Source: Micrococcales bacterium
GTDB taxonomy: Bacteria; Actinomycetota; Actinomycetes; Actinomycetales; Microbacteriaceae
DNA: 64,000 bases
Direction: 5' to 3'
NCBI GenBank assembly: GCA_947452235.1
Contig: CANGBK010000002.1
Location: 25,679-89,678 of the forward strand
Shown here: positions 1 to 64,000 of the stretch, piece after piece
Layout: each line of letters opens with the position of its first letter
How positions within the stretch are numbered: the first letter of the stretch is position 1
Translations under genes and position numbers: made by a program
Notes under the pieces: model-generated
Seen by the model: the letters and a program-made list of their open reading frames with translations, nothing else
Told to the model about the DNA's origin: nothing
Databases searched by the model: none

Positions 1-5
1 TCTAA

Positions 6-1433
6 CTAATCTGCCTGCAATTGGTTAGCAGAAAGCAAGAACAAAGCCTCAGCAACCATTGCATTTTTCAACCCAACCAGGTGAATCGATTCGTTTGGGC
101 TGTGTGCTCTTGAATCAGCATCCTCAACACCGGTTACCAAAATCTGTGCATCTGGGAACACTTCGGTCAAATCAGCAATAAACGGGATAGATCCACCGAT
201 TCCAATGTCAACAGTTGGGTTACCAAAGGCTGCTCCAAGGCTGTTTTTAGCCAGTTGCGCGGCCCAACCCGAAGAATCTGCCATAAAGGCCTTACCCTCT
301 TCAATCTCGCCCCATTCCAACTGGGCACCAAAAGGCAGGTTTTCCTCGATATGAGCTCTAAGTAGCAAAAGAGCCTCATGTGGGTCCTGCCCAGGGGCAA
401 TTCTCATGCTGATCTTCGCTGAAGCAGTAGGCATCAGAGTGTTTGAAGATGTGGCTACCGAAGGAGCATCGATTCCAATGACTGTGATTGAGGATTTACC
501 CCAAAGCCTAGTCATAATGCCGCCTTCCCCTATTTGGCTAACCTGAGGCAACAAACTGCTGTCCTCCCTTAGGTTGGCATCGGTGTATGGAAGATCTTCA
601 AATTCGTAGGTTTTTAGGCCTTTAACGGCAACATTTCCCTTGTCATCATGAAGTGAGGCAAGGACCTTTACCAATGGAATCAAGGCATCTGGGACCGTTC
701 CACCAAACATTCCGGAGTGAACAGCGTGTTCCATGGTTCTAATGTGAATGACCTGAGCAACCATGCCTCTAAGGCTTACAGTCAAAGCTGGGACTTCCGG
801 TGACCAGTTCATAGAATCCGCCACGATAATCACGTCTGCGGCTAATTTAGCCTTATTTTCATCCAAAAACGCTCTAAAAGTCCTAGATCCAGCCTCTTCT
901 TCACCTTCAATGAAGATAGATAGACCTAGATCGAAGTCTTCACCCGCTAGTTGTTTCAGGGTTTCGATGGCAGTTAGGTGGGTAATAACTCCAGCCTTGT
1001 CATCTGCTGCTCCGCGACCATAAATACGACCATCGCGCGGCGTTGGTTCAAAAGCAGGGCTTAGCCAAAGCTCTGAATCCCCCGGCGGCTGAACATCGTG
1101 GTGAGCGTATAACAAAACATGAGGCTTGCCGTTCTTAGCTGCTCTTGAAGCCAAAACCGCAGGAGCGCCAGGAATTCCATCCAAAACTGCTCGTTTGATC
1201 TCAACTTCATCGAAGATACCTGAATCTCTAAACAGTTGAGCAACTGTGGCAGCACTTCGCTCAAGATCATTGGCATCGAATGCTTCCCAAGCAATACCTG
1301 GTATTCGGACGAGGTTGCCAAGAGTCTCAAGGCGGTCCTCGAACTGATCAGAGACCCACTTCGAGGCTTGGTCAATAAGATCCTGGTTGGGTGTCATGTG
1401 GGCTGAACTGGCTGGCGTCGGCGAGAATGTCAT
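6..1433 (-). CDS. M20-family metallopeptidase / dipeptidase
   Basis: 475-aa ORF with M20 motifs (LLYAHHDVQPPGD, GRGAADDKAGV, EGEEEAGS). Confidence 0.9.
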   Translation of the reverse strand: MTFSPTPASSAHMTPNQDLIDQASKWVSDQFEDRLETLGNLVRIPGIAWEAFDANDLERSAATVAQLFRDSGIFDEVEIKRAVLDGIPGAPAVLASRAAKNGKPHVLLYAHHDVQPPGDSELWLSPAFEPTPRDGRIYGRGAADDKAGVITHLTAIETLKQLAGEDFDLGLSIFIEGEEEAGSRTFRAFLDENKAKLAADVIIVADSMNWSPEVPALTVSLRGMVAQVIHIRTMEHAVHSGMFGGTVPDALIPLVKVLASLHDDKGNVAVKGLKTYEFEDLPYTDANLREDSSLLPQVSQIGEGGIMTRLWGKSSITVIGIDAPSVATSSNTLMPTASAKISMRIAPGQDPHEALLLLRAHIEENLPFGAQLEWGEIEEGKAFMADSSGWAAQLAKNSLGAAFGNPTVDIGIGGSIPFIADLTEVFPDAQILVTGVEDADSRAHSPNESIHLVGLKNAMVAEALFLLSANQLQAD

Positions 1434-1473
1434 GAGAGTAATCTAAATCACATAACCGTGAAAACTAAGGACA

Positions 1474-2028
1474 TTGATGAGCGAGCAGCAAAAAGATTCC
1501 AATTCGAAATCAACCGGTAAAGGTCGCCCAACCCCAACCCGTAAAGAGCGCGAGGCTGCCAACCTACGTCCAATCGTTGGTAACAAGAGTAAAGAGTCAC
1601 TTGCCCAAGCTAGAGCTACTCAGCGTGACGCTCGCCTAAAGGCTAGAGCTGCGATGTTATCGGGTGATGAAAAGTATTTACTTGGTCGCGACCGAGGACC
1701 GCAACGAAAACTAGCACGTGAAATCATCGACAACCGATACACAATCATTGAAGGCCTAATGCCCATGATGGTTGTCTTGCTTATCTTCTCTGCAATGAGT
1801 AATGAAGCTGGCCAGGCGATTGTTACTTTAGTCATGCTGGTGGCACTTTTGATTGTTGCTCTAGAGGCTTCTTTCTTGCACCGCAAGATCAAGAAACTAG
1901 TTCACGAAAAACTTGGTAGCGAAACAAAATTGCAAGCAGGAACTTGGTTCTACATTTTCACACGTGGCATGCAACCTCGCCCGCTAAGAATCCCTAAGCC
2001 AACACCAAGACGTCAACTGAAAAAGTAA
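1474..2028 (+). CDS. DUF3043-family membrane protein
   Basis: N-terminal GKGRPTPTRKEREAANLRP motif and two central hydrophobic segments, typical of the actinobacterial DUF3043 family. Confidence 0.8.
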   Translation: MMSEQQKDSNSKSTGKGRPTPTRKEREAANLRPIVGNKSKESLAQARATQRDARLKARAAMLSGDEKYLLGRDRGPQRKLAREIIDNRYTIIEGLMPMMVVLLIFSAMSNEAGQAIVTLVMLVALLIVALEASFLHRKIKKLVHEKLGSETKLQAGTWFYIFTRGMQPRPLRIPKPTPRRQLKK

Positions 2029-2080
2029 CTCACAAGGTCAAATTTCAGCAAAGAACCACAAGTTCACAAAGGAGTCAACT

Positions 2081-3469
2081 GTGGCAGAAAACACTGCTGG
2101 TCATCTACCCCAATTAATCACTCAAGTTGTAAGCGCAATTGAGGAACTCAAGGGAACTTATTCTGGGTTCGATGTTCATTCAAGCTTGAAAGCAAATCCA
2201 GAAGACATCAGTTCAGTTCTTAAAGAACTAACAGATCGACTTGATAATAACTTCCCATACTTCCACCCAAGCTATGCAGCTCAAATGCTCAAAGCTCCAC
2301 ACCCAGTCGCAGTTGCTGCATATCTAGCGACAATGATGCTCAACCCAAATAACCATTCGATAGATGCATCTCCTGCAACCACAATCATGGAACGTGATGT
2401 TCTCAAACAATTCGCAGCGATGTTTGAATATCCAGAAGAATTCTTAGGTCACCTAACCTGGAGTGGAACAACAGCGAATCTGGAAGCACTTTGGATTGCT
2501 AGAGAATTGCAACCAACCAAGAAGATTGCTCATTCCGCTGATGCCCACTACACCCATTCGAGAATGTCTGAAGTACTAGGAACAACCAACGTTTCTATTC
2601 CAACTGAGGCAGACGGACGCATGTCTCTAGACGCTCTAGAAACGGAGCTCAAAAAAGGTGATATTGGAACCATCGTTGCAACAATGGGCACCACAGGCCT
2701 TGGAGCGGTTGACCCACTTGCAGATATTTTGGTTCTGGCTAAAAAATACGGAGCGAGAGTTCACGTGGACACTGCTTACGGTGGTTTCTTCAAACTCATT
2801 GCTGAGAATTATCTATCCCCTGAAACTGCAAGACACTATGCAGCTCTAAAAGATGCAGATTCAATTGTGGTTGATCCACACAAGCATGGTTTACAGCCAT
2901 ACGGTTCAGGCGCAGTGTTCTTTAGAGATATTTCTCTAGGTAAGTTCTATAAGCACGACTCCCCTTACACATACTTCATCTCAGATGATCTTCACTTCGG
3001 TGAGATTCAACTTGAGTGTTCCAGAGCAGGTGCATCAGCTGCAGCTATCTGGGCCACTCTAAAACTTTTCCCACTAACAGAAGACGGCTTGGGTAAAGCA
3101 CTTATCCCAACAAGAAATGCCGCAACCAGTTGGTATGAACTTATAAGCCAGTCTGATTCGCTAGTTGCTTATCAAAAACCAGAGCTGGATATCCTCACAT
3201 ATCTACCAAAAGTTAGTTCAATGTCGAAACTCGATTATGTTTCTCATGAACTTTTGATTCAAGCTGCTCAAGGTGAACGCAAAGAACAGATTCATCTTGC
3301 AACTTATGTAACCAAACCAGAACAACTAAAAACCCGAGGCTTTGATCTAGTTCAGGATGCACCAAATGCAAGGATTCTGCGCAGCGTACTAATGAAACCT
3401 GAGCATGAAACTTGGGTTCCACAGATTCACCAAAAAGTAGAGTCGCTGGCCCGAACACTTATTGGCTAG
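2081..3469 (+). CDS. Pyridoxal-dependent amino-acid decarboxylase (group II; substrate unknown)
   Basis: PLP-lysine motif DPHKHG, HVDTAYGG motif; AAAGGAG Shine-Dalgarno upstream. Confidence 0.85.
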   Translation: MAENTAGHLPQLITQVVSAIEELKGTYSGFDVHSSLKANPEDISSVLKELTDRLDNNFPYFHPSYAAQMLKAPHPVAVAAYLATMMLNPNNHSIDASPATTIMERDVLKQFAAMFEYPEEFLGHLTWSGTTANLEALWIARELQPTKKIAHSADAHYTHSRMSEVLGTTNVSIPTEADGRMSLDALETELKKGDIGTIVATMGTTGLGAVDPLADILVLAKKYGARVHVDTAYGGFFKLIAENYLSPETARHYAALKDADSIVVDPHKHGLQPYGSGAVFFRDISLGKFYKHDSPYTYFISDDLHFGEIQLECSRAGASAAAIWATLKLFPLTEDGLGKALIPTRNAATSWYELISQSDSLVAYQKPELDILTYLPKVSSMSKLDYVSHELLIQAAQGERKEQIHLATYVTKPEQLKTRGFDLVQDAPNARILRSVLMKPEHETWVPQIHQKVESLARTLIG

Positions 3470-3492
3470 TATCAACACATAACTAAGAAGGA

Positions 3493-4500
3493 ATGAACAT
3501 GAAATATCGTTATCTAGGAAACAGCGGCTTTAAAGTCAGCGAAATGGTTTACGGAAACTGGCTAACCCACGCAAGCCAAATTGAGAATGAACGCGCTATC
3601 TCAACAGTTCATGCTGCGCTAGACGGTGGAATTACTTCCTTCGACACTGCAGATGTTTACGCTAACCAGGCAGCGGAATCTGTCCTAGGAGAAGCTCTAA
3701 AAGGTCAGCGTCGTGAAGGTCTAGAAGTCTTCACTAAGGTTTACTGGCCGGTAGCCGAGCGCATGCCTAACGATCATGGGCTTTCTCGTAAGCACATCAT
3801 GGAATCCATCAATGGTTCTCTAAAGCGTTTGCAGATGGATTACGTTGACCTGTACCAAGCTCACCGTTATGACGTTGAGACTCCGCTTGAAGAGACTATG
3901 CAGGCATTCGCTGATGTGGTTCGTCAAGGTAAGGCTCTATACATCGGCGTTTCTGAATGGAACGCTGAACAGATCCGTGCCGGAGTAAAACTTGCTAAAG
4001 AACTTGGCATCCAACTCATTTCAAGTCAGCCTCAATACTCAATGCTTTGGCGTGTAATTGAAGCAGAAGTAATCCCAACTTGTGAAGAGCTAGGCGTCAG
4101 TCAAATTGTTTGGTCACCGATGGCTCAAGGTGTGCTAACTGGTAAGTACTTACCTGGTCAGCCTGTCCCTGCAGGTTCACGAGCATCAGATGAAAAAGTT
4201 AACGGTTCTATTCAGAAACTTCTGACCGATGATGTTCTAACTCGTGTTCAGGAACTAAAACCGCTTGCTGATGAACTTAACCTCACTATGGCTCAGTTTG
4301 CTTTGGCTTGGGTTCTACAGAACAAGAATGTTTCAAGTGCGATTGTTGGGGCAACCTCACCTGAACAAATCACCAGCAACATTGGTGCGGTTGGCGTTGA
4401 GATTCCGCAAGAAATCATGACCAAGGTAACCGAGATTTTGGCTCCAGTAACGGTTACTGACCCAGCTGAAACAAAGTCACCTGAAGGCAGATTAGTTTAA
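3493..4500 (+). CDS. Aldo/keto reductase
   Basis: MKYRYLGNSGFKVSEM, FDTADVYANQAAE, DYVDLYQAHR motifs; 23 bp after the decarboxylase. Confidence 0.9.
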   Translation: MNMKYRYLGNSGFKVSEMVYGNWLTHASQIENERAISTVHAALDGGITSFDTADVYANQAAESVLGEALKGQRREGLEVFTKVYWPVAERMPNDHGLSRKHIMESINGSLKRLQMDYVDLYQAHRYDVETPLEETMQAFADVVRQGKALYIGVSEWNAEQIRAGVKLAKELGIQLISSQPQYSMLWRVIEAEVIPTCEELGVSQIVWSPMAQGVLTGKYLPGQPVPAGSRASDEKVNGSIQKLLTDDVLTRVQELKPLADELNLTMAQFALAWVLQNKNVSSAIVGATSPEQITSNIGAVGVEIPQEIMTKVTEILAPVTVTDPAETKSPEGRLV

Positions 4501-5499
4501 CTAACGGTTGAGTTTGCGTCCCCAGAAAGGACCAAAGTATATAAAACCGGTGTAACCCTGAACTAGGTTTGCACCTGCATTTAAGCGCTCTAGAACCTGA
4601 TCTTTGGTTTCAACTCCACCTACCGAAATAACGGCTAGGTCTTGACCAAGTGTTTTCCTTAGAAGCTTTAGAACTTCTATTGAACGCAAATTCAAAACAG
4701 GTCCAGATAAACCACCTGCACCCATTGCAGCAACTTTGTCTTGAGGAGTTTTGAGGTTATCTCTGGTGATAGTTGTGTTAGTAGCAATAACGCCAGCCAA
4801 ACCTAATCGTTTAGCCAATTTGGCGACCTCGATGATGTCCTCATCAGATAGATCAGGTGCAATCTTGACCAACACTGGTTTACCTAAAGCTTCTTTTTGA
4901 ACTGCAACCAAAATAGGCTCTAGCGCTTTAACATCTTGAAGTGATCTAAGCCCAGGTGTGTTTGGTGATGAAACGTTTACAGCCAAATAGTCTGCAAATG
5001 GCGCTAGCAACATTGCACTCTTTCGGTAATCAACAACAGCATCCTCAACTGGAGTAACCTTGCTTTTACCTATGTTCACACCGATAACTGGAAGTTTCTT
5101 TCCTGATGCACGAAGGTCTTGAAGTCTTTTCGCAACTACTTCTGCTCCATCGTTATTGAACCCCATACGGTTGATCAGCGCTCGGTCAGCTTTCAATCTA
5201 AATAACCTAGGTTTTTCATTACCTGGTTGAGCTATAGCAGTAACAGTTCCAATTTCAACGTGAGAGAAACCCAACTCGCCCAACGCAACAACTGCATGAG
5301 CGTTCTTATCAAAACCAGCTGCAATTCCAAAAGGTCCATTGAATTCAAGACCAAGAGCTGAAAACTTTTTATTGTTTTTAGGTAAAAGTTTCAGAAGTCC
5401 AAGTGCTGATGCAGTCCTAATTGCGAACATACCTAAATGGTGAGCAGTCTCAGGATTAAGTCTTGATAGGAATACTCGGAAGATAGCCTTATAGAGCAC
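4501..5499 (-). CDS. pyrD: Dihydroorotate dehydrogenase (quinone)
   Basis: GPFGIAAGFDKNAHAV, NVSSPNTPGLRSLQ, VKIAPDLSDEDI motifs. Confidence 0.93.
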   Translation of the reverse strand: MLYKAIFRVFLSRLNPETAHHLGMFAIRTASALGLLKLLPKNNKKFSALGLEFNGPFGIAAGFDKNAHAVVALGELGFSHVEIGTVTAIAQPGNEKPRLFRLKADRALINRMGFNNDGAEVVAKRLQDLRASGKKLPVIGVNIGKSKVTPVEDAVVDYRKSAMLLAPFADYLAVNVSSPNTPGLRSLQDVKALEPILVAVQKEALGKPVLVKIAPDLSDEDIIEVAKLAKRLGLAGVIATNTTITRDNLKTPQDKVAAMGAGGLSGPVLNLRSIEVLKLLRKTLGQDLAVISVGGVETKDQVLERLNAGANLVQGYTGFIYFGPFWGRKLNR

Positions 5500-5510
5500 G
5501 AATAACCCCC

Positions 5511-5981
5511 TTAAGCCTGTTCAGCTGAATTAGTTTCGCGCTCAACCTTCAAAAGTGTGATTGCATCCTCAAAATCTTCTAGCGTTTCCCAACCCTGGTA
5601 AACGCTCGCATATCTCATGAATGCAACTTCATCGAGCTTTCTCAGTGGTTCAAGGATGGCTAAACCAACCTCTTGAGCTTCAACCTGAGCTGACCCGGTT
5701 GCTCTAACAATTTCTTCAACTGTTTGAGCTAGCATCGCAAGATCAGCTTCTGTGACAGGTCTACCCTGACAGGCCTTACGAACACCGTTGATGATCTTGT
5801 CTCTTCTAAACGGCTCAGTTGTGCCGCCACGCTTTAGAACTGACAAGCTCGCAGTCTCAGTTGTAGAAAATCTTGCACCGCACTCAGGGCACTGACGTCT
5901 TCTTCTAATTGATGAACCATCATCTGAGGTTCTGGAATCCATTACTCGGGAGTCTGGGTTGCGACAAAAAGGGCAATACAT
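5511..5981 (-). CDS. nrdR: Transcriptional repressor NrdR (start re-assigned to MYCPFC)
   Basis: [17 protein letters not shown] zinc-ribbon start, ATP-cone domain; AAAGGAG upstream of the internal ATG. Confidence 0.93.
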
Positions 5982-6126
5982 CAGATGACTCCTTTCAACC
6001 TGCACAAATTCAACATGTAGTGCTCCTAGTCTAATCTGAACCCAGATGTTGTGTTAGGAGGCAAGAAACCTTCAACCCTTACATTAGGGCTGTTAGCCTA
6101 TACAAGTACCCCTAGATAGGACCCAA

Positions 6127-6627
6127 GTGCAAGAAATCTTAGACACCTCAGAAGCTCTAAAAGCCGCTTTCAGAAGACATGCTTCAGGCGTTTGCATTAT
6201 TACTTTGAATGACCCTGAAGGTAATCCGGTTGGCTTTACAGCAACTTCTGTGACATCGCTTGGATCTAATCCTGCTCTTGCAACTTTCAACGTTGCTCGA
6301 GGAGCTAGCAGCTGGAATGCTCTAAAGCACGCTGAATATGTAGCTATCTCTATGCTCAGCGAAGAGTCTTTGTACCTAGCGAAGAAAATGTCTCAGGATC
6401 ACACCAAGCGATTCTTGGATGATGACTGGAAACCAGAAGCAACCCATAAGTTACCTGTTTTCGACAAAGTTAACGCCGTACTTATTTGCAAAGTCAGACA
6501 GTGTCTTGAAGTCGAAATGAATGCGGTAATCGTAGTTGAAATTGAAAAGGGCTTACTGCCCGAAGAGTTCGCCAGTTTGCTCTACCACAACAGGGGCTAT
6601 GTCCTCCCCGGGCAAAGGCTCGATTAG
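6127..6627 (+). CDS. Flavin reductase family protein
   Basis: FRRHASGVCIITLNDPEGNPVGFTATSVTSLG ... LLYHNRGY, typical flavin-reductase-like domain. Confidence 0.88.
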   Translation: MQEILDTSEALKAAFRRHASGVCIITLNDPEGNPVGFTATSVTSLGSNPALATFNVARGASSWNALKHAEYVAISMLSEESLYLAKKMSQDHTKRFLDDDWKPEATHKLPVFDKVNAVLICKVRQCLEVEMNAVIVVEIEKGLLPEEFASLLYHNRGYVLPGQRLD

Positions 6628-9600
6628 ATCCACAATTACCGGTGTCTCTAAAACGCTATTGCCGAAGTGTTGTTTCACCTCAGAGATAAGTTCAGGACCC
6701 ACATAAACCTTGTGCTTTATGCGGTATTCAGTTACGCCGGTGTCGGTCTTCAAAAGTAACTGAACCTCGGTTTGACCTGGATACCTTGAAAGAATCTTGT
6801 CTAACTGTTCAATATTTGGTCGAGTGGCCAGATGCTGCGCAATAGCCAGCTTCAACGGACCAACAAAGCCTGATTTGTCTTTCTCTAGAACCACTACATC
6901 ATTTACATTCAAAGTGAAGCTGTCATCTCTAGGACGAAGTCTTCCCCTAACCGCAACAATCGCGTCAACTTTGAGCTTGTCAACATGCTCGAGGTAAGTC
7001 TTACTAAACATCATCAAAGTAATCTCAGCATCAAGATCTTCAATCGTGACGTTGGCATAAACATTTCCAGAAGATCTAGCCGTCTTGACTTCAACGTTAG
7101 TAATCAAACCACTCAGGGTGAGGGCTTCACCTTCAGTAAATGCTGTTCTTGAAGTGAAAGCTGTAATTGATTCAGTTGCCGCAGAACGAATGCTGTTTTC
7201 AGCACCTCTTAATGGATGATCACTAACGTATAGACCCAACATTTCTCGCTCAAGGCTAAGCAGTTGTCTTTGTGGCCATTCTTCTAAGTTTGCAATCTTG
7301 ATATTGCTCTGCTCTTCTTCAAAATCGCCGAATAGATCCATCTCGCCGGTTGACTGGGATTTCTTTTCCTTTAGAGCAGATTCAACCAATTCCTCGTGAA
7401 CTTCATAAAGAGCTCTCCTAGAAACACCGAACGAGTCAAAGGCACCAGCTTTAATTAGCGATTCGATAACCCGCTTGGTGCAAACAGAAGCCGGCACTTT
7501 TGCAACAAAGTCCTGGAAAGATTCGAAACGACCTTCCGAATTGCGAGTGTCGATGATTGCCTGAACGACTCCGCCACCAACGTTACGTATAGCTTCCAAA
7601 CCGAAGCGGATATCTTTACCCACTGCTTGGAAATCGGCAATCGAGTCGTTTACATCAGGTGGTAGAACCTTGATGCCAGCTCTTCTAGCCTCGCTTAGAT
7701 ATGTACTTAAACGATCACGAGAGTTTCTTACTGAAGTTAGAAGTGCGGCCATATATTCCTGCGGGAAGTTGGCTTTCATGTATGCAGTCCAGTAAGACAA
7801 AACACCATAGGCAGCTGAGTGAGCCTTGTTGAAGGCATAATCAGCAAAAGGAAGAAGCGTTGACCAAAGCTTTTCAGTTGCATCAGCGGAGAATGAATTC
7901 TTTGCCATTTCTTCAGCGAAGGTAAGTTTCAGAGCATCCAACTCTTCTTTTTTCTTCTTACCCATAGCGCGACGTAGGTTATCGGCTTGAGCTAGGGAGA
8001 AGTTAGCAACCTTTTGCGCAACAGCCATAACCTGCTCTTGATAAACAATCAACCCGTAGGTTGGGTCAAGGATTTCAGACAGTGGTCCGGCTAACTCAGG
8101 GTGAATCGGGTCATTTTGTTCCAGACCATTCTTACGCTGAGCGTAAGAAGTGTGTGAGCCCATACCCATCGGTCCTGGTCGATACAAAGCAATAGCAGCG
8201 GAGATGTGCTCAAATCTTGATGGCTTCATCAAACGAAGAAGCGATCTCATCTGACCACCATCAAGTTGGAACACACCTAGGGTGTCTCCCCTAGAAATCA
8301 TCTCGTAGGTGTTTGGGTCACCATCTAGATCTAGATCTTCGAGAACAACGTCAACGTTTCTGTTGCTCTTAGCGTTCTCAATTGCTTTATCAAGAACAGT
8401 CAGGTTACGAAGACCTAGGAAGTCCATCTTCACTAGCCCTAGCTCTTCACATGCATGCTGAGCAAAGGCGGTGATGATAGCTCCGTCATCATCTCTTCTA
8501 ATTACAGGGATGACATCCATCAAAGGTTCAGCAGACATGATCACACCAGCCGCGTGAACGCTGGTCTGCCTCTTTAGACCTTCAAGGCCTCGAGCTAGTT
8601 CAAAAGTTTTTAGAGCATCAGCGTCTTCTTCAAGAATCTTTCTAAACTCGGCTGCTTCTTTATAGCGAGAGTTTGAATCCACCGGAGCATCTAGTGCTAC
8701 TGGTTCAAATTCAACCGGCTCTTCATCAAAGTCTTCATCTGTTTCTTCTTGAACTTCCACCTGAACGGCTCTGGCTTTAGGGTCAACTACCATCTCGGTC
8801 AAGGTCATGTCTTTACCCAGAACCATACGAGGCATTGCTTTGGTTAGTTTTTCACCAACCGAGTAATCCATACCCAAAACACGAGCAGCATCTTTAAGGC
8901 TCTGCTTGGCCTTGATAGTTCCATAGGTAATAATTTGCGCAACCCGGTCATCACCGTATTTCTGAGTCACGTACCTAATAACTTCACCGCGACGTCTATC
9001 ATCGAAGTCAACATCGATATCGGGAAGGCTAATACGAGCTGGATTCAAGAATCTCTCAAATAGCAAACCATATTTGATTGGATCTAACGCAGTGATACCG
9101 AGGGCATAAGCAACTATCGAACCAGCGGCAGAACCACGGCCTGGACCAACACGAATACCCTGTTCCCTAGCCCAGTTGATAAAGTCAGCAACCACCAAGA
9201 AATATCCTGGGAAGTTCATACTCTTGATGACTTCAATTTCAAAAGCAACTCGTTGCCGGTATTCGTCAGTTAGATTCTCACCGAATCGTTCCTTGATACC
9301 TTTATTAACTTCGACTTCAAACCATGATGCCTCGGTGTGCCCTTCAGGAACCTGGAATCTAGGCATCAGGTTACGCTTTTCAAACTTGATCTCTGATCGT
9401 TCAGCGATAAGAAGAGTGTTGTCACACGCTTCAGGGAAATCAGCAAAAAGCTCACGCATTGCTTTAGCGCTCTTTAAGTAATACCCAGATCCTTCGAACT
9501 TGAAGCGTCGCTCATCATTTAGCTTGGTTCCAGTTTGAATACAAAGCAAAGCTTCTTGAGCAGCAGAATCCCCAGGATTAGTAAAGTGCAGGTCGTTGGT

Positions 9601-10251
9601 TGCAACCAGTGGGATACCCAGATCTTTTGAGAGTCTGATCAGGTCATCAAAAGTTCTTCTTTCAACTTCAGCACCATGCTGCATTATCTCGATGAAGTAG
9701 TTTTCTTTACCAAAGATGTCTCTGAATTCGGCGGCTGTTTCCAAAGCTTTTTGGTATTGCCCTAAACGCAATCTGGTTTGAACTTCACCTGAAGCACAAC
9801 CAGAAGTTGCGATGATTCCTTTTGAGTATTTGGAGAGCAGTTCCCTATCCATTCTTGGGTTGAAGTAATAACCTTCAAGCCAGGCATAGGAAGATAACTT
9901 GAAAAGATTGAACATGCTCGAGTTATCCGTTGAAAGCATGGTCAAGTGAGTATAGGAACCTTTAGAAATGTCATCCATTCCGCCGTCGGCCCACTGAGTC
10001 TTACTCTTTTCAAATCGGGAACCTGGCGCTAAATAGGCTTCAATACCAATAATCGGCTTTATTCCTTTTTTGGTTGCCTGCTCCCAGAAATCAAAGGCAC
10101 CAAAGTTGTTGCCGTGATCTGTAATAGCAATGGCAGGCATTTCAAACTCAACTGCTTTATCTAGCAGCTCGTTTACTTTGGCTGCACCATCGAGCATGGA
10201 GTAATCAGTGTGCACGTGTAGGTGCACAAAGTTATCGCTCTTGCCAGACAT
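6553..10251 (-). CDS. dnaE: DNA polymerase III subunit alpha
   Basis: PHP domain FVHLHVHTDYSMLDGA, PDIDVDFDDRRRGEV, Pol III alpha C-terminal domains; 1232 aa. Confidence 0.97.
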   Translation of the reverse strand: MSGKSDNFVHLHVHTDYSMLDGAAKVNELLDKAVEFEMPAIAITDHGNNFGAFDFWEQATKKGIKPIIGIEAYLAPGSRFEKSKTQWADGGMDDISKGSYTHLTMLSTDNSSMFNLFKLSSYAWLEGYYFNPRMDRELLSKYSKGIIATSGCASGEVQTRLRLGQYQKALETAAEFRDIFGKENYFIEIMQHGAEVERRTFDDLIRLSKDLGIPLVATNDLHFTNPGDSAAQEALLCIQTGTKLNDERRFKFEGSGYYLKSAKAMRELFADFPEACDNTLLIAERSEIKFEKRNLMPRFQVPEGHTEASWFEVEVNKGIKERFGENLTDEYRQRVAFEIEVIKSMNFPGYFLVVADFINWAREQGIRVGPGRGSAAGSIVAYALGITALDPIKYGLLFERFLNPARISLPDIDVDFDDRRRGEVIRYVTQKYGDDRVAQIITYGTIKAKQSLKDAARVLGMDYSVGEKLTKAMPRMVLGKDMTLTEMVVDPKARAVQVEVQEETDEDFDEEPVEFEPVALDAPVDSNSRYKEAAEFRKILEEDADALKTFELARGLEGLKRQTSVHAAGVIMSAEPLMDVIPVIRRDDDGAIITAFAQHACEELGLVKMDFLGLRNLTVLDKAIENAKSNRNVDVVLEDLDLDGDPNTYEMISRGDTLGVFQLDGGQMRSLLRLMKPSRFEHISAAIALYRPGPMGMGSHTSYAQRKNGLEQNDPIHPELAGPLSEILDPTYGLIVYQEQVMAVAQKVANFSLAQADNLRRAMGKKKKEELDALKLTFAEEMAKNSFSADATEKLWSTLLPFADYAFNKAHSAAYGVLSYWTAYMKANFPQEYMAALLTSVRNSRDRLSTYLSEARRAGIKVLPPDVNDSIADFQAVGKDIRFGLEAIRNVGGGVVQAIIDTRNSEGRFESFQDFVAKVPASVCTKRVIESLIKAGAFDSFGVSRRALYEVHEELVESALKEKKSQSTGEMDLFGDFEEEQSNIKIANLEEWPQRQLLSLEREMLGLYVSDHPLRGAENSIRSAATESITAFTSRTAFTEGEALTLSGLITNVEVKTARSSGNVYANVTIEDLDAEITLMMFSKTYLEHVDKLKVDAIVAVRGRLRPRDDSFTLNVNDVVVLEKDKSGFVGPLKLAIAQHLATRPNIEQLDKILSRYPGQTEVQLLLKTDTGVTEYRIKHKVYVGPELISEVKQHFGNSVLETPVIVDLIEPLPGEDIAPVVVEQTGELFGQ

Positions 10252-10283
10252 TAAATACTTATTTCCCTATGTTTTTCTGCTTC

Positions 10284-10305
10284 GGGCAAATAGCATACTT
10301 TGCCC
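10284..10305. repeat. Inverted repeat GGGCAAA-N8-TTTGCCC between rluD end and dnaE start
   Basis: Read directly: gggcaaa tagcatac tttgccc. Confidence 0.7.
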
Positions 10306-10339
10306 TACCCTCATAAACCTTTACGACACCAACTAAGAA

Positions 10340-11266
10340 CTATTCGCTTCGTAAAATGCCCAAAGAATCAGCCAGATCCTTCGGGTATTCACTCTCAAAG
10401 AGGACATGTTCACCGGTTGTTGGGTGAATGAAACCTAATTTCATGGCATGAAGCCACTGACGCTCAAGCCCCAGTTTGGCCGCTAACTTAGGGTCACACC
10501 CATACAAAGTATCGCCAACCAGTGGGTGTTTGAAAGCCGAGAAGTGAACTCTAATCTGGTGGGTTCTTCCGGTTTCCAATTCGATTTCTAAAAGTGAAGC
10601 AGCTTTGAAAGCTTCAAGAGTCTTGTAGTGAGTAACCGATGGTTTACCTTCATTGGAAACAGTGAACTTGTATTCGTGCTTAGGGTGTCTCCCGATAGGT
10701 GCATCGATGGTTCCGGCACTAGGGTCAGGTCGGCCCTGAACTAGAGCATGGTAAGTCTTATCAACTTTTCGATCTCTAAAGGCTTGCTTCATTCGTGAAT
10801 AAGCAATCTCAGTTTTAGTTAGAACCATTAGACCGCTGGTTCCAACATCCAGTCGACTAACAATTCCCTGACGTTCAGCAACCCCGCTGGTACTCATCTG
10901 AATACCCAGCGCTAGAAGAGCACCGCCAACAGTTGGGCCATCCCACCCAACAGAAGGGTGGGCCGCCACACCTTGAGGTTTATCAACGACAACTATGTCT
11001 TGATCTTGATAAACGATTTTTAGATCAGGAACTAGTTCAGCAACTAGTTCAAGTGGCGCTTTTGGTTTAGGAAGATGAATCCTGAGTTCAGCATCAGCAA
11101 TCAAAGATTCAGACTTACTGATAACAACACTGTTTTGTTGCACTAAGCCATCTTCTATCATTTGGGCAACGCTTGCTCTTGATAGCCCTAGAAGCTTAGA
11201 AATACCTGCATCTGCTCGCACTCCAGCTAACCCTTCAGGAACGCAGACGATTCTTTCCTCAGTCAC
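10340..11266 (-). CDS. rluD: RluD-family 23S rRNA pseudouridine synthase
   Basis: S4-like N-terminus, HPSVGW, VSRLDVGTSGLMVLTKT, LETGRTHQIRVH. Confidence 0.9.
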   Translation of the reverse strand: MTEERIVCVPEGLAGVRADAGISKLLGLSRASVAQMIEDGLVQQNSVVISKSESLIADAELRIHLPKPKAPLELVAELVPDLKIVYQDQDIVVVDKPQGVAAHPSVGWDGPTVGGALLALGIQMSTSGVAERQGIVSRLDVGTSGLMVLTKTEIAYSRMKQAFRDRKVDKTYHALVQGRPDPSAGTIDAPIGRHPKHEYKFTVSNEGKPSVTHYKTLEAFKAASLLEIELETGRTHQIRVHFSAFKHPLVGDTLYGCDPKLAAKLGLERQWLHAMKLGFIHPTTGEHVLFESEYPKDLADSLGILRSE

Positions 11267-11766
11267 GCTCTTCCGCCTAGTTTTTCGCCACGGATAACTC
11301 GAAGAGTAATCAAGAAAGCTGCAACACAGATAGCTGAGTCAGCGATGTTAAATATCGGGAAATTGAACGGTATTTGAATGAAATCAACCACTTGACCATT
11401 AGGAAAACCAGGTGCTCTGGTTAGACGGTCAACTAAATTGCCGACCACACCACCAAGAGCTAATCCCCCAAGAACCAGCCAGCCTCTTGTTTTGAATCTT
11501 GGAACGAAAAACAATAAAGCCAGCGCTGCAAGAGTTGAAGTTAGTGTGAAAAACCAGGTTGTTGAACCACCAAGTGAAAACGCTGCACGATCATTGAATG
11601 CCAAAGTGAAATTCAACACATTTGGGATAACGGGAACAGGACTAAATGGCGTTAGGAACTCAACGGCTAAGAATTTGGTTAGTTGGTCTAGAAAGATAAC
11701 ACCGACCGCTAAGCCTAAAGACAGAAACGTCTTTGCCTTTGAGCTGAGTTGGCTTGTGTTATCCAA
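11263..11766 (-). CDS. lspA: Lipoprotein signal peptidase
   Basis: FNDRAAFSLG, GNLVDRL, VDFIQIPFNFPIFNIADSAI motifs. Confidence 0.92.
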   Translation of the reverse strand: MDNTSQLSSKAKTFLSLGLAVGVIFLDQLTKFLAVEFLTPFSPVPVIPNVLNFTLAFNDRAAFSLGGSTTWFFTLTSTLAALALLFFVPRFKTRGWLVLGGLALGGVVGNLVDRLTRAPGFPNGQVVDFIQIPFNFPIFNIADSAICVAAFLITLRVIRGEKLGGRA

Positions 11767-11768
11767 AA

Positions 11769-12416
11769 CTAGATTTGGAAGGTGTTAGTGCTAATCGCAG
11801 TCGGCATCGTGGTTGGTCTAGCGGCTGCTTCTGCTGCCTCTAGATCGCTTAGCTGACCTTCGATGTAGTTACGAAGCTTTAGACGGTATTCCTTCTCGAA
11901 GTTGATCAGAGTCTGCACCTGGTTTTCAGCAAGAGCTTTCTCTTGCTCTAGACGGCTCATATCTGCCTTGTGCTGAGCTTCAGCTTCACGAACGATACGA
12001 GCAGCAGTTGCGTGACCTTCAGCGATGAGTGCATCGCGCTTCTGAAGACCTTCACGAACGTGCTCTTCGTGCAACTTACGAGCCAACTGCAACAAGTTGT
12101 TGGTGTTGTTTGATTCAAGGTTGCCAAGCGGTGAACCAGCTTCAGGGAACGCAGTGTTAGGTGTGGTTGATTCTGGGATTGAAGCTTCAGCTGAGTTAAC
12201 CTGAGCAACTAGTCCAGCACCACTTCTTTGAAGTTCATTGATACGACCGTCAGCTGCTAATAGACGTTGACGAAGGTCTTCGTTTTCCTGAGTGATGCGG
12301 CGCATCTCAAGAACGATCTCATCGAGAAAATCGTCAACTTCATCCTGGTCGTAACCTTCACGGAATTTGGTTGGCTGGAATCTCTTATTGACTACATCTT
12401 CGGGAGTTAATGGCAT
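11769..12416 (-). CDS. divIVA: DivIVA/Wag31 cell-division protein
   Basis: MPLTPEDVVNKRFQPTKFREGYDQDEVDDFLDEI N-terminus, coiled-coil body. Confidence 0.93.
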   Translation of the reverse strand: MPLTPEDVVNKRFQPTKFREGYDQDEVDDFLDEIVLEMRRITQENEDLRQRLLAADGRINELQRSGAGLVAQVNSAEASIPESTTPNTAFPEAGSPLGNLESNNTNNLLQLARKLHEEHVREGLQKRDALIAEGHATAARIVREAEAQHKADMSRLEQEKALAENQVQTLINFEKEYRLKLRNYIEGQLSDLEAAEAAARPTTMPTAISTNTFQI

Positions 12417-12496
12417 TGCCTGCTCCTTCTATCGGCTTGGGGTCGGCTTAGAGCCAACTTGACTATCGAAAGTTAAGGTTACCTTACCTTTGGGTG

Positions 12497-12784
12497 CTAA
12501 AGAACTCGCCCTAACAGGGTTTGGAGGAGAATTGTGGCTGCCCAAAGCACTAAAACAGAGACATCTAGGGAACTAGCGCCCATAGGAATGGGTTTAATTA
12601 GCTTCCTGAGGGGTTTCACGGCCCAATCGGTAAGCATGTATGGAACTGTTATTAACGCCAAAGCTATGCCCTTAGGCTTCATGCCAGGTTTAAACACCCT
12701 CACCCAGTCGAGAATGATTCGAGCTAGAAGGGCAATACGAATCGCTCCAAGGATCCCTAGGAGGATTTGAATGAAAATATCCAT
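12497..12784 (-). CDS. YggT family membrane protein
   Basis: Small hydrophobic protein with YggT pattern, located between sepF and divIVA. Confidence 0.85.
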   Translation of the reverse strand: MDIFIQILLGILGAIRIALLARIILDWVRVFKPGMKPKGIALALITVPYMLTDWAVKPLRKLIKPIPMGASSLDVSVLVLWAATILLQTLLGRVL

Positions 12785-12786
12785 AG

Positions 12787-13218
12787 TTACGGTCTGATGA
12801 TTAGACGGTTATCATCGCCGTCTTGAGGCTCATCTTGCTCAGACTCGATAGCAATACCAGCTGGTGCAATGACGTAAACATCTGCTGATGCACGTCTAGC
12901 AGTAGCTTGAAGACCTGAAATCAAACCACTTAGAAAGTCCAAGAAGCGCTTGCGGTCATCTCCGTTTAGATCGCCTAGGTCTAGAACCACAGGAACGTTT
13001 TCACGAAGGATTGCAGCTACGTTCTCTGCTTCGGTGTAGCTCTTAGCTCCGTAGGTTTCGATAACCTGAAGACCGCCGTTACCTCGAGAACCAAATGAAC
13101 GTGGTCTTGGACGTGGTTCACTTGCTACTCCACCACGAGGGGCTTTAGGTTGTCTAGGTGCTTTTTCTCCACTGTCTAGCATTAAGAAAGATTTGACTGT
13201 GTCAATGATGCCGGCCAT
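12787..13218 (-). CDS. sepF: Cell division protein SepF
   Basis: VIETYGAKSYTEAENVAAILRENVPVVLDLGDL...RRFLDFLSG. Confidence 0.93.
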   Translation of the reverse strand: MAGIIDTVKSFLMLDSGEKAPRQPKAPRGGVASEPRPRPRSFGSRGNGGLQVIETYGAKSYTEAENVAAILRENVPVVLDLGDLNGDDRKRFLDFLSGLISGLQATARRASADVYVIAPAGIAIESEQDEPQDGDDNRLIIRP

Positions 13219-13244
13219 GAGTTCTCCTCAAAAAACTTGTTACT

Positions 13245-13949
13245 TCAAGGATATTGGCGTGGGCCACTAATCGCGGTACCTATGCGTAAGTGTGTCGCGC
13301 CAAATTCTATAGCCGTCTCGTAATCCCCAGACATCCCAGCCGAGATGAACTTAGCTTCAGGAGCAATGCTCAAAAGGTTTGAACTAGCCTCGGCTATCCT
13401 CTCAAACTCACTCTCAGGGCTGACATCCAACCCAGCAACTCCCATGACCCCGAGTAGCTCCATCTGCTTATTCCCTAGAACCTTTTCAGCAAAGCTAAGT
13501 AGGTCCTTGGGTTCAATTCCACCTCGGTTGGGATCCCCCGTGAGATTCAACTCAATAAAGACCTTTAAAGAAGAACTCTCGTCTTTAGTTAACTGTTTTT
13601 CTAATTCCTTGAGCAAAGATTCGCGATCTAGCGAATGAAGATAACTTGCATACTGGAGGACAGATTTGACCTTGTTGGACTGTAACTGGCCAACAAAGTG
13701 CCATACCGGTTCTAACCTGAAAGTGTTGTTTTCTTTGACCTGTTGAGCTTTAGGAGCGGCTTCCTGATCACGATTCTCACCAAAGTTACACTCACCGAGT
13801 TCCAGAAGGTCAAGCGGTAACTGAAACGGATGGTTTTTGGTAACAACGATTAATTCAACGTCAGCGCTGCTTCTACCAGCCTTACTGGCAGCGGCATCTA
13901 TGCGTGAACGAACTTCAACTACCCTGGCTTGAAGTTCTGAATTAGTCAT
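13245..13949 (-). CDS. YggS family PLP homeostasis protein
   Basis: GENRDQEAAPK, WHFVGQLQSNKVK, GMSGDYETAIEFGATHLRIGTAI. Confidence 0.92.
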   Translation of the reverse strand: MTNSELQARVVEVRSRIDAAASKAGRSSADVELIVVTKNHPFQLPLDLLELGECNFGENRDQEAAPKAQQVKENNTFRLEPVWHFVGQLQSNKVKSVLQYASYLHSLDRESLLKELEKQLTKDESSSLKVFIELNLTGDPNRGGIEPKDLLSFAEKVLGNKQMELLGVMGVAGLDVSPESEFERIAEASSNLLSIAPEAKFISAGMSGDYETAIEFGATHLRIGTAISGPRQYP

Positions 13950-15202
13950 TACTGGTTTAGGAAATCTGGAAGGTCAAAGCCGTCATCAAACTTCTTTGAC
14001 TCTCTGCGGCGACCAAAGAAACCAGTTTCCTTGCGCTCAGTCGGAGCTGCCACAACTGGCTCTTCATAAACTTCGCTAGGAATCTCGATCTCTTCTTCAA
14101 CTACCAGAGCCACCGGTGAAGTGTTTCCACCAAACCAGTTGGTGACGGCAGGCTCCTCATAGGCTGGCTCTTCAACAACAACGGTCTCTTGAACAATTGA
14201 AATTGGAGTTGACTTAGGTGCAACGAAGTCTGAAACTCTTGTAGGTCTTGGAGTTACTTCATCGAAACCTGCGGCGATAACAGTAATGCGCATTTCATCG
14301 CCAAGTGAGTTATCGATTGTTGTTCCGAAGATGATGTTTGCGTCTGGGTGAACTACTTCCTTGATCAACTTAGAAGCGTTGTTTACTTCAGATAGCAACA
14401 TGTTTGAAGCCGCTGAGAACTGGATCAAAGCACCGCGAGCATTGTCAATGCTTGATTCCAACAATGGGTGGTTGATAGCAGCTTCAGCAGCTCGAACCGC
14501 ACGGTCTTCACCCTTAGCGGTACCGATACCCATAAGAGCTGTTCCGGCTCCCTGCATAACTGCTTTAACGTCGGCGAAGTCCAAGTTGATAAGACCTGGT
14601 TCGGTGATTAGATCTGAAATACCCTGAACTCCAGCGCGTAGAACATCATCAGCCATAGCGAATGAGTCAACCCAACTTAACTCTTCGTTCTTTAGATCAA
14701 TTAGTCTTTGGTTTGGAACAACAATCAGAGTGTCAACTTCTGCGCGTAGTGCATCAATACCTGACTGTGCGTTCTGTGCACGACGGTTACCTTCGAAATC
14801 AAATGGTCTAGTAACAACACCAACAGTAAGTGCTCCAGCTTGCTTTGCAATTCTCGCAACCACAGGTGCAGCGCCGGTACCGGTACCTCCACCTTCACCA
14901 GCAGCGATGAAAACCATGTCTGCTCCACGAAGCACTTCAGCAATCTCATCAACGTGGTCTTCAGCAGCACGTCGTCCAGATTCTGGATCTGCACCAGCAC
15001 CAAGGTTGCGCTTGTCTTCTGAAGCAATCTCCAGCTTCACGTGAGCTTCTGACTTCAGGAGGTCCTGACCATCTGTGTTGATTGCGATAAATTCAACGCC
15101 GCGTAAACCTTTTTCGATCATCTGATTGACCGCGTTACCACCGGCACCACCAACACCAACCACCTTGATGACTGCCAAGAAGTTGTTTAGTTGAGTTGTC
15201 AT
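13949..15202 (-). CDS. ftsZ: Cell division protein FtsZ (start re-assigned to MTTQLNNFL)
   Basis: GGTGTGAAP tubulin signature, C-terminal DLPDFLNQ peptide; GGAGG RBS before the ATG at 15202. Confidence 0.97.
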   Translation of the reverse strand: MTTQLNNFLAVIKVVGVGGAGGNAVNQMIEKGLRGVEFIAINTDGQDLLKSEAHVKLEIASEDKRNLGAGADPESGRRAAEDHVDEIAEVLRGADMVFIAAGEGGGTGTGAAPVVARIAKQAGALTVGVVTRPFDFEGNRRAQNAQSGIDALRAEVDTLIVVPNQRLIDLKNEELSWVDSFAMADDVLRAGVQGISDLITEPGLINLDFADVKAVMQGAGTALMGIGTAKGEDRAVRAAEAAINHPLLESSIDNARGALIQFSAASNMLLSEVNNASKLIKEVVHPDANIIFGTTIDNSLGDEMRITVIAAGFDEVTPRPTRVSDFVAPKSTPISIVQETVVVEEPAYEEPAVTNWFGGNTSPVALVVEEEIEIPSEVYEEPVVAAPTERKETGFFGRRRESKKFDDGFDLPDFLNQ

Positions 15203-15230
15203 TTGTTTTCCTCCATGTTGCCCAGAAAAC

Positions 15231-15259
15231 CTAACCTTCAACCTCTAGTTGAGGGTTAG
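15231..15259 (-). promoter_or_regulatory. Stem-loop in ftsZ leader (12-bp arms, one mismatch, 5-nt loop)
   Basis: ctaaccttcaac-ctcta-gttgagggttag read directly; about 29 nt upstream of the ftsZ ATG. Confidence 0.7.
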
Positions 15260-15347
15260 TGTTCCCTAGTAAATGCTCTAGCGCCAAGAAACTATTAGTA
15301 AAAAGACCAATAGCTCTGCACATTTAGCAGGTGTGTCAAAAGATTTT

Positions 15348-16220
15348 CTAGCGAATAACGCTTGGAGTCAAAGGTGAAGAAACATCGAATGTGGCTCGAA
15401 CAGTTCTAGGTGTCCTTGAAATTAAAGCTTTTAGAACTTTAGATTTCAAAATCGACTGAGATGAATCACCCCAGATTATGGTTTGAGCTGAATAACCACG
15501 AAGTTGCATGGTGACGTTGTCTTTTGTTTTGGCCTGAATATAAGCAACTTTGGTCAGAAGCTGTGCAGGTAAAGCCAACAACACATCAATCGCTTGACGG
15601 TAATTCTTGGAAATCTTCGGATCATCAGCAATCAAAATAGTTGGCAACAACTCGCTACCAGTAGCCCGACCTAGATTCACCCCTGCTGGATCATAAAGGA
15701 ACCTGGTTCCTCCCCTAACCACTAAAGCGATAGGTGCTCTTTCTGAGACATGAATAACTAACGTGTGTGGAGGTTTGCTCTCCAGAGCTATGCTCTCAAT
15801 TAATTTGAATTGCTTTAAATCATCGGCAACAGCAGCATCACTAATCAAGGTGAGTGAACCACCGAGACGATGTTTGACCGCTGCAGATATTGCTTTGGTC
15901 GAAACTCTTGAATTACCAACAATAGAAATCTTGTCAATGGCAAGCATGGGAGTGAACATTGTCGCTAAAACAAATAAAACAAGTGCAACTACGCTAGCTA
16001 GGAGCGAACGAATGAAAATCTTTCCGAATCTTGACTCACGAGTGAAACGCTTGACCTGGCGAGCTTGGTTTCTTCTTTCAGAGAACCTTAGGCGAGGTGT
16101 TTGAGCTTTGACCTTCTTAGCTCTAAGCGGCTTTACACTTATTCTTTTTGGTTTGGCCACAGCTTTGTTCTGTGGCTTACGCGAGGAGTCTTGATATCTG
16201 TTTCTAGGTGCTTGATTCAA
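15348..16220 (-). CDS. ftsQ: FtsQ-type POTRA cell division protein
   Basis: Basic N-terminus, single TM, POTRA region ([29 protein letters not shown]); position between murC and ftsZ. Confidence 0.88.
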
Positions 16221-17608
16221 TTTCCAAGCTCTTTCAAAATACCCGGTACCTGACGATAAACATCTCCACAGCCCATCGTGATAACAAAATCTCCTGCTTT
16301 AGCTATAGCGGCAACGGCCTTTGGAACATCATCCCAGTTTGGAACGTAATGCATTCTCTGTTGGTCAGCGAAAGCATCAGCAATCAAAGCGCCGGTCACG
16401 CCTGGTTCTGGATCTTCTCTCGCAGCATAAATATCAAGCACAACAACTTCATCACTTGCTGCAAGTGCTTGAGCAAACTCTTTAGCGAAAAGACGAGTTC
16501 TGGAATATAGATGCGGCTGAAAAACAGTAACCAATCTTCCATCCCCAACAACAGCTCTTGCTCCTTGCAATGCAGCACTCACCTCAGTTGGGTGGTGGGC
16601 GAAGTCGTCATAAACCCTCACTCCCCTGATCTCCCCATGAAGTTCAAATCTACGTTCAGTTCCAGCAAATTCAGAAATGGCGATAAGTGATTTCTCTGGA
16701 TCAAAGCCAAGTCCAACTAAGACTGCAAAAGCTCCGGCTGCGTTAATTGCATTGTGTTTACCTGGAATCAACAAACTAGTTGAATACCGACCGCCTTCGT
16801 ATTCCAAAGTGAAACTCACCTGAGCACCAGTAGCGTCTATTTCAACTATTCGAACGTCAGCAGTTGCAGCGAAACCAAAGGTAATCACTCGGTTATTAGT
16901 GATTAGCTTGGTGACTCTAACCGCACCTTCATCATCAGAGCTAATAACAACAAAATCGCCAGCTTGGTTAGCGAATCTTGCAAACTCTGCCTCAAAGTTC
17001 TCCAAAGAACCGTAGTGATCCAAATGGTCTGGATCAACATTTGTAATCAAAGCAACTGCAGTGTCGTAATACAGGAATGAGCCATCTGATTCATCTGCTT
17101 CAATCACAAACAAATCAGAATCACCGCTAGCAGATGAGGAGTTATAGGCGGCAATAACTCCACCATTAACAAATGAAGGATCAACACCTAGGTTCTTAAG
17201 TCCTGTGACCACCATTCCAGTGCTGGTTGTCTTACCATGAGCTCCTGCGACAGAAATAAGCTTCTTACCTAAAGTCAAATACTTGAGTGCCTGGGATCTG
17301 TGCAGAATAGGCAATTTCATTTCCTGAGCCAAAACATACTCAGGATTAGTTGGCCACAGCGCTGAGGTAACAACCACAGTGTCTGCATCGCCCAAGTTCT
17401 TGGCATCGTGGCCAATAACAATCTCTGCTCCTAGAGCACGAAGCTCGAGAATATTCTTAGATTCTCTAACATCGCTACCGGTAACTTTGTGACCAGCTTT
17501 GATAAGCATGCGAGCAATACCGCTCATGCCAGATCCACCGATGCCAATAAAGTGCACCTTGCCAAGATTGCCTGGGATGGCTTGGCTGAAATCCGGTTTG
17601 ATGGTCAT
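16217..17608 (-). CDS. murC: UDP-N-acetylmuramate--L-alanine ligase
   Basis: [28 protein letters not shown] motifs. Confidence 0.95.
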
Positions 17609-17653
17609 TGTTTTCCTTACAGAAGTTATTTAAGACTAGGTAGCAAGCTTTGC

Positions 17654-18730
17654 TCACTTGCCTTTCAACACGCCATTTACAAGATTCAAAAGCGCTTTAG
17701 AACCATCTGTGACACCTTGAGACTTAGCCTTCTCAGCCATAGCCATCACGCGCTTTGAATCGCTTAGAAGTGGAATCAGAGTCCCTGCAACATAAGCAGC
17801 ATCAAATTTGCTGTCTTCAACCAATAGTGCTCCACCGGCTTCAACCAGGCTCTCAGCATTGAAACGCTGTTCTCCATTACCAACGGGATATGGAACAAGA
17901 ACAGATGGGAGACCAATTGCTGCAAGTTCACAGACTGTTGCGGCACCAGCTCTAGCCACCACGAAATCTGCCGCCGCTAAAGCTAAGTCCATGCGATCAC
18001 AATAGGCAATCCTCGAATATGCACCTTCGTGAATTGGCTCAAGTCCTGCCCTATCGCCAACAATGTGAAGAACCTGGATACCGGCAGCATCTAGCACCTT
18101 GCGGCTAGCCTCAATGGTCTCGTTTATTCGCCTTGCTCCAAGCGAGCCACCGGTTACCACCAGGGTTTTAAGGCTTGGATCAAGACCAAAGTATTTTGCA
18201 CCTTCGAAACGATAATCAGATTTGCTGATTTCTATAATCTCTTTACGAAGCGGCATACCTACGAAGGTTGCTTTAGGAAGCTTAGTGTTTTTGAAAGTAA
18301 TACCGACAGCCGCTGCTGATTTGGCGCCAACTCGGTTTGCATAACCTGGCATGGCATTTGCTTCATGAATAACATAAGGAACTTTCAGTTCTTTAGCAGC
18401 ACGATATGCCGGTGCGCTTGCATAACCACCAAAACCAACAACCACATCGATGTTGTTTGCTGATATGTATTGCTTTACTAGATTTACGCTCTGTTGGAAC
18501 TTAACTGGAAAAGTTAATGCGTAAAGATTTGGCTTTCTAGGCATAGGCAGTCGAGGAACAATAAGAAGCTCATAGCCTCTTTCTGGTACCAATCTCGACT
18601 CGAGGCCTTCGCTGGTTCCTAAGGCCCAAACTTTATTTTCTTTCGAGCTACTAATTATTTCGTCAGCAAGGGCAAGCAGCGGGTTTACGTGACCCGCTGT
18701 TCCTCCGCCAGCTAAAAGATAGTTAGTCAT
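17654..18730 (-). CDS. murG: UDP-GlcNAc--undecaprenyl-pyrophosphoryl-MurNAc-pentapeptide transferase
   Basis: LLAGGGTAGHVNPLLALAD, GGYASAPAYRAA, RAGAATVCELAAIGLPSVLVPYP. Confidence 0.95.
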   Translation of the reverse strand: MTNYLLAGGGTAGHVNPLLALADEIISSSKENKVWALGTSEGLESRLVPERGYELLIVPRLPMPRKPNLYALTFPVKFQQSVNLVKQYISANNIDVVVGFGGYASAPAYRAAKELKVPYVIHEANAMPGYANRVGAKSAAAVGITFKNTKLPKATFVGMPLRKEIIEISKSDYRFEGAKYFGLDPSLKTLVVTGGSLGARRINETIEASRKVLDAAGIQVLHIVGDRAGLEPIHEGAYSRIAYCDRMDLALAAADFVVARAGAATVCELAAIGLPSVLVPYPVGNGEQRFNAESLVEAGGALLVEDSKFDAAYVAGTLIPLLSDSKRVMAMAEKAKSQGVTDGSKALLNLVNGVLKGK

Positions 18731-19995
18731 CGGCTCTTGATTCGACTCGGAACTGCAACAGTATTTCTTTCAAAGGCAAGAACAACACCTAGTGCCATCA
18801 AAACTGCCACCAATGAAGAACCACCTTTAGAAATCAAAGGCAATGGAACACCTAGCACTGGACCTAACCCAACAACAACTGCGATGTTGATATAAGCCTG
18901 CAAGAGAATCCAAACCATGATTCCGATGCTAACAATGTGAACAAAAGGATCTTGGTTCAGGTTTGCGATGCGAAGAATGTATTTTCCTAAAGCAAAGAAC
19001 AAGAAAATAACTGTTATTGCTCCGAGCATTCCCATCTCTTCACCGATGTTTGCAAAGATAAAGTCGTTTTGAATTTCAGGAATCCAACCCCAGTCAAGTT
19101 TTGATTGACCCAAACCGTTACCGGTAACACCACCGAAAGCTAATCCCCAAAAACCGTGCTCGGTCTGCCATCCGAGCCCATCAAGTGAAACGTTACCTGG
19201 ATTAATCCATCGGGTAATGAACTCACCAAAACGTGCTTTACGAGAGTCGCTAATTTGAACCAGAGCAAAACCAAGGACGCCAACTATTCCAACTAATCTC
19301 CACCACCAGTTTCTTGGGAAGCCAATCAAATACAAGATTCCAATTAGAGTCAACACCATAACTAGAGCTGTTCCCATGTCTTTACCGGTGCCAACCACCA
19401 CACCTGCGGTGAGAACGCCCCAACTGATGAATTGAGCTGGCCCGCGTTTGAAATCATCCAACCGGTCTGCAAATGGTGCAAGGTTTGATGCCAACATGAT
19501 GATCATGGTTAGTTTCAAAAACTCAGAAGGCTGCCCTAGCGAAATGTTTCCGATACCAATCCAGTTTGAGTTACCACCGGAAGATCTTCCGATACCTGGA
19601 ACAACAACTAAACATTGCAATCCGAGGAACAACCAAAAACCTCTGCGGCCGAAGTGCTCTATTTGCTCAACGCTTCGATTAGAGATAAAAACCATGAGCA
19701 CCAAACCGATAACTGCCCAAGCGGTTTGAACAATTAAGTCACTGAAAGGATTTCCTGAACTCTTGATAGCGCTAACGTGGCTAGCCGAAAAAACAACAAC
19801 TAAACCAAGTCCTACGATGAACAGAATTAGCATCACCATCAAATAGAACGCACGAGACTGGTGCAAGAAGTAGTTATCGAACCACTGCATAAAACTCTGC
19901 TTAGGATTCATAAAGAAAGACTTGGCTTTGGTTTGTTTAGGTGCAACATTCCTATTTCTAGAAACCCGACTTACATTCTTTTCTCTGGTGACCAT
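18727..19995 (-). CDS. ftsW: SEDS-family peptidoglycan polymerase FtsW
   Basis: Multi-TM SEDS protein; LPLISKGGSSLVAVL near C-terminus; dcw context. Confidence 0.92.
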   Translation of the reverse strand: MVTREKNVSRVSRNRNVAPKQTKAKSFFMNPKQSFMQWFDNYFLHQSRAFYLMVMLILFIVGLGLVVVFSASHVSAIKSSGNPFSDLIVQTAWAVIGLVLMVFISNRSVEQIEHFGRRGFWLFLGLQCLVVVPGIGRSSGGNSNWIGIGNISLGQPSEFLKLTMIIMLASNLAPFADRLDDFKRGPAQFISWGVLTAGVVVGTGKDMGTALVMVLTLIGILYLIGFPRNWWWRLVGIVGVLGFALVQISDSRKARFGEFITRWINPGNVSLDGLGWQTEHGFWGLAFGGVTGNGLGQSKLDWGWIPEIQNDFIFANIGEEMGMLGAITVIFLFFALGKYILRIANLNQDPFVHIVSIGIMVWILLQAYINIAVVVGLGPVLGVPLPLISKGGSSLVAVLMALGVVLAFERNTVAVPSRIKSR

Positions 19996-21470
19996 TACTC
20001 TCGCCCTTCTAAAACAGCTCTCGCAAAAGCATTGCCTCTATCGGCATAATCTTGAAATTGGTCCATCGATGCAGCAGCCGGGGCCAACAAAACAACATCG
20101 CCTGAACTAGCCTTTGCCCTTGCAAAAGCGATGACCTCAGACATAACCAATTCAGGTTTGGTATCTATTTCGATAACTTCACAATCAGGGGCATATTGAG
20201 CTAAAGCATCTAGCACGCTCTGACGCTCAACACCAATAACTAAAGCGGCTTTTAGTTTGGTTGCATGCTTTTGAACCAAAGGCGAAATGTCAACGCCTTT
20301 GAGTAATCCCCCAACAATCCAAATCACCGAATCAAAGCTTGCAAGAGCAGCATCGGCAGCATGCGGGTTTGTCGCCTTAGAGTCATCGACCCAGCGAATA
20401 CCTTCAGCATCTAAAACAAGTTCAATGCGATGAGCATCTAGTTTAAAAACCTGCAGTGCTTTACGAATCTCTTCTGGCTGAACACCAGCTCCTCTAGCGA
20501 TAGCAGAAGCTGCAGCCACGTTCGCTAAGAGATGTGGACTAATCACCGGGATGTTATGAAGATCAGAAATGGTTGCAATCTCATCGGCAACATCAGCCTT
20601 ATCCACGTATGCCCTATCGACCAGAATGTCTTCAACCCAGCCAATTTCATTAGGTGTTGGAGTCATGACAGTAAATCCAACAGCCTGAGCAGATTCAGTA
20701 TTGGTGGATTGCGCTAAAAGCTCTGAGGTTTTGGAATCTAGCGAGTTATAAATGCAGGCAACTTTAGTGTTGTTATAAATCTTGCCTTTATCAGAAGCGT
20801 ACTTATCCAGTGAACCGTGCCAGTCAAGGTGGTCATCGGCTATGTTCAACACAGCGCTAACTAAAGGCTCCATGTGTTGAATGTAATGAAGCTGAAAGCT
20901 ACTTAGCTCAACTACCAGCGCTTCAAACTCAGCTGGATGTCTTATGGCATCGAGAATTGGAACACCGATATTTCCACAAGCACTTGCTCTAACCCCTGCA
21001 GCTAATAGCATGCCCTCAACCAGTTGAGTCACCGTCGTTTTACCGTTGGTACCCGTAATACAAATCCACTCTGCAGCTTTTGCGAATTTATCTCTAACTC
21101 GCCAAGCAAGATCAATGTCAGTCCAGATTGCGATCTCTTTGCCTCTAGCGTGAACTAAAAGTTCATTGGAGGGCCTAATTCCAGGTGAAGTAATCAGGAC
21201 ATCTGGTTCAAAAGAATCCACTCTGGCTTTGTTTTCTTCAAGTGAATTTCCAATAAAGCTTTGAACTTCTAAAACATCTAAAACGTTAACTAAATCTGTT
21301 TCAGCTTTATCTGCGATGACAATAACTTTCGCGCCAAGTTCAACTAACGTGTCTGCAACAGAAAAACCAGATACACCTAGACCAAAAACTACGACTTTAG
21401 TGTTGGACCAATCAGAGTGCCAACTATTTAGAGAATCCAACTTGCTCATGCCACTGAACCATAAATCCAC
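19995..21470 (-). CDS. murD: UDP-N-acetylmuramoylalanine--D-glutamate ligase
   Basis: ITGTNGKTTVTQLVEGML, GNIGVPILDAIRH motifs. Confidence 0.95.
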   Translation of the reverse strand: MDLWFSGMSKLDSLNSWHSDWSNTKVVVFGLGVSGFSVADTLVELGAKVIVIADKAETDLVNVLDVLEVQSFIGNSLEENKARVDSFEPDVLITSPGIRPSNELLVHARGKEIAIWTDIDLAWRVRDKFAKAAEWICITGTNGKTTVTQLVEGMLLAAGVRASACGNIGVPILDAIRHPAEFEALVVELSSFQLHYIQHMEPLVSAVLNIADDHLDWHGSLDKYASDKGKIYNNTKVACIYNSLDSKTSELLAQSTNTESAQAVGFTVMTPTPNEIGWVEDILVDRAYVDKADVADEIATISDLHNIPVISPHLLANVAAASAIARGAGVQPEEIRKALQVFKLDAHRIELVLDAEGIRWVDDSKATNPHAADAALASFDSVIWIVGGLLKGVDISPLVQKHATKLKAALVIGVERQSVLDALAQYAPDCEVIEIDTKPELVMSEVIAFARAKASSGDVVLLAPAAASMDQFQDYADRGNAFARAVLEGRE

Positions 21471-22576
21471 TCAACATAGAACAAGCCGATACCAGCAAGA
21501 ACCAACAGACCACAGATGATCCAGAACCGAACAACAACCGTGACTTCGTTCCAGCCCTTTTCTTCAAAGTGGTGATGCAGTGGACTCATCAAAATAATTC
21601 TTCGACCGGTTCCAGTAGCCAGTCTGGTCGCTTTGAAAACTACACGCTGAAGAATAACTGAACCGGCTTCAATCGCGAAAAGGCCACCAACAAGAAGCAA
21701 CAGAACTTCAGTTTGAGAAAGGATAGCTAATCCAGCTAGCGCTCCACCTAAACCAAGCGAGCCACTATCCCCCATAAAGATCTGTGCTGGGTTGGTGTTA
21801 AACCAAAGGAAGCCAATAAGAGCTCCAACGATTGCTGCCGCTATGACAGCAAGGTCAAGTGGATCCCTGGTGTTGTAACAGTTAGGTGCGATGTTGGTTA
21901 GATCACAAGCCTGATTGAATTTCCAGAAGCCAATCACCGCAAAAGCTCCTATAGACATAATCAAAGAGCCGGTTGCTAAACCATCAAGACCATCGGTTAG
22001 GTTCACACCGTTAGAAGCGCTGGTAACAAGCAGGAATATCCAAATCAAGAATGCTCCAAAACCTATCCAGATTCCAACCTGTCCCCAGGTACTAGGAGCA
22101 ATCTTGAGAAGGTCAAAGCCTGTGTCACGGAAAATAGAAACCTCAGTTGATGCTGGAGTTAGACCTGCCCCATCAGTATTGGAAATTGCTGCTACGGCAA
22201 ACACAGCTGCAACAACAACCTGACCAATGATTTTGAAAATGCCAGATAGACCTGCGCTGTTTTGTTTTCTAACTTTCAGGAAGTCATCCAGAAAACCAAC
22301 CAGACCAAGACCAACCATCATGAACATCACTAATAGTGCCGAGAATGTTGGAATTTCCCCGTTGAAGCCTTTACCGAGAAAATATGCGGCAATAGCACTC
22401 AAGATAATCGCAATTCCACCGCTTGAAGGTGTTCCACGTTTCGTTAGGTGAGAGTTAGGGCCATCAACACGAATAACCTGACCCCAACCAAGTTTCTTGA
22501 AGAACCAAATCTGCATTGGGGTTAGCACCAAAACTAAAACAAGGCCCAAGAAACCAGCCAAAAGTAAAGCTCTCAT
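21446..22576 (-). CDS. mraY: Phospho-N-acetylmuramoyl-pentapeptide transferase
   Basis: FLDDFLKVRKQNSAGL, SNGVNLTDGLDGLATG, FMGDSGSLGLGG, PLHHHFEEKGW. Confidence 0.96.
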   Translation of the reverse strand: MRALLLAGFLGLVLVLVLTPMQIWFFKKLGWGQVIRVDGPNSHLTKRGTPSSGGIAIILSAIAAYFLGKGFNGEIPTFSALLVMFMMVGLGLVGFLDDFLKVRKQNSAGLSGIFKIIGQVVVAAVFAVAAISNTDGAGLTPASTEVSIFRDTGFDLLKIAPSTWGQVGIWIGFGAFLIWIFLLVTSASNGVNLTDGLDGLATGSLIMSIGAFAVIGFWKFNQACDLTNIAPNCYNTRDPLDLAVIAAAIVGALIGFLWFNTNPAQIFMGDSGSLGLGGALAGLAILSQTEVLLLLVGGLFAIEAGSVILQRVVFKATRLATGTGRRIILMSPLHHHFEEKGWNEVTVVVRFWIICGLLVLAGIGLFYVEWIYGSVA

Positions 22577-23973
22577 GCATTCACCTCCAAAAGGTCATCG
22601 CCTAGATATCTCAATTTCGCCGACTTGGATGATTTCACCAAGACAATCTCATTACTGGTAAGCATTTCACGGAGATAGGCCAAGGCTTGGGAGATTTCAT
22701 CGAAATACTTTGATTCCCCATCCCATGAGCCTTCCTGACTAGCACCCATGTGAACAAGTTTCGCCCCAGAACCAACGACAACTAACTGATCTATGTTTAG
22801 TCGAACAATCAATCGCCCTATTGAATCATGCTCTTGAGCCGAGAACTCCCCTAGCTCAGCCATCTCACCGATAACTGCAACCGTTGGACGTCCTGTTTGA
22901 CGACCCAAATCCGCCAAAGTAATCAGTGCGGCCTTGGTGGAATCCGGTGAAGCGTTATAAGCATCATTGATTATGGTCAGACCATCAGGACGGTTGTGAA
23001 GTTCCATACGCCAACGTTCGGCTAGCTTCATGTCTTCCAAAGCTCTAATGCTCTTTGCGGAATCAAGTCCTAAAACATCTGCAACAGCCAAGGTAGCAAG
23101 TGCGTTATAAACGTGGTGTTCACCAAGAATCTGAAGATTCACAACCTCACTGGTTGCATCTGATCTGGTCAGCGTAAAACTAGTACCTGAAATAGTTGGT
23201 TTAATTTCCGTTGCTCGATAATCAGCTGGTGAACCAACTGCAAAGGTCTTAATCTTTGCCTTGGTCAAACTTGCCATGTTGATAACTCTTGGATCATCAG
23301 CATTCAAAATTGCAAAATCATTCGAACTCAGTTCTTCAACTAGCTCAGCTTTGATTCTCTCTGTTGTTTCTATCCCACCGAACTCACCAGCGTGCGCTAA
23401 ACCAACTTTTAGTTCGATAGCGATATCTGGTCGACACATTCTGGTTAGATAGCTGATGCTGCCTAAACCATCAGCCCCAAGTTCAACAACTAAGTATTTT
23501 GTTTGCTCATCAACTTTGAGCATCGAGTATGGAGCCCCAACCTCGTTATTGAAAGACTCTTCCGGGGCGACCGTGTTGCCAAACTGGCTTAGAACATTTC
23601 GCAACATGTTTTTAGTTGTGGTCTTACCATTCGATCCGGTTACCCCAACAACAACTAACTGGCCTTTAGATTTGACTTCGGCAACAACAAACGCGGCTAG
23701 TAATCCAAGTGCTGCAACAACATTTTCAACAACAATCTGAGCTATCCCCGATTCAACTCGGTGCTCAACAACAGCACATACTGCCCCTGAATCAAAAGCC
23801 GCATCAACAAAGAGATGACCATCGGTAACTTCTCCCGGTTTTGCAAAGAACAAACCACCAGCTTTAATCAATCTTGAATCGGTTTCAACGCTAGAGGTAA
23901 TGCTTAGCGATCCCTCACCGTAAAGGTCACCACCAATAATTTTGGCAATCTCATCCAAACTCAAGCGAATCAT
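22573..23973 (-). CDS. murF: UDP-MurNAc-tripeptide--D-Ala-D-Ala ligase
   Basis: VTGSNGKTTTKNMLRNVL, INDAYNASPDSTKAAL. Confidence 0.95.
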   Translation of the reverse strand: MIRLSLDEIAKIIGGDLYGEGSLSITSSVETDSRLIKAGGLFFAKPGEVTDGHLFVDAAFDSGAVCAVVEHRVESGIAQIVVENVVAALGLLAAFVVAEVKSKGQLVVVGVTGSNGKTTTKNMLRNVLSQFGNTVAPEESFNNEVGAPYSMLKVDEQTKYLVVELGADGLGSISYLTRMCRPDIAIELKVGLAHAGEFGGIETTERIKAELVEELSSNDFAILNADDPRVINMASLTKAKIKTFAVGSPADYRATEIKPTISGTSFTLTRSDATSEVVNLQILGEHHVYNALATLAVADVLGLDSAKSIRALEDMKLAERWRMELHNRPDGLTIINDAYNASPDSTKAALITLADLGRQTGRPTVAVIGEMAELGEFSAQEHDSIGRLIVRLNIDQLVVVGSGAKLVHMGASQEGSWDGESKYFDEISQALAYLREMLTSNEIVLVKSSKSAKLRYLGDDLLEVNA

Positions 23974-25520
23974 CAGTAACCTGCTTCTTTCAAAGCAGCT
24001 CTAGCTTCAGCTCTTGCTGAGTATGGAGTCCTAACGCCTTCAATGTCTCGGTAGTCCTGATGACCTGGACCTGCCCACAGAATCGCATCTCCTGGTTTAA
24101 CAAGTGAAACCGCTAAACGAATTGCAGCTTCAGGTGGTGAAACTTCGTGAATCTCAAGTTCAGGTCTGAAATCTCTAGCTGATTCAACAAGAGTTTTTCT
24201 AATTGAGGCTGGATTCTCAAATCTTGGGTGGTGATCAGTAATAACCAAAATGTCACAACCGGCTGCAGCAACTCTTGCCATCTCAGGTCGTTTACTTGCA
24301 TCACGGTCACCATCAGCACCGAAGAGCATAAGCACTTTACCCTTGGTTACTTTTCTAACAGCAGCTAACGTGTTTAGGAAAGCATCTGGTGAATGACCAA
24401 AATCAACGTAGACGCTTGGTGCACCCTCTGGTGAAACTAGTTCAGTTCGACCTGGTAAGTAGGCTTCAATGCCGTTGCTAAGAGCCTTCTTGATAACTTC
24501 AAATTCGTAGCCAGCTTCAACTGCCATTGCGATAGCTAACCCTGCATCTAAAGCCATGTGCGCGCCAAGTAACGGAACACTACTGACTAGCTTTTGACCA
24601 TCAGGACCTACTAGTTCAAACTCGGTTCGACCTGGAACTTCGTGAGTTACCAGAACTTTCCAATCTGCATCGATTCCAGGTTTACTACTGATAGTAACAA
24701 CTGGAATCTCACTGAGTTCAACGACTCTTTGGCCATACTCGGTATCTAAACAAACAACACCTCTATCGGCCATTGCTTTAGTGAATAGCTTTGCTTTAGC
24801 TTTTAGATACTCTTCAAAGCCTGCATAATCGTCGAAGTGATCGTGGGTCAGGTTAGTGAAGCCAACAACATCAAAATGTAAACCATCAACTCTTAGTTGA
24901 GTTAGTGCTTGAGCTGAAACTTCGATGGCAACATCTGTAACACCTTTTTCACGCATCCTTGCAATAAGGGCATGCATTTCAGTTGATTCGGGTGTAGTTA
25001 GACGGCTAACAATAACTTCACCAGCAATGTGTCTTTCAGCCGTTGAGGTAAGGCCGGTAACTCTGCCTAGCTGTCTAAGGATTCCTTCAAGTAGGTAAGA
25101 AGTTGAAGTCTTACCGTTTGTTCCAGTAGTTCCAAAAAGTAAAGGCATGTTGCCAGGAGTATTTGCATAAACAAAAGCAGCCAGAGCACCTAGGCGTTTT
25201 CTAGGTTCTTCTAGAAGTGCAACAGGAACATCAACCTCACCAATGATATCTTTCCCAGCTTGGTCTGTAATAACAGCAACAGCACCTTGTTCCAACGCCT
25301 TGGCTAGGTAGTTAGCTCCGTGAGTTTTCAAACCAGGCATCGCAACAAAGAGATCTCCAGCTCGAAGATCGCCTGTGTTCATGCTGATACCAGTTAGTGC
25401 TGCATCCTTTGTGGTTCCAGTTAAATCAAAATGTTTGACCAACTCTTGAAAAGAAACTGGCTTGACCTGATCTGGTCTCAAAATAGGCGGAATAGATTGT
25501 TTGATTTCCATGACTACCAC
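23973..25520 (-). CDS. murE: UDP-MurNAc-tripeptide synthetase MurE
   Basis: GTTGTNGKTSTSYLLEGIL, LFGADGDRDASKRPEMARVA; specificity-loop motif reads DHHPRFENP. Confidence 0.95.
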   Translation of the reverse strand: MVVMEIKQSIPPILRPDQVKPVSFQELVKHFDLTGTTKDAALTGISMNTGDLRAGDLFVAMPGLKTHGANYLAKALEQGAVAVITDQAGKDIIGEVDVPVALLEEPRKRLGALAAFVYANTPGNMPLLFGTTGTNGKTSTSYLLEGILRQLGRVTGLTSTAERHIAGEVIVSRLTTPESTEMHALIARMREKGVTDVAIEVSAQALTQLRVDGLHFDVVGFTNLTHDHFDDYAGFEEYLKAKAKLFTKAMADRGVVCLDTEYGQRVVELSEIPVVTISSKPGIDADWKVLVTHEVPGRTEFELVGPDGQKLVSSVPLLGAHMALDAGLAIAMAVEAGYEFEVIKKALSNGIEAYLPGRTELVSPEGAPSVYVDFGHSPDAFLNTLAAVRKVTKGKVLMLFGADGDRDASKRPEMARVAAAGCDILVITDHHPRFENPASIRKTLVESARDFRPELEIHEVSPPEAAIRLAVSLVKPGDAILWAGPGHQDYRDIEGVRTPYSARAEARAALKEAGY

Positions 25521-27262
25521 CTCACCGGAATATAGGTTGATTTAGTAGTTGCCGGTGGAATCGCATGAGTCTTCAGAACTTGTTTCATAACCGATACGAA
25601 GCCCGGTGTTGCACCTAAAGAGTTGCTAACCGTTCTTGACTTGTATGCGGTAACTGCAACCACATACTTAGGATCTTCAGCTGGTGCAATACCTACGAAA
25701 GATACCGCGTGCAAACGACCATAGCCACGACCTTCAGCAATCTGAGCGGTTCCAGTCTTACCTGCAACTCGGTAACCAAAGATTCGTGCAGTCTTACCAA
25801 TCGGACCTTTTTCAACAACTTTTTCAAGCATGTCCATGGTTTGTTTAGCTGAAGATTCACTAATAACTCGAACAGGATCTGGAACAGAAGTTCTGCTTAT
25901 ATTTCCATTCTTGTCACGACAGCCATCGACCAACACTGGTGACTTGCGAACACCCTTATTGGCAATGGTTTGGTAAATCATTGCGGTTTGGATTGGGGTT
26001 AGGGAAACAGCTTGACCGAACATAACAGTTTCGTTGGACATTCTGTCCCAGTTTGTGTAGTTGGTTAGCACTCCAGAAGATTCACCTTCAAAGTTCACGC
26101 CAGTTTTAGAACCCATACCAAATTTCTGCATGTATGCGTATCTAGTTGCAGAATCAACCTTGCCGGCAATCTGCACGATACCGGTGTTCGATGATTCAAC
26201 CAAAACGCCAGTCAAAGTTAGTTTCCAAGGACCGTGAATTTCGGAGTCATTGATGTATTGACCCCAAGGCATACGTAACTTATCTGGAGCTATCACGTGC
26301 GAAGTTGGTGAAGCCTTGCCAACGTCTATAGCTGTTGCCGCAGCAACCGTTTTCAGAATTGACCCAGGTTCAAAAGCGGCTTGAAAAATTCGTGAGTGTC
26401 TATTTTGAGGCGCAACTCCACCTGGGTTATTTGGATCAACTGAAGGAGCTTCCGCTGCCGCCAGGATACGACCAGTCTTAACTTCAATAACTATGGCGCT
26501 TGCCCAGTCAGCTTTCAATCTTCTAACTGTTGCGGCTACTTCTTGCTGAGCGGCGTACTGCAAATCTGAATCAATTGTTAGAACAACATCTGAACCATTC
26601 TTCACCTGAGTGATGGTTTGAATCGAAGAAGGAATCTTGATCCAGTCAGCACCTTGAACATAAGACTCTTTGCCATCAACACCTGCAAGGCAGGCATTCA
26701 TGGTTCTTTCGATACCAGCCAGTGGAGTTCCATCGGAACCTACGAAACCTAGCAGATTACCGGCAACAGCTCCTTGCGAATACAAACGTGATTGTTGAGG
26801 GTCAAAATACAACCAAGGAATGTCTAGGTTGTGTAACGCGATGTATGTGGAGGCGCCAACATTTTTCTTCAAGTTTGCATAACGACCAACCCCGGTCATT
26901 TTTCCAAGCACACTATCCAAAGGTAGCTTCAACATATCTGCAAGCTTTTGAGCGATCTGCTCTTTACTGAAAGCCACCTGTTGGTTGCCAATGGTCAAGA
27001 CAACGGGACCTACGTTAACGGGGTCGATGTTTACATCCCAGGTAGTAACTTCAGATGCAAGAATGTTTCCTTGGCTGTCTACGATGTTTCCACGAATGGC
27101 TTTAACATCGACAGTCTTATTTAGGTAACTATTAGCCTCGTCTTTGTAGTGCTGAGCATTGACTATTTGAAAGTTTCCGAGCATAAAAACGAATAGGCCA
27201 ATGACGACAAGAATGGCTCGGTTGAACTTTCTCTGCCTTCCGCCAATGTCATCGTTTTGCAC
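25514..27262 (-). CDS. ftsI: Peptidoglycan transpeptidase FtsI/PBP3-type
   Basis: PBP dimerisation domain, EPGSILK (SxxK), SSN, VAGKTGTAQ motifs. Confidence 0.94.
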   Translation of the reverse strand: MQNDDIGGRQRKFNRAILVVIGLFVFMLGNFQIVNAQHYKDEANSYLNKTVDVKAIRGNIVDSQGNILASEVTTWDVNIDPVNVGPVVLTIGNQQVAFSKEQIAQKLADMLKLPLDSVLGKMTGVGRYANLKKNVGASTYIALHNLDIPWLYFDPQQSRLYSQGAVAGNLLGFVGSDGTPLAGIERTMNACLAGVDGKESYVQGADWIKIPSSIQTITQVKNGSDVVLTIDSDLQYAAQQEVAATVRRLKADWASAIVIEVKTGRILAAAEAPSVDPNNPGGVAPQNRHSRIFQAAFEPGSILKTVAAATAIDVGKASPTSHVIAPDKLRMPWGQYINDSEIHGPWKLTLTGVLVESSNTGIVQIAGKVDSATRYAYMQKFGMGSKTGVNFEGESSGVLTNYTNWDRMSNETVMFGQAVSLTPIQTAMIYQTIANKGVRKSPVLVDGCRDKNGNISRTSVPDPVRVISESSAKQTMDMLEKVVEKGPIGKTARIFGYRVAGKTGTAQIAEGRGYGRLHAVSFVGIAPAEDPKYVVAVTAYKSRTVSNSLGATPGFVSVMKQVLKTHAIPPATTKSTYIPVRW

Positions 27263-27282
27263 AACGTGCCCCTACCTAGTTT

Positions 27283-27906
27283 TTAGTGTGTCGGTGATGC
27301 TGGGATTACAGCACTAGGCAAAACTACTTTGGCAACTGAAGGATTAGTGCTCTTGACACTCGAAGAAGTGGTTTTCGTTACAGTTGGCAGGTTCATGTGA
27401 GTACTTGAGCCCTTGGTTGGCTTGCTCTTAGCGATCATCACTGAGTTTGCAATTAGATTGTTTGAAACTGAAGTTGAGGTGCTTAGTGAGGCTGGAACAG
27501 CATTACCTAGAACCTTTGCAGTTGCTACCTTCAGGAATACAGGGTTTGAGTTCACGATCATGCCTAGGTTTCTAGCGCTAGTTGCTAAGTTCTGCGGTGA
27601 GCGTAGTGAGTCAACCTGTTGCTGCAAAACCTGGGTTTGGGTGGCTATGGCTTCGCTTTCGTGCTTTAGCTGCGAAATCTGGTAAATCGAAGTGTCGCAT
27701 AGGCTTCCAACAATTGCTGAAGTAATCCAAACACCAAGAATTCCAACTAGTGCCTTACGAGCTAGTGCTCTAACTGCAACATTGCGTGTAGCTGACTGGA
27801 TATTCCGAGACGTGGCAGCACTTCGAACTGGGCTCTGAACCGCTCTTAGGTGTCTTCTAGGTGCGACAACTGGTCTAATCGCTGGTTGTACTGAATAAGC
27901 GCTCAT
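27283..27906 (-). CDS. FtsL-like septum-formation protein with Ser/Thr-rich C-terminal extension
   Basis: Single TM then short coiled-coil; position between rsmH and ftsI. Confidence 0.7.
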   Translation of the reverse strand: MSAYSVQPAIRPVVAPRRHLRAVQSPVRSAATSRNIQSATRNVAVRALARKALVGILGVWITSAIVGSLCDTSIYQISQLKHESEAIATQTQVLQQQVDSLRSPQNLATSARNLGMIVNSNPVFLKVATAKVLGNAVPASLSTSTSVSNNLIANSVMIAKSKPTKGSSTHMNLPTVTKTTSSSVKSTNPSVAKVVLPSAVIPASPTH

Positions 27907-28862
27907 GCTGCTTTCCTTATCTTCTCGGCAGCGCGTAGGCGCACAGATGCCGATCTTGGATTTGTTTGAATCTCTTTGTCCGAAGCCTTTTCAGCTCCAC
28001 GAACAAGAAGTTTGATTACTGGTGCGTGCTCAGCAAGCTCAATAGGAAGATCTACTGGTGCTGACGATGTTGAAGCCGCAACCAACGCCTGCTTGACAAT
28101 CCGGTCTTCAAGTGACTGGTATGAAAGAACAACTACTCGCCCACCAACTCTTAGAGCATCGATAACCTCAGGGATTGTCTCTTCTAGGATTGACAGTTCG
28201 TTGTTAACTTCAATGCGTAGTGCTTGAAAAACTCGCTTTGCAGGGTGACCTGAACTCTTACCTGGAATAAAAGGAACAATCTTAGAAATAACATCGGTCA
28301 ACTCTTTGCTTCTAGTTAGAGGTGACTTGGTTCTAAGTTGAACAATTTTCTTCGCAATTGGTTTAGCAAATCTCTCTTCGCCATAAACCTTGAAGATACG
28401 AGCAAGGTCTGCTTCGCTGTATTCGTTTAGAATCTGCTCTGCTGTTACCGCAGAGGAGTTATCCATTCTCATATCCAGCGGAGCATCCTGTGAGTATGAG
28501 AAACCTCTGTCTGTTTCATCTAGCTGCATAGAAGAAACACCAAGGTCAAGTAAGACTGCATCCACCTGGTCAATACCAAGTTCATCAAGAACGTCAACAA
28601 TCTCGCTGTAAACGGCTTGAACCAGGTGGATACGGTCTGCGAAAGGAGCTAATCTTTCACCGGCAAGTGCTAGGGCGTTCTCATCCCTGTCGATTCCAAC
28701 CAGAGTTAGGTTTGGAAACTTCTTCAGAAAAGCTTCGCTGTGACCACCAAGGCCAAGGGTTCCATCAACCAAAATTGCATTGTCCGCAGATAGAGCTTCA
28801 CCGAGGATTTCGATACAACGCTCCAAAAGAACAGGTTCGTGAAGTTCAGAAATTTGAGTCAT
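27903..28862 (-). CDS. rsmH: 16S rRNA (cytosine1402-N4)-methyltransferase
   Basis: VDGTLGLGGHSEAFL, LDLGVSSMQLDETDRGFSYSQDAPLDMRMD. Confidence 0.96.
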   Translation of the reverse strand: MTQISELHEPVLLERCIEILGEALSADNAILVDGTLGLGGHSEAFLKKFPNLTLVGIDRDENALALAGERLAPFADRIHLVQAVYSEIVDVLDELGIDQVDAVLLDLGVSSMQLDETDRGFSYSQDAPLDMRMDNSSAVTAEQILNEYSEADLARIFKVYGEERFAKPIAKKIVQLRTKSPLTRSKELTDVISKIVPFIPGKSSGHPAKRVFQALRIEVNNELSILEETIPEVIDALRVGGRVVVLSYQSLEDRIVKQALVAASTSSAPVDLPIELAEHAPVIKLLVRGAEKASDKEIQTNPRSASVRLRAAEKIRKAA

Positions 28863-28963
28863 CAGTTTTGCAGTTAGTTCCTAATCACTGAACCCCATCC
28901 ATCTGCCTCTGGCTTCGGGGAAGATAGCCACAAACGAAATAGCTGGAGATCAGCAATTAGCAA

Positions 28964-29395
28964 CTAGATTTGCTTCACCTCCCCCTCGTTGTAGTTGGCA
29001 AAGTCTTCAGCGCTACCTTCCATAAGAGCTGCGTACTTCTCTGGGTTCCAAATTTCGATAGTTCTACCAACACCGGCAACAACAAGTTCACGACTAAGGT
29101 CTGCCCATGCACGTAGTTCAGCTGAAATAAGGATTCGACCCTGACCATCAGGGGTTTGAGTGTCAGCTAAAGAAAAAAGGTGACGGCTTAGGTTTCGGTA
29201 CTGAGAAGTACCTAACGTTGCAGTTCCCAAGATGGTTTCTGCTCGTTCAAAGAAAGCTTCCTTAGGCATCAATACCAAACAGTTCTCTTGACCCTTAGTG
29301 AGAACTACCCCACCAGCCAGGCTTTCCCTGTATTTTGCTGGCAAGATCAGGCGAAACTTCTCATCAAGTTTGGGGTAGTTAGTGCCGATAAACAT
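28964..29395 (-). CDS. mraZ: Transcriptional regulator MraZ
   Basis: MFIGTNYPKLDEKFRLILPAKYRESL, start of the dcw cluster. Confidence 0.95.
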   Translation of the reverse strand: MFIGTNYPKLDEKFRLILPAKYRESLAGGVVLTKGQENCLVLMPKEAFFERAETILGTATLGTSQYRNLSRHLFSLADTQTPDGQGRILISAELRAWADLSRELVVAGVGRTIEIWNPEKYAALMEGSAEDFANYNEGEVKQI

Positions 29396-29438
29396 TGACT
29401 TCCCCTTCCTTAGGTGAGTAGCGATTAACTATCTCCAC

Positions 29439-29468
29439 ATTACACCATTTTCATCCACCATTTGTCAA
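29439..29468 (-). promoter_or_regulatory. Candidate mraZ/dcw promoter TTGACA-N18-TGTAAT
   Basis: On the minus strand TTGACA at 29468-29463 and TGTAAT at 29444-29439; 44 bp upstream of the mraZ ATG. Confidence 0.65.
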
Positions 29469-29571
29469 ATTAAACCACCAAAATACTATTTTGGCGTGTC
29501 TTGACCAATAAAATCAAGGGGTTATTTGGTGGAGGAAAAATCCTAAGATGTCTCTCAAAAGGGCTATTTTT

Positions 29572-29603
29572 GGGTAAAAAAGAGCCCTGGATCGCTCCAG
29601 GGC
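29572..29603 (-). terminator. Intrinsic terminator downstream of the DUF3040 gene
   Basis: Minus strand GCCCTGGA-GCGA-TCCAGGGC followed by TCTTTTTT. Confidence 0.85.
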
Positions 29604-29628
29604 CTATAAAAACAGCTAGATTTGGGGG

Positions 29629-29973
29629 CTAATCCCTTTGATTCCAGCGCTTTTCAAACGGGTTTTCCTTAGATTTTGGCTTAGATGCCTTGTTTTTGGT
29701 TGCTTTTATGCTCTTGGAAGACCACTTTTGGCTTACCAAATACAAGCCTGAAAGCATTATTAGGAAGGCAAGAACCCCAAGCCAGGTCAGGTGGATGGTT
29801 GTGGCGAATATCAGAACACTTAGCCCGATCACCACTAAAAGTGAGCCTGAAACTAGAAGTCTTGAATAGTGCACTGGCGCTTCAGGCTTTGGCTCTTTAA
29901 CCGGTTTCTTCCCGCCGGTAAGTTGGCGTTCTAGCTCCTCGAGCACCTGTTGTTCTTTGTCGCTTAGCCCCAT
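29629..29973 (-). CDS. DUF3040-family small membrane protein
   Basis: MGLSDKEQQVLEELERQL start, two TM segments. Confidence 0.85.
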   Translation of the reverse strand: MGLSDKEQQVLEELERQLTGGKKPVKEPKPEAPVHYSRLLVSGSLLVVIGLSVLIFATTIHLTWLGVLAFLIMLSGLYLVSQKWSSKSIKATKNKASKPKSKENPFEKRWNQRD

Positions 29974-30036
29974 TTTTGCTACCTTTCAGAACCTATGTCT
30001 AAATGTTATTCCTTTGTCGCAAGTTAGGCTATTCCA

Positions 30037-31143
30037 GTGAAGAGCACAGAACAGTTCCTAAACCAAGTCCAAGCCAATCTGGTCGAGTTTTGCAGCAAGC
30101 AAAGATCAGATTTTGAAGCTATCTCTGCAGACCTCGTGCCAGTCGTTGACTTCACCCAGTCCCTTCTTGAAGGTGGCAAGCGCTTCAGAGCACTCTTTGC
30201 ATACTATTCGTGGCTGGCTAGCCTCAAGGATGAAGCCATTGTTGATGAGCAGTTTGAAGCCATTACCGGTATTGGTGCAGCACTAGAGATGTTCCATGCA
30301 GCAGCCTTGGTCCACGATGACTTGCTGGATCAATCTGACACTCGTCGCGGGGCTCCTGCCATTCACAAGAGATTTGAATCAATGCACAAAGCCAAGAACT
30401 GGGCTGGCTCACCTGAACGCTTCGGTGTTGCTGGCTCTGTTTTAGTTGGCGATTTGATGCTGGGTTGGTCAAGTGAGATTTTCGGTCACGCTCTCCTTTC
30501 TTCTAAAGATAAAGAAGTTGAGAGTTCTTGCCGAGATGAATTTAGTTTGATGCGTGTTGAAGTTATGGCAGGACAGTATCTTGATGTGCTTGAAGAAAAT
30601 GCTGCTCAAACCAGAACTATCGCGGAAGCAGTTGGCAGGGCTGAGAAAGTCATTCTCTACAAAACAGCTAAATACAGCATTGAAGCACCGCTTCGTTTAG
30701 GAGCTGCTTTCGCTGGTGCAGATCAGGCTGACTTAGGTGTTTACACACAAATCGGTATTCCTCTTGGTATTGCATTCCAATTGAGAGATGACATTCTCGG
30801 TGTTTACGGAGACCCTAGCGTTACCGGTAAACCTGCTGGTGATGATCTTCGTGAAGGTAAAAGAACTGTGCTAGTGGCTCTAACCAAAGAAGCTCTAGCC
30901 GAAAAGGCACCGTCAATGGTCGACACTTTCGAAGAACTCCTTACCAGTCGAGAGCTAGATGAAAATCAGATTGCCTTCCTGCAAAATCTAATCAAAGATT
31001 CGGGTGCTTACGATAAAACAGAGCGCATGATTGTTGAATTGGGCGACAGATCCCTTGCAGCTTTAGAAGCGGCTGATTTCAATGAGCCTGGTAAGCAGGG
31101 ACTTAAAGCCCTAGCTCTAAAGGTTATGAACCGAGACTCTTAG
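30037..31143 (+). CDS. Polyprenyl (geranylgeranyl-type) diphosphate synthase
   Basis: DDLLDQSD and LRDDILGVYGD Asp-rich motifs; GTG start. Confidence 0.92.
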   Translation: MKSTEQFLNQVQANLVEFCSKQRSDFEAISADLVPVVDFTQSLLEGGKRFRALFAYYSWLASLKDEAIVDEQFEAITGIGAALEMFHAAALVHDDLLDQSDTRRGAPAIHKRFESMHKAKNWAGSPERFGVAGSVLVGDLMLGWSSEIFGHALLSSKDKEVESSCRDEFSLMRVEVMAGQYLDVLEENAAQTRTIAEAVGRAEKVILYKTAKYSIEAPLRLGAAFAGADQADLGVYTQIGIPLGIAFQLRDDILGVYGDPSVTGKPAGDDLREGKRTVLVALTKEALAEKAPSMVDTFEELLTSRELDENQIAFLQNLIKDSGAYDKTERMIVELGDRSLAALEAADFNEPGKQGLKALALKVMNRDS

Positions 31144-31487
31144 AGAGCTAAAGACTGAGCCAGTCTTCTAACTTCTGCTTTACGGCCAGAAATCAACGCT
31201 TGAATAGGTGTCGTCTTCAAACTATCCTCAACGCTGTATAGCCAGTTGATTGCTCCATCAAGAGAGAAACCATCGTCAAGCAGAACAACGATTGTTCCGC
31301 GAAGTGATGCCAAAGGCTCACCGTCAAGAATTAGTTCAGCAGGGATTCTCTGAACACCATCTCGTTTGATAGAGATTAGGTGGTGCTCTTCAATTAGACG
31401 TCGAACTTTGCCAGGTTGAATGCCTAACAGCTCTGCAGCCTCGGTAATGGTTAGCCAGGAAGATACTTGATCTAAAGGTTCAGTCAC
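31140..31487 (-). CDS. Rv2175c-like DNA-binding protein (start re-assigned to GTG, VTEPLDQ)
   Basis: LTITEAAELLGIQPGKVRRLIEEHHLISIKRDGVQRIPAELI; neighbourhood idsA/pknL as in mycobacteria. Confidence 0.8.
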   Translation of the reverse strand: MTEPLDQVSSWLTITEAAELLGIQPGKVRRLIEEHHLISIKRDGVQRIPAELILDGEPLASLRGTIVVLLDDGFSLDGAINWLYSVEDSLKTTPIQALISGRKAEVRRLAQSLAL

Positions 31488-31537
31488 AGTGTTAACATTG
31501 CCACACCATAGCCATTCCGCATAACTATAGGCTCGAC

Positions 31538-32485
31538 GTGGCACGATATTCATGCCCAACAACTTTAGGACCAATGAACGCAGGATTTGACCCAGGCCAG
31601 AGTGCCTCGTCAGGTCAACCCTTAATCCACGTTTTTCGACCAAACGAGACTTTGGCTGAGATAGCCGCAAAATACGGTTTAGAACTCACCCAGTTGATGG
31701 AAGCAAATAACCTCAACTCATCTAGTTTTATATTTCCTGGCCAGAAGCTAGTTATCCCAGGTAAACGACTTACTCCGGTAGTTCCAGTAGTTCCTGCAGA
31801 GCATTTGGTGACTAGAGGCGAAACTCTATTGAGCATCGCGAACAAATACGGATTGAAGGTCCATCTCATTCAAGAGATCAATGACCTTCATTCAGGGTCG
31901 ATTCTATTCCCAGGAACAACCCTCCGACTTGTCTCTGATAAATCTAAAGAGCCTGAGCTGTCACAGGACTCCCGAGCACCAAAGCATTGCCTGGTTCATG
32001 GCTATCACAAGATCAAACCAGGAGATCAACTAAGTAGAATTGCTGCTTTTCATGGAGTTAGCACCCAAGCTCTTTTGATGGCCAATGATTTGAGTTGGAA
32101 CTCGGTGGTCTCCCCTGGCTCAAAGCTGATTGTTCCTATTTCACACACTCCCTATAACTGCCCAAGCCTTGTCGAATTAAGCACCAGTTCATCTGATATT
32201 GCTCAAGAACTAATTTCGGTTGGTGAAAAACTTTGGTTATCTGAATTTCAACTTGTAGTTGCACTCTGTCTTGAAATGCAACGCAGTGGTTTGCAAGCAG
32301 ATCTTGGAAGTAAACAACTTACCGAAGAACTTTTAGTAAAACTTTCAGAACTCGAAGACCATGACCTTACCTCAGTTAGAGAAACACTAAAACAAATTGG
32401 TTTTGAACAACTTGCTGAAGGCGCATCGCTTTGGGAGCCTTCAGCTTGGTATTGGCTCTATCGGCTAAAGTCGAAGAATGAGTAA
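31538..32485 (+). CDS. Triple LysM-domain protein, no recognisable signal peptide
   Basis: Three LysM repeats (HVFRPNETLAEIAAKYGL..., HLVTRGETLLSIANKYGL..., HKIKPGDQLSRIAAFHGV...); GTG 31538 or ATG 31574 start. Confidence 0.85.
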   Translation: MARYSCPTTLGPMNAGFDPGQSASSGQPLIHVFRPNETLAEIAAKYGLELTQLMEANNLNSSSFIFPGQKLVIPGKRLTPVVPVVPAEHLVTRGETLLSIANKYGLKVHLIQEINDLHSGSILFPGTTLRLVSDKSKEPELSQDSRAPKHCLVHGYHKIKPGDQLSRIAAFHGVSTQALLMANDLSWNSVVSPGSKLIVPISHTPYNCPSLVELSTSSSDIAQELISVGEKLWLSEFQLVVALCLEMQRSGLQADLGSKQLTEELLVKLSELEDHDLTSVRETLKQIGFEQLAEGASLWEPSAWYWLYRLKSKNE

Positions 32486-34283
32486 TTTAGTAGGTTCGGT
32501 GCTGGCAAACCGCTACCAGCTAACAGAACTTATTGCTCGTGGTGGTATGGCAACCGTTTATCAAGCCAAAGATCAAAAACTTGACCGCATGGTTGCTGTT
32601 AAAGTTATTCACCCCCACCTAGCCGAAGATCCTGTTTTCAGAGACAAGTTTTTCCGCGAAGCCAGAATGCTTGCCAAAGTTAATCACGCTAATCTTGTGA
32701 ACATTTATGACCAGGGCGATGACAACGGTAGAGCTTTCATAGTTTTAGAGCTGGTCAAAGGGATAACACTTAGACAAGCACTCAATGACTTTGGAAAATT
32801 ATCAACTGAACAAATAACTCAAGTTAGCAAAGCGGTTCTCTCCGCTTTAGCTCAAGCTCACGAATCCGGAATTGTTCATCGCGACCTAAAACCTGAGAAC
32901 GTGTTGTTAGCAGATGATGGTCGCATCAAAGTTACTGACTTTGGTTTGGCTAGAGAACTAACAGCGGATACCGACACTGGTTCATTAGTTGGAACTGTTG
33001 CCTACCTAGCACCTGAGGTAATTAGGCGTGGAAAAACTGAAGCGACTAGTGATATTTATAGCTTTGGCATCATGCTCTTTGAAATGCTAACCGGCAAACA
33101 GCCATACCAAGGCGAAGACGCCATGCAGATTGCTTTCAAGCACACTTCAGAGAGAGTTCCTTCTGCCCTGGTAACTAACCCCTATGTTGATGCCAATCTG
33201 AATTCACTGATGTTGGATTGCACTCAACCAAGCCCTGCTAACCGCCCGCAGAACGCTTCTGCAGTATTAGCCTTACTTCAAGGTTTGCCTAAACCACAGG
33301 TTGATCTTGCTCAAACTTTAGTGATGCCTGAAAACACAAACTTCACTGAAGTTATTGGCGATCTTGAACCTGAAGTTTCACCTTTGGGCAAACACGGCTC
33401 ACGTTATGCTGCTCTTCGCTGGCTAGTTGCAAGCGTTCTTGCTCTAAGTCTTGGTTCACTCGATGGATGGTGGTTTGGTTCAGGACCTGGAGCACTTATT
33501 GCTGTTCCAGCAACCGCAGATAAATCTCAGGTGCAGGCAACAAAGACTCTTTCAACTATTACGTCAGAGGTAATCGTAAAAAGTGTTTATAGTTCAGATT
33601 TTCCTGAAGGGACAGTTATTGGGACTCAACCAGCTGCAGGAGTTCTAGTTCCAAGGAATTCACAGATAACCATCCTGATTTCTAAAGGTAAAGAAACAGT
33701 TTCAGTTCCAGATATACAAGGTTTAGATCTGGTCACGGCCAGTGCAAAGGTGATTGCTGGAAGATTATCGGTTGGTAAAGTCACCGAATGGTTCAGCTCT
33801 GACTACCCGATTGGAACTATCTATTCATACACCGGCATGACTGGTGCTAGGTTACCTGTTTCATCACCTGTTGACCTAAAGGTCTCACTTGGATCAATAC
33901 CAGTGATTCAAGGTTTGCAACTCAACGTTGCTAAAGCAGCTCTGGAAGCTGCTGGGCTAAATGTTCGTAAGGTGAAATACAAATACTCAAACACCTTCGC
34001 TAAAGGTGAAGTCATAGCACTCTCACCTGATGAGAAAGAAGTTGGCAAAGGTTCCACGGTTGTTATTGAAGTTAGCAATGGGCCTAACACAGTAGTGATG
34101 CCAAAGGTTAAAGGCGAAACTATTTTGGCTGGTAAATCACTACTTGAATCTCTGGGTCTAAGAGTTGTGATTGACACAAAGTGGTTAACCAAGGACTACG
34201 GAATTAAGAGAATCACCGGTGCATCAGAGAACCAAGGCGTCACCTTACATGTTGGTGACACAGTGATTATTCGTTCCAGATAA
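32478..34283 (+). CDS. PASTA-domain Ser/Thr protein kinase, PknL-like by context
   Basis: HRDLKPENVLL, DFGLAREL kinase motifs; one TM; about 4 PASTA repeats. Confidence 0.93.
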   Translation: MSNLVGSVLANRYQLTELIARGGMATVYQAKDQKLDRMVAVKVIHPHLAEDPVFRDKFFREARMLAKVNHANLVNIYDQGDDNGRAFIVLELVKGITLRQALNDFGKLSTEQITQVSKAVLSALAQAHESGIVHRDLKPENVLLADDGRIKVTDFGLARELTADTDTGSLVGTVAYLAPEVIRRGKTEATSDIYSFGIMLFEMLTGKQPYQGEDAMQIAFKHTSERVPSALVTNPYVDANLNSLMLDCTQPSPANRPQNASAVLALLQGLPKPQVDLAQTLVMPENTNFTEVIGDLEPEVSPLGKHGSRYAALRWLVASVLALSLGSLDGWWFGSGPGALIAVPATADKSQVQATKTLSTITSEVIVKSVYSSDFPEGTVIGTQPAAGVLVPRNSQITILISKGKETVSVPDIQGLDLVTASAKVIAGRLSVGKVTEWFSSDYPIGTIYSYTGMTGARLPVSSPVDLKVSLGSIPVIQGLQLNVAKAALEAAGLNVRKVKYKYSNTFAKGEVIALSPDEKEVGKGSTVVIEVSNGPNTVVMPKVKGETILAGKSLLESLGLRVVIDTKWLTKDYGIKRITGASENQGVTLHVGDTVIIRSR

Positions 34284-34284
34284 G

Positions 34285-35652
34285 TTATCTAGTAGCCAGT
34301 TCTTCAGCCACTAGGAACGCTAGTTCCAAGGACTGTGAATGGTTCAAACGTGGATCACAAAGACTTTCGTAACGTGATTCCAATGTGATCTCATCAATGT
34401 GTTCTGAACCACCAAGACATTCAGCAACGTCATCACCAGTAAGTTCAACGTGAACGCCACCAGGGAAAGTTCCAAGCTCACGGTGAACTTCGAAGAATCC
34501 GCGAACCTCATCCATCACATCGTCAAAACGCCTTGACTTATAGCCATTCTTTGTTGTGATGCCATTACCGTGCATAGGGTCAGTTATCCAAAGGGGTTTA
34601 GCCTCAGATTTCTTAACGGCTTCAACCAGCTTTGGGAGTGCTGCTCTAATCTGTGAAGCTCCCATACGGGTGATGAAAGTTAGCCTGCCTGGTTCACGAT
34701 TTGGATCCAGTTTTTCAATCAAAGCCAAAACATCATCAACGTTGGTTGAGGGACCAAGTTTCACACCGATAGGGTTTCTAACTCTTGACAAGAAATCAAC
34801 GTGAGCGCCATCGAGCTGCCTGGTTCTCTCACCAATCCAGATGAAGTGACCTGAAGTGTTGTATGGGGTTCCGGTTCTTGAATCGATACGAGTCATAGAT
34901 CTCTCGTAGTCAAAGAGCAATCCTTCATGTGAAGTGTAGAACTCAGTTGTTCTAAGCTCATTGAAATCTGCACCGCAGGCAGCCATGAACTTGATTGCTC
35001 TATCGATATCCCTCGCCATAACTTCGTATCTTGAGTTAGCCGGATTATCGGTGAAGCCTTTATTCCACTCGTGGACTGAACGAAGATCAGCAAAGCCACC
35101 CATAGTGAAAGCTCTGATTAGGTTCAAAGTTGAAGCTGAAGTGTTGTATGCCTGAAGCATGCGCTCAGGGTTAGGTGTTCTAGATTCCAAAGTGAAATCG
35201 TAACCGTTAACTGCATCTCCACGGTATGCAGGAAGAGTTAGCCCTTCTCTAGTTTCAGTGTCTGAAGATCGTGGCTTAGCGAACTGACCAGCCATGCGCC
35301 CCATTTTGATAACTGGCATTGAAGCACCGTAGGTAAGAACAACTGCCATCTGCAACAGTGTTTTCACTCTTGCTCTGATCCGGTCTGCTGTTGCATCAAC
35401 AAAAGTTTCTGCACAGTCACCACCTTGCAAAAGGAATGCCTTACCTGAAGCAGCTTCTGCTAAACGGCCTTTCAGAATGTCAACTTCACCAGCGAAAACT
35501 AGTGGCGGGTATTTAGCCAAAGTCTCACGAACTGCCTTAACAGCGTCAACATCAGGCCAAGTTGGCTGCTGGGCTGCAGTTAGGTTCAGGTAGTTGTCCA
35601 AGCCTGCTAAAACTTTAGGGTCTGCTTGAACTACTTGTTCTCTCGATGACAC
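34285..35652 (-). CDS. aroG: Class II 3-deoxy-7-phosphoheptulonate synthase
   Basis: FLLQGGDCAETF, KMGRMAGQFAKPRS, WITDPMHGNGI motifs. Confidence 0.95.
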   Translation of the reverse strand: MSSREQVVQADPKVLAGLDNYLNLTAAQQPTWPDVDAVKAVRETLAKYPPLVFAGEVDILKGRLAEAASGKAFLLQGGDCAETFVDATADRIRARVKTLLQMAVVLTYGASMPVIKMGRMAGQFAKPRSSDTETREGLTLPAYRGDAVNGYDFTLESRTPNPERMLQAYNTSASTLNLIRAFTMGGFADLRSVHEWNKGFTDNPANSRYEVMARDIDRAIKFMAACGADFNELRTTEFYTSHEGLLFDYERSMTRIDSRTGTPYNTSGHFIWIGERTRQLDGAHVDFLSRVRNPIGVKLGPSTNVDDVLALIEKLDPNREPGRLTFITRMGASQIRAALPKLVEAVKKSEAKPLWITDPMHGNGITTKNGYKSRRFDDVMDEVRGFFEVHRELGTFPGGVHVELTGDDVAECLGGSEHIDEITLESRYESLCDPRLNHSQSLELAFLVAEELATR

Positions 35653-35655
35653 TTT

Positions 35656-36345
35656 TTATGCTTTCTTAGGGGTTGGAGTTTTCTTCATGGTTGATGCATA
35701 AACGTCTATGTATTCTTGTCCGCTTAGCTTCATTAACTCATACATAATCTCGTCGGTGACTGCTCTAAGAACTAGACGATCACCTTCCATCCCTGTAAAA
35801 CGAGAAAAATCTAAAGGTTCACCAACTACAACACCAATTCTTCTAATTCGCGGAAGTCTTCGGCCAATTGGTTGAACTTTCTCTGTGTCAATCATGGCAA
35901 CTGGTAGAACTGGAACCTTGGCTTCAAGCACCATTCGAGCAATGCCTGTTCTGCCTCTGAAAAGTCTTCCATCTGGAGATCTGGTTCCTTCAGGGTAAAT
36001 ACCTAGCAGCTGACCTTGGCTTAGAACTTGAAGACCGGTGTTAAGTGCAGCCTCAGAGGCCTTACCGCCACTTCTGTCGATAGGTAGCTGACCAGTTCCT
36101 TTGAAGAACCAACGGTTCAGAGTTCCCTTGATCCCTTTGCCGGTGAAGTACTCACTCTTAGCAAGGAATACAACAGGACGTCGAAGCATCAAAGGTAAAA
36201 AGATTGAATCCGAGAAGGAAAGGTGATTGCTGGCAAGGATGGCGGCACCATCGGTTGGTACGTTTTCCACTCCTCTAATCCAGGGACGGAAAAGAACCTT
36301 AAGTAAAGGTCCAAGAACAATGTTTTTCAGCAGAAAATACCACAT
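35656..36345 (-). CDS. 1-acyl-sn-glycerol-3-phosphate acyltransferase family
   Basis: ASNHLSFSDS (HX4D-type) and YPEGTRSPDGRL motifs. Confidence 0.92.
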   Translation of the reverse strand: MWYFLLKNIVLGPLLKVLFRPWIRGVENVPTDGAAILASNHLSFSDSIFLPLMLRRPVVFLAKSEYFTGKGIKGTLNRWFFKGTGQLPIDRSGGKASEAALNTGLQVLSQGQLLGIYPEGTRSPDGRLFRGRTGIARMVLEAKVPVLPVAMIDTEKVQPIGRRLPRIRRIGVVVGEPLDFSRFTGMEGDRLVLRAVTDEIMYELMKLSGQEYIDVYASTMKKTPTPKKA

Positions 36346-36375
36346 GGTGCACCTCCTATCAGTTGAATACCAAGT

Positions 36376-37326
36376 TTATCTTGACTGTGAACCATGGCGA
36401 GCCAGGTCTGCCGCACCGATAGCGCCTGCTTCGTTTACAAGCTCTGCTGTTACCAGTTTGATCTCTGGTCTAAAGCCTCTAGCTGGCAGATGTTCTAGGT
36501 AGGCATCACGGATTGGTGCCAAAAGGGTCTCGCCTAGCACACTCACTCCTCCACCGATAACCACGATTTCTGGATCTAATAAAGCTGAGATTGAAGCAAT
36601 TGCAGTTCCTAAGTTCTTTCCCAGTTGGTTCAAAATGCTTAGCGCACCCTCATCACCATCGAGAATGGCCTGATAAACCATTGCGCCGGTTAGCTCATCC
36701 GCTGAACCGCAGAGGTCGGTAAGTCTTTTCGCTTCTGGTTTGCCTGAACGAACTAGATCTTTGCCCATGTTCAGTAGTGCTGTTCCTGAACCGTATTGCT
36801 CAAGGCAGCCTTTTTGACCACAACCGCAATCTTTACCGTTTGGAATGAAGTTCATGTGACCAATTTCGCCACCGATACCAAAGCCACCACGCATCAACTT
36901 GCCGTTAGTAACGATCGCTCCACCAACGCCGGTTCCAACTGTCACCATGACCATGTTCTTTGAACCTCGGCCAGCACCAAAACGGTATTCAGCCCAACCT
37001 GCAGCGTTGGCATCATTTTCAATAAAAACTTCACCTGAGACACGTTCTTGGATTTTTGCTTTAAGTGGTTCATTACGGAAGCTCAGGTTAGGTGAATACC
37101 TAACCATCGAACCCTCGGCATCAATAAACCCAGCGGCAGCAACACCAACTGAAGAAACCTCGTCGTCGACCTTCAAAGAGTTGATCATGGCAACTACAGC
37201 ATCAACCAGAGCTTCAGTGTCCTGGGCTGGGGTTGGGACACGCTCCTCGCGAAGAACTTTCGCGTCACCGTCGATTAGACAGCCAGCGATCTTGGTGCCA
37301 CCTATGTCTATACCTATGCTCAACAT
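36376..37326 (-). CDS. ROK-family glucokinase
   Basis: IGIDIGGTKIAGCLID; CGCGQKGCLEQYGSG ROK zinc motif. Confidence 0.93.
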   Translation of the reverse strand: MLSIGIDIGGTKIAGCLIDGDAKVLREERVPTPAQDTEALVDAVVAMINSLKVDDEVSSVGVAAAGFIDAEGSMVRYSPNLSFRNEPLKAKIQERVSGEVFIENDANAAGWAEYRFGAGRGSKNMVMVTVGTGVGGAIVTNGKLMRGGFGIGGEIGHMNFIPNGKDCGCGQKGCLEQYGSGTALLNMGKDLVRSGKPEAKRLTDLCGSADELTGAMVYQAILDGDEGALSILNQLGKNLGTAIASISALLDPEIVVIGGGVSVLGETLLAPIRDAYLEHLPARGFRPEIKLVTAELVNEAGAIGAADLARHGSQSR

Positions 37327-37465
37327 GCTTTTTCCTTGATTTGACTAACTTTGTAAGTTTACCGCCCGAGATAGGCTCTGCGGAAAGTGCTTTAGAGGTA
37401 AAAATACCCCTAAACCTTGGGTAGAGTAAGTGAAAGTTTGATTTCCAGACAAAGGTGGTGGAGTT

Positions 37466-39304
37466 TTGAAGGTTTTCGAGGTCCCAAGCATGGTCACTTC
37501 CCCCGACCATTACAACATCACGGATTTGCTCATTAACCGAGTAAATAAAGATCCTCAGCTTCCTTTAATGTCGAAGCAAACTGCCCCAAATGTTTGGGAA
37601 GAAGTAACAGCTGGTGATTACCTAGCTGAAGTTAAAGCTCTTGCTAAAGGTTTTATAGCGGCCGGTATTGAACCAGGTCAACGTGTTGGCATCATGAGTC
37701 ACACCAGATACGAGTGGGCTCTTTGCGATTTTGCTTTATGGTTTGCTGGAGCATGTTCAGTTCCTATTTATGAGAGCTCAGCTCCATCCCAGATGGAGTG
37801 GAATCTGAGTGATTCAGGTTCAGTTTCAGTAATTCTTGAAAACAAAGAGATGGCAGCTTCATACAAATTCATCGAAGGTTCATTACCTCAGGTGAAGAAC
37901 GTTTGGATTATCGAAGGTTCTGACCTTAGTGATCTAGTAGATCAAGGAACAAAGATTTCTGATGAGATTCTTGAAGCCAGAAGAACTTCAGCAGGTTTAG
38001 ATTCTCTTGCAACAATCATCTACACATCTGGAACTACAGGCAGGCCTAAAGGCTGTGAGCTTCTACACAGAGGTTTCGTAGATCTTTGTGAGAATGCTCA
38101 GGCAGTTCTTCCGGAAGTTGTTTGCCCTGGTGGTTCAACTGTTCTGTTCCTTCCTATGGCTCACGTTTTTGCAAGATTTGTTTCAGTGCTGTGTGCAGCT
38201 TCCGGTGTTCAGGTTGGTCACCAGCCAGATGCTAAGAATGTTGCTCCTGCTATGCAGAGCTTCCACCCAACTTTCCTTCTTGCCGTTCCTCGAGTTTTTG
38301 AAAAGGTTTACAACTCTGCAGAACAACGAGCAGAATCTGGCGGTAAAGGAAACATCTTCCGTAAGGCAGCAGAAACTGCTATCGCCTGGTCTGAGGCTCT
38401 GGACACACCTAAAGGTCCTTCACTTTCACTGAACATCAAGCACAAACTCTTCGATGTTTTGGTCTATAAGAAACTCCGCGCAGCTATGGGTGGAAGAGTC
38501 AAGTATGCGATTAGTGGTGGTGGACCGCTAGGAACTAGACTCGGTCACTTCTATCGCGCTATCGGTCTTATTGTGTTGGAAGGTTACGGACTAACTGAAA
38601 CAACTGCACCGGTAACTATTGGAAGACCAGGAAACCTAAAGATTGGCAAGGTCGGTTTCCCACTTCCAGGATGTGCTGTTCAGATTGCTGAAGATGGTGA
38701 AATCTGGCTGAAGGGTTCTAACGTTCTAAAAAGCTATTGGAACAACAAGGATGCAACCAAGTCAACTTTCGAAGGTGAATGGTTCAAAACCGGTGACATC
38801 GGAACTCTTGACGAAGATGGCTTCTTAGCTATCACCGGCCGTAAGAAGGAACTAATTATCACTGCTGGTGGTAAGAATGTTGCTCCAGCTCTACTTGAAG
38901 ATCCACTTCGCGCTAATCCATTAATCAGCCAGGCTGTTGTAATTGGGGATGCGAAACCGTTCGTCTCTGTGTTGCTTTCCCTGGATGAAGAAATGCTTCC
39001 TATGTGGCTAGAGAACAACGGTGTTAAAGACAAACTCACTTTAGATCAGGCAAGAAATAATTCACTAGTTCTAGCTGAAGTTTCTAAGGCCATTGAAGCA
39101 GTAAACAAGAACTTCTCAACTGCAGAGTCGATTAGAAAGTTTGCTATCTTGCCTCAGGATCTAACTGAAAAGAGTGGTCACCTAACTCCTTCACTAAAGA
39201 TCAAGCGAAGTGTTGTGAATGAAGATTTCGGCAACTTGGTAGACGACATCTATGCAGATAGCGCCAAGTCAACCTGTCACAACATCGGCGATTACCGAAT
39301 CTAA
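37466..39304 (+). CDS. Long-chain fatty-acid--CoA ligase (FadD15-like; TTG start)
   Basis: TIIYTSGTTGRPKGCELLH, GYGLTETTAPVTIG, ITGRKKELIITAGGKNVAP. Confidence 0.94.
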   Translation: MKVFEVPSMVTSPDHYNITDLLINRVNKDPQLPLMSKQTAPNVWEEVTAGDYLAEVKALAKGFIAAGIEPGQRVGIMSHTRYEWALCDFALWFAGACSVPIYESSAPSQMEWNLSDSGSVSVILENKEMAASYKFIEGSLPQVKNVWIIEGSDLSDLVDQGTKISDEILEARRTSAGLDSLATIIYTSGTTGRPKGCELLHRGFVDLCENAQAVLPEVVCPGGSTVLFLPMAHVFARFVSVLCAASGVQVGHQPDAKNVAPAMQSFHPTFLLAVPRVFEKVYNSAEQRAESGGKGNIFRKAAETAIAWSEALDTPKGPSLSLNIKHKLFDVLVYKKLRAAMGGRVKYAISGGGPLGTRLGHFYRAIGLIVLEGYGLTETTAPVTIGRPGNLKIGKVGFPLPGCAVQIAEDGEIWLKGSNVLKSYWNNKDATKSTFEGEWFKTGDIGTLDEDGFLAITGRKKELIITAGGKNVAPALLEDPLRANPLISQAVVIGDAKPFVSVLLSLDEEMLPMWLENNGVKDKLTLDQARNNSLVLAEVSKAIEAVNKNFSTAESIRKFAILPQDLTEKSGHLTPSLKIKRSVVNEDFGNLVDDIYADSAKSTCHNIGDYRI

Positions 39305-39798
39305 CGTAAGAACCAATCACTATCACGAAGTGTTGCCATAGCCTTCTTACGCTCTTCCGGGCTCAGTCGATCTAGATAAACAAACCCGTTTAGGTGATCA
39401 AACTCATGCTGCAACGCCTGGGCTAATAATCCCTCGCCAGTTATGGTGATGTAACTTCCATCAAGCTGGTAACCAGATAAAGAAGCCTTTGGATATCTAA
39501 GAGTTGGGTGCCACAAACCCGGAACTGATAAGCAACCCTCTTCAACAAGCTCTGGTTCACCAAAAACTTCTAAGTTTTCTGGATTGATTAGATAACCCAG
39601 TTCACCATTGCAGTTAAAACTGAATGCTCTAAGGCCAACGCCTATTTGATTAGCCGCCACACCAGCACGACCAGGAACCTGAGTTGTATCTAAAAGGTCT
39701 TTTACTAAATCCCCTGCGCTTTGACCAAAATCTTTGATTGGGTCGCAAACACTTTTTAGAACGGGATTGCCATAAAGGCGTATCTCTCTGACTGCCAT
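39301..39798 (-). CDS. def: Peptide deformylase
   Basis: GVAANQIGV, EEGCLSVPG, QHEFDHLNG motifs. Confidence 0.95.
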   Translation of the reverse strand: MAVREIRLYGNPVLKSVCDPIKDFGQSAGDLVKDLLDTTQVPGRAGVAANQIGVGLRAFSFNCNGELGYLINPENLEVFGEPELVEEGCLSVPGLWHPTLRYPKASLSGYQLDGSYITITGEGLLAQALQHEFDHLNGFVYLDRLSPEERKKAMATLRDSDWFLR

Positions 39799-39801
39799 AA
39801 G

Positions 39802-40989
39802 TTACTTAGAGTTCGCTAGACCTTCAACAACCAGAGCCGCTAACTCACGAGCAGCTGCCTTGGTGTTTTTGTGTAGTTGGTCAAACTTGATAACTGATCC
39901 GGCTGCTAGAGCTGGGTCATAAGGAATCTTCACAACTGCACGAACACGAGATTTGAAGTGAGCTTCAATCTCGTCAAGCTTAACCAAGTTTGTTCCCTGA
40001 GTTGCAGTGTTTAGAGCAACGACAGAGTTACGAACAAGATCCCCATAACCGTTAGCTTCAAGCCAGGTTAGAGTCTCTGAAGCCAGCCTTGCTTCATCAA
40101 CTGAACCACCAGAAACGATAACTAGTCCGTTTGCTCTTTGCAAAGTTGGACGCATTACTGAGTGAACAATACCTGTTCCACAGTCAGTCAGGATGACGCT
40201 GTAATAACGTGCAGCCATGTCTGCAACAACGTTGTAGTCACCTTCATCGAAAGCTTCTGAAAGCATTGGGTCGCTATCTGAAGCAAGAACGTGTAAACGT
40301 GTTGCATCTCTTGAAACCATGGTTGCAAAGTCAGTGAATCCATCAATTGCAGCTGCACGGTTAACAACATCTCTAACAGTGAAACGAGTTGACTTACTCA
40401 CACGTTCAGCAAGTGTTCCACGGTCAGGGTTAGCGTCGATAGCGATAACGCGATCTTCACGCACTAGAGCCATAGCCATACCCAAAAGAGTTGAAACTGT
40501 TGTCTTACCAACACCACCCTTACGGGTTAGCACTGGCACGAACTTAGCTCCACCTTCAAGCGGTGCACCAATACGCGCATCAATTGCTTTACGCTCACGA
40601 ACCTTTAGAGAATCGCCTAGGTTCACGCTCTTGAAAGTTAAGAAGTAGAAGAAACGTCTGAAACCTGATTCAGGTGCTGGCCGGTTGCGAGGAGAGACAT
40701 CGATCAGGCGATCAGCTGTTAGCATCGCAGCTGGCTCTGGCTGTTCAAAAGCATCGCCACGAAGAGAATCTCTTCTGGTGTATCCAGCAGAAGCGTTAGC
40801 TAAAACGTCGGTTTCAGATGCACCACCTGAAGCAACGATGGATGTTGATTCGGTAACCACACGAATAGATGAAGTGGTTGGGCTTAAGTCAACTGTTCCA
40901 GCATCTAACACCACTTCGGTTAGGTCGGCTGTAACTTTAGGCTCGGCATTTCTGCGACGAGAGAGTCCTTTTTCTGGCTTATCAGACAC
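39802..40989 (-). CDS. MinD/ParA-like ATPase with long disordered N-terminus (start re-assigned to GTG, VSDKPEKG)
   Basis: LTRKGGVGKTTVSTLLGMAMALVREDRVIAIDANPDRGTLAERV; AAAAGG-type RBS before the GTG. Confidence 0.85.
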   Translation of the reverse strand: MSDKPEKGLSRRRNAEPKVTADLTEVVLDAGTVDLSPTTSSIRVVTESTSIVASGGASETDVLANASAGYTRRDSLRGDAFEQPEPAAMLTADRLIDVSPRNRPAPESGFRRFFYFLTFKSVNLGDSLKVRERKAIDARIGAPLEGGAKFVPVLTRKGGVGKTTVSTLLGMAMALVREDRVIAIDANPDRGTLAERVSKSTRFTVRDVVNRAAAIDGFTDFATMVSRDATRLHVLASDSDPMLSEAFDEGDYNVVADMAARYYSVILTDCGTGIVHSVMRPTLQRANGLVIVSGGSVDEARLASETLTWLEANGYGDLVRNSVVALNTATQGTNLVKLDEIEAHFKSRVRAVVKIPYDPALAAGSVIKFDQLHKNTKAAARELAALVVEGLANSK

Positions 40990-41022
40990 TTGAAGACCTT
41001 TTCCTAATTCCGGCAAACATTC

Positions 41023-41040
41023 GTAAAGGCTAACCTTTAC
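41023..41040. repeat. Inverted repeat GTAAAGG-N4-CCTTTAC between pyc and the MinD-like gene
   Basis: Read directly: gtaaagg ctaa cctttac. Confidence 0.7.
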
Positions 41041-41059
41041 AACTACGTAAGTCTATTCG

Positions 41060-44000
41060 CTAGAGCGGTTCAATAACGAGAATCAGGTCCCCGGCTTCAA
41101 CTGATTGGGTCTTTGATATAGCCAATCTGCGGACAGTTCCCGCTAAATTAGCGGTAATCGTGGCTTCCATCTTCATGGCTTCAATGGTGGCAACCGGCGC
41201 TCCAGGCTCAACCAATGCGCCTTCGAGTACCTGAAGTGTGACAACACCGGCAAAAGGTGCCGCTACTTCCCCAGGCTTAGAAATATCAGCTTTCTCGGCT
41301 GAAATCACGTTTGTGGCTATCTTTCTGTCCCTAATGTTAATCGGTCTTAGCTGACCATTTAGGGTTGCCATTACGGTTCTAAAGCCCTTGGCATCAGCAC
41401 TAGAGATAGCTTCAAGCCCGATAAAGAGTTTGACACCTTTACTAATCTCAACTACATGCTCTTGGCCATGTTCAAGCCCATACAAATAATCAATAGTTTC
41501 AATTGGATCAAGGTTTGAATACTGAGCGCGGAACTTATCAAATTCGGCAGTTGGACCTGGGAAAAGCAATCTGTTTAAAGTTTTTCTTCTGGTCTTGCCA
41601 TCATCAGAAGCAAGTGCCTCTAGTTCCTCTGTTTTTAGTTCAGCAACGCCAAACTTAATGTTCTTACCAGCTAAGACTTTGGTTCTAAAAGGTTCTGGCC
41701 AACCACCTGGCAAATCACCAAGTTCACCGGCCATGAAACCAACCACAGAATCTGGAATGTCATAGTTCTGCGGATTTTCAGCAAAGTCTTTAGGGTCTGC
41801 GTTAACCGCTACCAAGTGCAGGGCAAGATCGCCTACTACTTTTGACGACGGGGTCACCTTTGGAGGTCTACCCAGAATCTGGTTAGCAGCTGCATACATG
41901 TCTTCAACTTTTTCAAACTGGTTACCCAGCCCAAGTGAAATAGCCTGCTGACGAAGGTTGCTTAGCTGACCTCCCGGAATCTCATGTTTATAAACACGAC
42001 CGGTTGGGCCTGACAAACCAGACTCAAATGGAGCATAAAGTTTGCGAACACTCTCCCAGTAAGGCTCCAGAGCAGTAATTTGGTTCAAAGTAATACCTGA
42101 ATCAAATTTGGTGTGTTCAAGAGCAGCTATCAGCGCAGACGCTGCTGGCTGGCTTGTTGTTCCAGCCATTGGAGCTGAGGCAACATCAACTGCATCAACA
42201 CCAGCTTCAATTGCGGCCATCAGGGTGGCTAATTGACCACCGGCTGTGTCATGGGTGTGCAAATGAACTGGCAGAGCAAATTTTTCTCGGAGAGCTGATA
42301 CGAGAGTTCTAGCAGCCTCAGGTCTGAGTAGTCCAGCCATATCTTTGATTGCAAGAATGTGTGCACCGGCAGCAACAATCTTCTCGGCAAGAGCTAAGTA
42401 ATACTCAAGGGTATATAGATCTTCTTTTGGATCTAGTAAGTCGCCTGTGTAACAGATGGCAACTTCAGCAACAGCAGTCTTAGTTTCTAGAACTGCTTCA
42501 ATCGCTGGAAGCATTTGGTTTACATCATTTAGAGCATCAAAGATTCTAAAGATGTCAACGCCACTTGAAACCGCTTCCCTAACGAAAGCCTTTGTTACTT
42601 CAACCGGGTAAGGTGTGTAGCCAACAGTGTTTCTTCCACGAAGCAACATTTGAATACAAATGTTTGGCATTGCATCTCGAAGTTGGGCTAGGCGATCCCA
42701 AGGGTCTTCACCTAAGAATCTAAGCGCAACATCGTAGGTTGCTCCACCCCAAGCTTCAACCGAGAAGAGCTCAGGAAGAATTCTTGCCTGGTATGGAGCA
42801 ACTTCGACCAAATCTCTGGCTCGAACCCTGGTTGCCAGAAGCGATTGGTGAGCATCTCTGAAAGTCGTATCGGTAATCGCAACAGCCTGCTGATTGCGAA
42901 GTTTTTCTGAAAAGGCTTTGGGCCCAAGGGTAAGTAGTTCTTGTCTTGAACCACTTGGTGCAGGCTGAGCTAGATCCAACTTAGGAAGTTTGCTCTTAGG
43001 TGAAACAAGACTTCCCCTTGACCCATAAGGCTGGTTCACTGTGACATCAGCTAACCAAGTTAAGATTTTGCTTCCGCGGTCCTGTGAAGGATAAGCGTTG
43101 AGAAGTTGCGGACGCTCTTCAATAAAAGCAGTGCTTAGCTCCCCTGCCATAAAACTTGGGTCGGATAGCACTCCTTGCAAGAATGCGATGTTAGTTGAGA
43201 CACCTCTAATTCTGAACTCCGCTAGCGCTCTTTGAGCACGAAGTGAAGCTGACTTGAAATCTCTGCCACGTGCAATCAGTTTGACTAATAGAGAATCAAA
43301 ATGCGGATTGATCTCGCTTCCAGTTGCTGCTGTTCCACCATCCAGACGAATACCTGCGCCACCAGGTGAACGGTAGGTGGTTATTTTGCCTGTGTCTGGC
43401 CTAAACCCAGCGGTTGGATCTTCTGTTGTAATGCGGCATTGAATAGCAAAGCCGTGCATTTCAATTTTGTCTTGAGTGAGCCCGAGTTCTTCAAGCGATT
43501 CACCAGAAGCTATCCTCATTTGAGCTTGGACTAAATCAACCTCAGTGATTTCTTCTGTGACGGTATGTTCAACTTGAATACGTGGATTCATTTCAATGAA
43601 CACATGCTTACCGGCATTAGGTCCAACCGTATCAATCAGGAATTCAACAGTTCCTGCGTTCACATAACCAACCTGTTTAGCAAATGCAACTGCGTCGCGA
43701 TAAAGCTCTTGACGAAGATTTTCTTCTAGGTTAGGCGCAGGAGCAATCTCAACAACTTTTTGATTTCTTCTTTGAACAGAACAGTCACGTTCAAAAAGAT
43801 GAACCACATTACCTTGAGAGTCAGCAAGGATCTGAACCTCAATGTGTCTTGGTCGAAGAACTGCCTGCTCTAAAAAGACTCTTGCATCACCAAAAGCACT
43901 CTCCGCTTCACGGCTAGCTTCATTAAGAGCAGCTACTAACTCGGTAGGTTCAGCAACACGACGCATTCCACGTCCGCCACCACCGGCAACAGCCTTCACA

Positions 44001-44467
44001 AAAAGTGGGAATCCGATCTTGTTGGATTCAGCAACTAATTCATCAACATCGGCGGATTGGATTGAAGATTTGAGAACAGGAACTCCCGCAGCAATAGCAG
44101 CTTCCTTAGCGTTGACCTTGTTGCCAGCTAGCTCTAAAACTGCTGAACCAGGACCGATAAAAACTATTCCGTTTTCTTTGGCTGCTTCAGCTAGTTCTGG
44201 GTTTTCAGAAAGAAACCCGTATCCTGGGTAAATCGCGTCAGCCCCAGATTCTTTGGCGACCCTGATGATTTCTTGAATATCCAGATAGGCGCGAACTGGA
44301 TGACCAATTTCACCAATCTGGTAAGCCTCATCGGCTTTTTGACGGTGTAAAGAGTTTCGGTCTTCATAGGCAAATACAGCAACTGTTTTAGCGCCAAGCT
44401 CATAGGCAGCACGGAAGGCACGGATGGCTATTTCGCCACGGTTAGCAACCAAAATCTTCTTAAACAC
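41060..44467 (-). CDS. pyc: Pyruvate carboxylase (start re-assigned to GTG, VFKKILVANRGEIA)
   Basis: Biotin carboxylase, carboxyltransferase and biotinyl (EAMKMEATI) domains; AAGGAAAATC-GTG. Confidence 0.95.
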   Translation of the reverse strand: MFKKILVANRGEIAIRAFRAAYELGAKTVAVFAYEDRNSLHRQKADEAYQIGEIGHPVRAYLDIQEIIRVAKESGADAIYPGYGFLSENPELAEAAKENGIVFIGPGSAVLELAGNKVNAKEAAIAAGVPVLKSSIQSADVDELVAESNKIGFPLFVKAVAGGGGRGMRRVAEPTELVAALNEASREAESAFGDARVFLEQAVLRPRHIEVQILADSQGNVVHLFERDCSVQRRNQKVVEIAPAPNLEENLRQELYRDAVAFAKQVGYVNAGTVEFLIDTVGPNAGKHVFIEMNPRIQVEHTVTEEITEVDLVQAQMRIASGESLEELGLTQDKIEMHGFAIQCRITTEDPTAGFRPDTGKITTYRSPGGAGIRLDGGTAATGSEINPHFDSLLVKLIARGRDFKSASLRAQRALAEFRIRGVSTNIAFLQGVLSDPSFMAGELSTAFIEERPQLLNAYPSQDRGSKILTWLADVTVNQPYGSRGSLVSPKSKLPKLDLAQPAPSGSRQELLTLGPKAFSEKLRNQQAVAITDTTFRDAHQSLLATRVRARDLVEVAPYQARILPELFSVEAWGGATYDVALRFLGEDPWDRLAQLRDAMPNICIQMLLRGRNTVGYTPYPVEVTKAFVREAVSSGVDIFRIFDALNDVNQMLPAIEAVLETKTAVAEVAICYTGDLLDPKEDLYTLEYYLALAEKIVAAGAHILAIKDMAGLLRPEAARTLVSALREKFALPVHLHTHDTAGGQLATLMAAIEAGVDAVDVASAPMAGTTSQPAASALIAALEHTKFDSGITLNQITALEPYWESVRKLYAPFESGLSGPTGRVYKHEIPGGQLSNLRQQAISLGLGNQFEKVEDMYAAANQILGRPPKVTPSSKVVGDLALHLVAVNADPKDFAENPQNYDIPDSVVGFMAGELGDLPGGWPEPFRTKVLAGKNIKFGVAELKTEELEALASDDGKTRRKTLNRLLFPGPTAEFDKFRAQYSNLDPIETIDYLYGLEHGQEHVVEISKGVKLFIGLEAISSADAKGFRTVMATLNGQLRPINIRDRKIATNVISAEKADISKPGEVAAPFAGVVTLQVLEGALVEPGAPVATIEAMKMEATITANLAGTVRRLAISKTQSVEAGDLILVIEPL

Positions 44468-44532
44468 GATTTTCCTTACTGCTTTACGAACAAATACGGG
44501 GTTGCACTTCAATCAAAAGGTAGCCTAGGTAG

Positions 44533-45570
44533 GTGCACGTATTAAGCATTAGCGCCTTGAAGGGCGGAGTTGGTAAGACCACCATTACTTTGGGCCTTGC
44601 CTCTTCCGCCATGCAACGTGGCCTGCGAACTTTGGTGATAGACCTCGATCCGCAATGCAATACAAGCAATGGTTTAGGTGCAGTTGGGGATTTTGATGTT
44701 ACAGCGGCGGAAGTAATCAAGAAACCCCGGCACAACACTGTGTCTGAGGCAATTCTAGTCTCATCTTGGGCTAAGGGACAGACTGGCAAGTTAGATGTCA
44801 TGGTGGGTCATTCAAGACTTACCGCAGCCAATGTGACCAACCCCTCATTCAAAAAACTTTGGAACCTAGAACAGGCTTTAGCTAAGGTCGAGCCTTCGTA
44901 CGATCTTGTTTTGATAGACACACCCCCATCCATAAACGCTCTAACCCGTATGGCCTGGGTTGCTAGTGACCGCGTTTTGCTGGTTACCGAACCAACTATC
45001 AACTCGGTTCTAGCTGTTGAATCTGCCACTAAGGCTTTGACTGAATTGCGAAAGCAAGTTAATCGAAATGTCACACTGATGGGTATCGTAATCAACCGTT
45101 TAAGAACAACGGTTGCTGAGCACCAATTTAGAATCAATGAACTTGAAGAGCTTTATGGTTCTCAACTTGTTGACAGCGTCTTTGAAGAAAAATCAGTTAT
45201 TGCTCAAGCACAGGGCTCAGGCAGAGCAATCCACTCCTTCCCTGGACAAGCAGCTGCCAAAATTGCTGCTCAATTTGATTTACTTTTAGAAAAAGTTCAA
45301 CAGTCTTTTGCATACGATGACATCAGAAGAATTGAACAATCCGGAAGAAACGCTAAGAATCGCCATTCAAAGCGCAGCCACGATGCAGAACCTAAACGTT
45401 CTGGCAGAAGATCTGCTGAGCCTCGAGCAAATGCTGGTGAAAGAGTTGAACTTGTTAAGACAGCCCCTGTTGCGCCTGAATACCAGGATCAATTTAGCGA
45501 GGCTTTACGGCAAACACTGACCAGTAAGCAAATCAAAGCTATTACTGAAAGTGATTCAGAAGAGGACTAA
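44533..45570 (+). CDS. ParA-family ATPase with basic/disordered C-terminal tail; no ParB nearby
   Basis: MHVLSISALKGGVGKTTITLGLASSAMQRGLRTLVIDLDPQCNTS. Confidence 0.9.
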   Translation: MHVLSISALKGGVGKTTITLGLASSAMQRGLRTLVIDLDPQCNTSNGLGAVGDFDVTAAEVIKKPRHNTVSEAILVSSWAKGQTGKLDVMVGHSRLTAANVTNPSFKKLWNLEQALAKVEPSYDLVLIDTPPSINALTRMAWVASDRVLLVTEPTINSVLAVESATKALTELRKQVNRNVTLMGIVINRLRTTVAEHQFRINELEELYGSQLVDSVFEEKSVIAQAQGSGRAIHSFPGQAAAKIAAQFDLLLEKVQQSFAYDDIRRIEQSGRNAKNRHSKRSHDAEPKRSGRRSAEPRANAGERVELVKTAPVAPEYQDQFSEALRQTLTSKQIKAITESDSEED

Positions 45571-46145
45571 CCAGCGTTCTTTTTTAGACGACGAAGAGTT
45601 AGTTCGTCCATCTCTTCAACGTGGCTAGGGTCGATGCTGGTAAGAGTCGCTTCAACTTCACCAAATACCTTGCCAACAGAAATACCAAAAACGCCTTGAC
45701 CTTTATCCAATAGGTCAATTACTTCATCCATTGAGGTGCAAAGGAACACTTTTGCTCCGTCACAAATCAAAGTGATCTTGGCTAAGTCTTTGATACCCGC
45801 GTCGCGTAGTTCACCCATAGCAATACGAATCTGTTGAAGGGTAACTCCAGCTTCCAATAGACGCTTAACTAGCTTTAGAACCAAGATGTCTCGGAAAGAG
45901 TAAAGTCGCTGTGAACCTGAACCTGCTGCGCCTCTTACAGAAGGCTTCACCAGTGCACTGGAGTCCCAGTAATCAAGTTGACGGTAAGTAATACCTGCAG
46001 CAGTTGCAGCTGAGGTGCCTCGGTAACCAACGTTAGGGTCGTGCCAAGGTTGAGATTCTGCGAAAAGGTCGTCGGCTAGGTATGCAAATTCACTTGCTCC
46101 GCTAATGTCGATACGGCCAGTTTCAGTTGTTGGCTCTTCGTTCAT
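45567..46145 (-). CDS. MerR-family regulator (Rv1830-like)
   Basis: ATAAGITYRQLDYWDSSALVKPS..., LYSFRDILVLKLVKRLLEAGVTLQQIRIA. Confidence 0.88.
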   Translation of the reverse strand: MNEEPTTETGRIDISGASEFAYLADDLFAESQPWHDPNVGYRGTSAATAAGITYRQLDYWDSSALVKPSVRGAAGSGSQRLYSFRDILVLKLVKRLLEAGVTLQQIRIAMGELRDAGIKDLAKITLICDGAKVFLCTSMDEVIDLLDKGQGVFGISVGKVFGEVEATLTSIDPSHVEEMDELTLRRLKKNAG

Positions 46146-46167
46146 AACTCACGACCTCCTCTCAAGG

Positions 46168-46189
46168 TTCAAGTAAAGATTGAATCTTT
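46168..46189. promoter_or_regulatory. Overlapping palindromes upstream of the MerR gene (AAAGATT-G-AATCTTT and TTCAA-N7-TTGAA)
   Basis: Read directly from ggttcaagtaaagattgaatcttttc. Confidence 0.55.
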
Positions 46190-46250
46190 TCTTAATTCTT
46201 GTGCTTACTACCGACTATGTCCGGTTAATATTCTTCTTCGGCGTGTCGTA

Positions 46251-46934
46251 TTAGTCAATCTTGTCGATTACAGAGCGAATGATCTCTGCTCGAATGACTG
46301 CAAACTGGGCTTCAATTTCAGCGGCATACTGGGCTGCACGGGATTTAGCAGCTGGGTCACGCTGCTTTTTGATGGTTGTAACCACACCTTGGATTAGACC
46401 CAAATCACGATCGGCAGCAGTCTTAATGCCTCTGAGGTGCCGTGCTGAAATTCCAAAACGTTGAAGGTTGACTAGTGCTCTAGCAATCTCAATGTCTGAA
46501 TACTCAAACGGCTCCACCCCAATTAGCTTGTGTACCTGAGCCTCAGCCAGAAGTGTTTCGTTGATGCCAGATTCAGCAATAAGTTCAATTTTCTTGAAAC
46601 GACTGTTAACGCTTGGTCTTCTAGTTTCAGTTGGCAGAACCGGTTGTTTACCTGCATCTAAATCTTCTAGATACTGTCGAATGACCTTTAGCGGTAAGAA
46701 CTTATCTCTCTGGAGTTCAAGCACTAATCGAATGCGCTCAATGTGCTGGTCTGAATATTTTCTATATCCTGAAGCAGTTCTTAGCGGAGAAATCAAACCC
46801 TGCTCTTCAAGGAAACGAACCTTTGAAGGTGAAAGATCCGGATAGTCATTCTTAAGAATTTCAATAACCCGCCCAATGGTGTGTAGTTTGCCACTCGGTG
46901 CAGGATAAATCTGGCTAGCTTGATTTGATGCCAC
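46251..46934 (-). CDS. MerR-family regulator, FtsR-like (Rv1828-like)
   Basis: HTIGRVIEILKNDYPDLSPSKVRFLEEQGLISPLRTASGYRKYSDQHIERIR. Confidence 0.88.
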   Translation of the reverse strand: MASNQASQIYPAPSGKLHTIGRVIEILKNDYPDLSPSKVRFLEEQGLISPLRTASGYRKYSDQHIERIRLVLELQRDKFLPLKVIRQYLEDLDAGKQPVLPTETRRPSVNSRFKKIELIAESGINETLLAEAQVHKLIGVEPFEYSDIEIARALVNLQRFGISARHLRGIKTAADRDLGLIQGVVTTIKKQRDPAAKSRAAQYAAEIEAQFAVIRAEIIRSVIDKID

Positions 46935-47368
46935 TAGCTTGCCTTCTTAGCTGAATAAAAAGTGAAGTGATACTTCCCTACCTGTAACTCAGCAGCATTT
47001 ACTAAAACCTGTGAGTCAACTCTTGAACCCTGGTAATAGGTTCCATTTAGTGAAGCCAAATCCTTGATTGTGAACTTACCGTCAGCTCTGCTGATTTCAG
47101 CGTGACGACGAGAAACTGTTACATCATCAAGGAAGATGTCCGCGTTAGGGTGTCTACCCACTGTGACCAAATCCTGATCAAGTAAGAAACGTGAGCCTTT
47201 GTTTGGGCCTCTACGAACAATCAACAGAGCATTGCCGGCTGGCAGTGCATCAACGGCTGCCTGCTCATCGGCACTTAGCGCAAAAGGATCTTCGGCGATC
47301 AGGTCAGCCGAGAAGTTACGAGTAGCATCTAGCTCTTCACCTTGGTTCTGTTGGTTTTCGTTAGACAT
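46934..47368 (-). CDS. garA: FHA-domain protein, GarA/OdhI-like
   Basis: LLIVRRGPNKGSRFLLDQDLVTVGRHPNADIFLDDVTVSRRHAEI. Confidence 0.9.
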   Translation of the reverse strand: MSNENQQNQGEELDATRNFSADLIAEDPFALSADEQAAVDALPAGNALLIVRRGPNKGSRFLLDQDLVTVGRHPNADIFLDDVTVSRRHAEISRADGKFTIKDLASLNGTYYQGSRVDSQVLVNAAELQVGKYHFTFYSAKKAS

Positions 47369-47986
47369 CTACTTCTCCTGTTCGTTTATAAGAATAGTGG
47401 AACTGGATAGGGCTGATTTTCTTAAGTTATGAACTTGAAGTAAATAGACTGCCCCGGTCCACCAGTAGAGCCAGATTCCCCAGAAGGCAAAAGCCCAGGC
47501 TATTGGGTAGATAACCACGGCATAGCTTTCGGGCAAAACCTGAGGTAGCAACAGTAGCGGAAAGGCATATAGCAAAGCAAAGGTTCCAGCCTTACCCGTG
47601 TAGTTCACAGGAAGTGGTCCATATCCGATTTGAGCTAAGAATGGCAGGCTGAAAAAGAGCACTAGGTCTCTAGAAACAATAACTATTACTAACCACCATG
47701 GCACCTGCTGGGTGATAGCCAAACCTAAAAGCGAAGCCAATATAAACAATCGGTCAGCAGCAGGATCTAGTAATTGCCCTAAGCGAGACATCTGATTTAG
47801 TTTCCTGGCTAGATAGCCATCAAGCCAGTCGGTGAAACTAGAAAAAGCTAAAACAGCAAAGGCAATTAGATTCTGATCTATAAGAATCAACCAAAGAAAA
47901 ACTGGTACTAATAGGAGCCTGAGTGCACTTAACAGGTTCGGTAAGGTAACCACCTTTTCCGATAACTGTAAGTTCTTCTCTGCCAT
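47369..47986 (-). CDS. CDP-alcohol phosphatidyltransferase
   Basis: DWLDGYLARKLNQMSRLGQLLDPAADR matches the DX2DGX2ARX8GX3DX3D motif. Confidence 0.92.
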   Translation of the reverse strand: MAEKNLQLSEKVVTLPNLLSALRLLLVPVFLWLILIDQNLIAFAVLAFSSFTDWLDGYLARKLNQMSRLGQLLDPAADRLFILASLLGLAITQQVPWWLVIVIVSRDLVLFFSLPFLAQIGYGPLPVNYTGKAGTFALLYAFPLLLLPQVLPESYAVVIYPIAWAFAFWGIWLYWWTGAVYLLQVHNLRKSALSSSTILINEQEK

Positions 47987-47995
47987 GTGGTGCCT

Positions 47996-49504
47996 TTAGC
48001 GCTTGCGCTTTTCTCTAACTCGCATGCTGAGTTCAATAGGGGTTCCTTCAAAACCGTATGCTTCACGCAATCTACGAATGATGAATCTTCGGTAACCAGG
48101 ATCAATAAACCCAGTAGTAAACAAAACAAACTTAGGCGGCCTTGAGCTAGCTTGAGTTGCAAACAGGATTCTAGGTTGCTTACCACCACGAACCGGGTGA
48201 GGGAATTCCATAGCCAGTTCTTGAATAAATGCGTTCAGTTTTCCAGTTGGAATGCGGGTATCCCAAGATGCAAGGGACACTTCAAGTGCTGGAACAAGCT
48301 TCTCTAGGTGTCGACCAGTCTTTGCAGACATATTCACTCTTGGGGCCCAAGCTACGTGTGCTAGATCCTGCTCAATTTCACGCTCTAGGTATTCTCTGCG
48401 ATCTTCATCTAGGTCATCCCATTTGTTGAATGCTAGAACCATTGAGCGACCAGATTCCAAAGCTAAATCAACAATACGAATATCTGCTTCGCTGATCTTC
48501 TGAGTAACATCAAAAACGATTACTGCAACCTCAGCACGTTCAAGTGCTGCAGTTGTTCGTAGCGATGCATAAAAATCGGCACCCTGAGCCATGTGTAGTC
48601 TTCGTCTGATACCGGCAGTATCAATGAAGCGCCAAATTTTGCCACCTAGTTCAACCTGCTCATCAACTGGATCTCTCGTAGTTCCCGCCAAATCATTTAC
48701 AACAGCTCGCTCACTACCAACAGCCTTGTTGAGAAGTGAAGACTTACCTACGTTAGGTCGACCAATGATTGCAACTCTTCTAGGTCCACCAAACTCTTGT
48801 TTAGCAACCGCAGAAACTTCTGGAAGAACCTTCATGGCTGCATCTAAAACGTCAGCAACACCACGACCGTGAACAGCTGAAACCGGGTGTGGCTCCCCTA
48901 GACCTAAAGACCATAGCGCTGCAGCATCTGATTCTTGACGCTCGTCATCGACTTTATTTGCTAGAAGCAACACCGGCTTCTTTGAAGCTCTGAGCATCTT
49001 CACCACACGCTCATCTGTGGCTGTTGCACCAACAGTTGCATCAACAACAAACAAAACAGCGTCAGCTAGTTCAACTGCGATTTCAGCTTGAATCGCTACT
49101 GACTTATCAATACCTTTAGCATCGTGCTCCCAACCTCCGGTATCAACCAGAGTGAACTTACGTCCATTCCATTCAGCTTTATAAGAAACGCGGTCACGGG
49201 TAACCCCAGGCTTATCTTCAACCACAGCTTCTCGACGGCCAATGATGCGGTTCACCAGAGCCGACTTACCCACGTTAGGTCTTCCAACGATAGCTAGAAC
49301 AGGAAGCGCAGGTAAGAGAACTGGCTGGCCATCATTCTGGCCCATCTCTTCAAGAATGCGAACATCGTCTTCATCAAGGTCATAGTCAGCCAGCCCAGCA
49401 CGAAGAGCATTCTCGGTGGCCAATGCTTGGTCATCAGAAAGCGAATTAACGCGTTCGATGAAATCAGAATCCAAAGATCCTGGTTCAAACTCTTGCTCTT
49501 CCAT
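47996..49504 (-). CDS. der: Ribosome-assembly GTPase Der
   Basis: Two G domains ([26 protein letters not shown]). Confidence 0.97.
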
Positions 49505-49510
49505 ACTTCC

Positions 49511-50176
49511 CTAACTCAAATCTCTAACTAAATGGATAACTGCGTCAACTGTTTCATCAAAACTAAGTTCAGTTGAATCTAATAATGTGACACCAGCACT
49601 TGGGGTCATAAAGTCAACAACTTTAGAGTCTGTTTGATCTCTCTTGGTCACCATTTCAGTGATAGAAACACCGGCTGGTAATTCAGCGGAACGCCTACTA
49701 AGTCTAACTTCTTCACTAGCAGTTAGCAGAATGCGAGTTTGAGCATCAGGGAAGATAACTGTTGTGATGTCTCGACCTTCAACAACAACACCTGGCAACG
49801 AACTACCAGAAACAAGCGTTCTAGTTAGCTCCTTCATATAGAGTCGAACTTCAGCGTCTTTAGCTACTTGGCTAACCGCTTCGGCTACCACAGGCAGCCT
49901 AATCGCTTCTGTTACATCAACCCCAAAAGATTTAACCCAGTAGTTCTCAGGGTCTAAAGATATGGAGTATTCAAATTTCTGTGCAATCTCAGCTGCCAAT
50001 AAACCATTGATGTCCATTTTGTTTTCGAGAACAGCCCAGGTTAGAGCTCTATAAGCAGCTCCAGTGTCTAGATAACCAAAGCCAAGCTTCTTAGCTGCAG
50101 CTTTAGAAACACTCGATTTCCCTGATCCCGCTGGGCCATCAATAGCAACGATATGCATCAGCCAGCCAACTTCCAA
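49511..50176 (-). CDS. cmk: Cytidylate kinase
   Basis: IAIDGPAGSGKSSVSKAAAKKLGFGYLDTGAAYRA; VVEGRDITTVIFPDA. Confidence 0.96.
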   Translation of the reverse strand: MEVGWLMHIVAIDGPAGSGKSSVSKAAAKKLGFGYLDTGAAYRALTWAVLENKMDINGLLAAEIAQKFEYSISLDPENYWVKSFGVDVTEAIRLPVVAEAVSQVAKDAEVRLYMKELTRTLVSGSSLPGVVVEGRDITTVIFPDAQTRILLTASEEVRLSRRSAELPAGVSITEMVTKRDQTDSKVVDFMTPSAGVTLLDSTELSFDETVDAVIHLVRDLS

Positions 50177-51237
50177 CCGTTGGTTTGCAGCAGCTCAACC
50201 AATGCAGATTCGATGCTCGGCAAGACGGAGATTTCAACTAAGCCAACCTGGGCGCCGGTAGCGTGATCTAGTTTTAGATCTTCAATGTTTAGCCCAGCAT
50301 TACCAATTTCGTTTAGCAATCTCGCAAGCTCACCAGGCTTGTCATCGATCATCACAACAAGAGTTGCGTAGGATGTGTTTCTTGAACCGTGCTTACCTGG
50401 GATACGAGCTATACCCTGATTTCCTGACTCTAAAGCTTTAGCCAAAACACTTAGTGAACCGTTGCTGTTGATTTCTTTCAAAGCGTGAATCACTTTGTTT
50501 AAATCATTGGAGAACTCTGTTAGAACGGGTTCCAATGACTCGGCATTAGCTGAAAGAATCTGAAGCCAAAGCTTAGGGTCGCTAGCTGCAATTCTTGTGG
50601 TGTCTCTAAGTCCTTGACCAGACAGAGCTAGATCTGCATCGAGGCCATCAACTAATCTTGCAGCCAACAAAGATGAAATCACCTGGGGTGCATGAGATAC
50701 CAAAGCTACTGCCCTGTCGTGCTCTTGAGCGCTCATCCTGATTGGGCTTGCCCCAAGATCCAAAGCAAGCTTTTCAATTAGTTCAGCTGCCTGAGCATCG
50801 GTGTTTTTCTCAACAGCGATAACCCAAGGTCTTCCAACAAAAAGATCAGGGCGACCAGAAAGTGCTCCACCTTTTTCTCGACCAGCCATCGGGTGTGAGC
50901 CAACATATCGACTGGTTTCGGCATCGCTTGACTGAATTGCTTCTAGAACCGAACTCTTCACACTCGCAACATCAGTAACGATCGCTTTAGGGAATCTATT
51001 CAAAGCAGAAATAACTGTTGCTGCTGTGACATCGGGTGGGACACAAACAACAACCAAAGAAACTTTGTCTTCGGCAGTTTGTGAACGCCCGGCACCAAAA
51101 TCTATTGCAAGTTTTTGGACTTGAGGGGAAATATCTTCTAGCGAAACATCAACGCCAAGGTTAGACAAAGTCAAGCCGATGCTGGTTCCTAATAAACCTG
51201 CACCGATGACATGAACCTGGCCTGATGTTCTAGACAT
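50158..51237 (-). CDS. tyrA: Prephenate dehydrogenase with C-terminal ACT domain
   Basis: VIGAGLLGTSIGLTL, GSHPMAGREKGG, MIDDKPGELARLLNEIG (ACT). Confidence 0.9.
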   Translation of the reverse strand: MSRTSGQVHVIGAGLLGTSIGLTLSNLGVDVSLEDISPQVQKLAIDFGAGRSQTAEDKVSLVVVCVPPDVTAATVISALNRFPKAIVTDVASVKSSVLEAIQSSDAETSRYVGSHPMAGREKGGALSGRPDLFVGRPWVIAVEKNTDAQAAELIEKLALDLGASPIRMSAQEHDRAVALVSHAPQVISSLLAARLVDGLDADLALSGQGLRDTTRIAASDPKLWLQILSANAESLEPVLTEFSNDLNKVIHALKEINSNGSLSVLAKALESGNQGIARIPGKHGSRNTSYATLVVMIDDKPGELARLLNEIGNAGLNIEDLKLDHATGAQVGLVEISVLPSIESALVELLQTNGWKLAG

Positions 51238-51599
51238 TACTGGGCAATGTCCAATCTGAGAGCAGCTGCTCCACGAAGGTAAACATGTTGAACTTCACTT
51301 CTAGGAACATCCAACTCGGCATTGATCATGACTCTAACCACTCGAGGCAAAGCACCTTTAACGTTCATCTCAACAAAACATAGAAGAGGAACATCACCAA
51401 GCCCTAGTTCTCTTGCAGCTAATGCAGGGAACTCACTTGTGATGTCCGGTGTTGCTGTGAACAGAATGCTAACTAACTGGTCGGTGTGAAGATTGTTCGC
51501 GTGCAACATCTTGGCCAACAGCTCTGCAGTTAGCTTTAGTAAGTGTTCGCGCTCATCAACATCAAGCTGAATTGCCCCACGGATAGCTCTAATTACCAT
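51237..51599 (-). CDS. aroH: AroH-type chorismate mutase
   Basis: IRAIRGAIQLDVDEREHL ... SILFTATPDITSEFPALAAREL ... HVYLRGAAALR. Confidence 0.9.
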   Translation of the reverse strand: MVIRAIRGAIQLDVDEREHLLKLTAELLAKMLHANNLHTDQLVSILFTATPDITSEFPALAARELGLGDVPLLCFVEMNVKGALPRVVRVMINAELDVPRSEVQHVYLRGAAALRLDIAQ

Positions 51600-52393
51600 T
51601 TACGCTTTCCCCTTGGCTTAGGACCTGACTTCACGCCAGAAGTTGGTGGTTTGGTTGCTGACGTTTGAGCGGCCTTAAGGAGGGCTCCAACTTCAACTTT
51701 GCTTAGCAATCTAGTTTGACCGGGCTTTAGTGGACCTAGCTGAATAGGGCCGAACTGCCTTCTGACTAGTTCAGTTACCGGGTGACCGATTGCTTCAAAC
51801 ATTCTTCTAACCACGCGGTTCTTACCTGAGTGAATAACAATCTCAACCAAAGATTCCATGGAATTTCCATCCATGAGGTTAGCTTTGTCTGCCTTCATCT
51901 GGCCATCTTCTAACTCAACACCGTTGAGCAACTTGTTGATGTCCTGAGCAGTGACCTGACCTTCAACTTTGGCAACATAAGTCTTGGTAACACCGAACTT
52001 TGGGTGAGCCAACATGTTTGCTAGCTCGCCATCATTGGTAAGAATAAGCAATCCAGAAGTATCGGCATCTAGTCGACCAACGTTATAAACGCGATCATCT
52101 CTAAGTGCATATTGACTTAAGTCTGGTCGTCCAAACTCATCTGCCATCGAAGAGATAACACCAACTGGTTTATTCAAAGCAAGGTAAACCCGAGAAGCAT
52201 CAAGTTGAATAGGGGTTCCCTTAACTGAAACCTTGTCGTTTTCAGGATCAATCCTGGTTCCAAGTTCCTTGACTACCTTGCCGTTGACCTTCACCGAACC
52301 AGCAACAATAAGTTCCTCGCTGGCACGTCTAGAGGCTACGCCGGCATTGGCTAGCACCTTTTGAAGGCGCACGCCTTCGTTATTTTGAGTCAT
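51593..52393 (-). CDS. RluB-family 23S rRNA pseudouridine synthase
   Basis: S4 domain plus VGRLDADTSGLLILTNDGELA. Confidence 0.92.
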   Translation of the reverse strand: MTQNNEGVRLQKVLANAGVASRRASEELIVAGSVKVNGKVVKELGTRIDPENDKVSVKGTPIQLDASRVYLALNKPVGVISSMADEFGRPDLSQYALRDDRVYNVGRLDADTSGLLILTNDGELANMLAHPKFGVTKTYVAKVEGQVTAQDINKLLNGVELEDGQMKADKANLMDGNSMESLVEIVIHSGKNRVVRRMFEAIGHPVTELVRRQFGPIQLGPLKPGQTRLLSKVEVGALLKAAQTSATKPPTSGVKSGPKPRGKRKW

Positions 52394-52395
52394 TA

Positions 52396-53103
52396 CTACT
52401 GTCCTGTCGAAGCTTCAAAGTCAGCAGTGGCATCAGGAAGATACGGGCTGATTAGCGGCAGATCTTCTAGAGCATTAATGCCCAAAGTTTCTAAGAAGGT
52501 TTCTGTGGTTCCATAGTTGATTGCACCGGTCTCACTGTCGGTAAACAACTCTGTGATCAAACCTCTAGAAAGTAAGGTTTTAACAACTGTGTCAACGTTC
52601 ACGCCGCGGATAGAAGCGATCTGTCCACGGGCAATAGGTTGGCGATAGGCGATAACTGCAAGAGTTTCCAATGCGGCTTGCGAAAGTTTGGTTGGATTTT
52701 CATTAGATATGAATTCTCTAACCGCCCACTCGTATTCTTCACGAACGAAGACTCTCCAACCTCCCCCAACTTCACGAATCTCAAAGCCTCTAGGTCTTGA
52801 ACCATCTACCCCATCAAAGTCAGCTTTCACTTTCAAAACCGCTTCCTTGATCAAAGGAACAGGTGTGTTGAGAGATGTCGCCATGTGAACGAGTGAAAGT
52901 GGAACTTCAGCAACCATCAAGATAGCTTCAACCGCTCCCTGAAGGGAATCAGGATCTAGCTCCTCTTGCAAAGCTAAAGCTTCGCGTGGGTCCTGAGACT
53001 CACCCGATTCAGAAACTTCTTCGTCGATGACTTCAGCGTTCTCGATAACCGTTTCTTCGACTGTTAATTCAATGTCTGGTTCTTGATTATTCTCAAGAGT
53101 CAT
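52396..53103 (-). CDS. scpB: Segregation and condensation protein B
   Basis: LSQAALETLAVIAYRQPIARGQIASIRGVN. Confidence 0.94.
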   Translation of the reverse strand: MTLENNQEPDIELTVEETVIENAEVIDEEVSESGESQDPREALALQEELDPDSLQGAVEAILMVAEVPLSLVHMATSLNTPVPLIKEAVLKVKADFDGVDGSRPRGFEIREVGGGWRVFVREEYEWAVREFISNENPTKLSQAALETLAVIAYRQPIARGQIASIRGVNVDTVVKTLLSRGLITELFTDSETGAINYGTTETFLETLGINALEDLPLISPYLPDATADFEASTGQ

Positions 53104-53911
53104 AGTCGGCTCCTAACGCTGACAATAGTGATTCATCAAAACTTTCTGCACGCCAAGTGATCTGCAGTGGACCTAAGGATTCGTTCTGCTCAAAACTCAC
53201 AGCCCCTAGACGATAAAGCTCAAGAACAGAAAGGAATCTTGCGATCAGAACTCCCCTGTCTCTAACGGAGGCAATAAGTTCACTGAAGCTCAAGGTAGTT
53301 GCAGAGCGCAACATTGCAACAACTTCATAAGCCTGCTCACGGATAGAAACTCTTGGCGCGTGCAAATGAGTTAGCCCCACCATAGGTATTTCCCTAGGGG
53401 TCATCGTCTCTTGAGCAAGTCTTGCGAAATCTTCGAGAGATAAAGTCCAAACCAATTCAGGTTGCTGGGCTTTAAAACGATCTTCTAAACGAACTGAACG
53501 ATAAATACGTCTGGCTTCCAAAGCAATTGAAGTTTGGAACCAAGAAGAAATCTCCTTAAAAGCTCGGTATTGAAGTAAACGAGCGAACAAAAGATCTCTA
53601 GCTTCTAGAAGTGCAACATCCTCAGGATCAACAACTTCACCTTTAGGCAGTAGTTCGGCGATCTTAATATCCAACAGCGTTGCAGCAACCACCAAGAATT
53701 CACTGAACTCTTCCATCTGGTCTGTTTCTTCAAGAGTTCTCACATAGGTGATGAAATCGTTGGTGACCTGGCTAAGCGAAATAGAGGTGATATCTAGTTG
53801 GTGCTTAGAGATAAGTGAAAGAAGTAAATCGAAAGGACCTTCAAAGTTACCTATGTTTAGCGAGAACCCTGAACCTGAAAGATCGTCAACATCGTTATGG
53901 AGCGCAGCCAC
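53093..53911 (-). CDS. scpA: Segregation and condensation protein A (start re-assigned to GTG at 53911)
   Basis: IGNFEGPFDLLLSLISKHQLDITSISLSQVTNDFI. Confidence 0.93.
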   Translation of the reverse strand: MAALHNDVDDLSGSGFSLNIGNFEGPFDLLLSLISKHQLDITSISLSQVTNDFITYVRTLEETDQMEEFSEFLVVAATLLDIKIAELLPKGEVVDPEDVALLEARDLLFARLLQYRAFKEISSWFQTSIALEARRIYRSVRLEDRFKAQQPELVWTLSLEDFARLAQETMTPREIPMVGLTHLHAPRVSIREQAYEVVAMLRSATTLSFSELIASVRDRGVLIARFLSVLELYRLGAVSFEQNESLGPLQITWRAESFDESLLSALGADYDS

Positions 53912-54728
53912 GATCCACCATCTCTCTTGCAACTGCTCGATACAACTCAGCTGCTTCAGAGCTTGGAGCGTATTGCGTTACCGGTCTTCCCTTTTCAGAG
54001 GAGTCCTTGAACTTAACTGTCATCTTGATAACAGATCTAAAAACTGTTGCCCCATACTTTTCATTCAATTCGTTGAGCATGCTTCTGGAGTGAAGAGTTC
54101 TCGGGTCAAACATGGTGGCCAAGATTCCATCAATCTTCAAAGATTCGTTTAGGCGCTCACGAACCAGCTCAACGGTGTTGTTGATGAGAAGTTCAAGACC
54201 TTTGAGGGCAAAGTAGTCACAGGCAACTGGAATCATTACGCCATGAGCTGCTGTTAGGGCATTCACTGTTAGAAGTCCTAATGAAGGTTGGCAGTCAATC
54301 ATCACAACGTCGTAGTCGCCAAGGATTGGTCGTAATACACCAGCCAAAATCTTTTCACGGCCAGGTTCAGCAACCAACTGAATTTCTGCAGCAGAAAGCT
54401 GAATGTTTGCAGGAATAAGGTCTAGGCCTTCAACTTCGGTGTGAACAATAACTTCTGATGCGCTCATCTTGCGATTGAGCAACAGTTCGTAAACTGTTTT
54501 CCCATCTTCAGGTTCAACACCTAAGCCTCTGGTTAGAGCACCTTGAGGATCAAAATCTACGAGCAGAACCTTACGTCCATACTCAGCTAAAGCTGCAGCT
54601 GTGTTAATGGTGGTTGTTGTTTTACCAACGCCACCTTTTTGGTTACATAAAGCAATAACGCGAGCTGGTCCGTGGCTAGTTAAGCGTTTCGGGATAGGAA
54701 ACCGGTGGTCGGTGTTTCTACCTGCCAT
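53895..54728 (-). CDS. ParA/Soj-family ATPase, scpA-linked (Rv1708-like)
   Basis: ALCNQKGGVGKTTTTINTAAALAEYGRKVLLVDFDPQGALTRG. Confidence 0.93.
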   Translation of the reverse strand: MAGRNTDHRFPIPKRLTSHGPARVIALCNQKGGVGKTTTTINTAAALAEYGRKVLLVDFDPQGALTRGLGVEPEDGKTVYELLLNRKMSASEVIVHTEVEGLDLIPANIQLSAAEIQLVAEPGREKILAGVLRPILGDYDVVMIDCQPSLGLLTVNALTAAHGVMIPVACDYFALKGLELLINNTVELVRERLNESLKIDGILATMFDPRTLHSRSMLNELNEKYGATVFRSVIKMTVKFKDSSEKGRPVTQYAPSSEAAELYRAVAREMVDRGCAP

Positions 54729-54764
54729 AGTAAGGCTTCCTCTCTGGCTTCACAGCAGTAAGTG

Positions 54765-54782
54765 TTGGTGCTTAGGCACCAA
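54765..54782. repeat. Inverted repeat TTGGTGC-TTAG-GCACCAA between xerD and parA
   Basis: Read directly; no flanking T-tract. Confidence 0.7.
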
Positions 54783-54797
54783 AGTTCTAGTTATAGT

Positions 54798-55730
54798 CTA
54801 ACGCTGTGCGCGGGGGTGGCTACTCGCGTATATCTCCCGCAGTGCATCAACGGTAACCAAGGTATAAATCTGGGTGGTAGCCACCGAAGCATGGCCTAAA
54901 AGCTCCTGCACCACCCTCACATCAGCCCCACCTTCGAGTAAATGGGTGGCAAAAGAGTGCCTGAAGGTGTGTGGTGAGACTTCTTTCTCAAACTTGGCAG
55001 CATGGGCGGCATCTGAGATTATTTGCCAAATACTCTGCCTAGACAGTCTTGTCCCCCGTTGATTTAGGAAAAGGGCTGGGGTCCCTTTGGAAAGTATGGC
55101 TAACCCAGGTCTGACCCTCACCAGATATGCCTGAAGTGCTGCCTGAGCATACTTACCAACTGGGACGATACGCTCTTTGGATCCTTTACCAAAAAGGCGA
55201 ATAATCTCGGGATCAACCAGGTCATCCAGGTCAATATTGACGACCTCTGAAACTCGAGCACCAGTGGCATAAAGCAATTCAAGTATTGCTCTGTCTCTAA
55301 CTCTTATGAGGTCTCCTGCCAACCCACCTGAATCATCCGGGTCAGGTCCTGAAGCTTTTAACAAGGTTTCGATTTCAGAGACAGATATGGCTTTGGGTAA
55401 TCGTTTAGGAGCCTTGGGTGGCTTCACTGATGCCGAAACATCGGTTTCAACCATACTTTCCAATAATAGAAACTTATGCAATCCTCGAACAGCAGCTAGC
55501 ACTCTCGCAACTGAAGATGCGACTAAACCTTTAGTGAGAACGAGATATTGCGAGAAATCTCGAATAACAAGCTCTGTTACTCGGCTGACATCTTCGATGC
55601 CACGATCTTCTAAGAACTGAGAATAGATACCCAGGTCTCTTCGGTACGCCAAAATAGTGTTCTTTGCCATTCCACGCTCAATTGTTAAATGACGTAGGTA
55701 TGCATCAATAGCAAAACTAGTTTTGGCCAT
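54798..55730 (-). CDS. xerD: Site-specific tyrosine recombinase XerD
   Basis: HTFRHSFATHLLEGGADVRVVQELLGHASVATTQIYT; core-gene context. Confidence 0.93.
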   Translation of the reverse strand: MAKTSFAIDAYLRHLTIERGMAKNTILAYRRDLGIYSQFLEDRGIEDVSRVTELVIRDFSQYLVLTKGLVASSVARVLAAVRGLHKFLLLESMVETDVSASVKPPKAPKRLPKAISVSEIETLLKASGPDPDDSGGLAGDLIRVRDRAILELLYATGARVSEVVNIDLDDLVDPEIIRLFGKGSKERIVPVGKYAQAALQAYLVRVRPGLAILSKGTPALFLNQRGTRLSRQSIWQIISDAAHAAKFEKEVSPHTFRHSFATHLLEGGADVRVVQELLGHASVATTQIYTLVTVDALREIYASSHPRAQR

Positions 55731-56298
55731 GCTTACGTCTCTGCGCTAAAGCCAACATACCAACAACAAGAGTTGGGCATTTAAGTCTCGAATCTAGAAC
55801 TCCTTGAAGCACATCATCAAAAACAACCCAGCTGCTCTCCATGTGTTTTTCTTCACCGGTTCTATCAAACACATCAGTGCCCTTTTCAAGACCAGTTGCC
55901 AAATAAATAGTTATGGCTTCACTGCTAGAACCAGGAGTCGTATAAAAAACTTGCAACACCTCCCAGTGTTCTGCCCGGTAATCAGTTTCTTCAAGTAGCT
56001 CTCGCTTAGCTGCATCAAGCTTGCCTTCACCTGCAACATCTAATAAGCCGGCAGGGATTTCAAACAAAAACTCATTCACCGGTGCTCGGTATTGGTTTAT
56101 TAACAAAACTTCGTCGTTATCGTTTATTGCGATAACAGCTACCGCTCCCGGGTGCTCAACATACTGACGGGTAAGTTCTTGATCGTGAAATCTAAAAGTC
56201 TTAGAAATGATATTCCAGATGGCACCTTTGAAGACAACGTCTTTATTAGTTATAGAACTATCGTCTAGCCCTTTTAGGTCAGCTAAAGAATCTGACAT
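55717..56298 (-). CDS. NUDIX hydrolase (ADP-ribose pyrophosphatase type)
   Basis: Nudix-like box GLLDVAGEGKLDAAKRELLEETDYRA. Confidence 0.92.
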   Translation of the reverse strand: MSDSLADLKGLDDSSITNKDVVFKGAIWNIISKTFRFHDQELTRQYVEHPGAVAVIAINDNDEVLLINQYRAPVNEFLFEIPAGLLDVAGEGKLDAAKRELLEETDYRAEHWEVLQVFYTTPGSSSEAITIYLATGLEKGTDVFDRTGEEKHMESSWVVFDDVLQGVLDSRLKCPTLVVGMLALAQRRKHGQN

Positions 56299-56307
56299 TG
56301 CTAACTA

Positions 56308-57990
56308 CTAGTTGCTGTTCTGAGAGAAAAGCTTGCCTTCAAGAGCTGCCTTGATTAGACCATGGAACAAAGGATGAGCCTTAGTTGGTCTTGAAAGGAA
56401 CTCAGGGTGAGCTTGAGTTGCAACATAGTAAGGGTGAACATCTTTAGGAAGTTCAACAAACTCAACTAGATCGCCGTTAGGTGACATTCCGCTAAAGCTA
56501 AGACCCGCAGCGGCAATCTGGTCACGATACTTGTTGTTTACCTCGTAGCGGTGACGGTGACGTTCTTCAACGGTTGTCTTGCCGTAGGTTTCTGCAACTA
56601 CGCTACCTGGAGTTAGCTTGGCTTCGAAAAGTCCTAGACGCATGGTGTGTCCCATGTTTCCTGATTCAAGAATGTCAACCTGCTCCGCCATCGTTGCAAT
56701 TACCGGATACTTGCTGTCACTATCAAACTCTGTTGATGATGCACCTTCAAGCCCAACAACGTTTCTTGCATATTCAATAACCATGCATTGAAGACCCAAA
56801 CATAAACCTAGAGTTGGGATGCCGTTTTGACGAGCAAACTTTAGAGCACCAAGTTTTCCTTCAATACCGCGAACACCGAAACCACCAGGAACACAAATAG
56901 CGTCAACATCGCTTAGGTGAGCCCTGGCACCTTCATCTGTTTCACAAAGATCGCTGGCAACCCACTTGATGTTCACTTTGACTTGCTCGGCAAAACCACC
57001 GGCACGAAGAGCTTCAGTGACAGAAAGATAAGCATCTGGAAGGTCAATATATTTGCCAACCAAAGCAACATTCACTTCAGCAACCGGTGAGTGAACAGCG
57101 GTTAGGACACTTGACCATCTGGTCCAGTCAACTTCTTTAGCATCAAGTTCAAGCTGTTTGATGATATATGAATCTAGACCTTCGTTGTGAATAACGGTTG
57201 GAATGTCATAAATGCTGTTGGCATCTGCTGCATTCACTACAGCTTCAATGTCAACATCACACATCAACGCAATCTTCTTCTTGATGCTTTCACCAATCGG
57301 ACGATCGCTTCGGCAAACAATTGCATCTGGCTGAATACCGATAGAGCGAAGGGTTGCAACTGAGTGTTGAGTTGGTTTGGTCTTTAGCTCACCCGACGGT
57401 GCTAGGTAAGGAACTAGCGATACGTGAACGAAGAAGACCTTGTCACGACCAATTTCATGTCTAACCTGACGAGCTGCCTCAATGAAAGGTTGAGATTCAA
57501 TATCTCCAACAGTTCCACCAATTTCCGTGATGATCACATCTGGTGCTGGATCTTGCATGGCCTGCATGCGCATTCTGCGCTTAATCTCATCGGTGATGTG
57601 AGGAATAACCTGAACAGTGTCTCCCAGGTAATCACCGGCACGTTCACGTCGAATAACTTCGCTATAAATCTGACCTGTGGTCACGTTAGCTGCTTGAGAA
57701 AGGTTGATGTCTAGAAAACGCTCGTAATGGCCAATGTCTAGGTCTGTTTCAGCGCCATCATCGGTAACAAAAACCTCACCGTGCTGGAAAGGGTTCATGG
57801 TTCCTGGGTCGACATTTAGGTATGGGTCTAGTTTCTGCATAACAACAGAAAGGCCACGTGCTCTAAGGAGATTACCTAGGCTAGCTGCAGTCAAACCTTT
57901 TCCGAGAGAGGAGGCGACACCGCCGGTGACGAAAATTTGTCTTGTTTTACCGGAATCCATCGCATCTGCCATGGAATTTAACATTAGCAC
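56308..57990 (-). CDS. pyrG: CTP synthase (true start possibly the internal [12 protein letters not shown])
   Basis: [39 protein letters not shown] glutaminase motif. Confidence 0.97.
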
Positions 57991-58041
57991 TAGCCGTCCC
58001 CTAGAGCCAAAATGAGCCCTTGCGACATGCCTAAAAGGCTA

Positions 58042-59730
58042 TTAAATGTCTTTAGCTAGACCCAAAAGTTCTGTGGCATGACCTCGGGCCGAATCAGAGT
58101 CTTGAAGACCTGAAAGCATTCGAGCAAGTTCGGTAACCCGATCTTCGCCGCTCAGATTCCTAACATCGCTAGATGTGAAACCTTCAGATGTCTCTTTAAT
58201 CACTGAAAGATGATTATCAGCAAATGCCGCTACCTGAGCCAGATGCGTCACAACAATAACCTGGGCACCTTTGGCTAGCTTTGCCAGCCTGCGACCAACC
58301 TCAATGGCTGCCGCTCCACCAACACCCGCATCGACCTCATCAAAGATAAAAGTGTTAGCAGATTCACTTTCAGCCAAGATAACCTCTATAGCCAACATGA
58401 TTCGGCTGAGTTCACCACCAGAAGCTGACTTCCCAATAGGTCGAGATTCTGCGCCTTCGTATGAACGCATCAAGAAACTAATTTGATCTAAACCAAAAGG
58501 ACCCAAATCCGGTAGTTGCTCAACCTCAACTTGAACACTTGAACCTGCCATCGCCAATGCTTTGAGCTCCGCTGTGATACGTGAACCAAGTTCACTCGCA
58601 CTGATTTGTCTTTCAGCTGAAAGTCTTTTAGCTAATTCCAAGGCTTGCTGGTGCTGCTCCCCGGCAAGCGCCTCAAGTGATTCAATGCTTTCTGAAGAAG
58701 AATCGAGTTCCAAAAGTCTCTGAGCCGCAGTTTTTTCAAAAGCAAAAACATCGTCAAGCGAAGGGCCAAATCTTCTAATGGCCGTTGAGATTTGAGCACG
58801 ACGGTCTTGAATTTCATCAAGACTCATCGTGGTCTCTGACTCAAAACCGGCTAGGTAACCCGCAAGATCAGCGGCAACGTCATTTAGCTGCTGAGTTAAT
58901 AATCTCAGCGCTTCAACCTGGTTATCTAGTTTCGCGTCGTAGGTTGTTGCTGATTCCAACGCCTTACGTGCTTTACCAAGTTGTCCGATAGCGTCTAAGG
59001 TATCGAAACTTTCTGAAGTTAAGGCTTCATGAGCCAAGGTTACAGAATTACGCAATTGTTCGGTGTGGGTGAGTTTTTGAGCAAGCTCTGCTAATACAAC
59101 ATCCTCATTTGGCTGAATTTGCAACTTGTTGAGAAACTCTAGATTCTCGGTTAGCTCAGCAATTTCACGTTCACGATTTAAGGTTCCATTCTTGGAATCC
59201 TCTAGAGCTCTAAGCGTGCTCTGCCAAGCTTTATAACCCTCCATGTATTGGCTAAGCAGCGCAAGGTGTTCTGGGCCAGCATATTTATCTAGAGCAACTC
59301 TTTGAGCCACCGGAGATTTCAACCTGATTTGATCCGATTGACCGTGAACGATAACTAAGTCTTGGCCTAATTCACTGAGCAAACCAACCGGAATGGATCT
59401 TCCGCCTGCTACAGCTTTGCTTCTTCCATCAGAGCCGACTTGCCTTGAAAGTATCAGCTGGCCTTCATCAACAATGGCTCCAGCTTCCTCAATACGAGTC
59501 AGAACAGGATGATCAATAGGCAGATTCCAGGTTCCTGAAACAAATGTTCCCTCTGAGCCAGCGCGAATTGCACCAGAATCCGATCTTTCACCAAGGAGCA
59601 ACCCAAGTGCGGTTAGCACCATAGTTTTACCTGCACCAGTTTCACCAGTTAGAACTGTGAAACCTTTAGCAAAGGTGAGCTCGGCATCGCTAATGACACC
59701 TAAATCTCGAATCTGAATATCTTGAATCAT
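58042..59730 (-). CDS. recN: DNA repair protein RecN
   Basis: IRDLGVISDAELTFAKGFTVLTGETGAGKTMVL; IFDEVDAGVGGAAAIEVGRRLA. Confidence 0.96.
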   Translation of the reverse strand: MIQDIQIRDLGVISDAELTFAKGFTVLTGETGAGKTMVLTALGLLLGERSDSGAIRAGSEGTFVSGTWNLPIDHPVLTRIEEAGAIVDEGQLILSRQVGSDGRSKAVAGGRSIPVGLLSELGQDLVIVHGQSDQIRLKSPVAQRVALDKYAGPEHLALLSQYMEGYKAWQSTLRALEDSKNGTLNREREIAELTENLEFLNKLQIQPNEDVVLAELAQKLTHTEQLRNSVTLAHEALTSESFDTLDAIGQLGKARKALESATTYDAKLDNQVEALRLLTQQLNDVAADLAGYLAGFESETTMSLDEIQDRRAQISTAIRRFGPSLDDVFAFEKTAAQRLLELDSSSESIESLEALAGEQHQQALELAKRLSAERQISASELGSRITAELKALAMAGSSVQVEVEQLPDLGPFGLDQISFLMRSYEGAESRPIGKSASGGELSRIMLAIEVILAESESANTFIFDEVDAGVGGAAAIEVGRRLAKLAKGAQVIVVTHLAQVAAFADNHLSVIKETSEGFTSSDVRNLSGEDRVTELARMLSGLQDSDSARGHATELLGLAKDI

Positions 59731-59742
59731 GCTCAGTAACTC

Positions 59743-60675
59743 TTATTTGATTTCGGATGTCTCTGGGCCACGCCAGCCTGCAACAGGAAGAGCAAATTTG
59801 TTAACCAGACGATCGGTGAAAGGACCTTGACGCAATCTTGCAAGGCGAACCGATTTCTCTGAGCGGCTAACCTCAACACGCGCACCAACAGGAAGATCAT
59901 GAGTCCTTCTACCATCACACCAAAGAACACCAGTCCCAGCTGATCGGTCCAAAACTTCAACAGCAAGAAGCGATCTTGGACTAATCACTAACGGTCTAGC
60001 AAAAAGTGCGTGAGCTGAAAGCGGAACCATCAAGATTGCTTCAACGCTCGGCCACACAACAGGGCCACCAGCACTAAAGGCATATGCAGTTGAACCGGTT
60101 GGAGTTGCCATGATGACACCATCACACCCAAAACTAGATAGTGGACGCGAGTCAACTTCTAAAACCACTTCGAGCATTCGCTCGGCTGCACTCTTTTCGA
60201 CGGTCGCCTCGTTCAAAGCCCAGGTTCTATAAACTTCTTTGCCAGCTACAGTTACCTTGACATCTAGAGTCAAACGTTCTTTAACCAAATAATCTTTAGC
60301 AACCACACGTGCAACAGCGTGAGAAAGCCCTTCTCGCTCGCTCTCGGCCAAAAAGCCGACATGACCTAAGTTGATACCCATCAAAGGGGTTGCAGTCTCT
60401 CGAACGATTTCGGCGGCTTTCAAAATGGTTCCATCGCCACCTAAAACCATAACTAGCTCAAGATCCTGCTCTGCTATTTCAACAGAAAGTTCTTTGACCT
60501 GAGCGAAGATAGGGCTTACGGTGCCCAAGAACTCATGGAGTTCAACCAACTGTTCTGGACTCATCACAGGAGTTAGCCCTGCCGCAAGAAGTTGTTCAAC
60601 GGTTTCTAAACAAGCATTAACAGCATCTTCTCGACGTGTGTGAGCGACCACCAAGATGTTTCTTGATTCAGCCAT
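59743..60675 (-). CDS. nadK: NAD kinase
   Basis: VLGGDGTILKAAE, GINLGHVGFLAE, TPTGSTAYAFSAGGPVVWP. Confidence 0.96.
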   Translation of the reverse strand: MAESRNILVVAHTRREDAVNACLETVEQLLAAGLTPVMSPEQLVELHEFLGTVSPIFAQVKELSVEIAEQDLELVMVLGGDGTILKAAEIVRETATPLMGINLGHVGFLAESEREGLSHAVARVVAKDYLVKERLTLDVKVTVAGKEVYRTWALNEATVEKSAAERMLEVVLEVDSRPLSSFGCDGVIMATPTGSTAYAFSAGGPVVWPSVEAILMVPLSAHALFARPLVISPRSLLAVEVLDRSAGTGVLWCDGRRTHDLPVGARVEVSRSEKSVRLARLRQGPFTDRLVNKFALPVAGWRGPETSEIK

Positions 60676-60703
60676 ACTTCAAACACCGCCTTCGATAACT
60701 AAT

Positions 60704-61528
60704 CTAGCCTTTCGCTTTGGCTAGTTCTTCAATTCTGCCAGACCAGTCAATACTCCAGTTGGTCTCCACAGAATTGAACCATGCCAAATACTCAATGTTT
60801 CCGTGGGTGCCAGGCAAAGGAGATTTGATTAACCCATGAAGACCCAGCCCGATAGCCTTGGCTTCGGTGATTACCTGGTTCATAGCGAACGCTCTGAGCC
60901 TGTAGTCATTCACGATTCCAGAAGCATCCAAAGATTGCTTACCAACTTCGAATTGAGGTTTGATAAGGACAACAACATCAGCATTTGGAGCAGTTTCATG
61001 AATCTGCTTTAAAACCAAAGTTAATGAAATGAAACTTAGGTCCGCTACCACGATACGAATGGTGGCGTCAGTGATCTTGCCACCAACAGCTTTGCCCAAT
61101 GTTTCTTGAGATAGCTCACGAGCATTGAAATTCTCAATGTTATAAACCATGCGATTATCCAACAAAGGTTCGGCTAACTGAGAATGTCCAACATCTAAAG
61201 CGAAAACAGTGCGTGCTCCCCTCCTAAGCAGAACATCGGTGAAACCACCAGTTGAAGCGCCAACATCTAGACAGGTTTTCCCTTCAACATCGATTTGAAA
61301 TTCTGTTAGAGCAGCCGAAAGTTTATGCCCTGCTCTCGAAACATAATCAGTGGCTGGTAAGACAACTATCTCTTGGTCATCTGCAACAAGTTGAGAGGAC
61401 TTTCTGGCTTCTTTGCCGGCAATGAAGACTCGACCAGATTCAATAAGTTGCGAAGCCTGATTTCTGGATCTTGCTAATTCTCGTTCAACTAAAGCAAGGT
61501 CTAGTCTGATTTGATTGTCTGCGCTCAC
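60704..61528 (-). CDS. tlyA: TlyA-family rRNA 2'-O-methyltransferase
   Basis: S4 N-terminus, CLDVGASTGGFTDVLLRRGA, VVLIKPQFE. Confidence 0.94.
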   Translation of the reverse strand: MSADNQIRLDLALVERELARSRNQASQLIESGRVFIAGKEARKSSQLVADDQEIVVLPATDYVSRAGHKLSAALTEFQIDVEGKTCLDVGASTGGFTDVLLRRGARTVFALDVGHSQLAEPLLDNRMVYNIENFNARELSQETLGKAVGGKITDATIRIVVADLSFISLTLVLKQIHETAPNADVVVLIKPQFEVGKQSLDASGIVNDYRLRAFAMNQVITEAKAIGLGLHGLIKSPLPGTHGNIEYLAWFNSVETNWSIDWSGRIEELAKAKG

Positions 61529-61674
61529 TATTGGTCGCTTGATTCCTGGTTGCCAGGATTTAGTTGCTGCTCGAGTTCTGCATGCAATTTGGCGAAAGCC
61601 TCAGGCTGTTCTGCAAGATCCAATTTGGTAATCTCAGCAAGTTGTTCTTGAAGCTGTTGTATTTTGTCGTTCAT
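61528..61674 (-). CDS. 48-aa small ORF (MNDKIQQLQEQLAEITKLDLAEQPEAFAKLHAELEQQLNPGNQESSDQ), absent from the supplied ORF track; Rv1693-like by position
   Basis: ATG with AGAGG upstream; its TAG stop overlaps the tlyA GTG start by one base (TAGTG). Confidence 0.75.
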   Translation of the reverse strand: MNDKIQQLQEQLAEITKLDLAEQPEAFAKLHAELEQQLNPGNQESSDQ

Positions 61675-61683
61675 CCTAAACCT

Positions 61684-62670
61684 CTATTCGAACAAATCTT
61701 TCTGGACATCTAAGAAATGGATATGTTTATCCGCATTCCAGATAACTTTACACGCAGCCCTCAGCGCATCTACGGAGCTTGGCTCCCCTTGAACCACTAG
61801 GACCTTATCCCCTAACAATTCAACTTCAGTTTTATTGCATTTCCAGCCACGTTTAGTCTGTTTTAGCTCAGGGTAATCCACCAATAGATCTGCCAAGGTC
61901 TCCAAGATATAATCTGGACGTTCATCGACTTTGGCTGCTAAAACATCCTTTTTAGTTGAAATACCAGTAAGGACTAAAGCAGATTTGATGCCGGCTTTAG
62001 ATGCGCCAAGCATGTCTGTCTCGAGGCGATCACCAACAAACAAAGCTGTTTTATTTTCAAAAACATTCAATGCGGTTCTAAAAATCGCTGGGTCAGGTTT
62101 TCCGGCAACGATTGGGAACTGACCAACAGCGGTGTGAACAGCTGAAACTAAAGTTCCATTACCTGGCGCTATTCCTCGCTCTTGAGGCAGAGTCCAGTCG
62201 TTATTAGTTGCAATCCATATAGCGCCATTTTGAATCGAATACGAGGCTTCAGCTAATTCTTTCCAGGAAACTTCAGGAGTGAAACCTTGAATAACTGCAA
62301 CTGGTTTATCTTCACTTGACGAAACTAATTCAAAACCTTCAGCTTCAACTCTTGAACGTAAACCTTCACCACCAACGACATACACCTTCGAACCGGAAGG
62401 AACTTTAGTTTGAAGAAGTTCAACTGCCGTTTGAGCAGAAGATATAACATCATCGGCAGCAACAGATAAACCAAAACCGTTTAGCTGATCTGCAATTGTT
62501 TGAGATTTTCTTGAAGAGTTATTGGTGACATAACCAACTCGGACTCCTCGAGAAGTTAACTCGTTGACCGAATCAACTGCATTAACTAAAGCTTTTGATC
62601 CCGCGTAAATAACGCCATCAAGATCAGCTAAAAGTAAATCGAATTGGTTCCAAAAGGAACTAGCGACCAC
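61684..62670 (-). CDS. HAD-IIA family hydrolase (Rv1692-like; start re-assigned to GTG at 62670)
   Basis: LLLADLDGVIYAGSKAL, YVTNNSSRKSQ, FVGDRLETDMLGASKAGI; GAGG upstream of the GTG. Confidence 0.92.
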   Translation of the reverse strand: MVASSFWNQFDLLLADLDGVIYAGSKALVNAVDSVNELTSRGVRVGYVTNNSSRKSQTIADQLNGFGLSVAADDVISSAQTAVELLQTKVPSGSKVYVVGGEGLRSRVEAEGFELVSSSEDKPVAVIQGFTPEVSWKELAEASYSIQNGAIWIATNNDWTLPQERGIAPGNGTLVSAVHTAVGQFPIVAGKPDPAIFRTALNVFENKTALFVGDRLETDMLGASKAGIKSALVLTGISTKKDVLAAKVDERPDYILETLADLLVDYPELKQTKRGWKCNKTEVELLGDKVLVVQGEPSSVDALRAACKVIWNADKHIHFLDVQKDLFE

Positions 62671-62812
62671 GACCTGGTCCTCGGCTTCGACCCTTCGGTG
62701 GACCACCGAAACCTTTACCGTTTGGACCTTTACCGTTTTTTGGTGGAGGTCCGAAACTATTTTTCTTAGGTTCGAAGATTGGACGCTTTGGCTTTTCTGG
62801 TTTTTCTTCCAT
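62660..62812 (-). CDS. 50-aa basic Pro/Gly/Lys/Arg-rich small protein (MEEKPEKPKRP...SRGPGRGR)
   Basis: ORF between TPR and HAD genes, overlapping the HAD start by 11 bp; internal ATG chosen because the upstream part overlaps the TPR gene. Confidence 0.55.
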   Translation of the reverse strand: MEEKPEKPKRPIFEPKKNSFGPPPKNGKGPNGKGFGGPPKGRSRGPGRGR

Positions 62813-62816
62813 GATT

Positions 62817-63785
62817 CTATTTTCTACCCTTAAATGAGGATTCCCGAGGTGTCCCGGTCGCGCCATCATGCTGGGATTTTGAGTACCGCGCCGGATCCGA
62901 CACCTCGGGAATCTGTATCTCCTCTATTAAAGAGAAGACCTCGTTCTCGGGGTTATTAAGCCCGAGGAAGTGTTGCTCAGCTCTGTCAGCTAAATCGCTC
63001 CAGCGCTTCGCTTCACTTTCTCTGTTCCCGATTATAAGGGTATCTGCGTACGCGCGGAAGAGACTTGTGGAAAATTCATAAACTTTTGTTGGATCTAATT
63101 CTGGAATCTCTAGTTCAGCCAAAGCCATGTCGTTCTGACCTAGATCCAAACGTGCTCCAGACATCACAATCGCAAGGTTGACCCTAACCGAAACTGGCAG
63201 CTTGGTTCTATCAACCGATCTACCCAATTCCAAAGCCTTTTCAGGTCGGCCAAGACCTCTTTCGCAGTCCACCATCAAAGGAATCTGGTCATTTGAACCA
63301 GATAACCTGCGATATGTGGTTAATTCTCTAAGCGCTAACCCGTAGTCACCCACCTGATAGGCAGTAATTCCAAGGGTTTCGCGAACAATAGCAATACGTC
63401 CAGCACGTCGGGCAGCTGCCAGAGCATGCCTGTGTGCTAGTTGTGGATCCTGGTCATGCAAGAGGTTTACCATCGCTAGATGTCTAGCTGTCCACTCTGC
63501 ATTCTCAGCAGTTAAAGTCTTTAGTTGAACTCGAATACCAAGTTCCAAGTCCTCTTCAGTTATTTCATCAGGAATCATCGGGGATTTCACTACATCGGGC
63601 TTAGGCGGTCTAGAAACACGCTCCTGCCATGCAGGACGGCTCTCACCGCCACCAGAGCGACGTTCAGAGTCATTACCTGAAGGTCTTCTAGCTGGACGTG
63701 AATCATCCCTAGGAGGACGACGCTCCGAAGATCGGCCATCAGGCTTTCTGCCTGGGCCGCTTTTACGTTCCGGTCGATCTGACAT
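62817..63785 (-). CDS. TPR-like protein with Arg/Ser/Pro-rich disordered N-terminus (Rv1691-like)
   Basis: Helical repeat-like C-terminal body; syntenic with the HAD-tlyA-nadK-recN cluster. Confidence 0.75.
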   Translation of the reverse strand: MSDRPERKSGPGRKPDGRSSERRPPRDDSRPARRPSGNDSERRSGGGESRPAWQERVSRPPKPDVVKSPMIPDEITEEDLELGIRVQLKTLTAENAEWTARHLAMVNLLHDQDPQLAHRHALAAARRAGRIAIVRETLGITAYQVGDYGLALRELTTYRRLSGSNDQIPLMVDCERGLGRPEKALELGRSVDRTKLPVSVRVNLAIVMSGARLDLGQNDMALAELEIPELDPTKVYEFSTSLFRAYADTLIIGNRESEAKRWSDLADRAEQHFLGLNNPENEVFSLIEEIQIPEVSDPARYSKSQHDGATGTPRESSFKGRK

Positions 63786-63818
63786 GTCTTCTCCTAAAAA
63801 GAGTTTATGGTTTAAATA

Positions 63819-63849
63819 AAAATGGCCACCTAGATTAGGTGGCCATTTT
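63819..63849 (-). terminator. Intrinsic terminator of the rRNA operon
   Basis: AAAATGGCCACCT-N5-AGGTGGCCATTTT, 13-bp perfect stem with T-run, just downstream of 5S. Confidence 0.92.
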
Positions 63850-63860
63850 CACTAAATTAA

Positions 63861-63979
63861 GTCCGGCGGTGTCCTACTCTCCCACAAGGTCCCCCTTGCA
63901 GTACCATCGGCGCAGAGAGTCTTAGCTTCCGGGTTCGGAATGTAACCGGGCGTTTCCCTCTCGCTATGGCCGCCGAAAC
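63861..63979 (-). rRNA. rrf: 5S ribosomal RNA
   Basis: Minus strand GTTTCGGCGGCCATAGCGAGAGGGAAACGCCCGGTTACATTCCGAACCCGGAAGCTAAG...GTGGGAGAGTAGGACACCGCCGGAC. Confidence 0.95.
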
Positions 63980-64000
63980 ACTATTGAGTTATGTGAATCG

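Follow-up and report, generated by a model that had tools for sequence, protein, structure and literature searches.

In Mycobacterium tuberculosis and Corynebacterium glutamicum, the kinase PknG acts on the first threonine of the ETTS motif of GarA and OdhI, and PknA/B-type kinases act on the second (PMC5448819, PMC2784874). Published work presents ETTS as a phosphorylation motif that is conserved in GarA/OdhI (PMC8546545, PMC12321487), and the name of PDB entry 2kfu refers to GarA with a phosphorylated Thr22. The 64,000-nucleotide stretch of DNA analyzed here (the window) encodes a member of this family in which alanine stands at the position of the first threonine, which raises the question of whether the replacement marks the loss of PknG or is ordinary variation of a switch that works through the second threonine. 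The gene is located at 46934..47368 on the (−) strand, with AGGAG ahead of its start codon (ATG at 47368). The 144-residue product consists of a disordered tail (residues 1–45; ELDATRNFSADL, from the translation of ORF 46934-47368) and an FHA domain (residues about 53–140). The switch motif, D14-A15-T16-R17-N18, is encoded at 47315..47329 (−) by the codons GAT GCT ACT CGT AAC, with the ACT codon of T16, the retained second threonine, at 47321..47323 (−). In a gap-free HMMER alignment, D14-A15-T16 matches E-T-T of GarA. A15 occupies the first (PknG) threonine position, which is T21 in M. tuberculosis GarA and T14 in OdhI, T16 occupies the second (PknA/B/L) position, which is T22 in M. tuberculosis GarA and T15 in OdhI, and R17 sits where M. 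tuberculosis GarA has S23. The codons and the alignment thus bear out the initial annotation, which had reported the first threonine replaced by alanine, the second kept and the serine changed to arginine. The whole tail was read, and residues 1–45 contain no threonine other than T16; therefore, there is no alternative T-T motif. A wrong register or a second T-T motif was rejected on this basis, together with the gap-free HMMER alignment and the alignment of 41 sequences described below. T16 and F19 provide a second tail threonine with a hydrophobic residue at +3, which is a trait of GarA/OdhI proteins, and M. tuberculosis GarA (Rv1827) likewise has an acid-x-Thr-x-x-Phe tail. The first tail threonine of ETTS, replaced here by A15, is not a constant trait within the family. 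The FHA domain, already noted as recognizable, is complete (Pfam FHA, 6.8e-18), and its closest structures in the PDB are those of GarA (8p5r, 6e-38; 2kfu, 1e-37 by phmmer) and OdhI (1e-35).

Judged from its sequence and from the garA-ftsR-merR gene order, the product of 46934-47368 appears to be an ordinary GarA/OdhI orthologue with strong homology. Its top NCBIfam match is NF041660 (OdhI), at 154.4 bits, which is 84 bits over the next model and below the curated cut-off of 200 bits; given this score, the protein is assigned to the family from its synteny and its remaining traits. Directly upstream, a putative PgsA-like CDP-alcohol phosphatidyltransferase is encoded (47369..47986, (−); assigned by ORF and sequence reading), and the stop codon of this gene abuts the garA start. 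Downstream of garA are the genes of FtsR, a MerR-type regulator (46251..46934, (−); NF050798, 215.7 bits, cut-off 150), and of a second MerR-type regulator (45567..46145, (−); PF13411). The order of ftsR, a nuclease gene and merR beside odhI/garA is conserved in Actinobacteria, and ftsR is also next to garA in M. tuberculosis (PMC6683498). In the window, garA, ftsR and merR stand in the expected order, and the bifunctional-nuclease gene that usually lies between ftsR and the second merR is missing (46146-46250). The merR gene of the cluster is convergent with a ParA/MinD-like ATPase gene (44533-45570), one of three in the window (the others at 39802-41016 and 53895-54728; all named by sequence reading). 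The host is a small-genome freshwater Microbacteriaceae bacterium of the Rhodoluna clade, and among named relatives it is closest to Rhodoluna and further metagenome bins of freshwater Micrococcales, the best of which shows 82% identity. Its assembly is a 1.2-Mb draft in 70 contigs that is 93% complete.

Within the Rhodoluna clade, 41 sequences were aligned, gapless through the motif. Position 16 is threonine in all 41 and position 19 is phenylalanine in 40, whereas the neighboring columns of the tail mostly have 1–3 bits of entropy. The conservation of T16 and F19 is therefore more than chance in a tail that otherwise drifts. Position 15 is serine in 28 of these sequences, alanine in 9 and threonine in 4. 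The twelve nearest relatives (L039–L050; 67–82% identity to the window GarA) always keep the second threonine and an aromatic residue at +3, and at the first position they have serine (4) or alanine (8), compared with alanine in the window protein. In a tree built from the FHA domain, PgsA and FtsR, alanine at position 15 occurs in three groups interleaved with serine, and its history comprises either three Ser-to-Ala changes or fewer with reversals, which differs from one clean loss. Serine prevails in the clade, and in most reconstructions the first threonine was gone before alanine arose. Outside the tail, the residue equivalent to R134 of OdhI is histidine in 13 of 13 members of the window's clade, lysine in some other Rhodoluna-like sequences, and arginine in 239 of the 273 sequences read.

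The draft genome encodes two Hanks kinases, both with PASTA repeats, and these PASTA-type enzymes are the only kinases seen that could act on T16. One is a PknL-type PASTA Ser/Thr kinase in the window and a candidate T16 kinase (32478..34283, (+); PF00069, 4.7e-57, with PASTA repeats). It appears to be at the pknL position, as indicated by the adjoining Rv2175c homologue that marks this locus (31140..31670, (−); PF18367 and PF21531; the listed start is possibly too far upstream). The gene of the other kinase starts 31 bases from the beginning of contig C33, and a trpG-like gene comes next, on the opposite strand. Since complete congeners carry an adjacent pair of kinases resembling PknA-PknB and the PknL-type enzyme as a third, the PknA of the host is probably in an assembly gap beyond the end of contig C33. 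A PP2C phosphatase is also encoded in the genome. A genome search for pknG, which had been proposed in the initial annotation, found no PknG TPR or rubredoxin domain reaching the cut-off in the 93% complete host draft, and none in three congeneric genomes that are each a single contig and 99% complete, and the same domain searches gave clear matches in two PknG-positive Microbacteriaceae genera. The pknG gene required by the GlnH-GlnX-PknG-OdhI cascade is thus not found in the host genome. It is very improbable that PknG is hidden in an assembly gap or that a PknG-like input acts on a serine or threonine elsewhere in GarA: the draft is incomplete and fragmented, and PknA itself apparently lies beyond the end of a contig, but searches for the TPR and rubredoxin domains show no PknG in the complete congeners either, and the tail offers no other threonine.

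The C-terminal part of OdhA is present (G000:C35), the gene being cut by a contig end, and its best profile is that of the multifunctional actinobacterial OdhA; the OdhA open frames in congeners have ∼1,250 residues. GltB is present as two contig-end pieces. A search of the host and nine congeners found no 180-kDa NAD-GDH, a target of M. tuberculosis GarA. In OdhI, residues R53, K132 and R134 contact OdhA (PMC10415282). The equivalents of R53 and K132 are conserved in the window GarA, whereas that of R134 is histidine throughout the clade, so OdhA binding could be altered. This substitution, together with the small genome with few kinases and the score below the NCBIfam OdhI cut-off, would fit a protein whose tail is no longer a phospho-switch, with T16 kept for another reason and GarA acting either as an inhibitor that is always on or as another kind of FHA adaptor. 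We consider this quite unlikely, as the conservation of T16 and F19 greatly exceeds that of the remaining tail and the kinases, the phosphatase and OdhA are all retained.

For a wider comparison, the tail was read in 91 genomes of Microbacteriaceae and in 101 from elsewhere in the class; five loci without GarA by the pattern used were omitted, the ambiguous motif of L213 was dropped, and the motif positions were assigned by eye in L280 and L284, which both read Thr-Thr, and in a small number of further sequences. The first position in the 91 Microbacteriaceae is threonine in 70, serine in 7, glutamate in 5, alanine in 4, glutamine in 3, and asparagine and valine in 1 each. Of 200 genomes of this family, 194 have no PknG, which is also absent from most sampled families, and Thr-Thr is kept in 64 of the 85 PknG-negative Microbacteriaceae examined. 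Outside the family, the first position is threonine in 37 of 101 genomes, namely in 27 of 45 PknG carriers versus 10 of 56 non-carriers (Fisher p = 2e-5 by genome, 0.02 by genus). When each family is given one vote, the first threonine is found in 3 of 7 PknG families versus 4 of 18 and the association is no longer significant (p = 0.36); most of the difference comes from two families whose genomes all combine the first threonine with PknG. The first threonine is absent, replaced by Gln, Ser, Val, Ala or His, in 18 of the 45 PknG-carrying genomes, and some genomes with Gln, Ala or Val at this position of GarA encode a complete PknG that comprises the kinase, rubredoxin and TPR domains. A tight coupling of the first threonine to PknG was rejected as a rule on the family-level result and on these coexisting proteins. 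Such coexistence of complete PknG with a GarA tail without the first threonine is seen for L313, L314 and L315 (genomes G237, G244 and G236).

These counts bear on the proposal that the alanine records a loss of PknG specific to this lineage, with a PknB/PknL-only switch and a rewired 2-oxoglutarate control as the outcome. The absence of PknG from the host genome and the complete congeners is in line with this proposal, as is the association of the first threonine with PknG by genome and by genus, but the association does not hold by family, PknG is absent family-wide though most members keep Thr-Thr, full-length PknG coexists with other residues at the first position, and in the mostly serine-bearing clade the threonine usually disappears before alanine in the reconstructions. 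The proposal is therefore unlikely. Because most PknG-negative family members keep Thr-Thr and two-fifths of the PknG carriers outside the family have no first threonine, alanine is not a mark of PknG loss. Nor is the replacement a one-off, since serine and alanine alternate among close relatives. Comparison of GarA N-termini across Microbacteriaceae, which the initial annotation had suggested, with the PknG status of the genomes showed that the absence of PknG is a family-wide feature that does not track alanine. What stands of the earlier idea of a switch driven by PknB/PknL-type kinases alone is that PknG is undetected and that only PASTA-type kinases are seen; its use of alanine as a sign of loss is not supported. 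Present sampling points to first-threonine replacement and PknG loss not coinciding, and a replaced first threonine is common natural variation across Actinobacteria, not a special loss.

As the motif finder requires a threonine, the case for a conserved second threonine is made with the gapless alignment of the clade and with a shuffle test, not with the survey table. The signature [DE]-x-T-x-x-hydrophobic is found in 204 of 246 distinct tails, compared with a mean of 25.8 and a maximum of 39 after shuffling, whereas the same signature with serine for threonine is not enriched (17 versus 25.3 after shuffling). FHA domains prefer phosphothreonine, and the threonine-only enrichment fits this preference. 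The analysis shows that the broadly conserved core of the switch is the second threonine, usually with an acidic residue at −2 and a hydrophobic residue at +3, and not the whole ETTS. One Microbacteriaceae GarA (L264) reads DTSAHF, with serine replacing the second threonine and the first threonine kept.

The window GarA is thus likely an ordinary orthologue with a one-threonine switch at T16, which would be run by PASTA kinases and would release OdhA. The observed sequence and register, the conservation, and the complement of kinases, phosphatase and OdhA found or missing in the genome are consistent with the following scheme, whose phosphorylation, intramolecular binding and inhibition steps are carried over from studied homologues. 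Unphosphorylated GarA would bind the 2-oxoglutarate dehydrogenase OdhA through its FHA domain and inhibit it. T16 would be phosphorylated by PknB, by the PknL-type kinase of the window and probably by PknA, and pT16 would be captured intramolecularly by the protein's own FHA domain, releasing OdhA, until the PP2C phosphatase resets the switch. A15 would reflect relaxed constraint on a position that is mostly serine in the clade and toggles between serine and alanine in the nearest group. The histidine at the R134 position, the score under the NCBIfam OdhI cut-off and the incompleteness of the draft count against this single-site reading. In C. glutamicum grown on glutamine, OdhI-T14A causes a strong growth defect and OdhI-T15A does not (PMC2784874), and in M. 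smegmatis most of the phosphate on GarA is on the first threonine (PMC5448819); a switch through the second threonine only is therefore not the dominant mode in the model species.

In summary, the observation of a replaced first threonine is correct and the biology is ordinary, and its by-product is the recognition of the second threonine as the conserved core of the switch. A limited literature search found no paper stating that this residue, not the whole ETTS, is the conserved core. It is the ETTS threonine dominating the physiology of the model species that varies in evolution, and conclusions about GarA control from mycobacteria and corynebacteria should be checked for site and kinase before they are transferred to other Actinobacteria. 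We tentatively raise the possibility that the ancestral actinobacterial GarA switch worked through the second threonine alone via growth- and cell-wall-linked PASTA kinases, and that the first threonine with the amino-acid input of PknG is a lineage add-on. If so, the dominant site of mycobacteria and corynebacteria would be a derived layer, and 2-oxoglutarate flux would be coupled to cell-wall signaling in most lineages.
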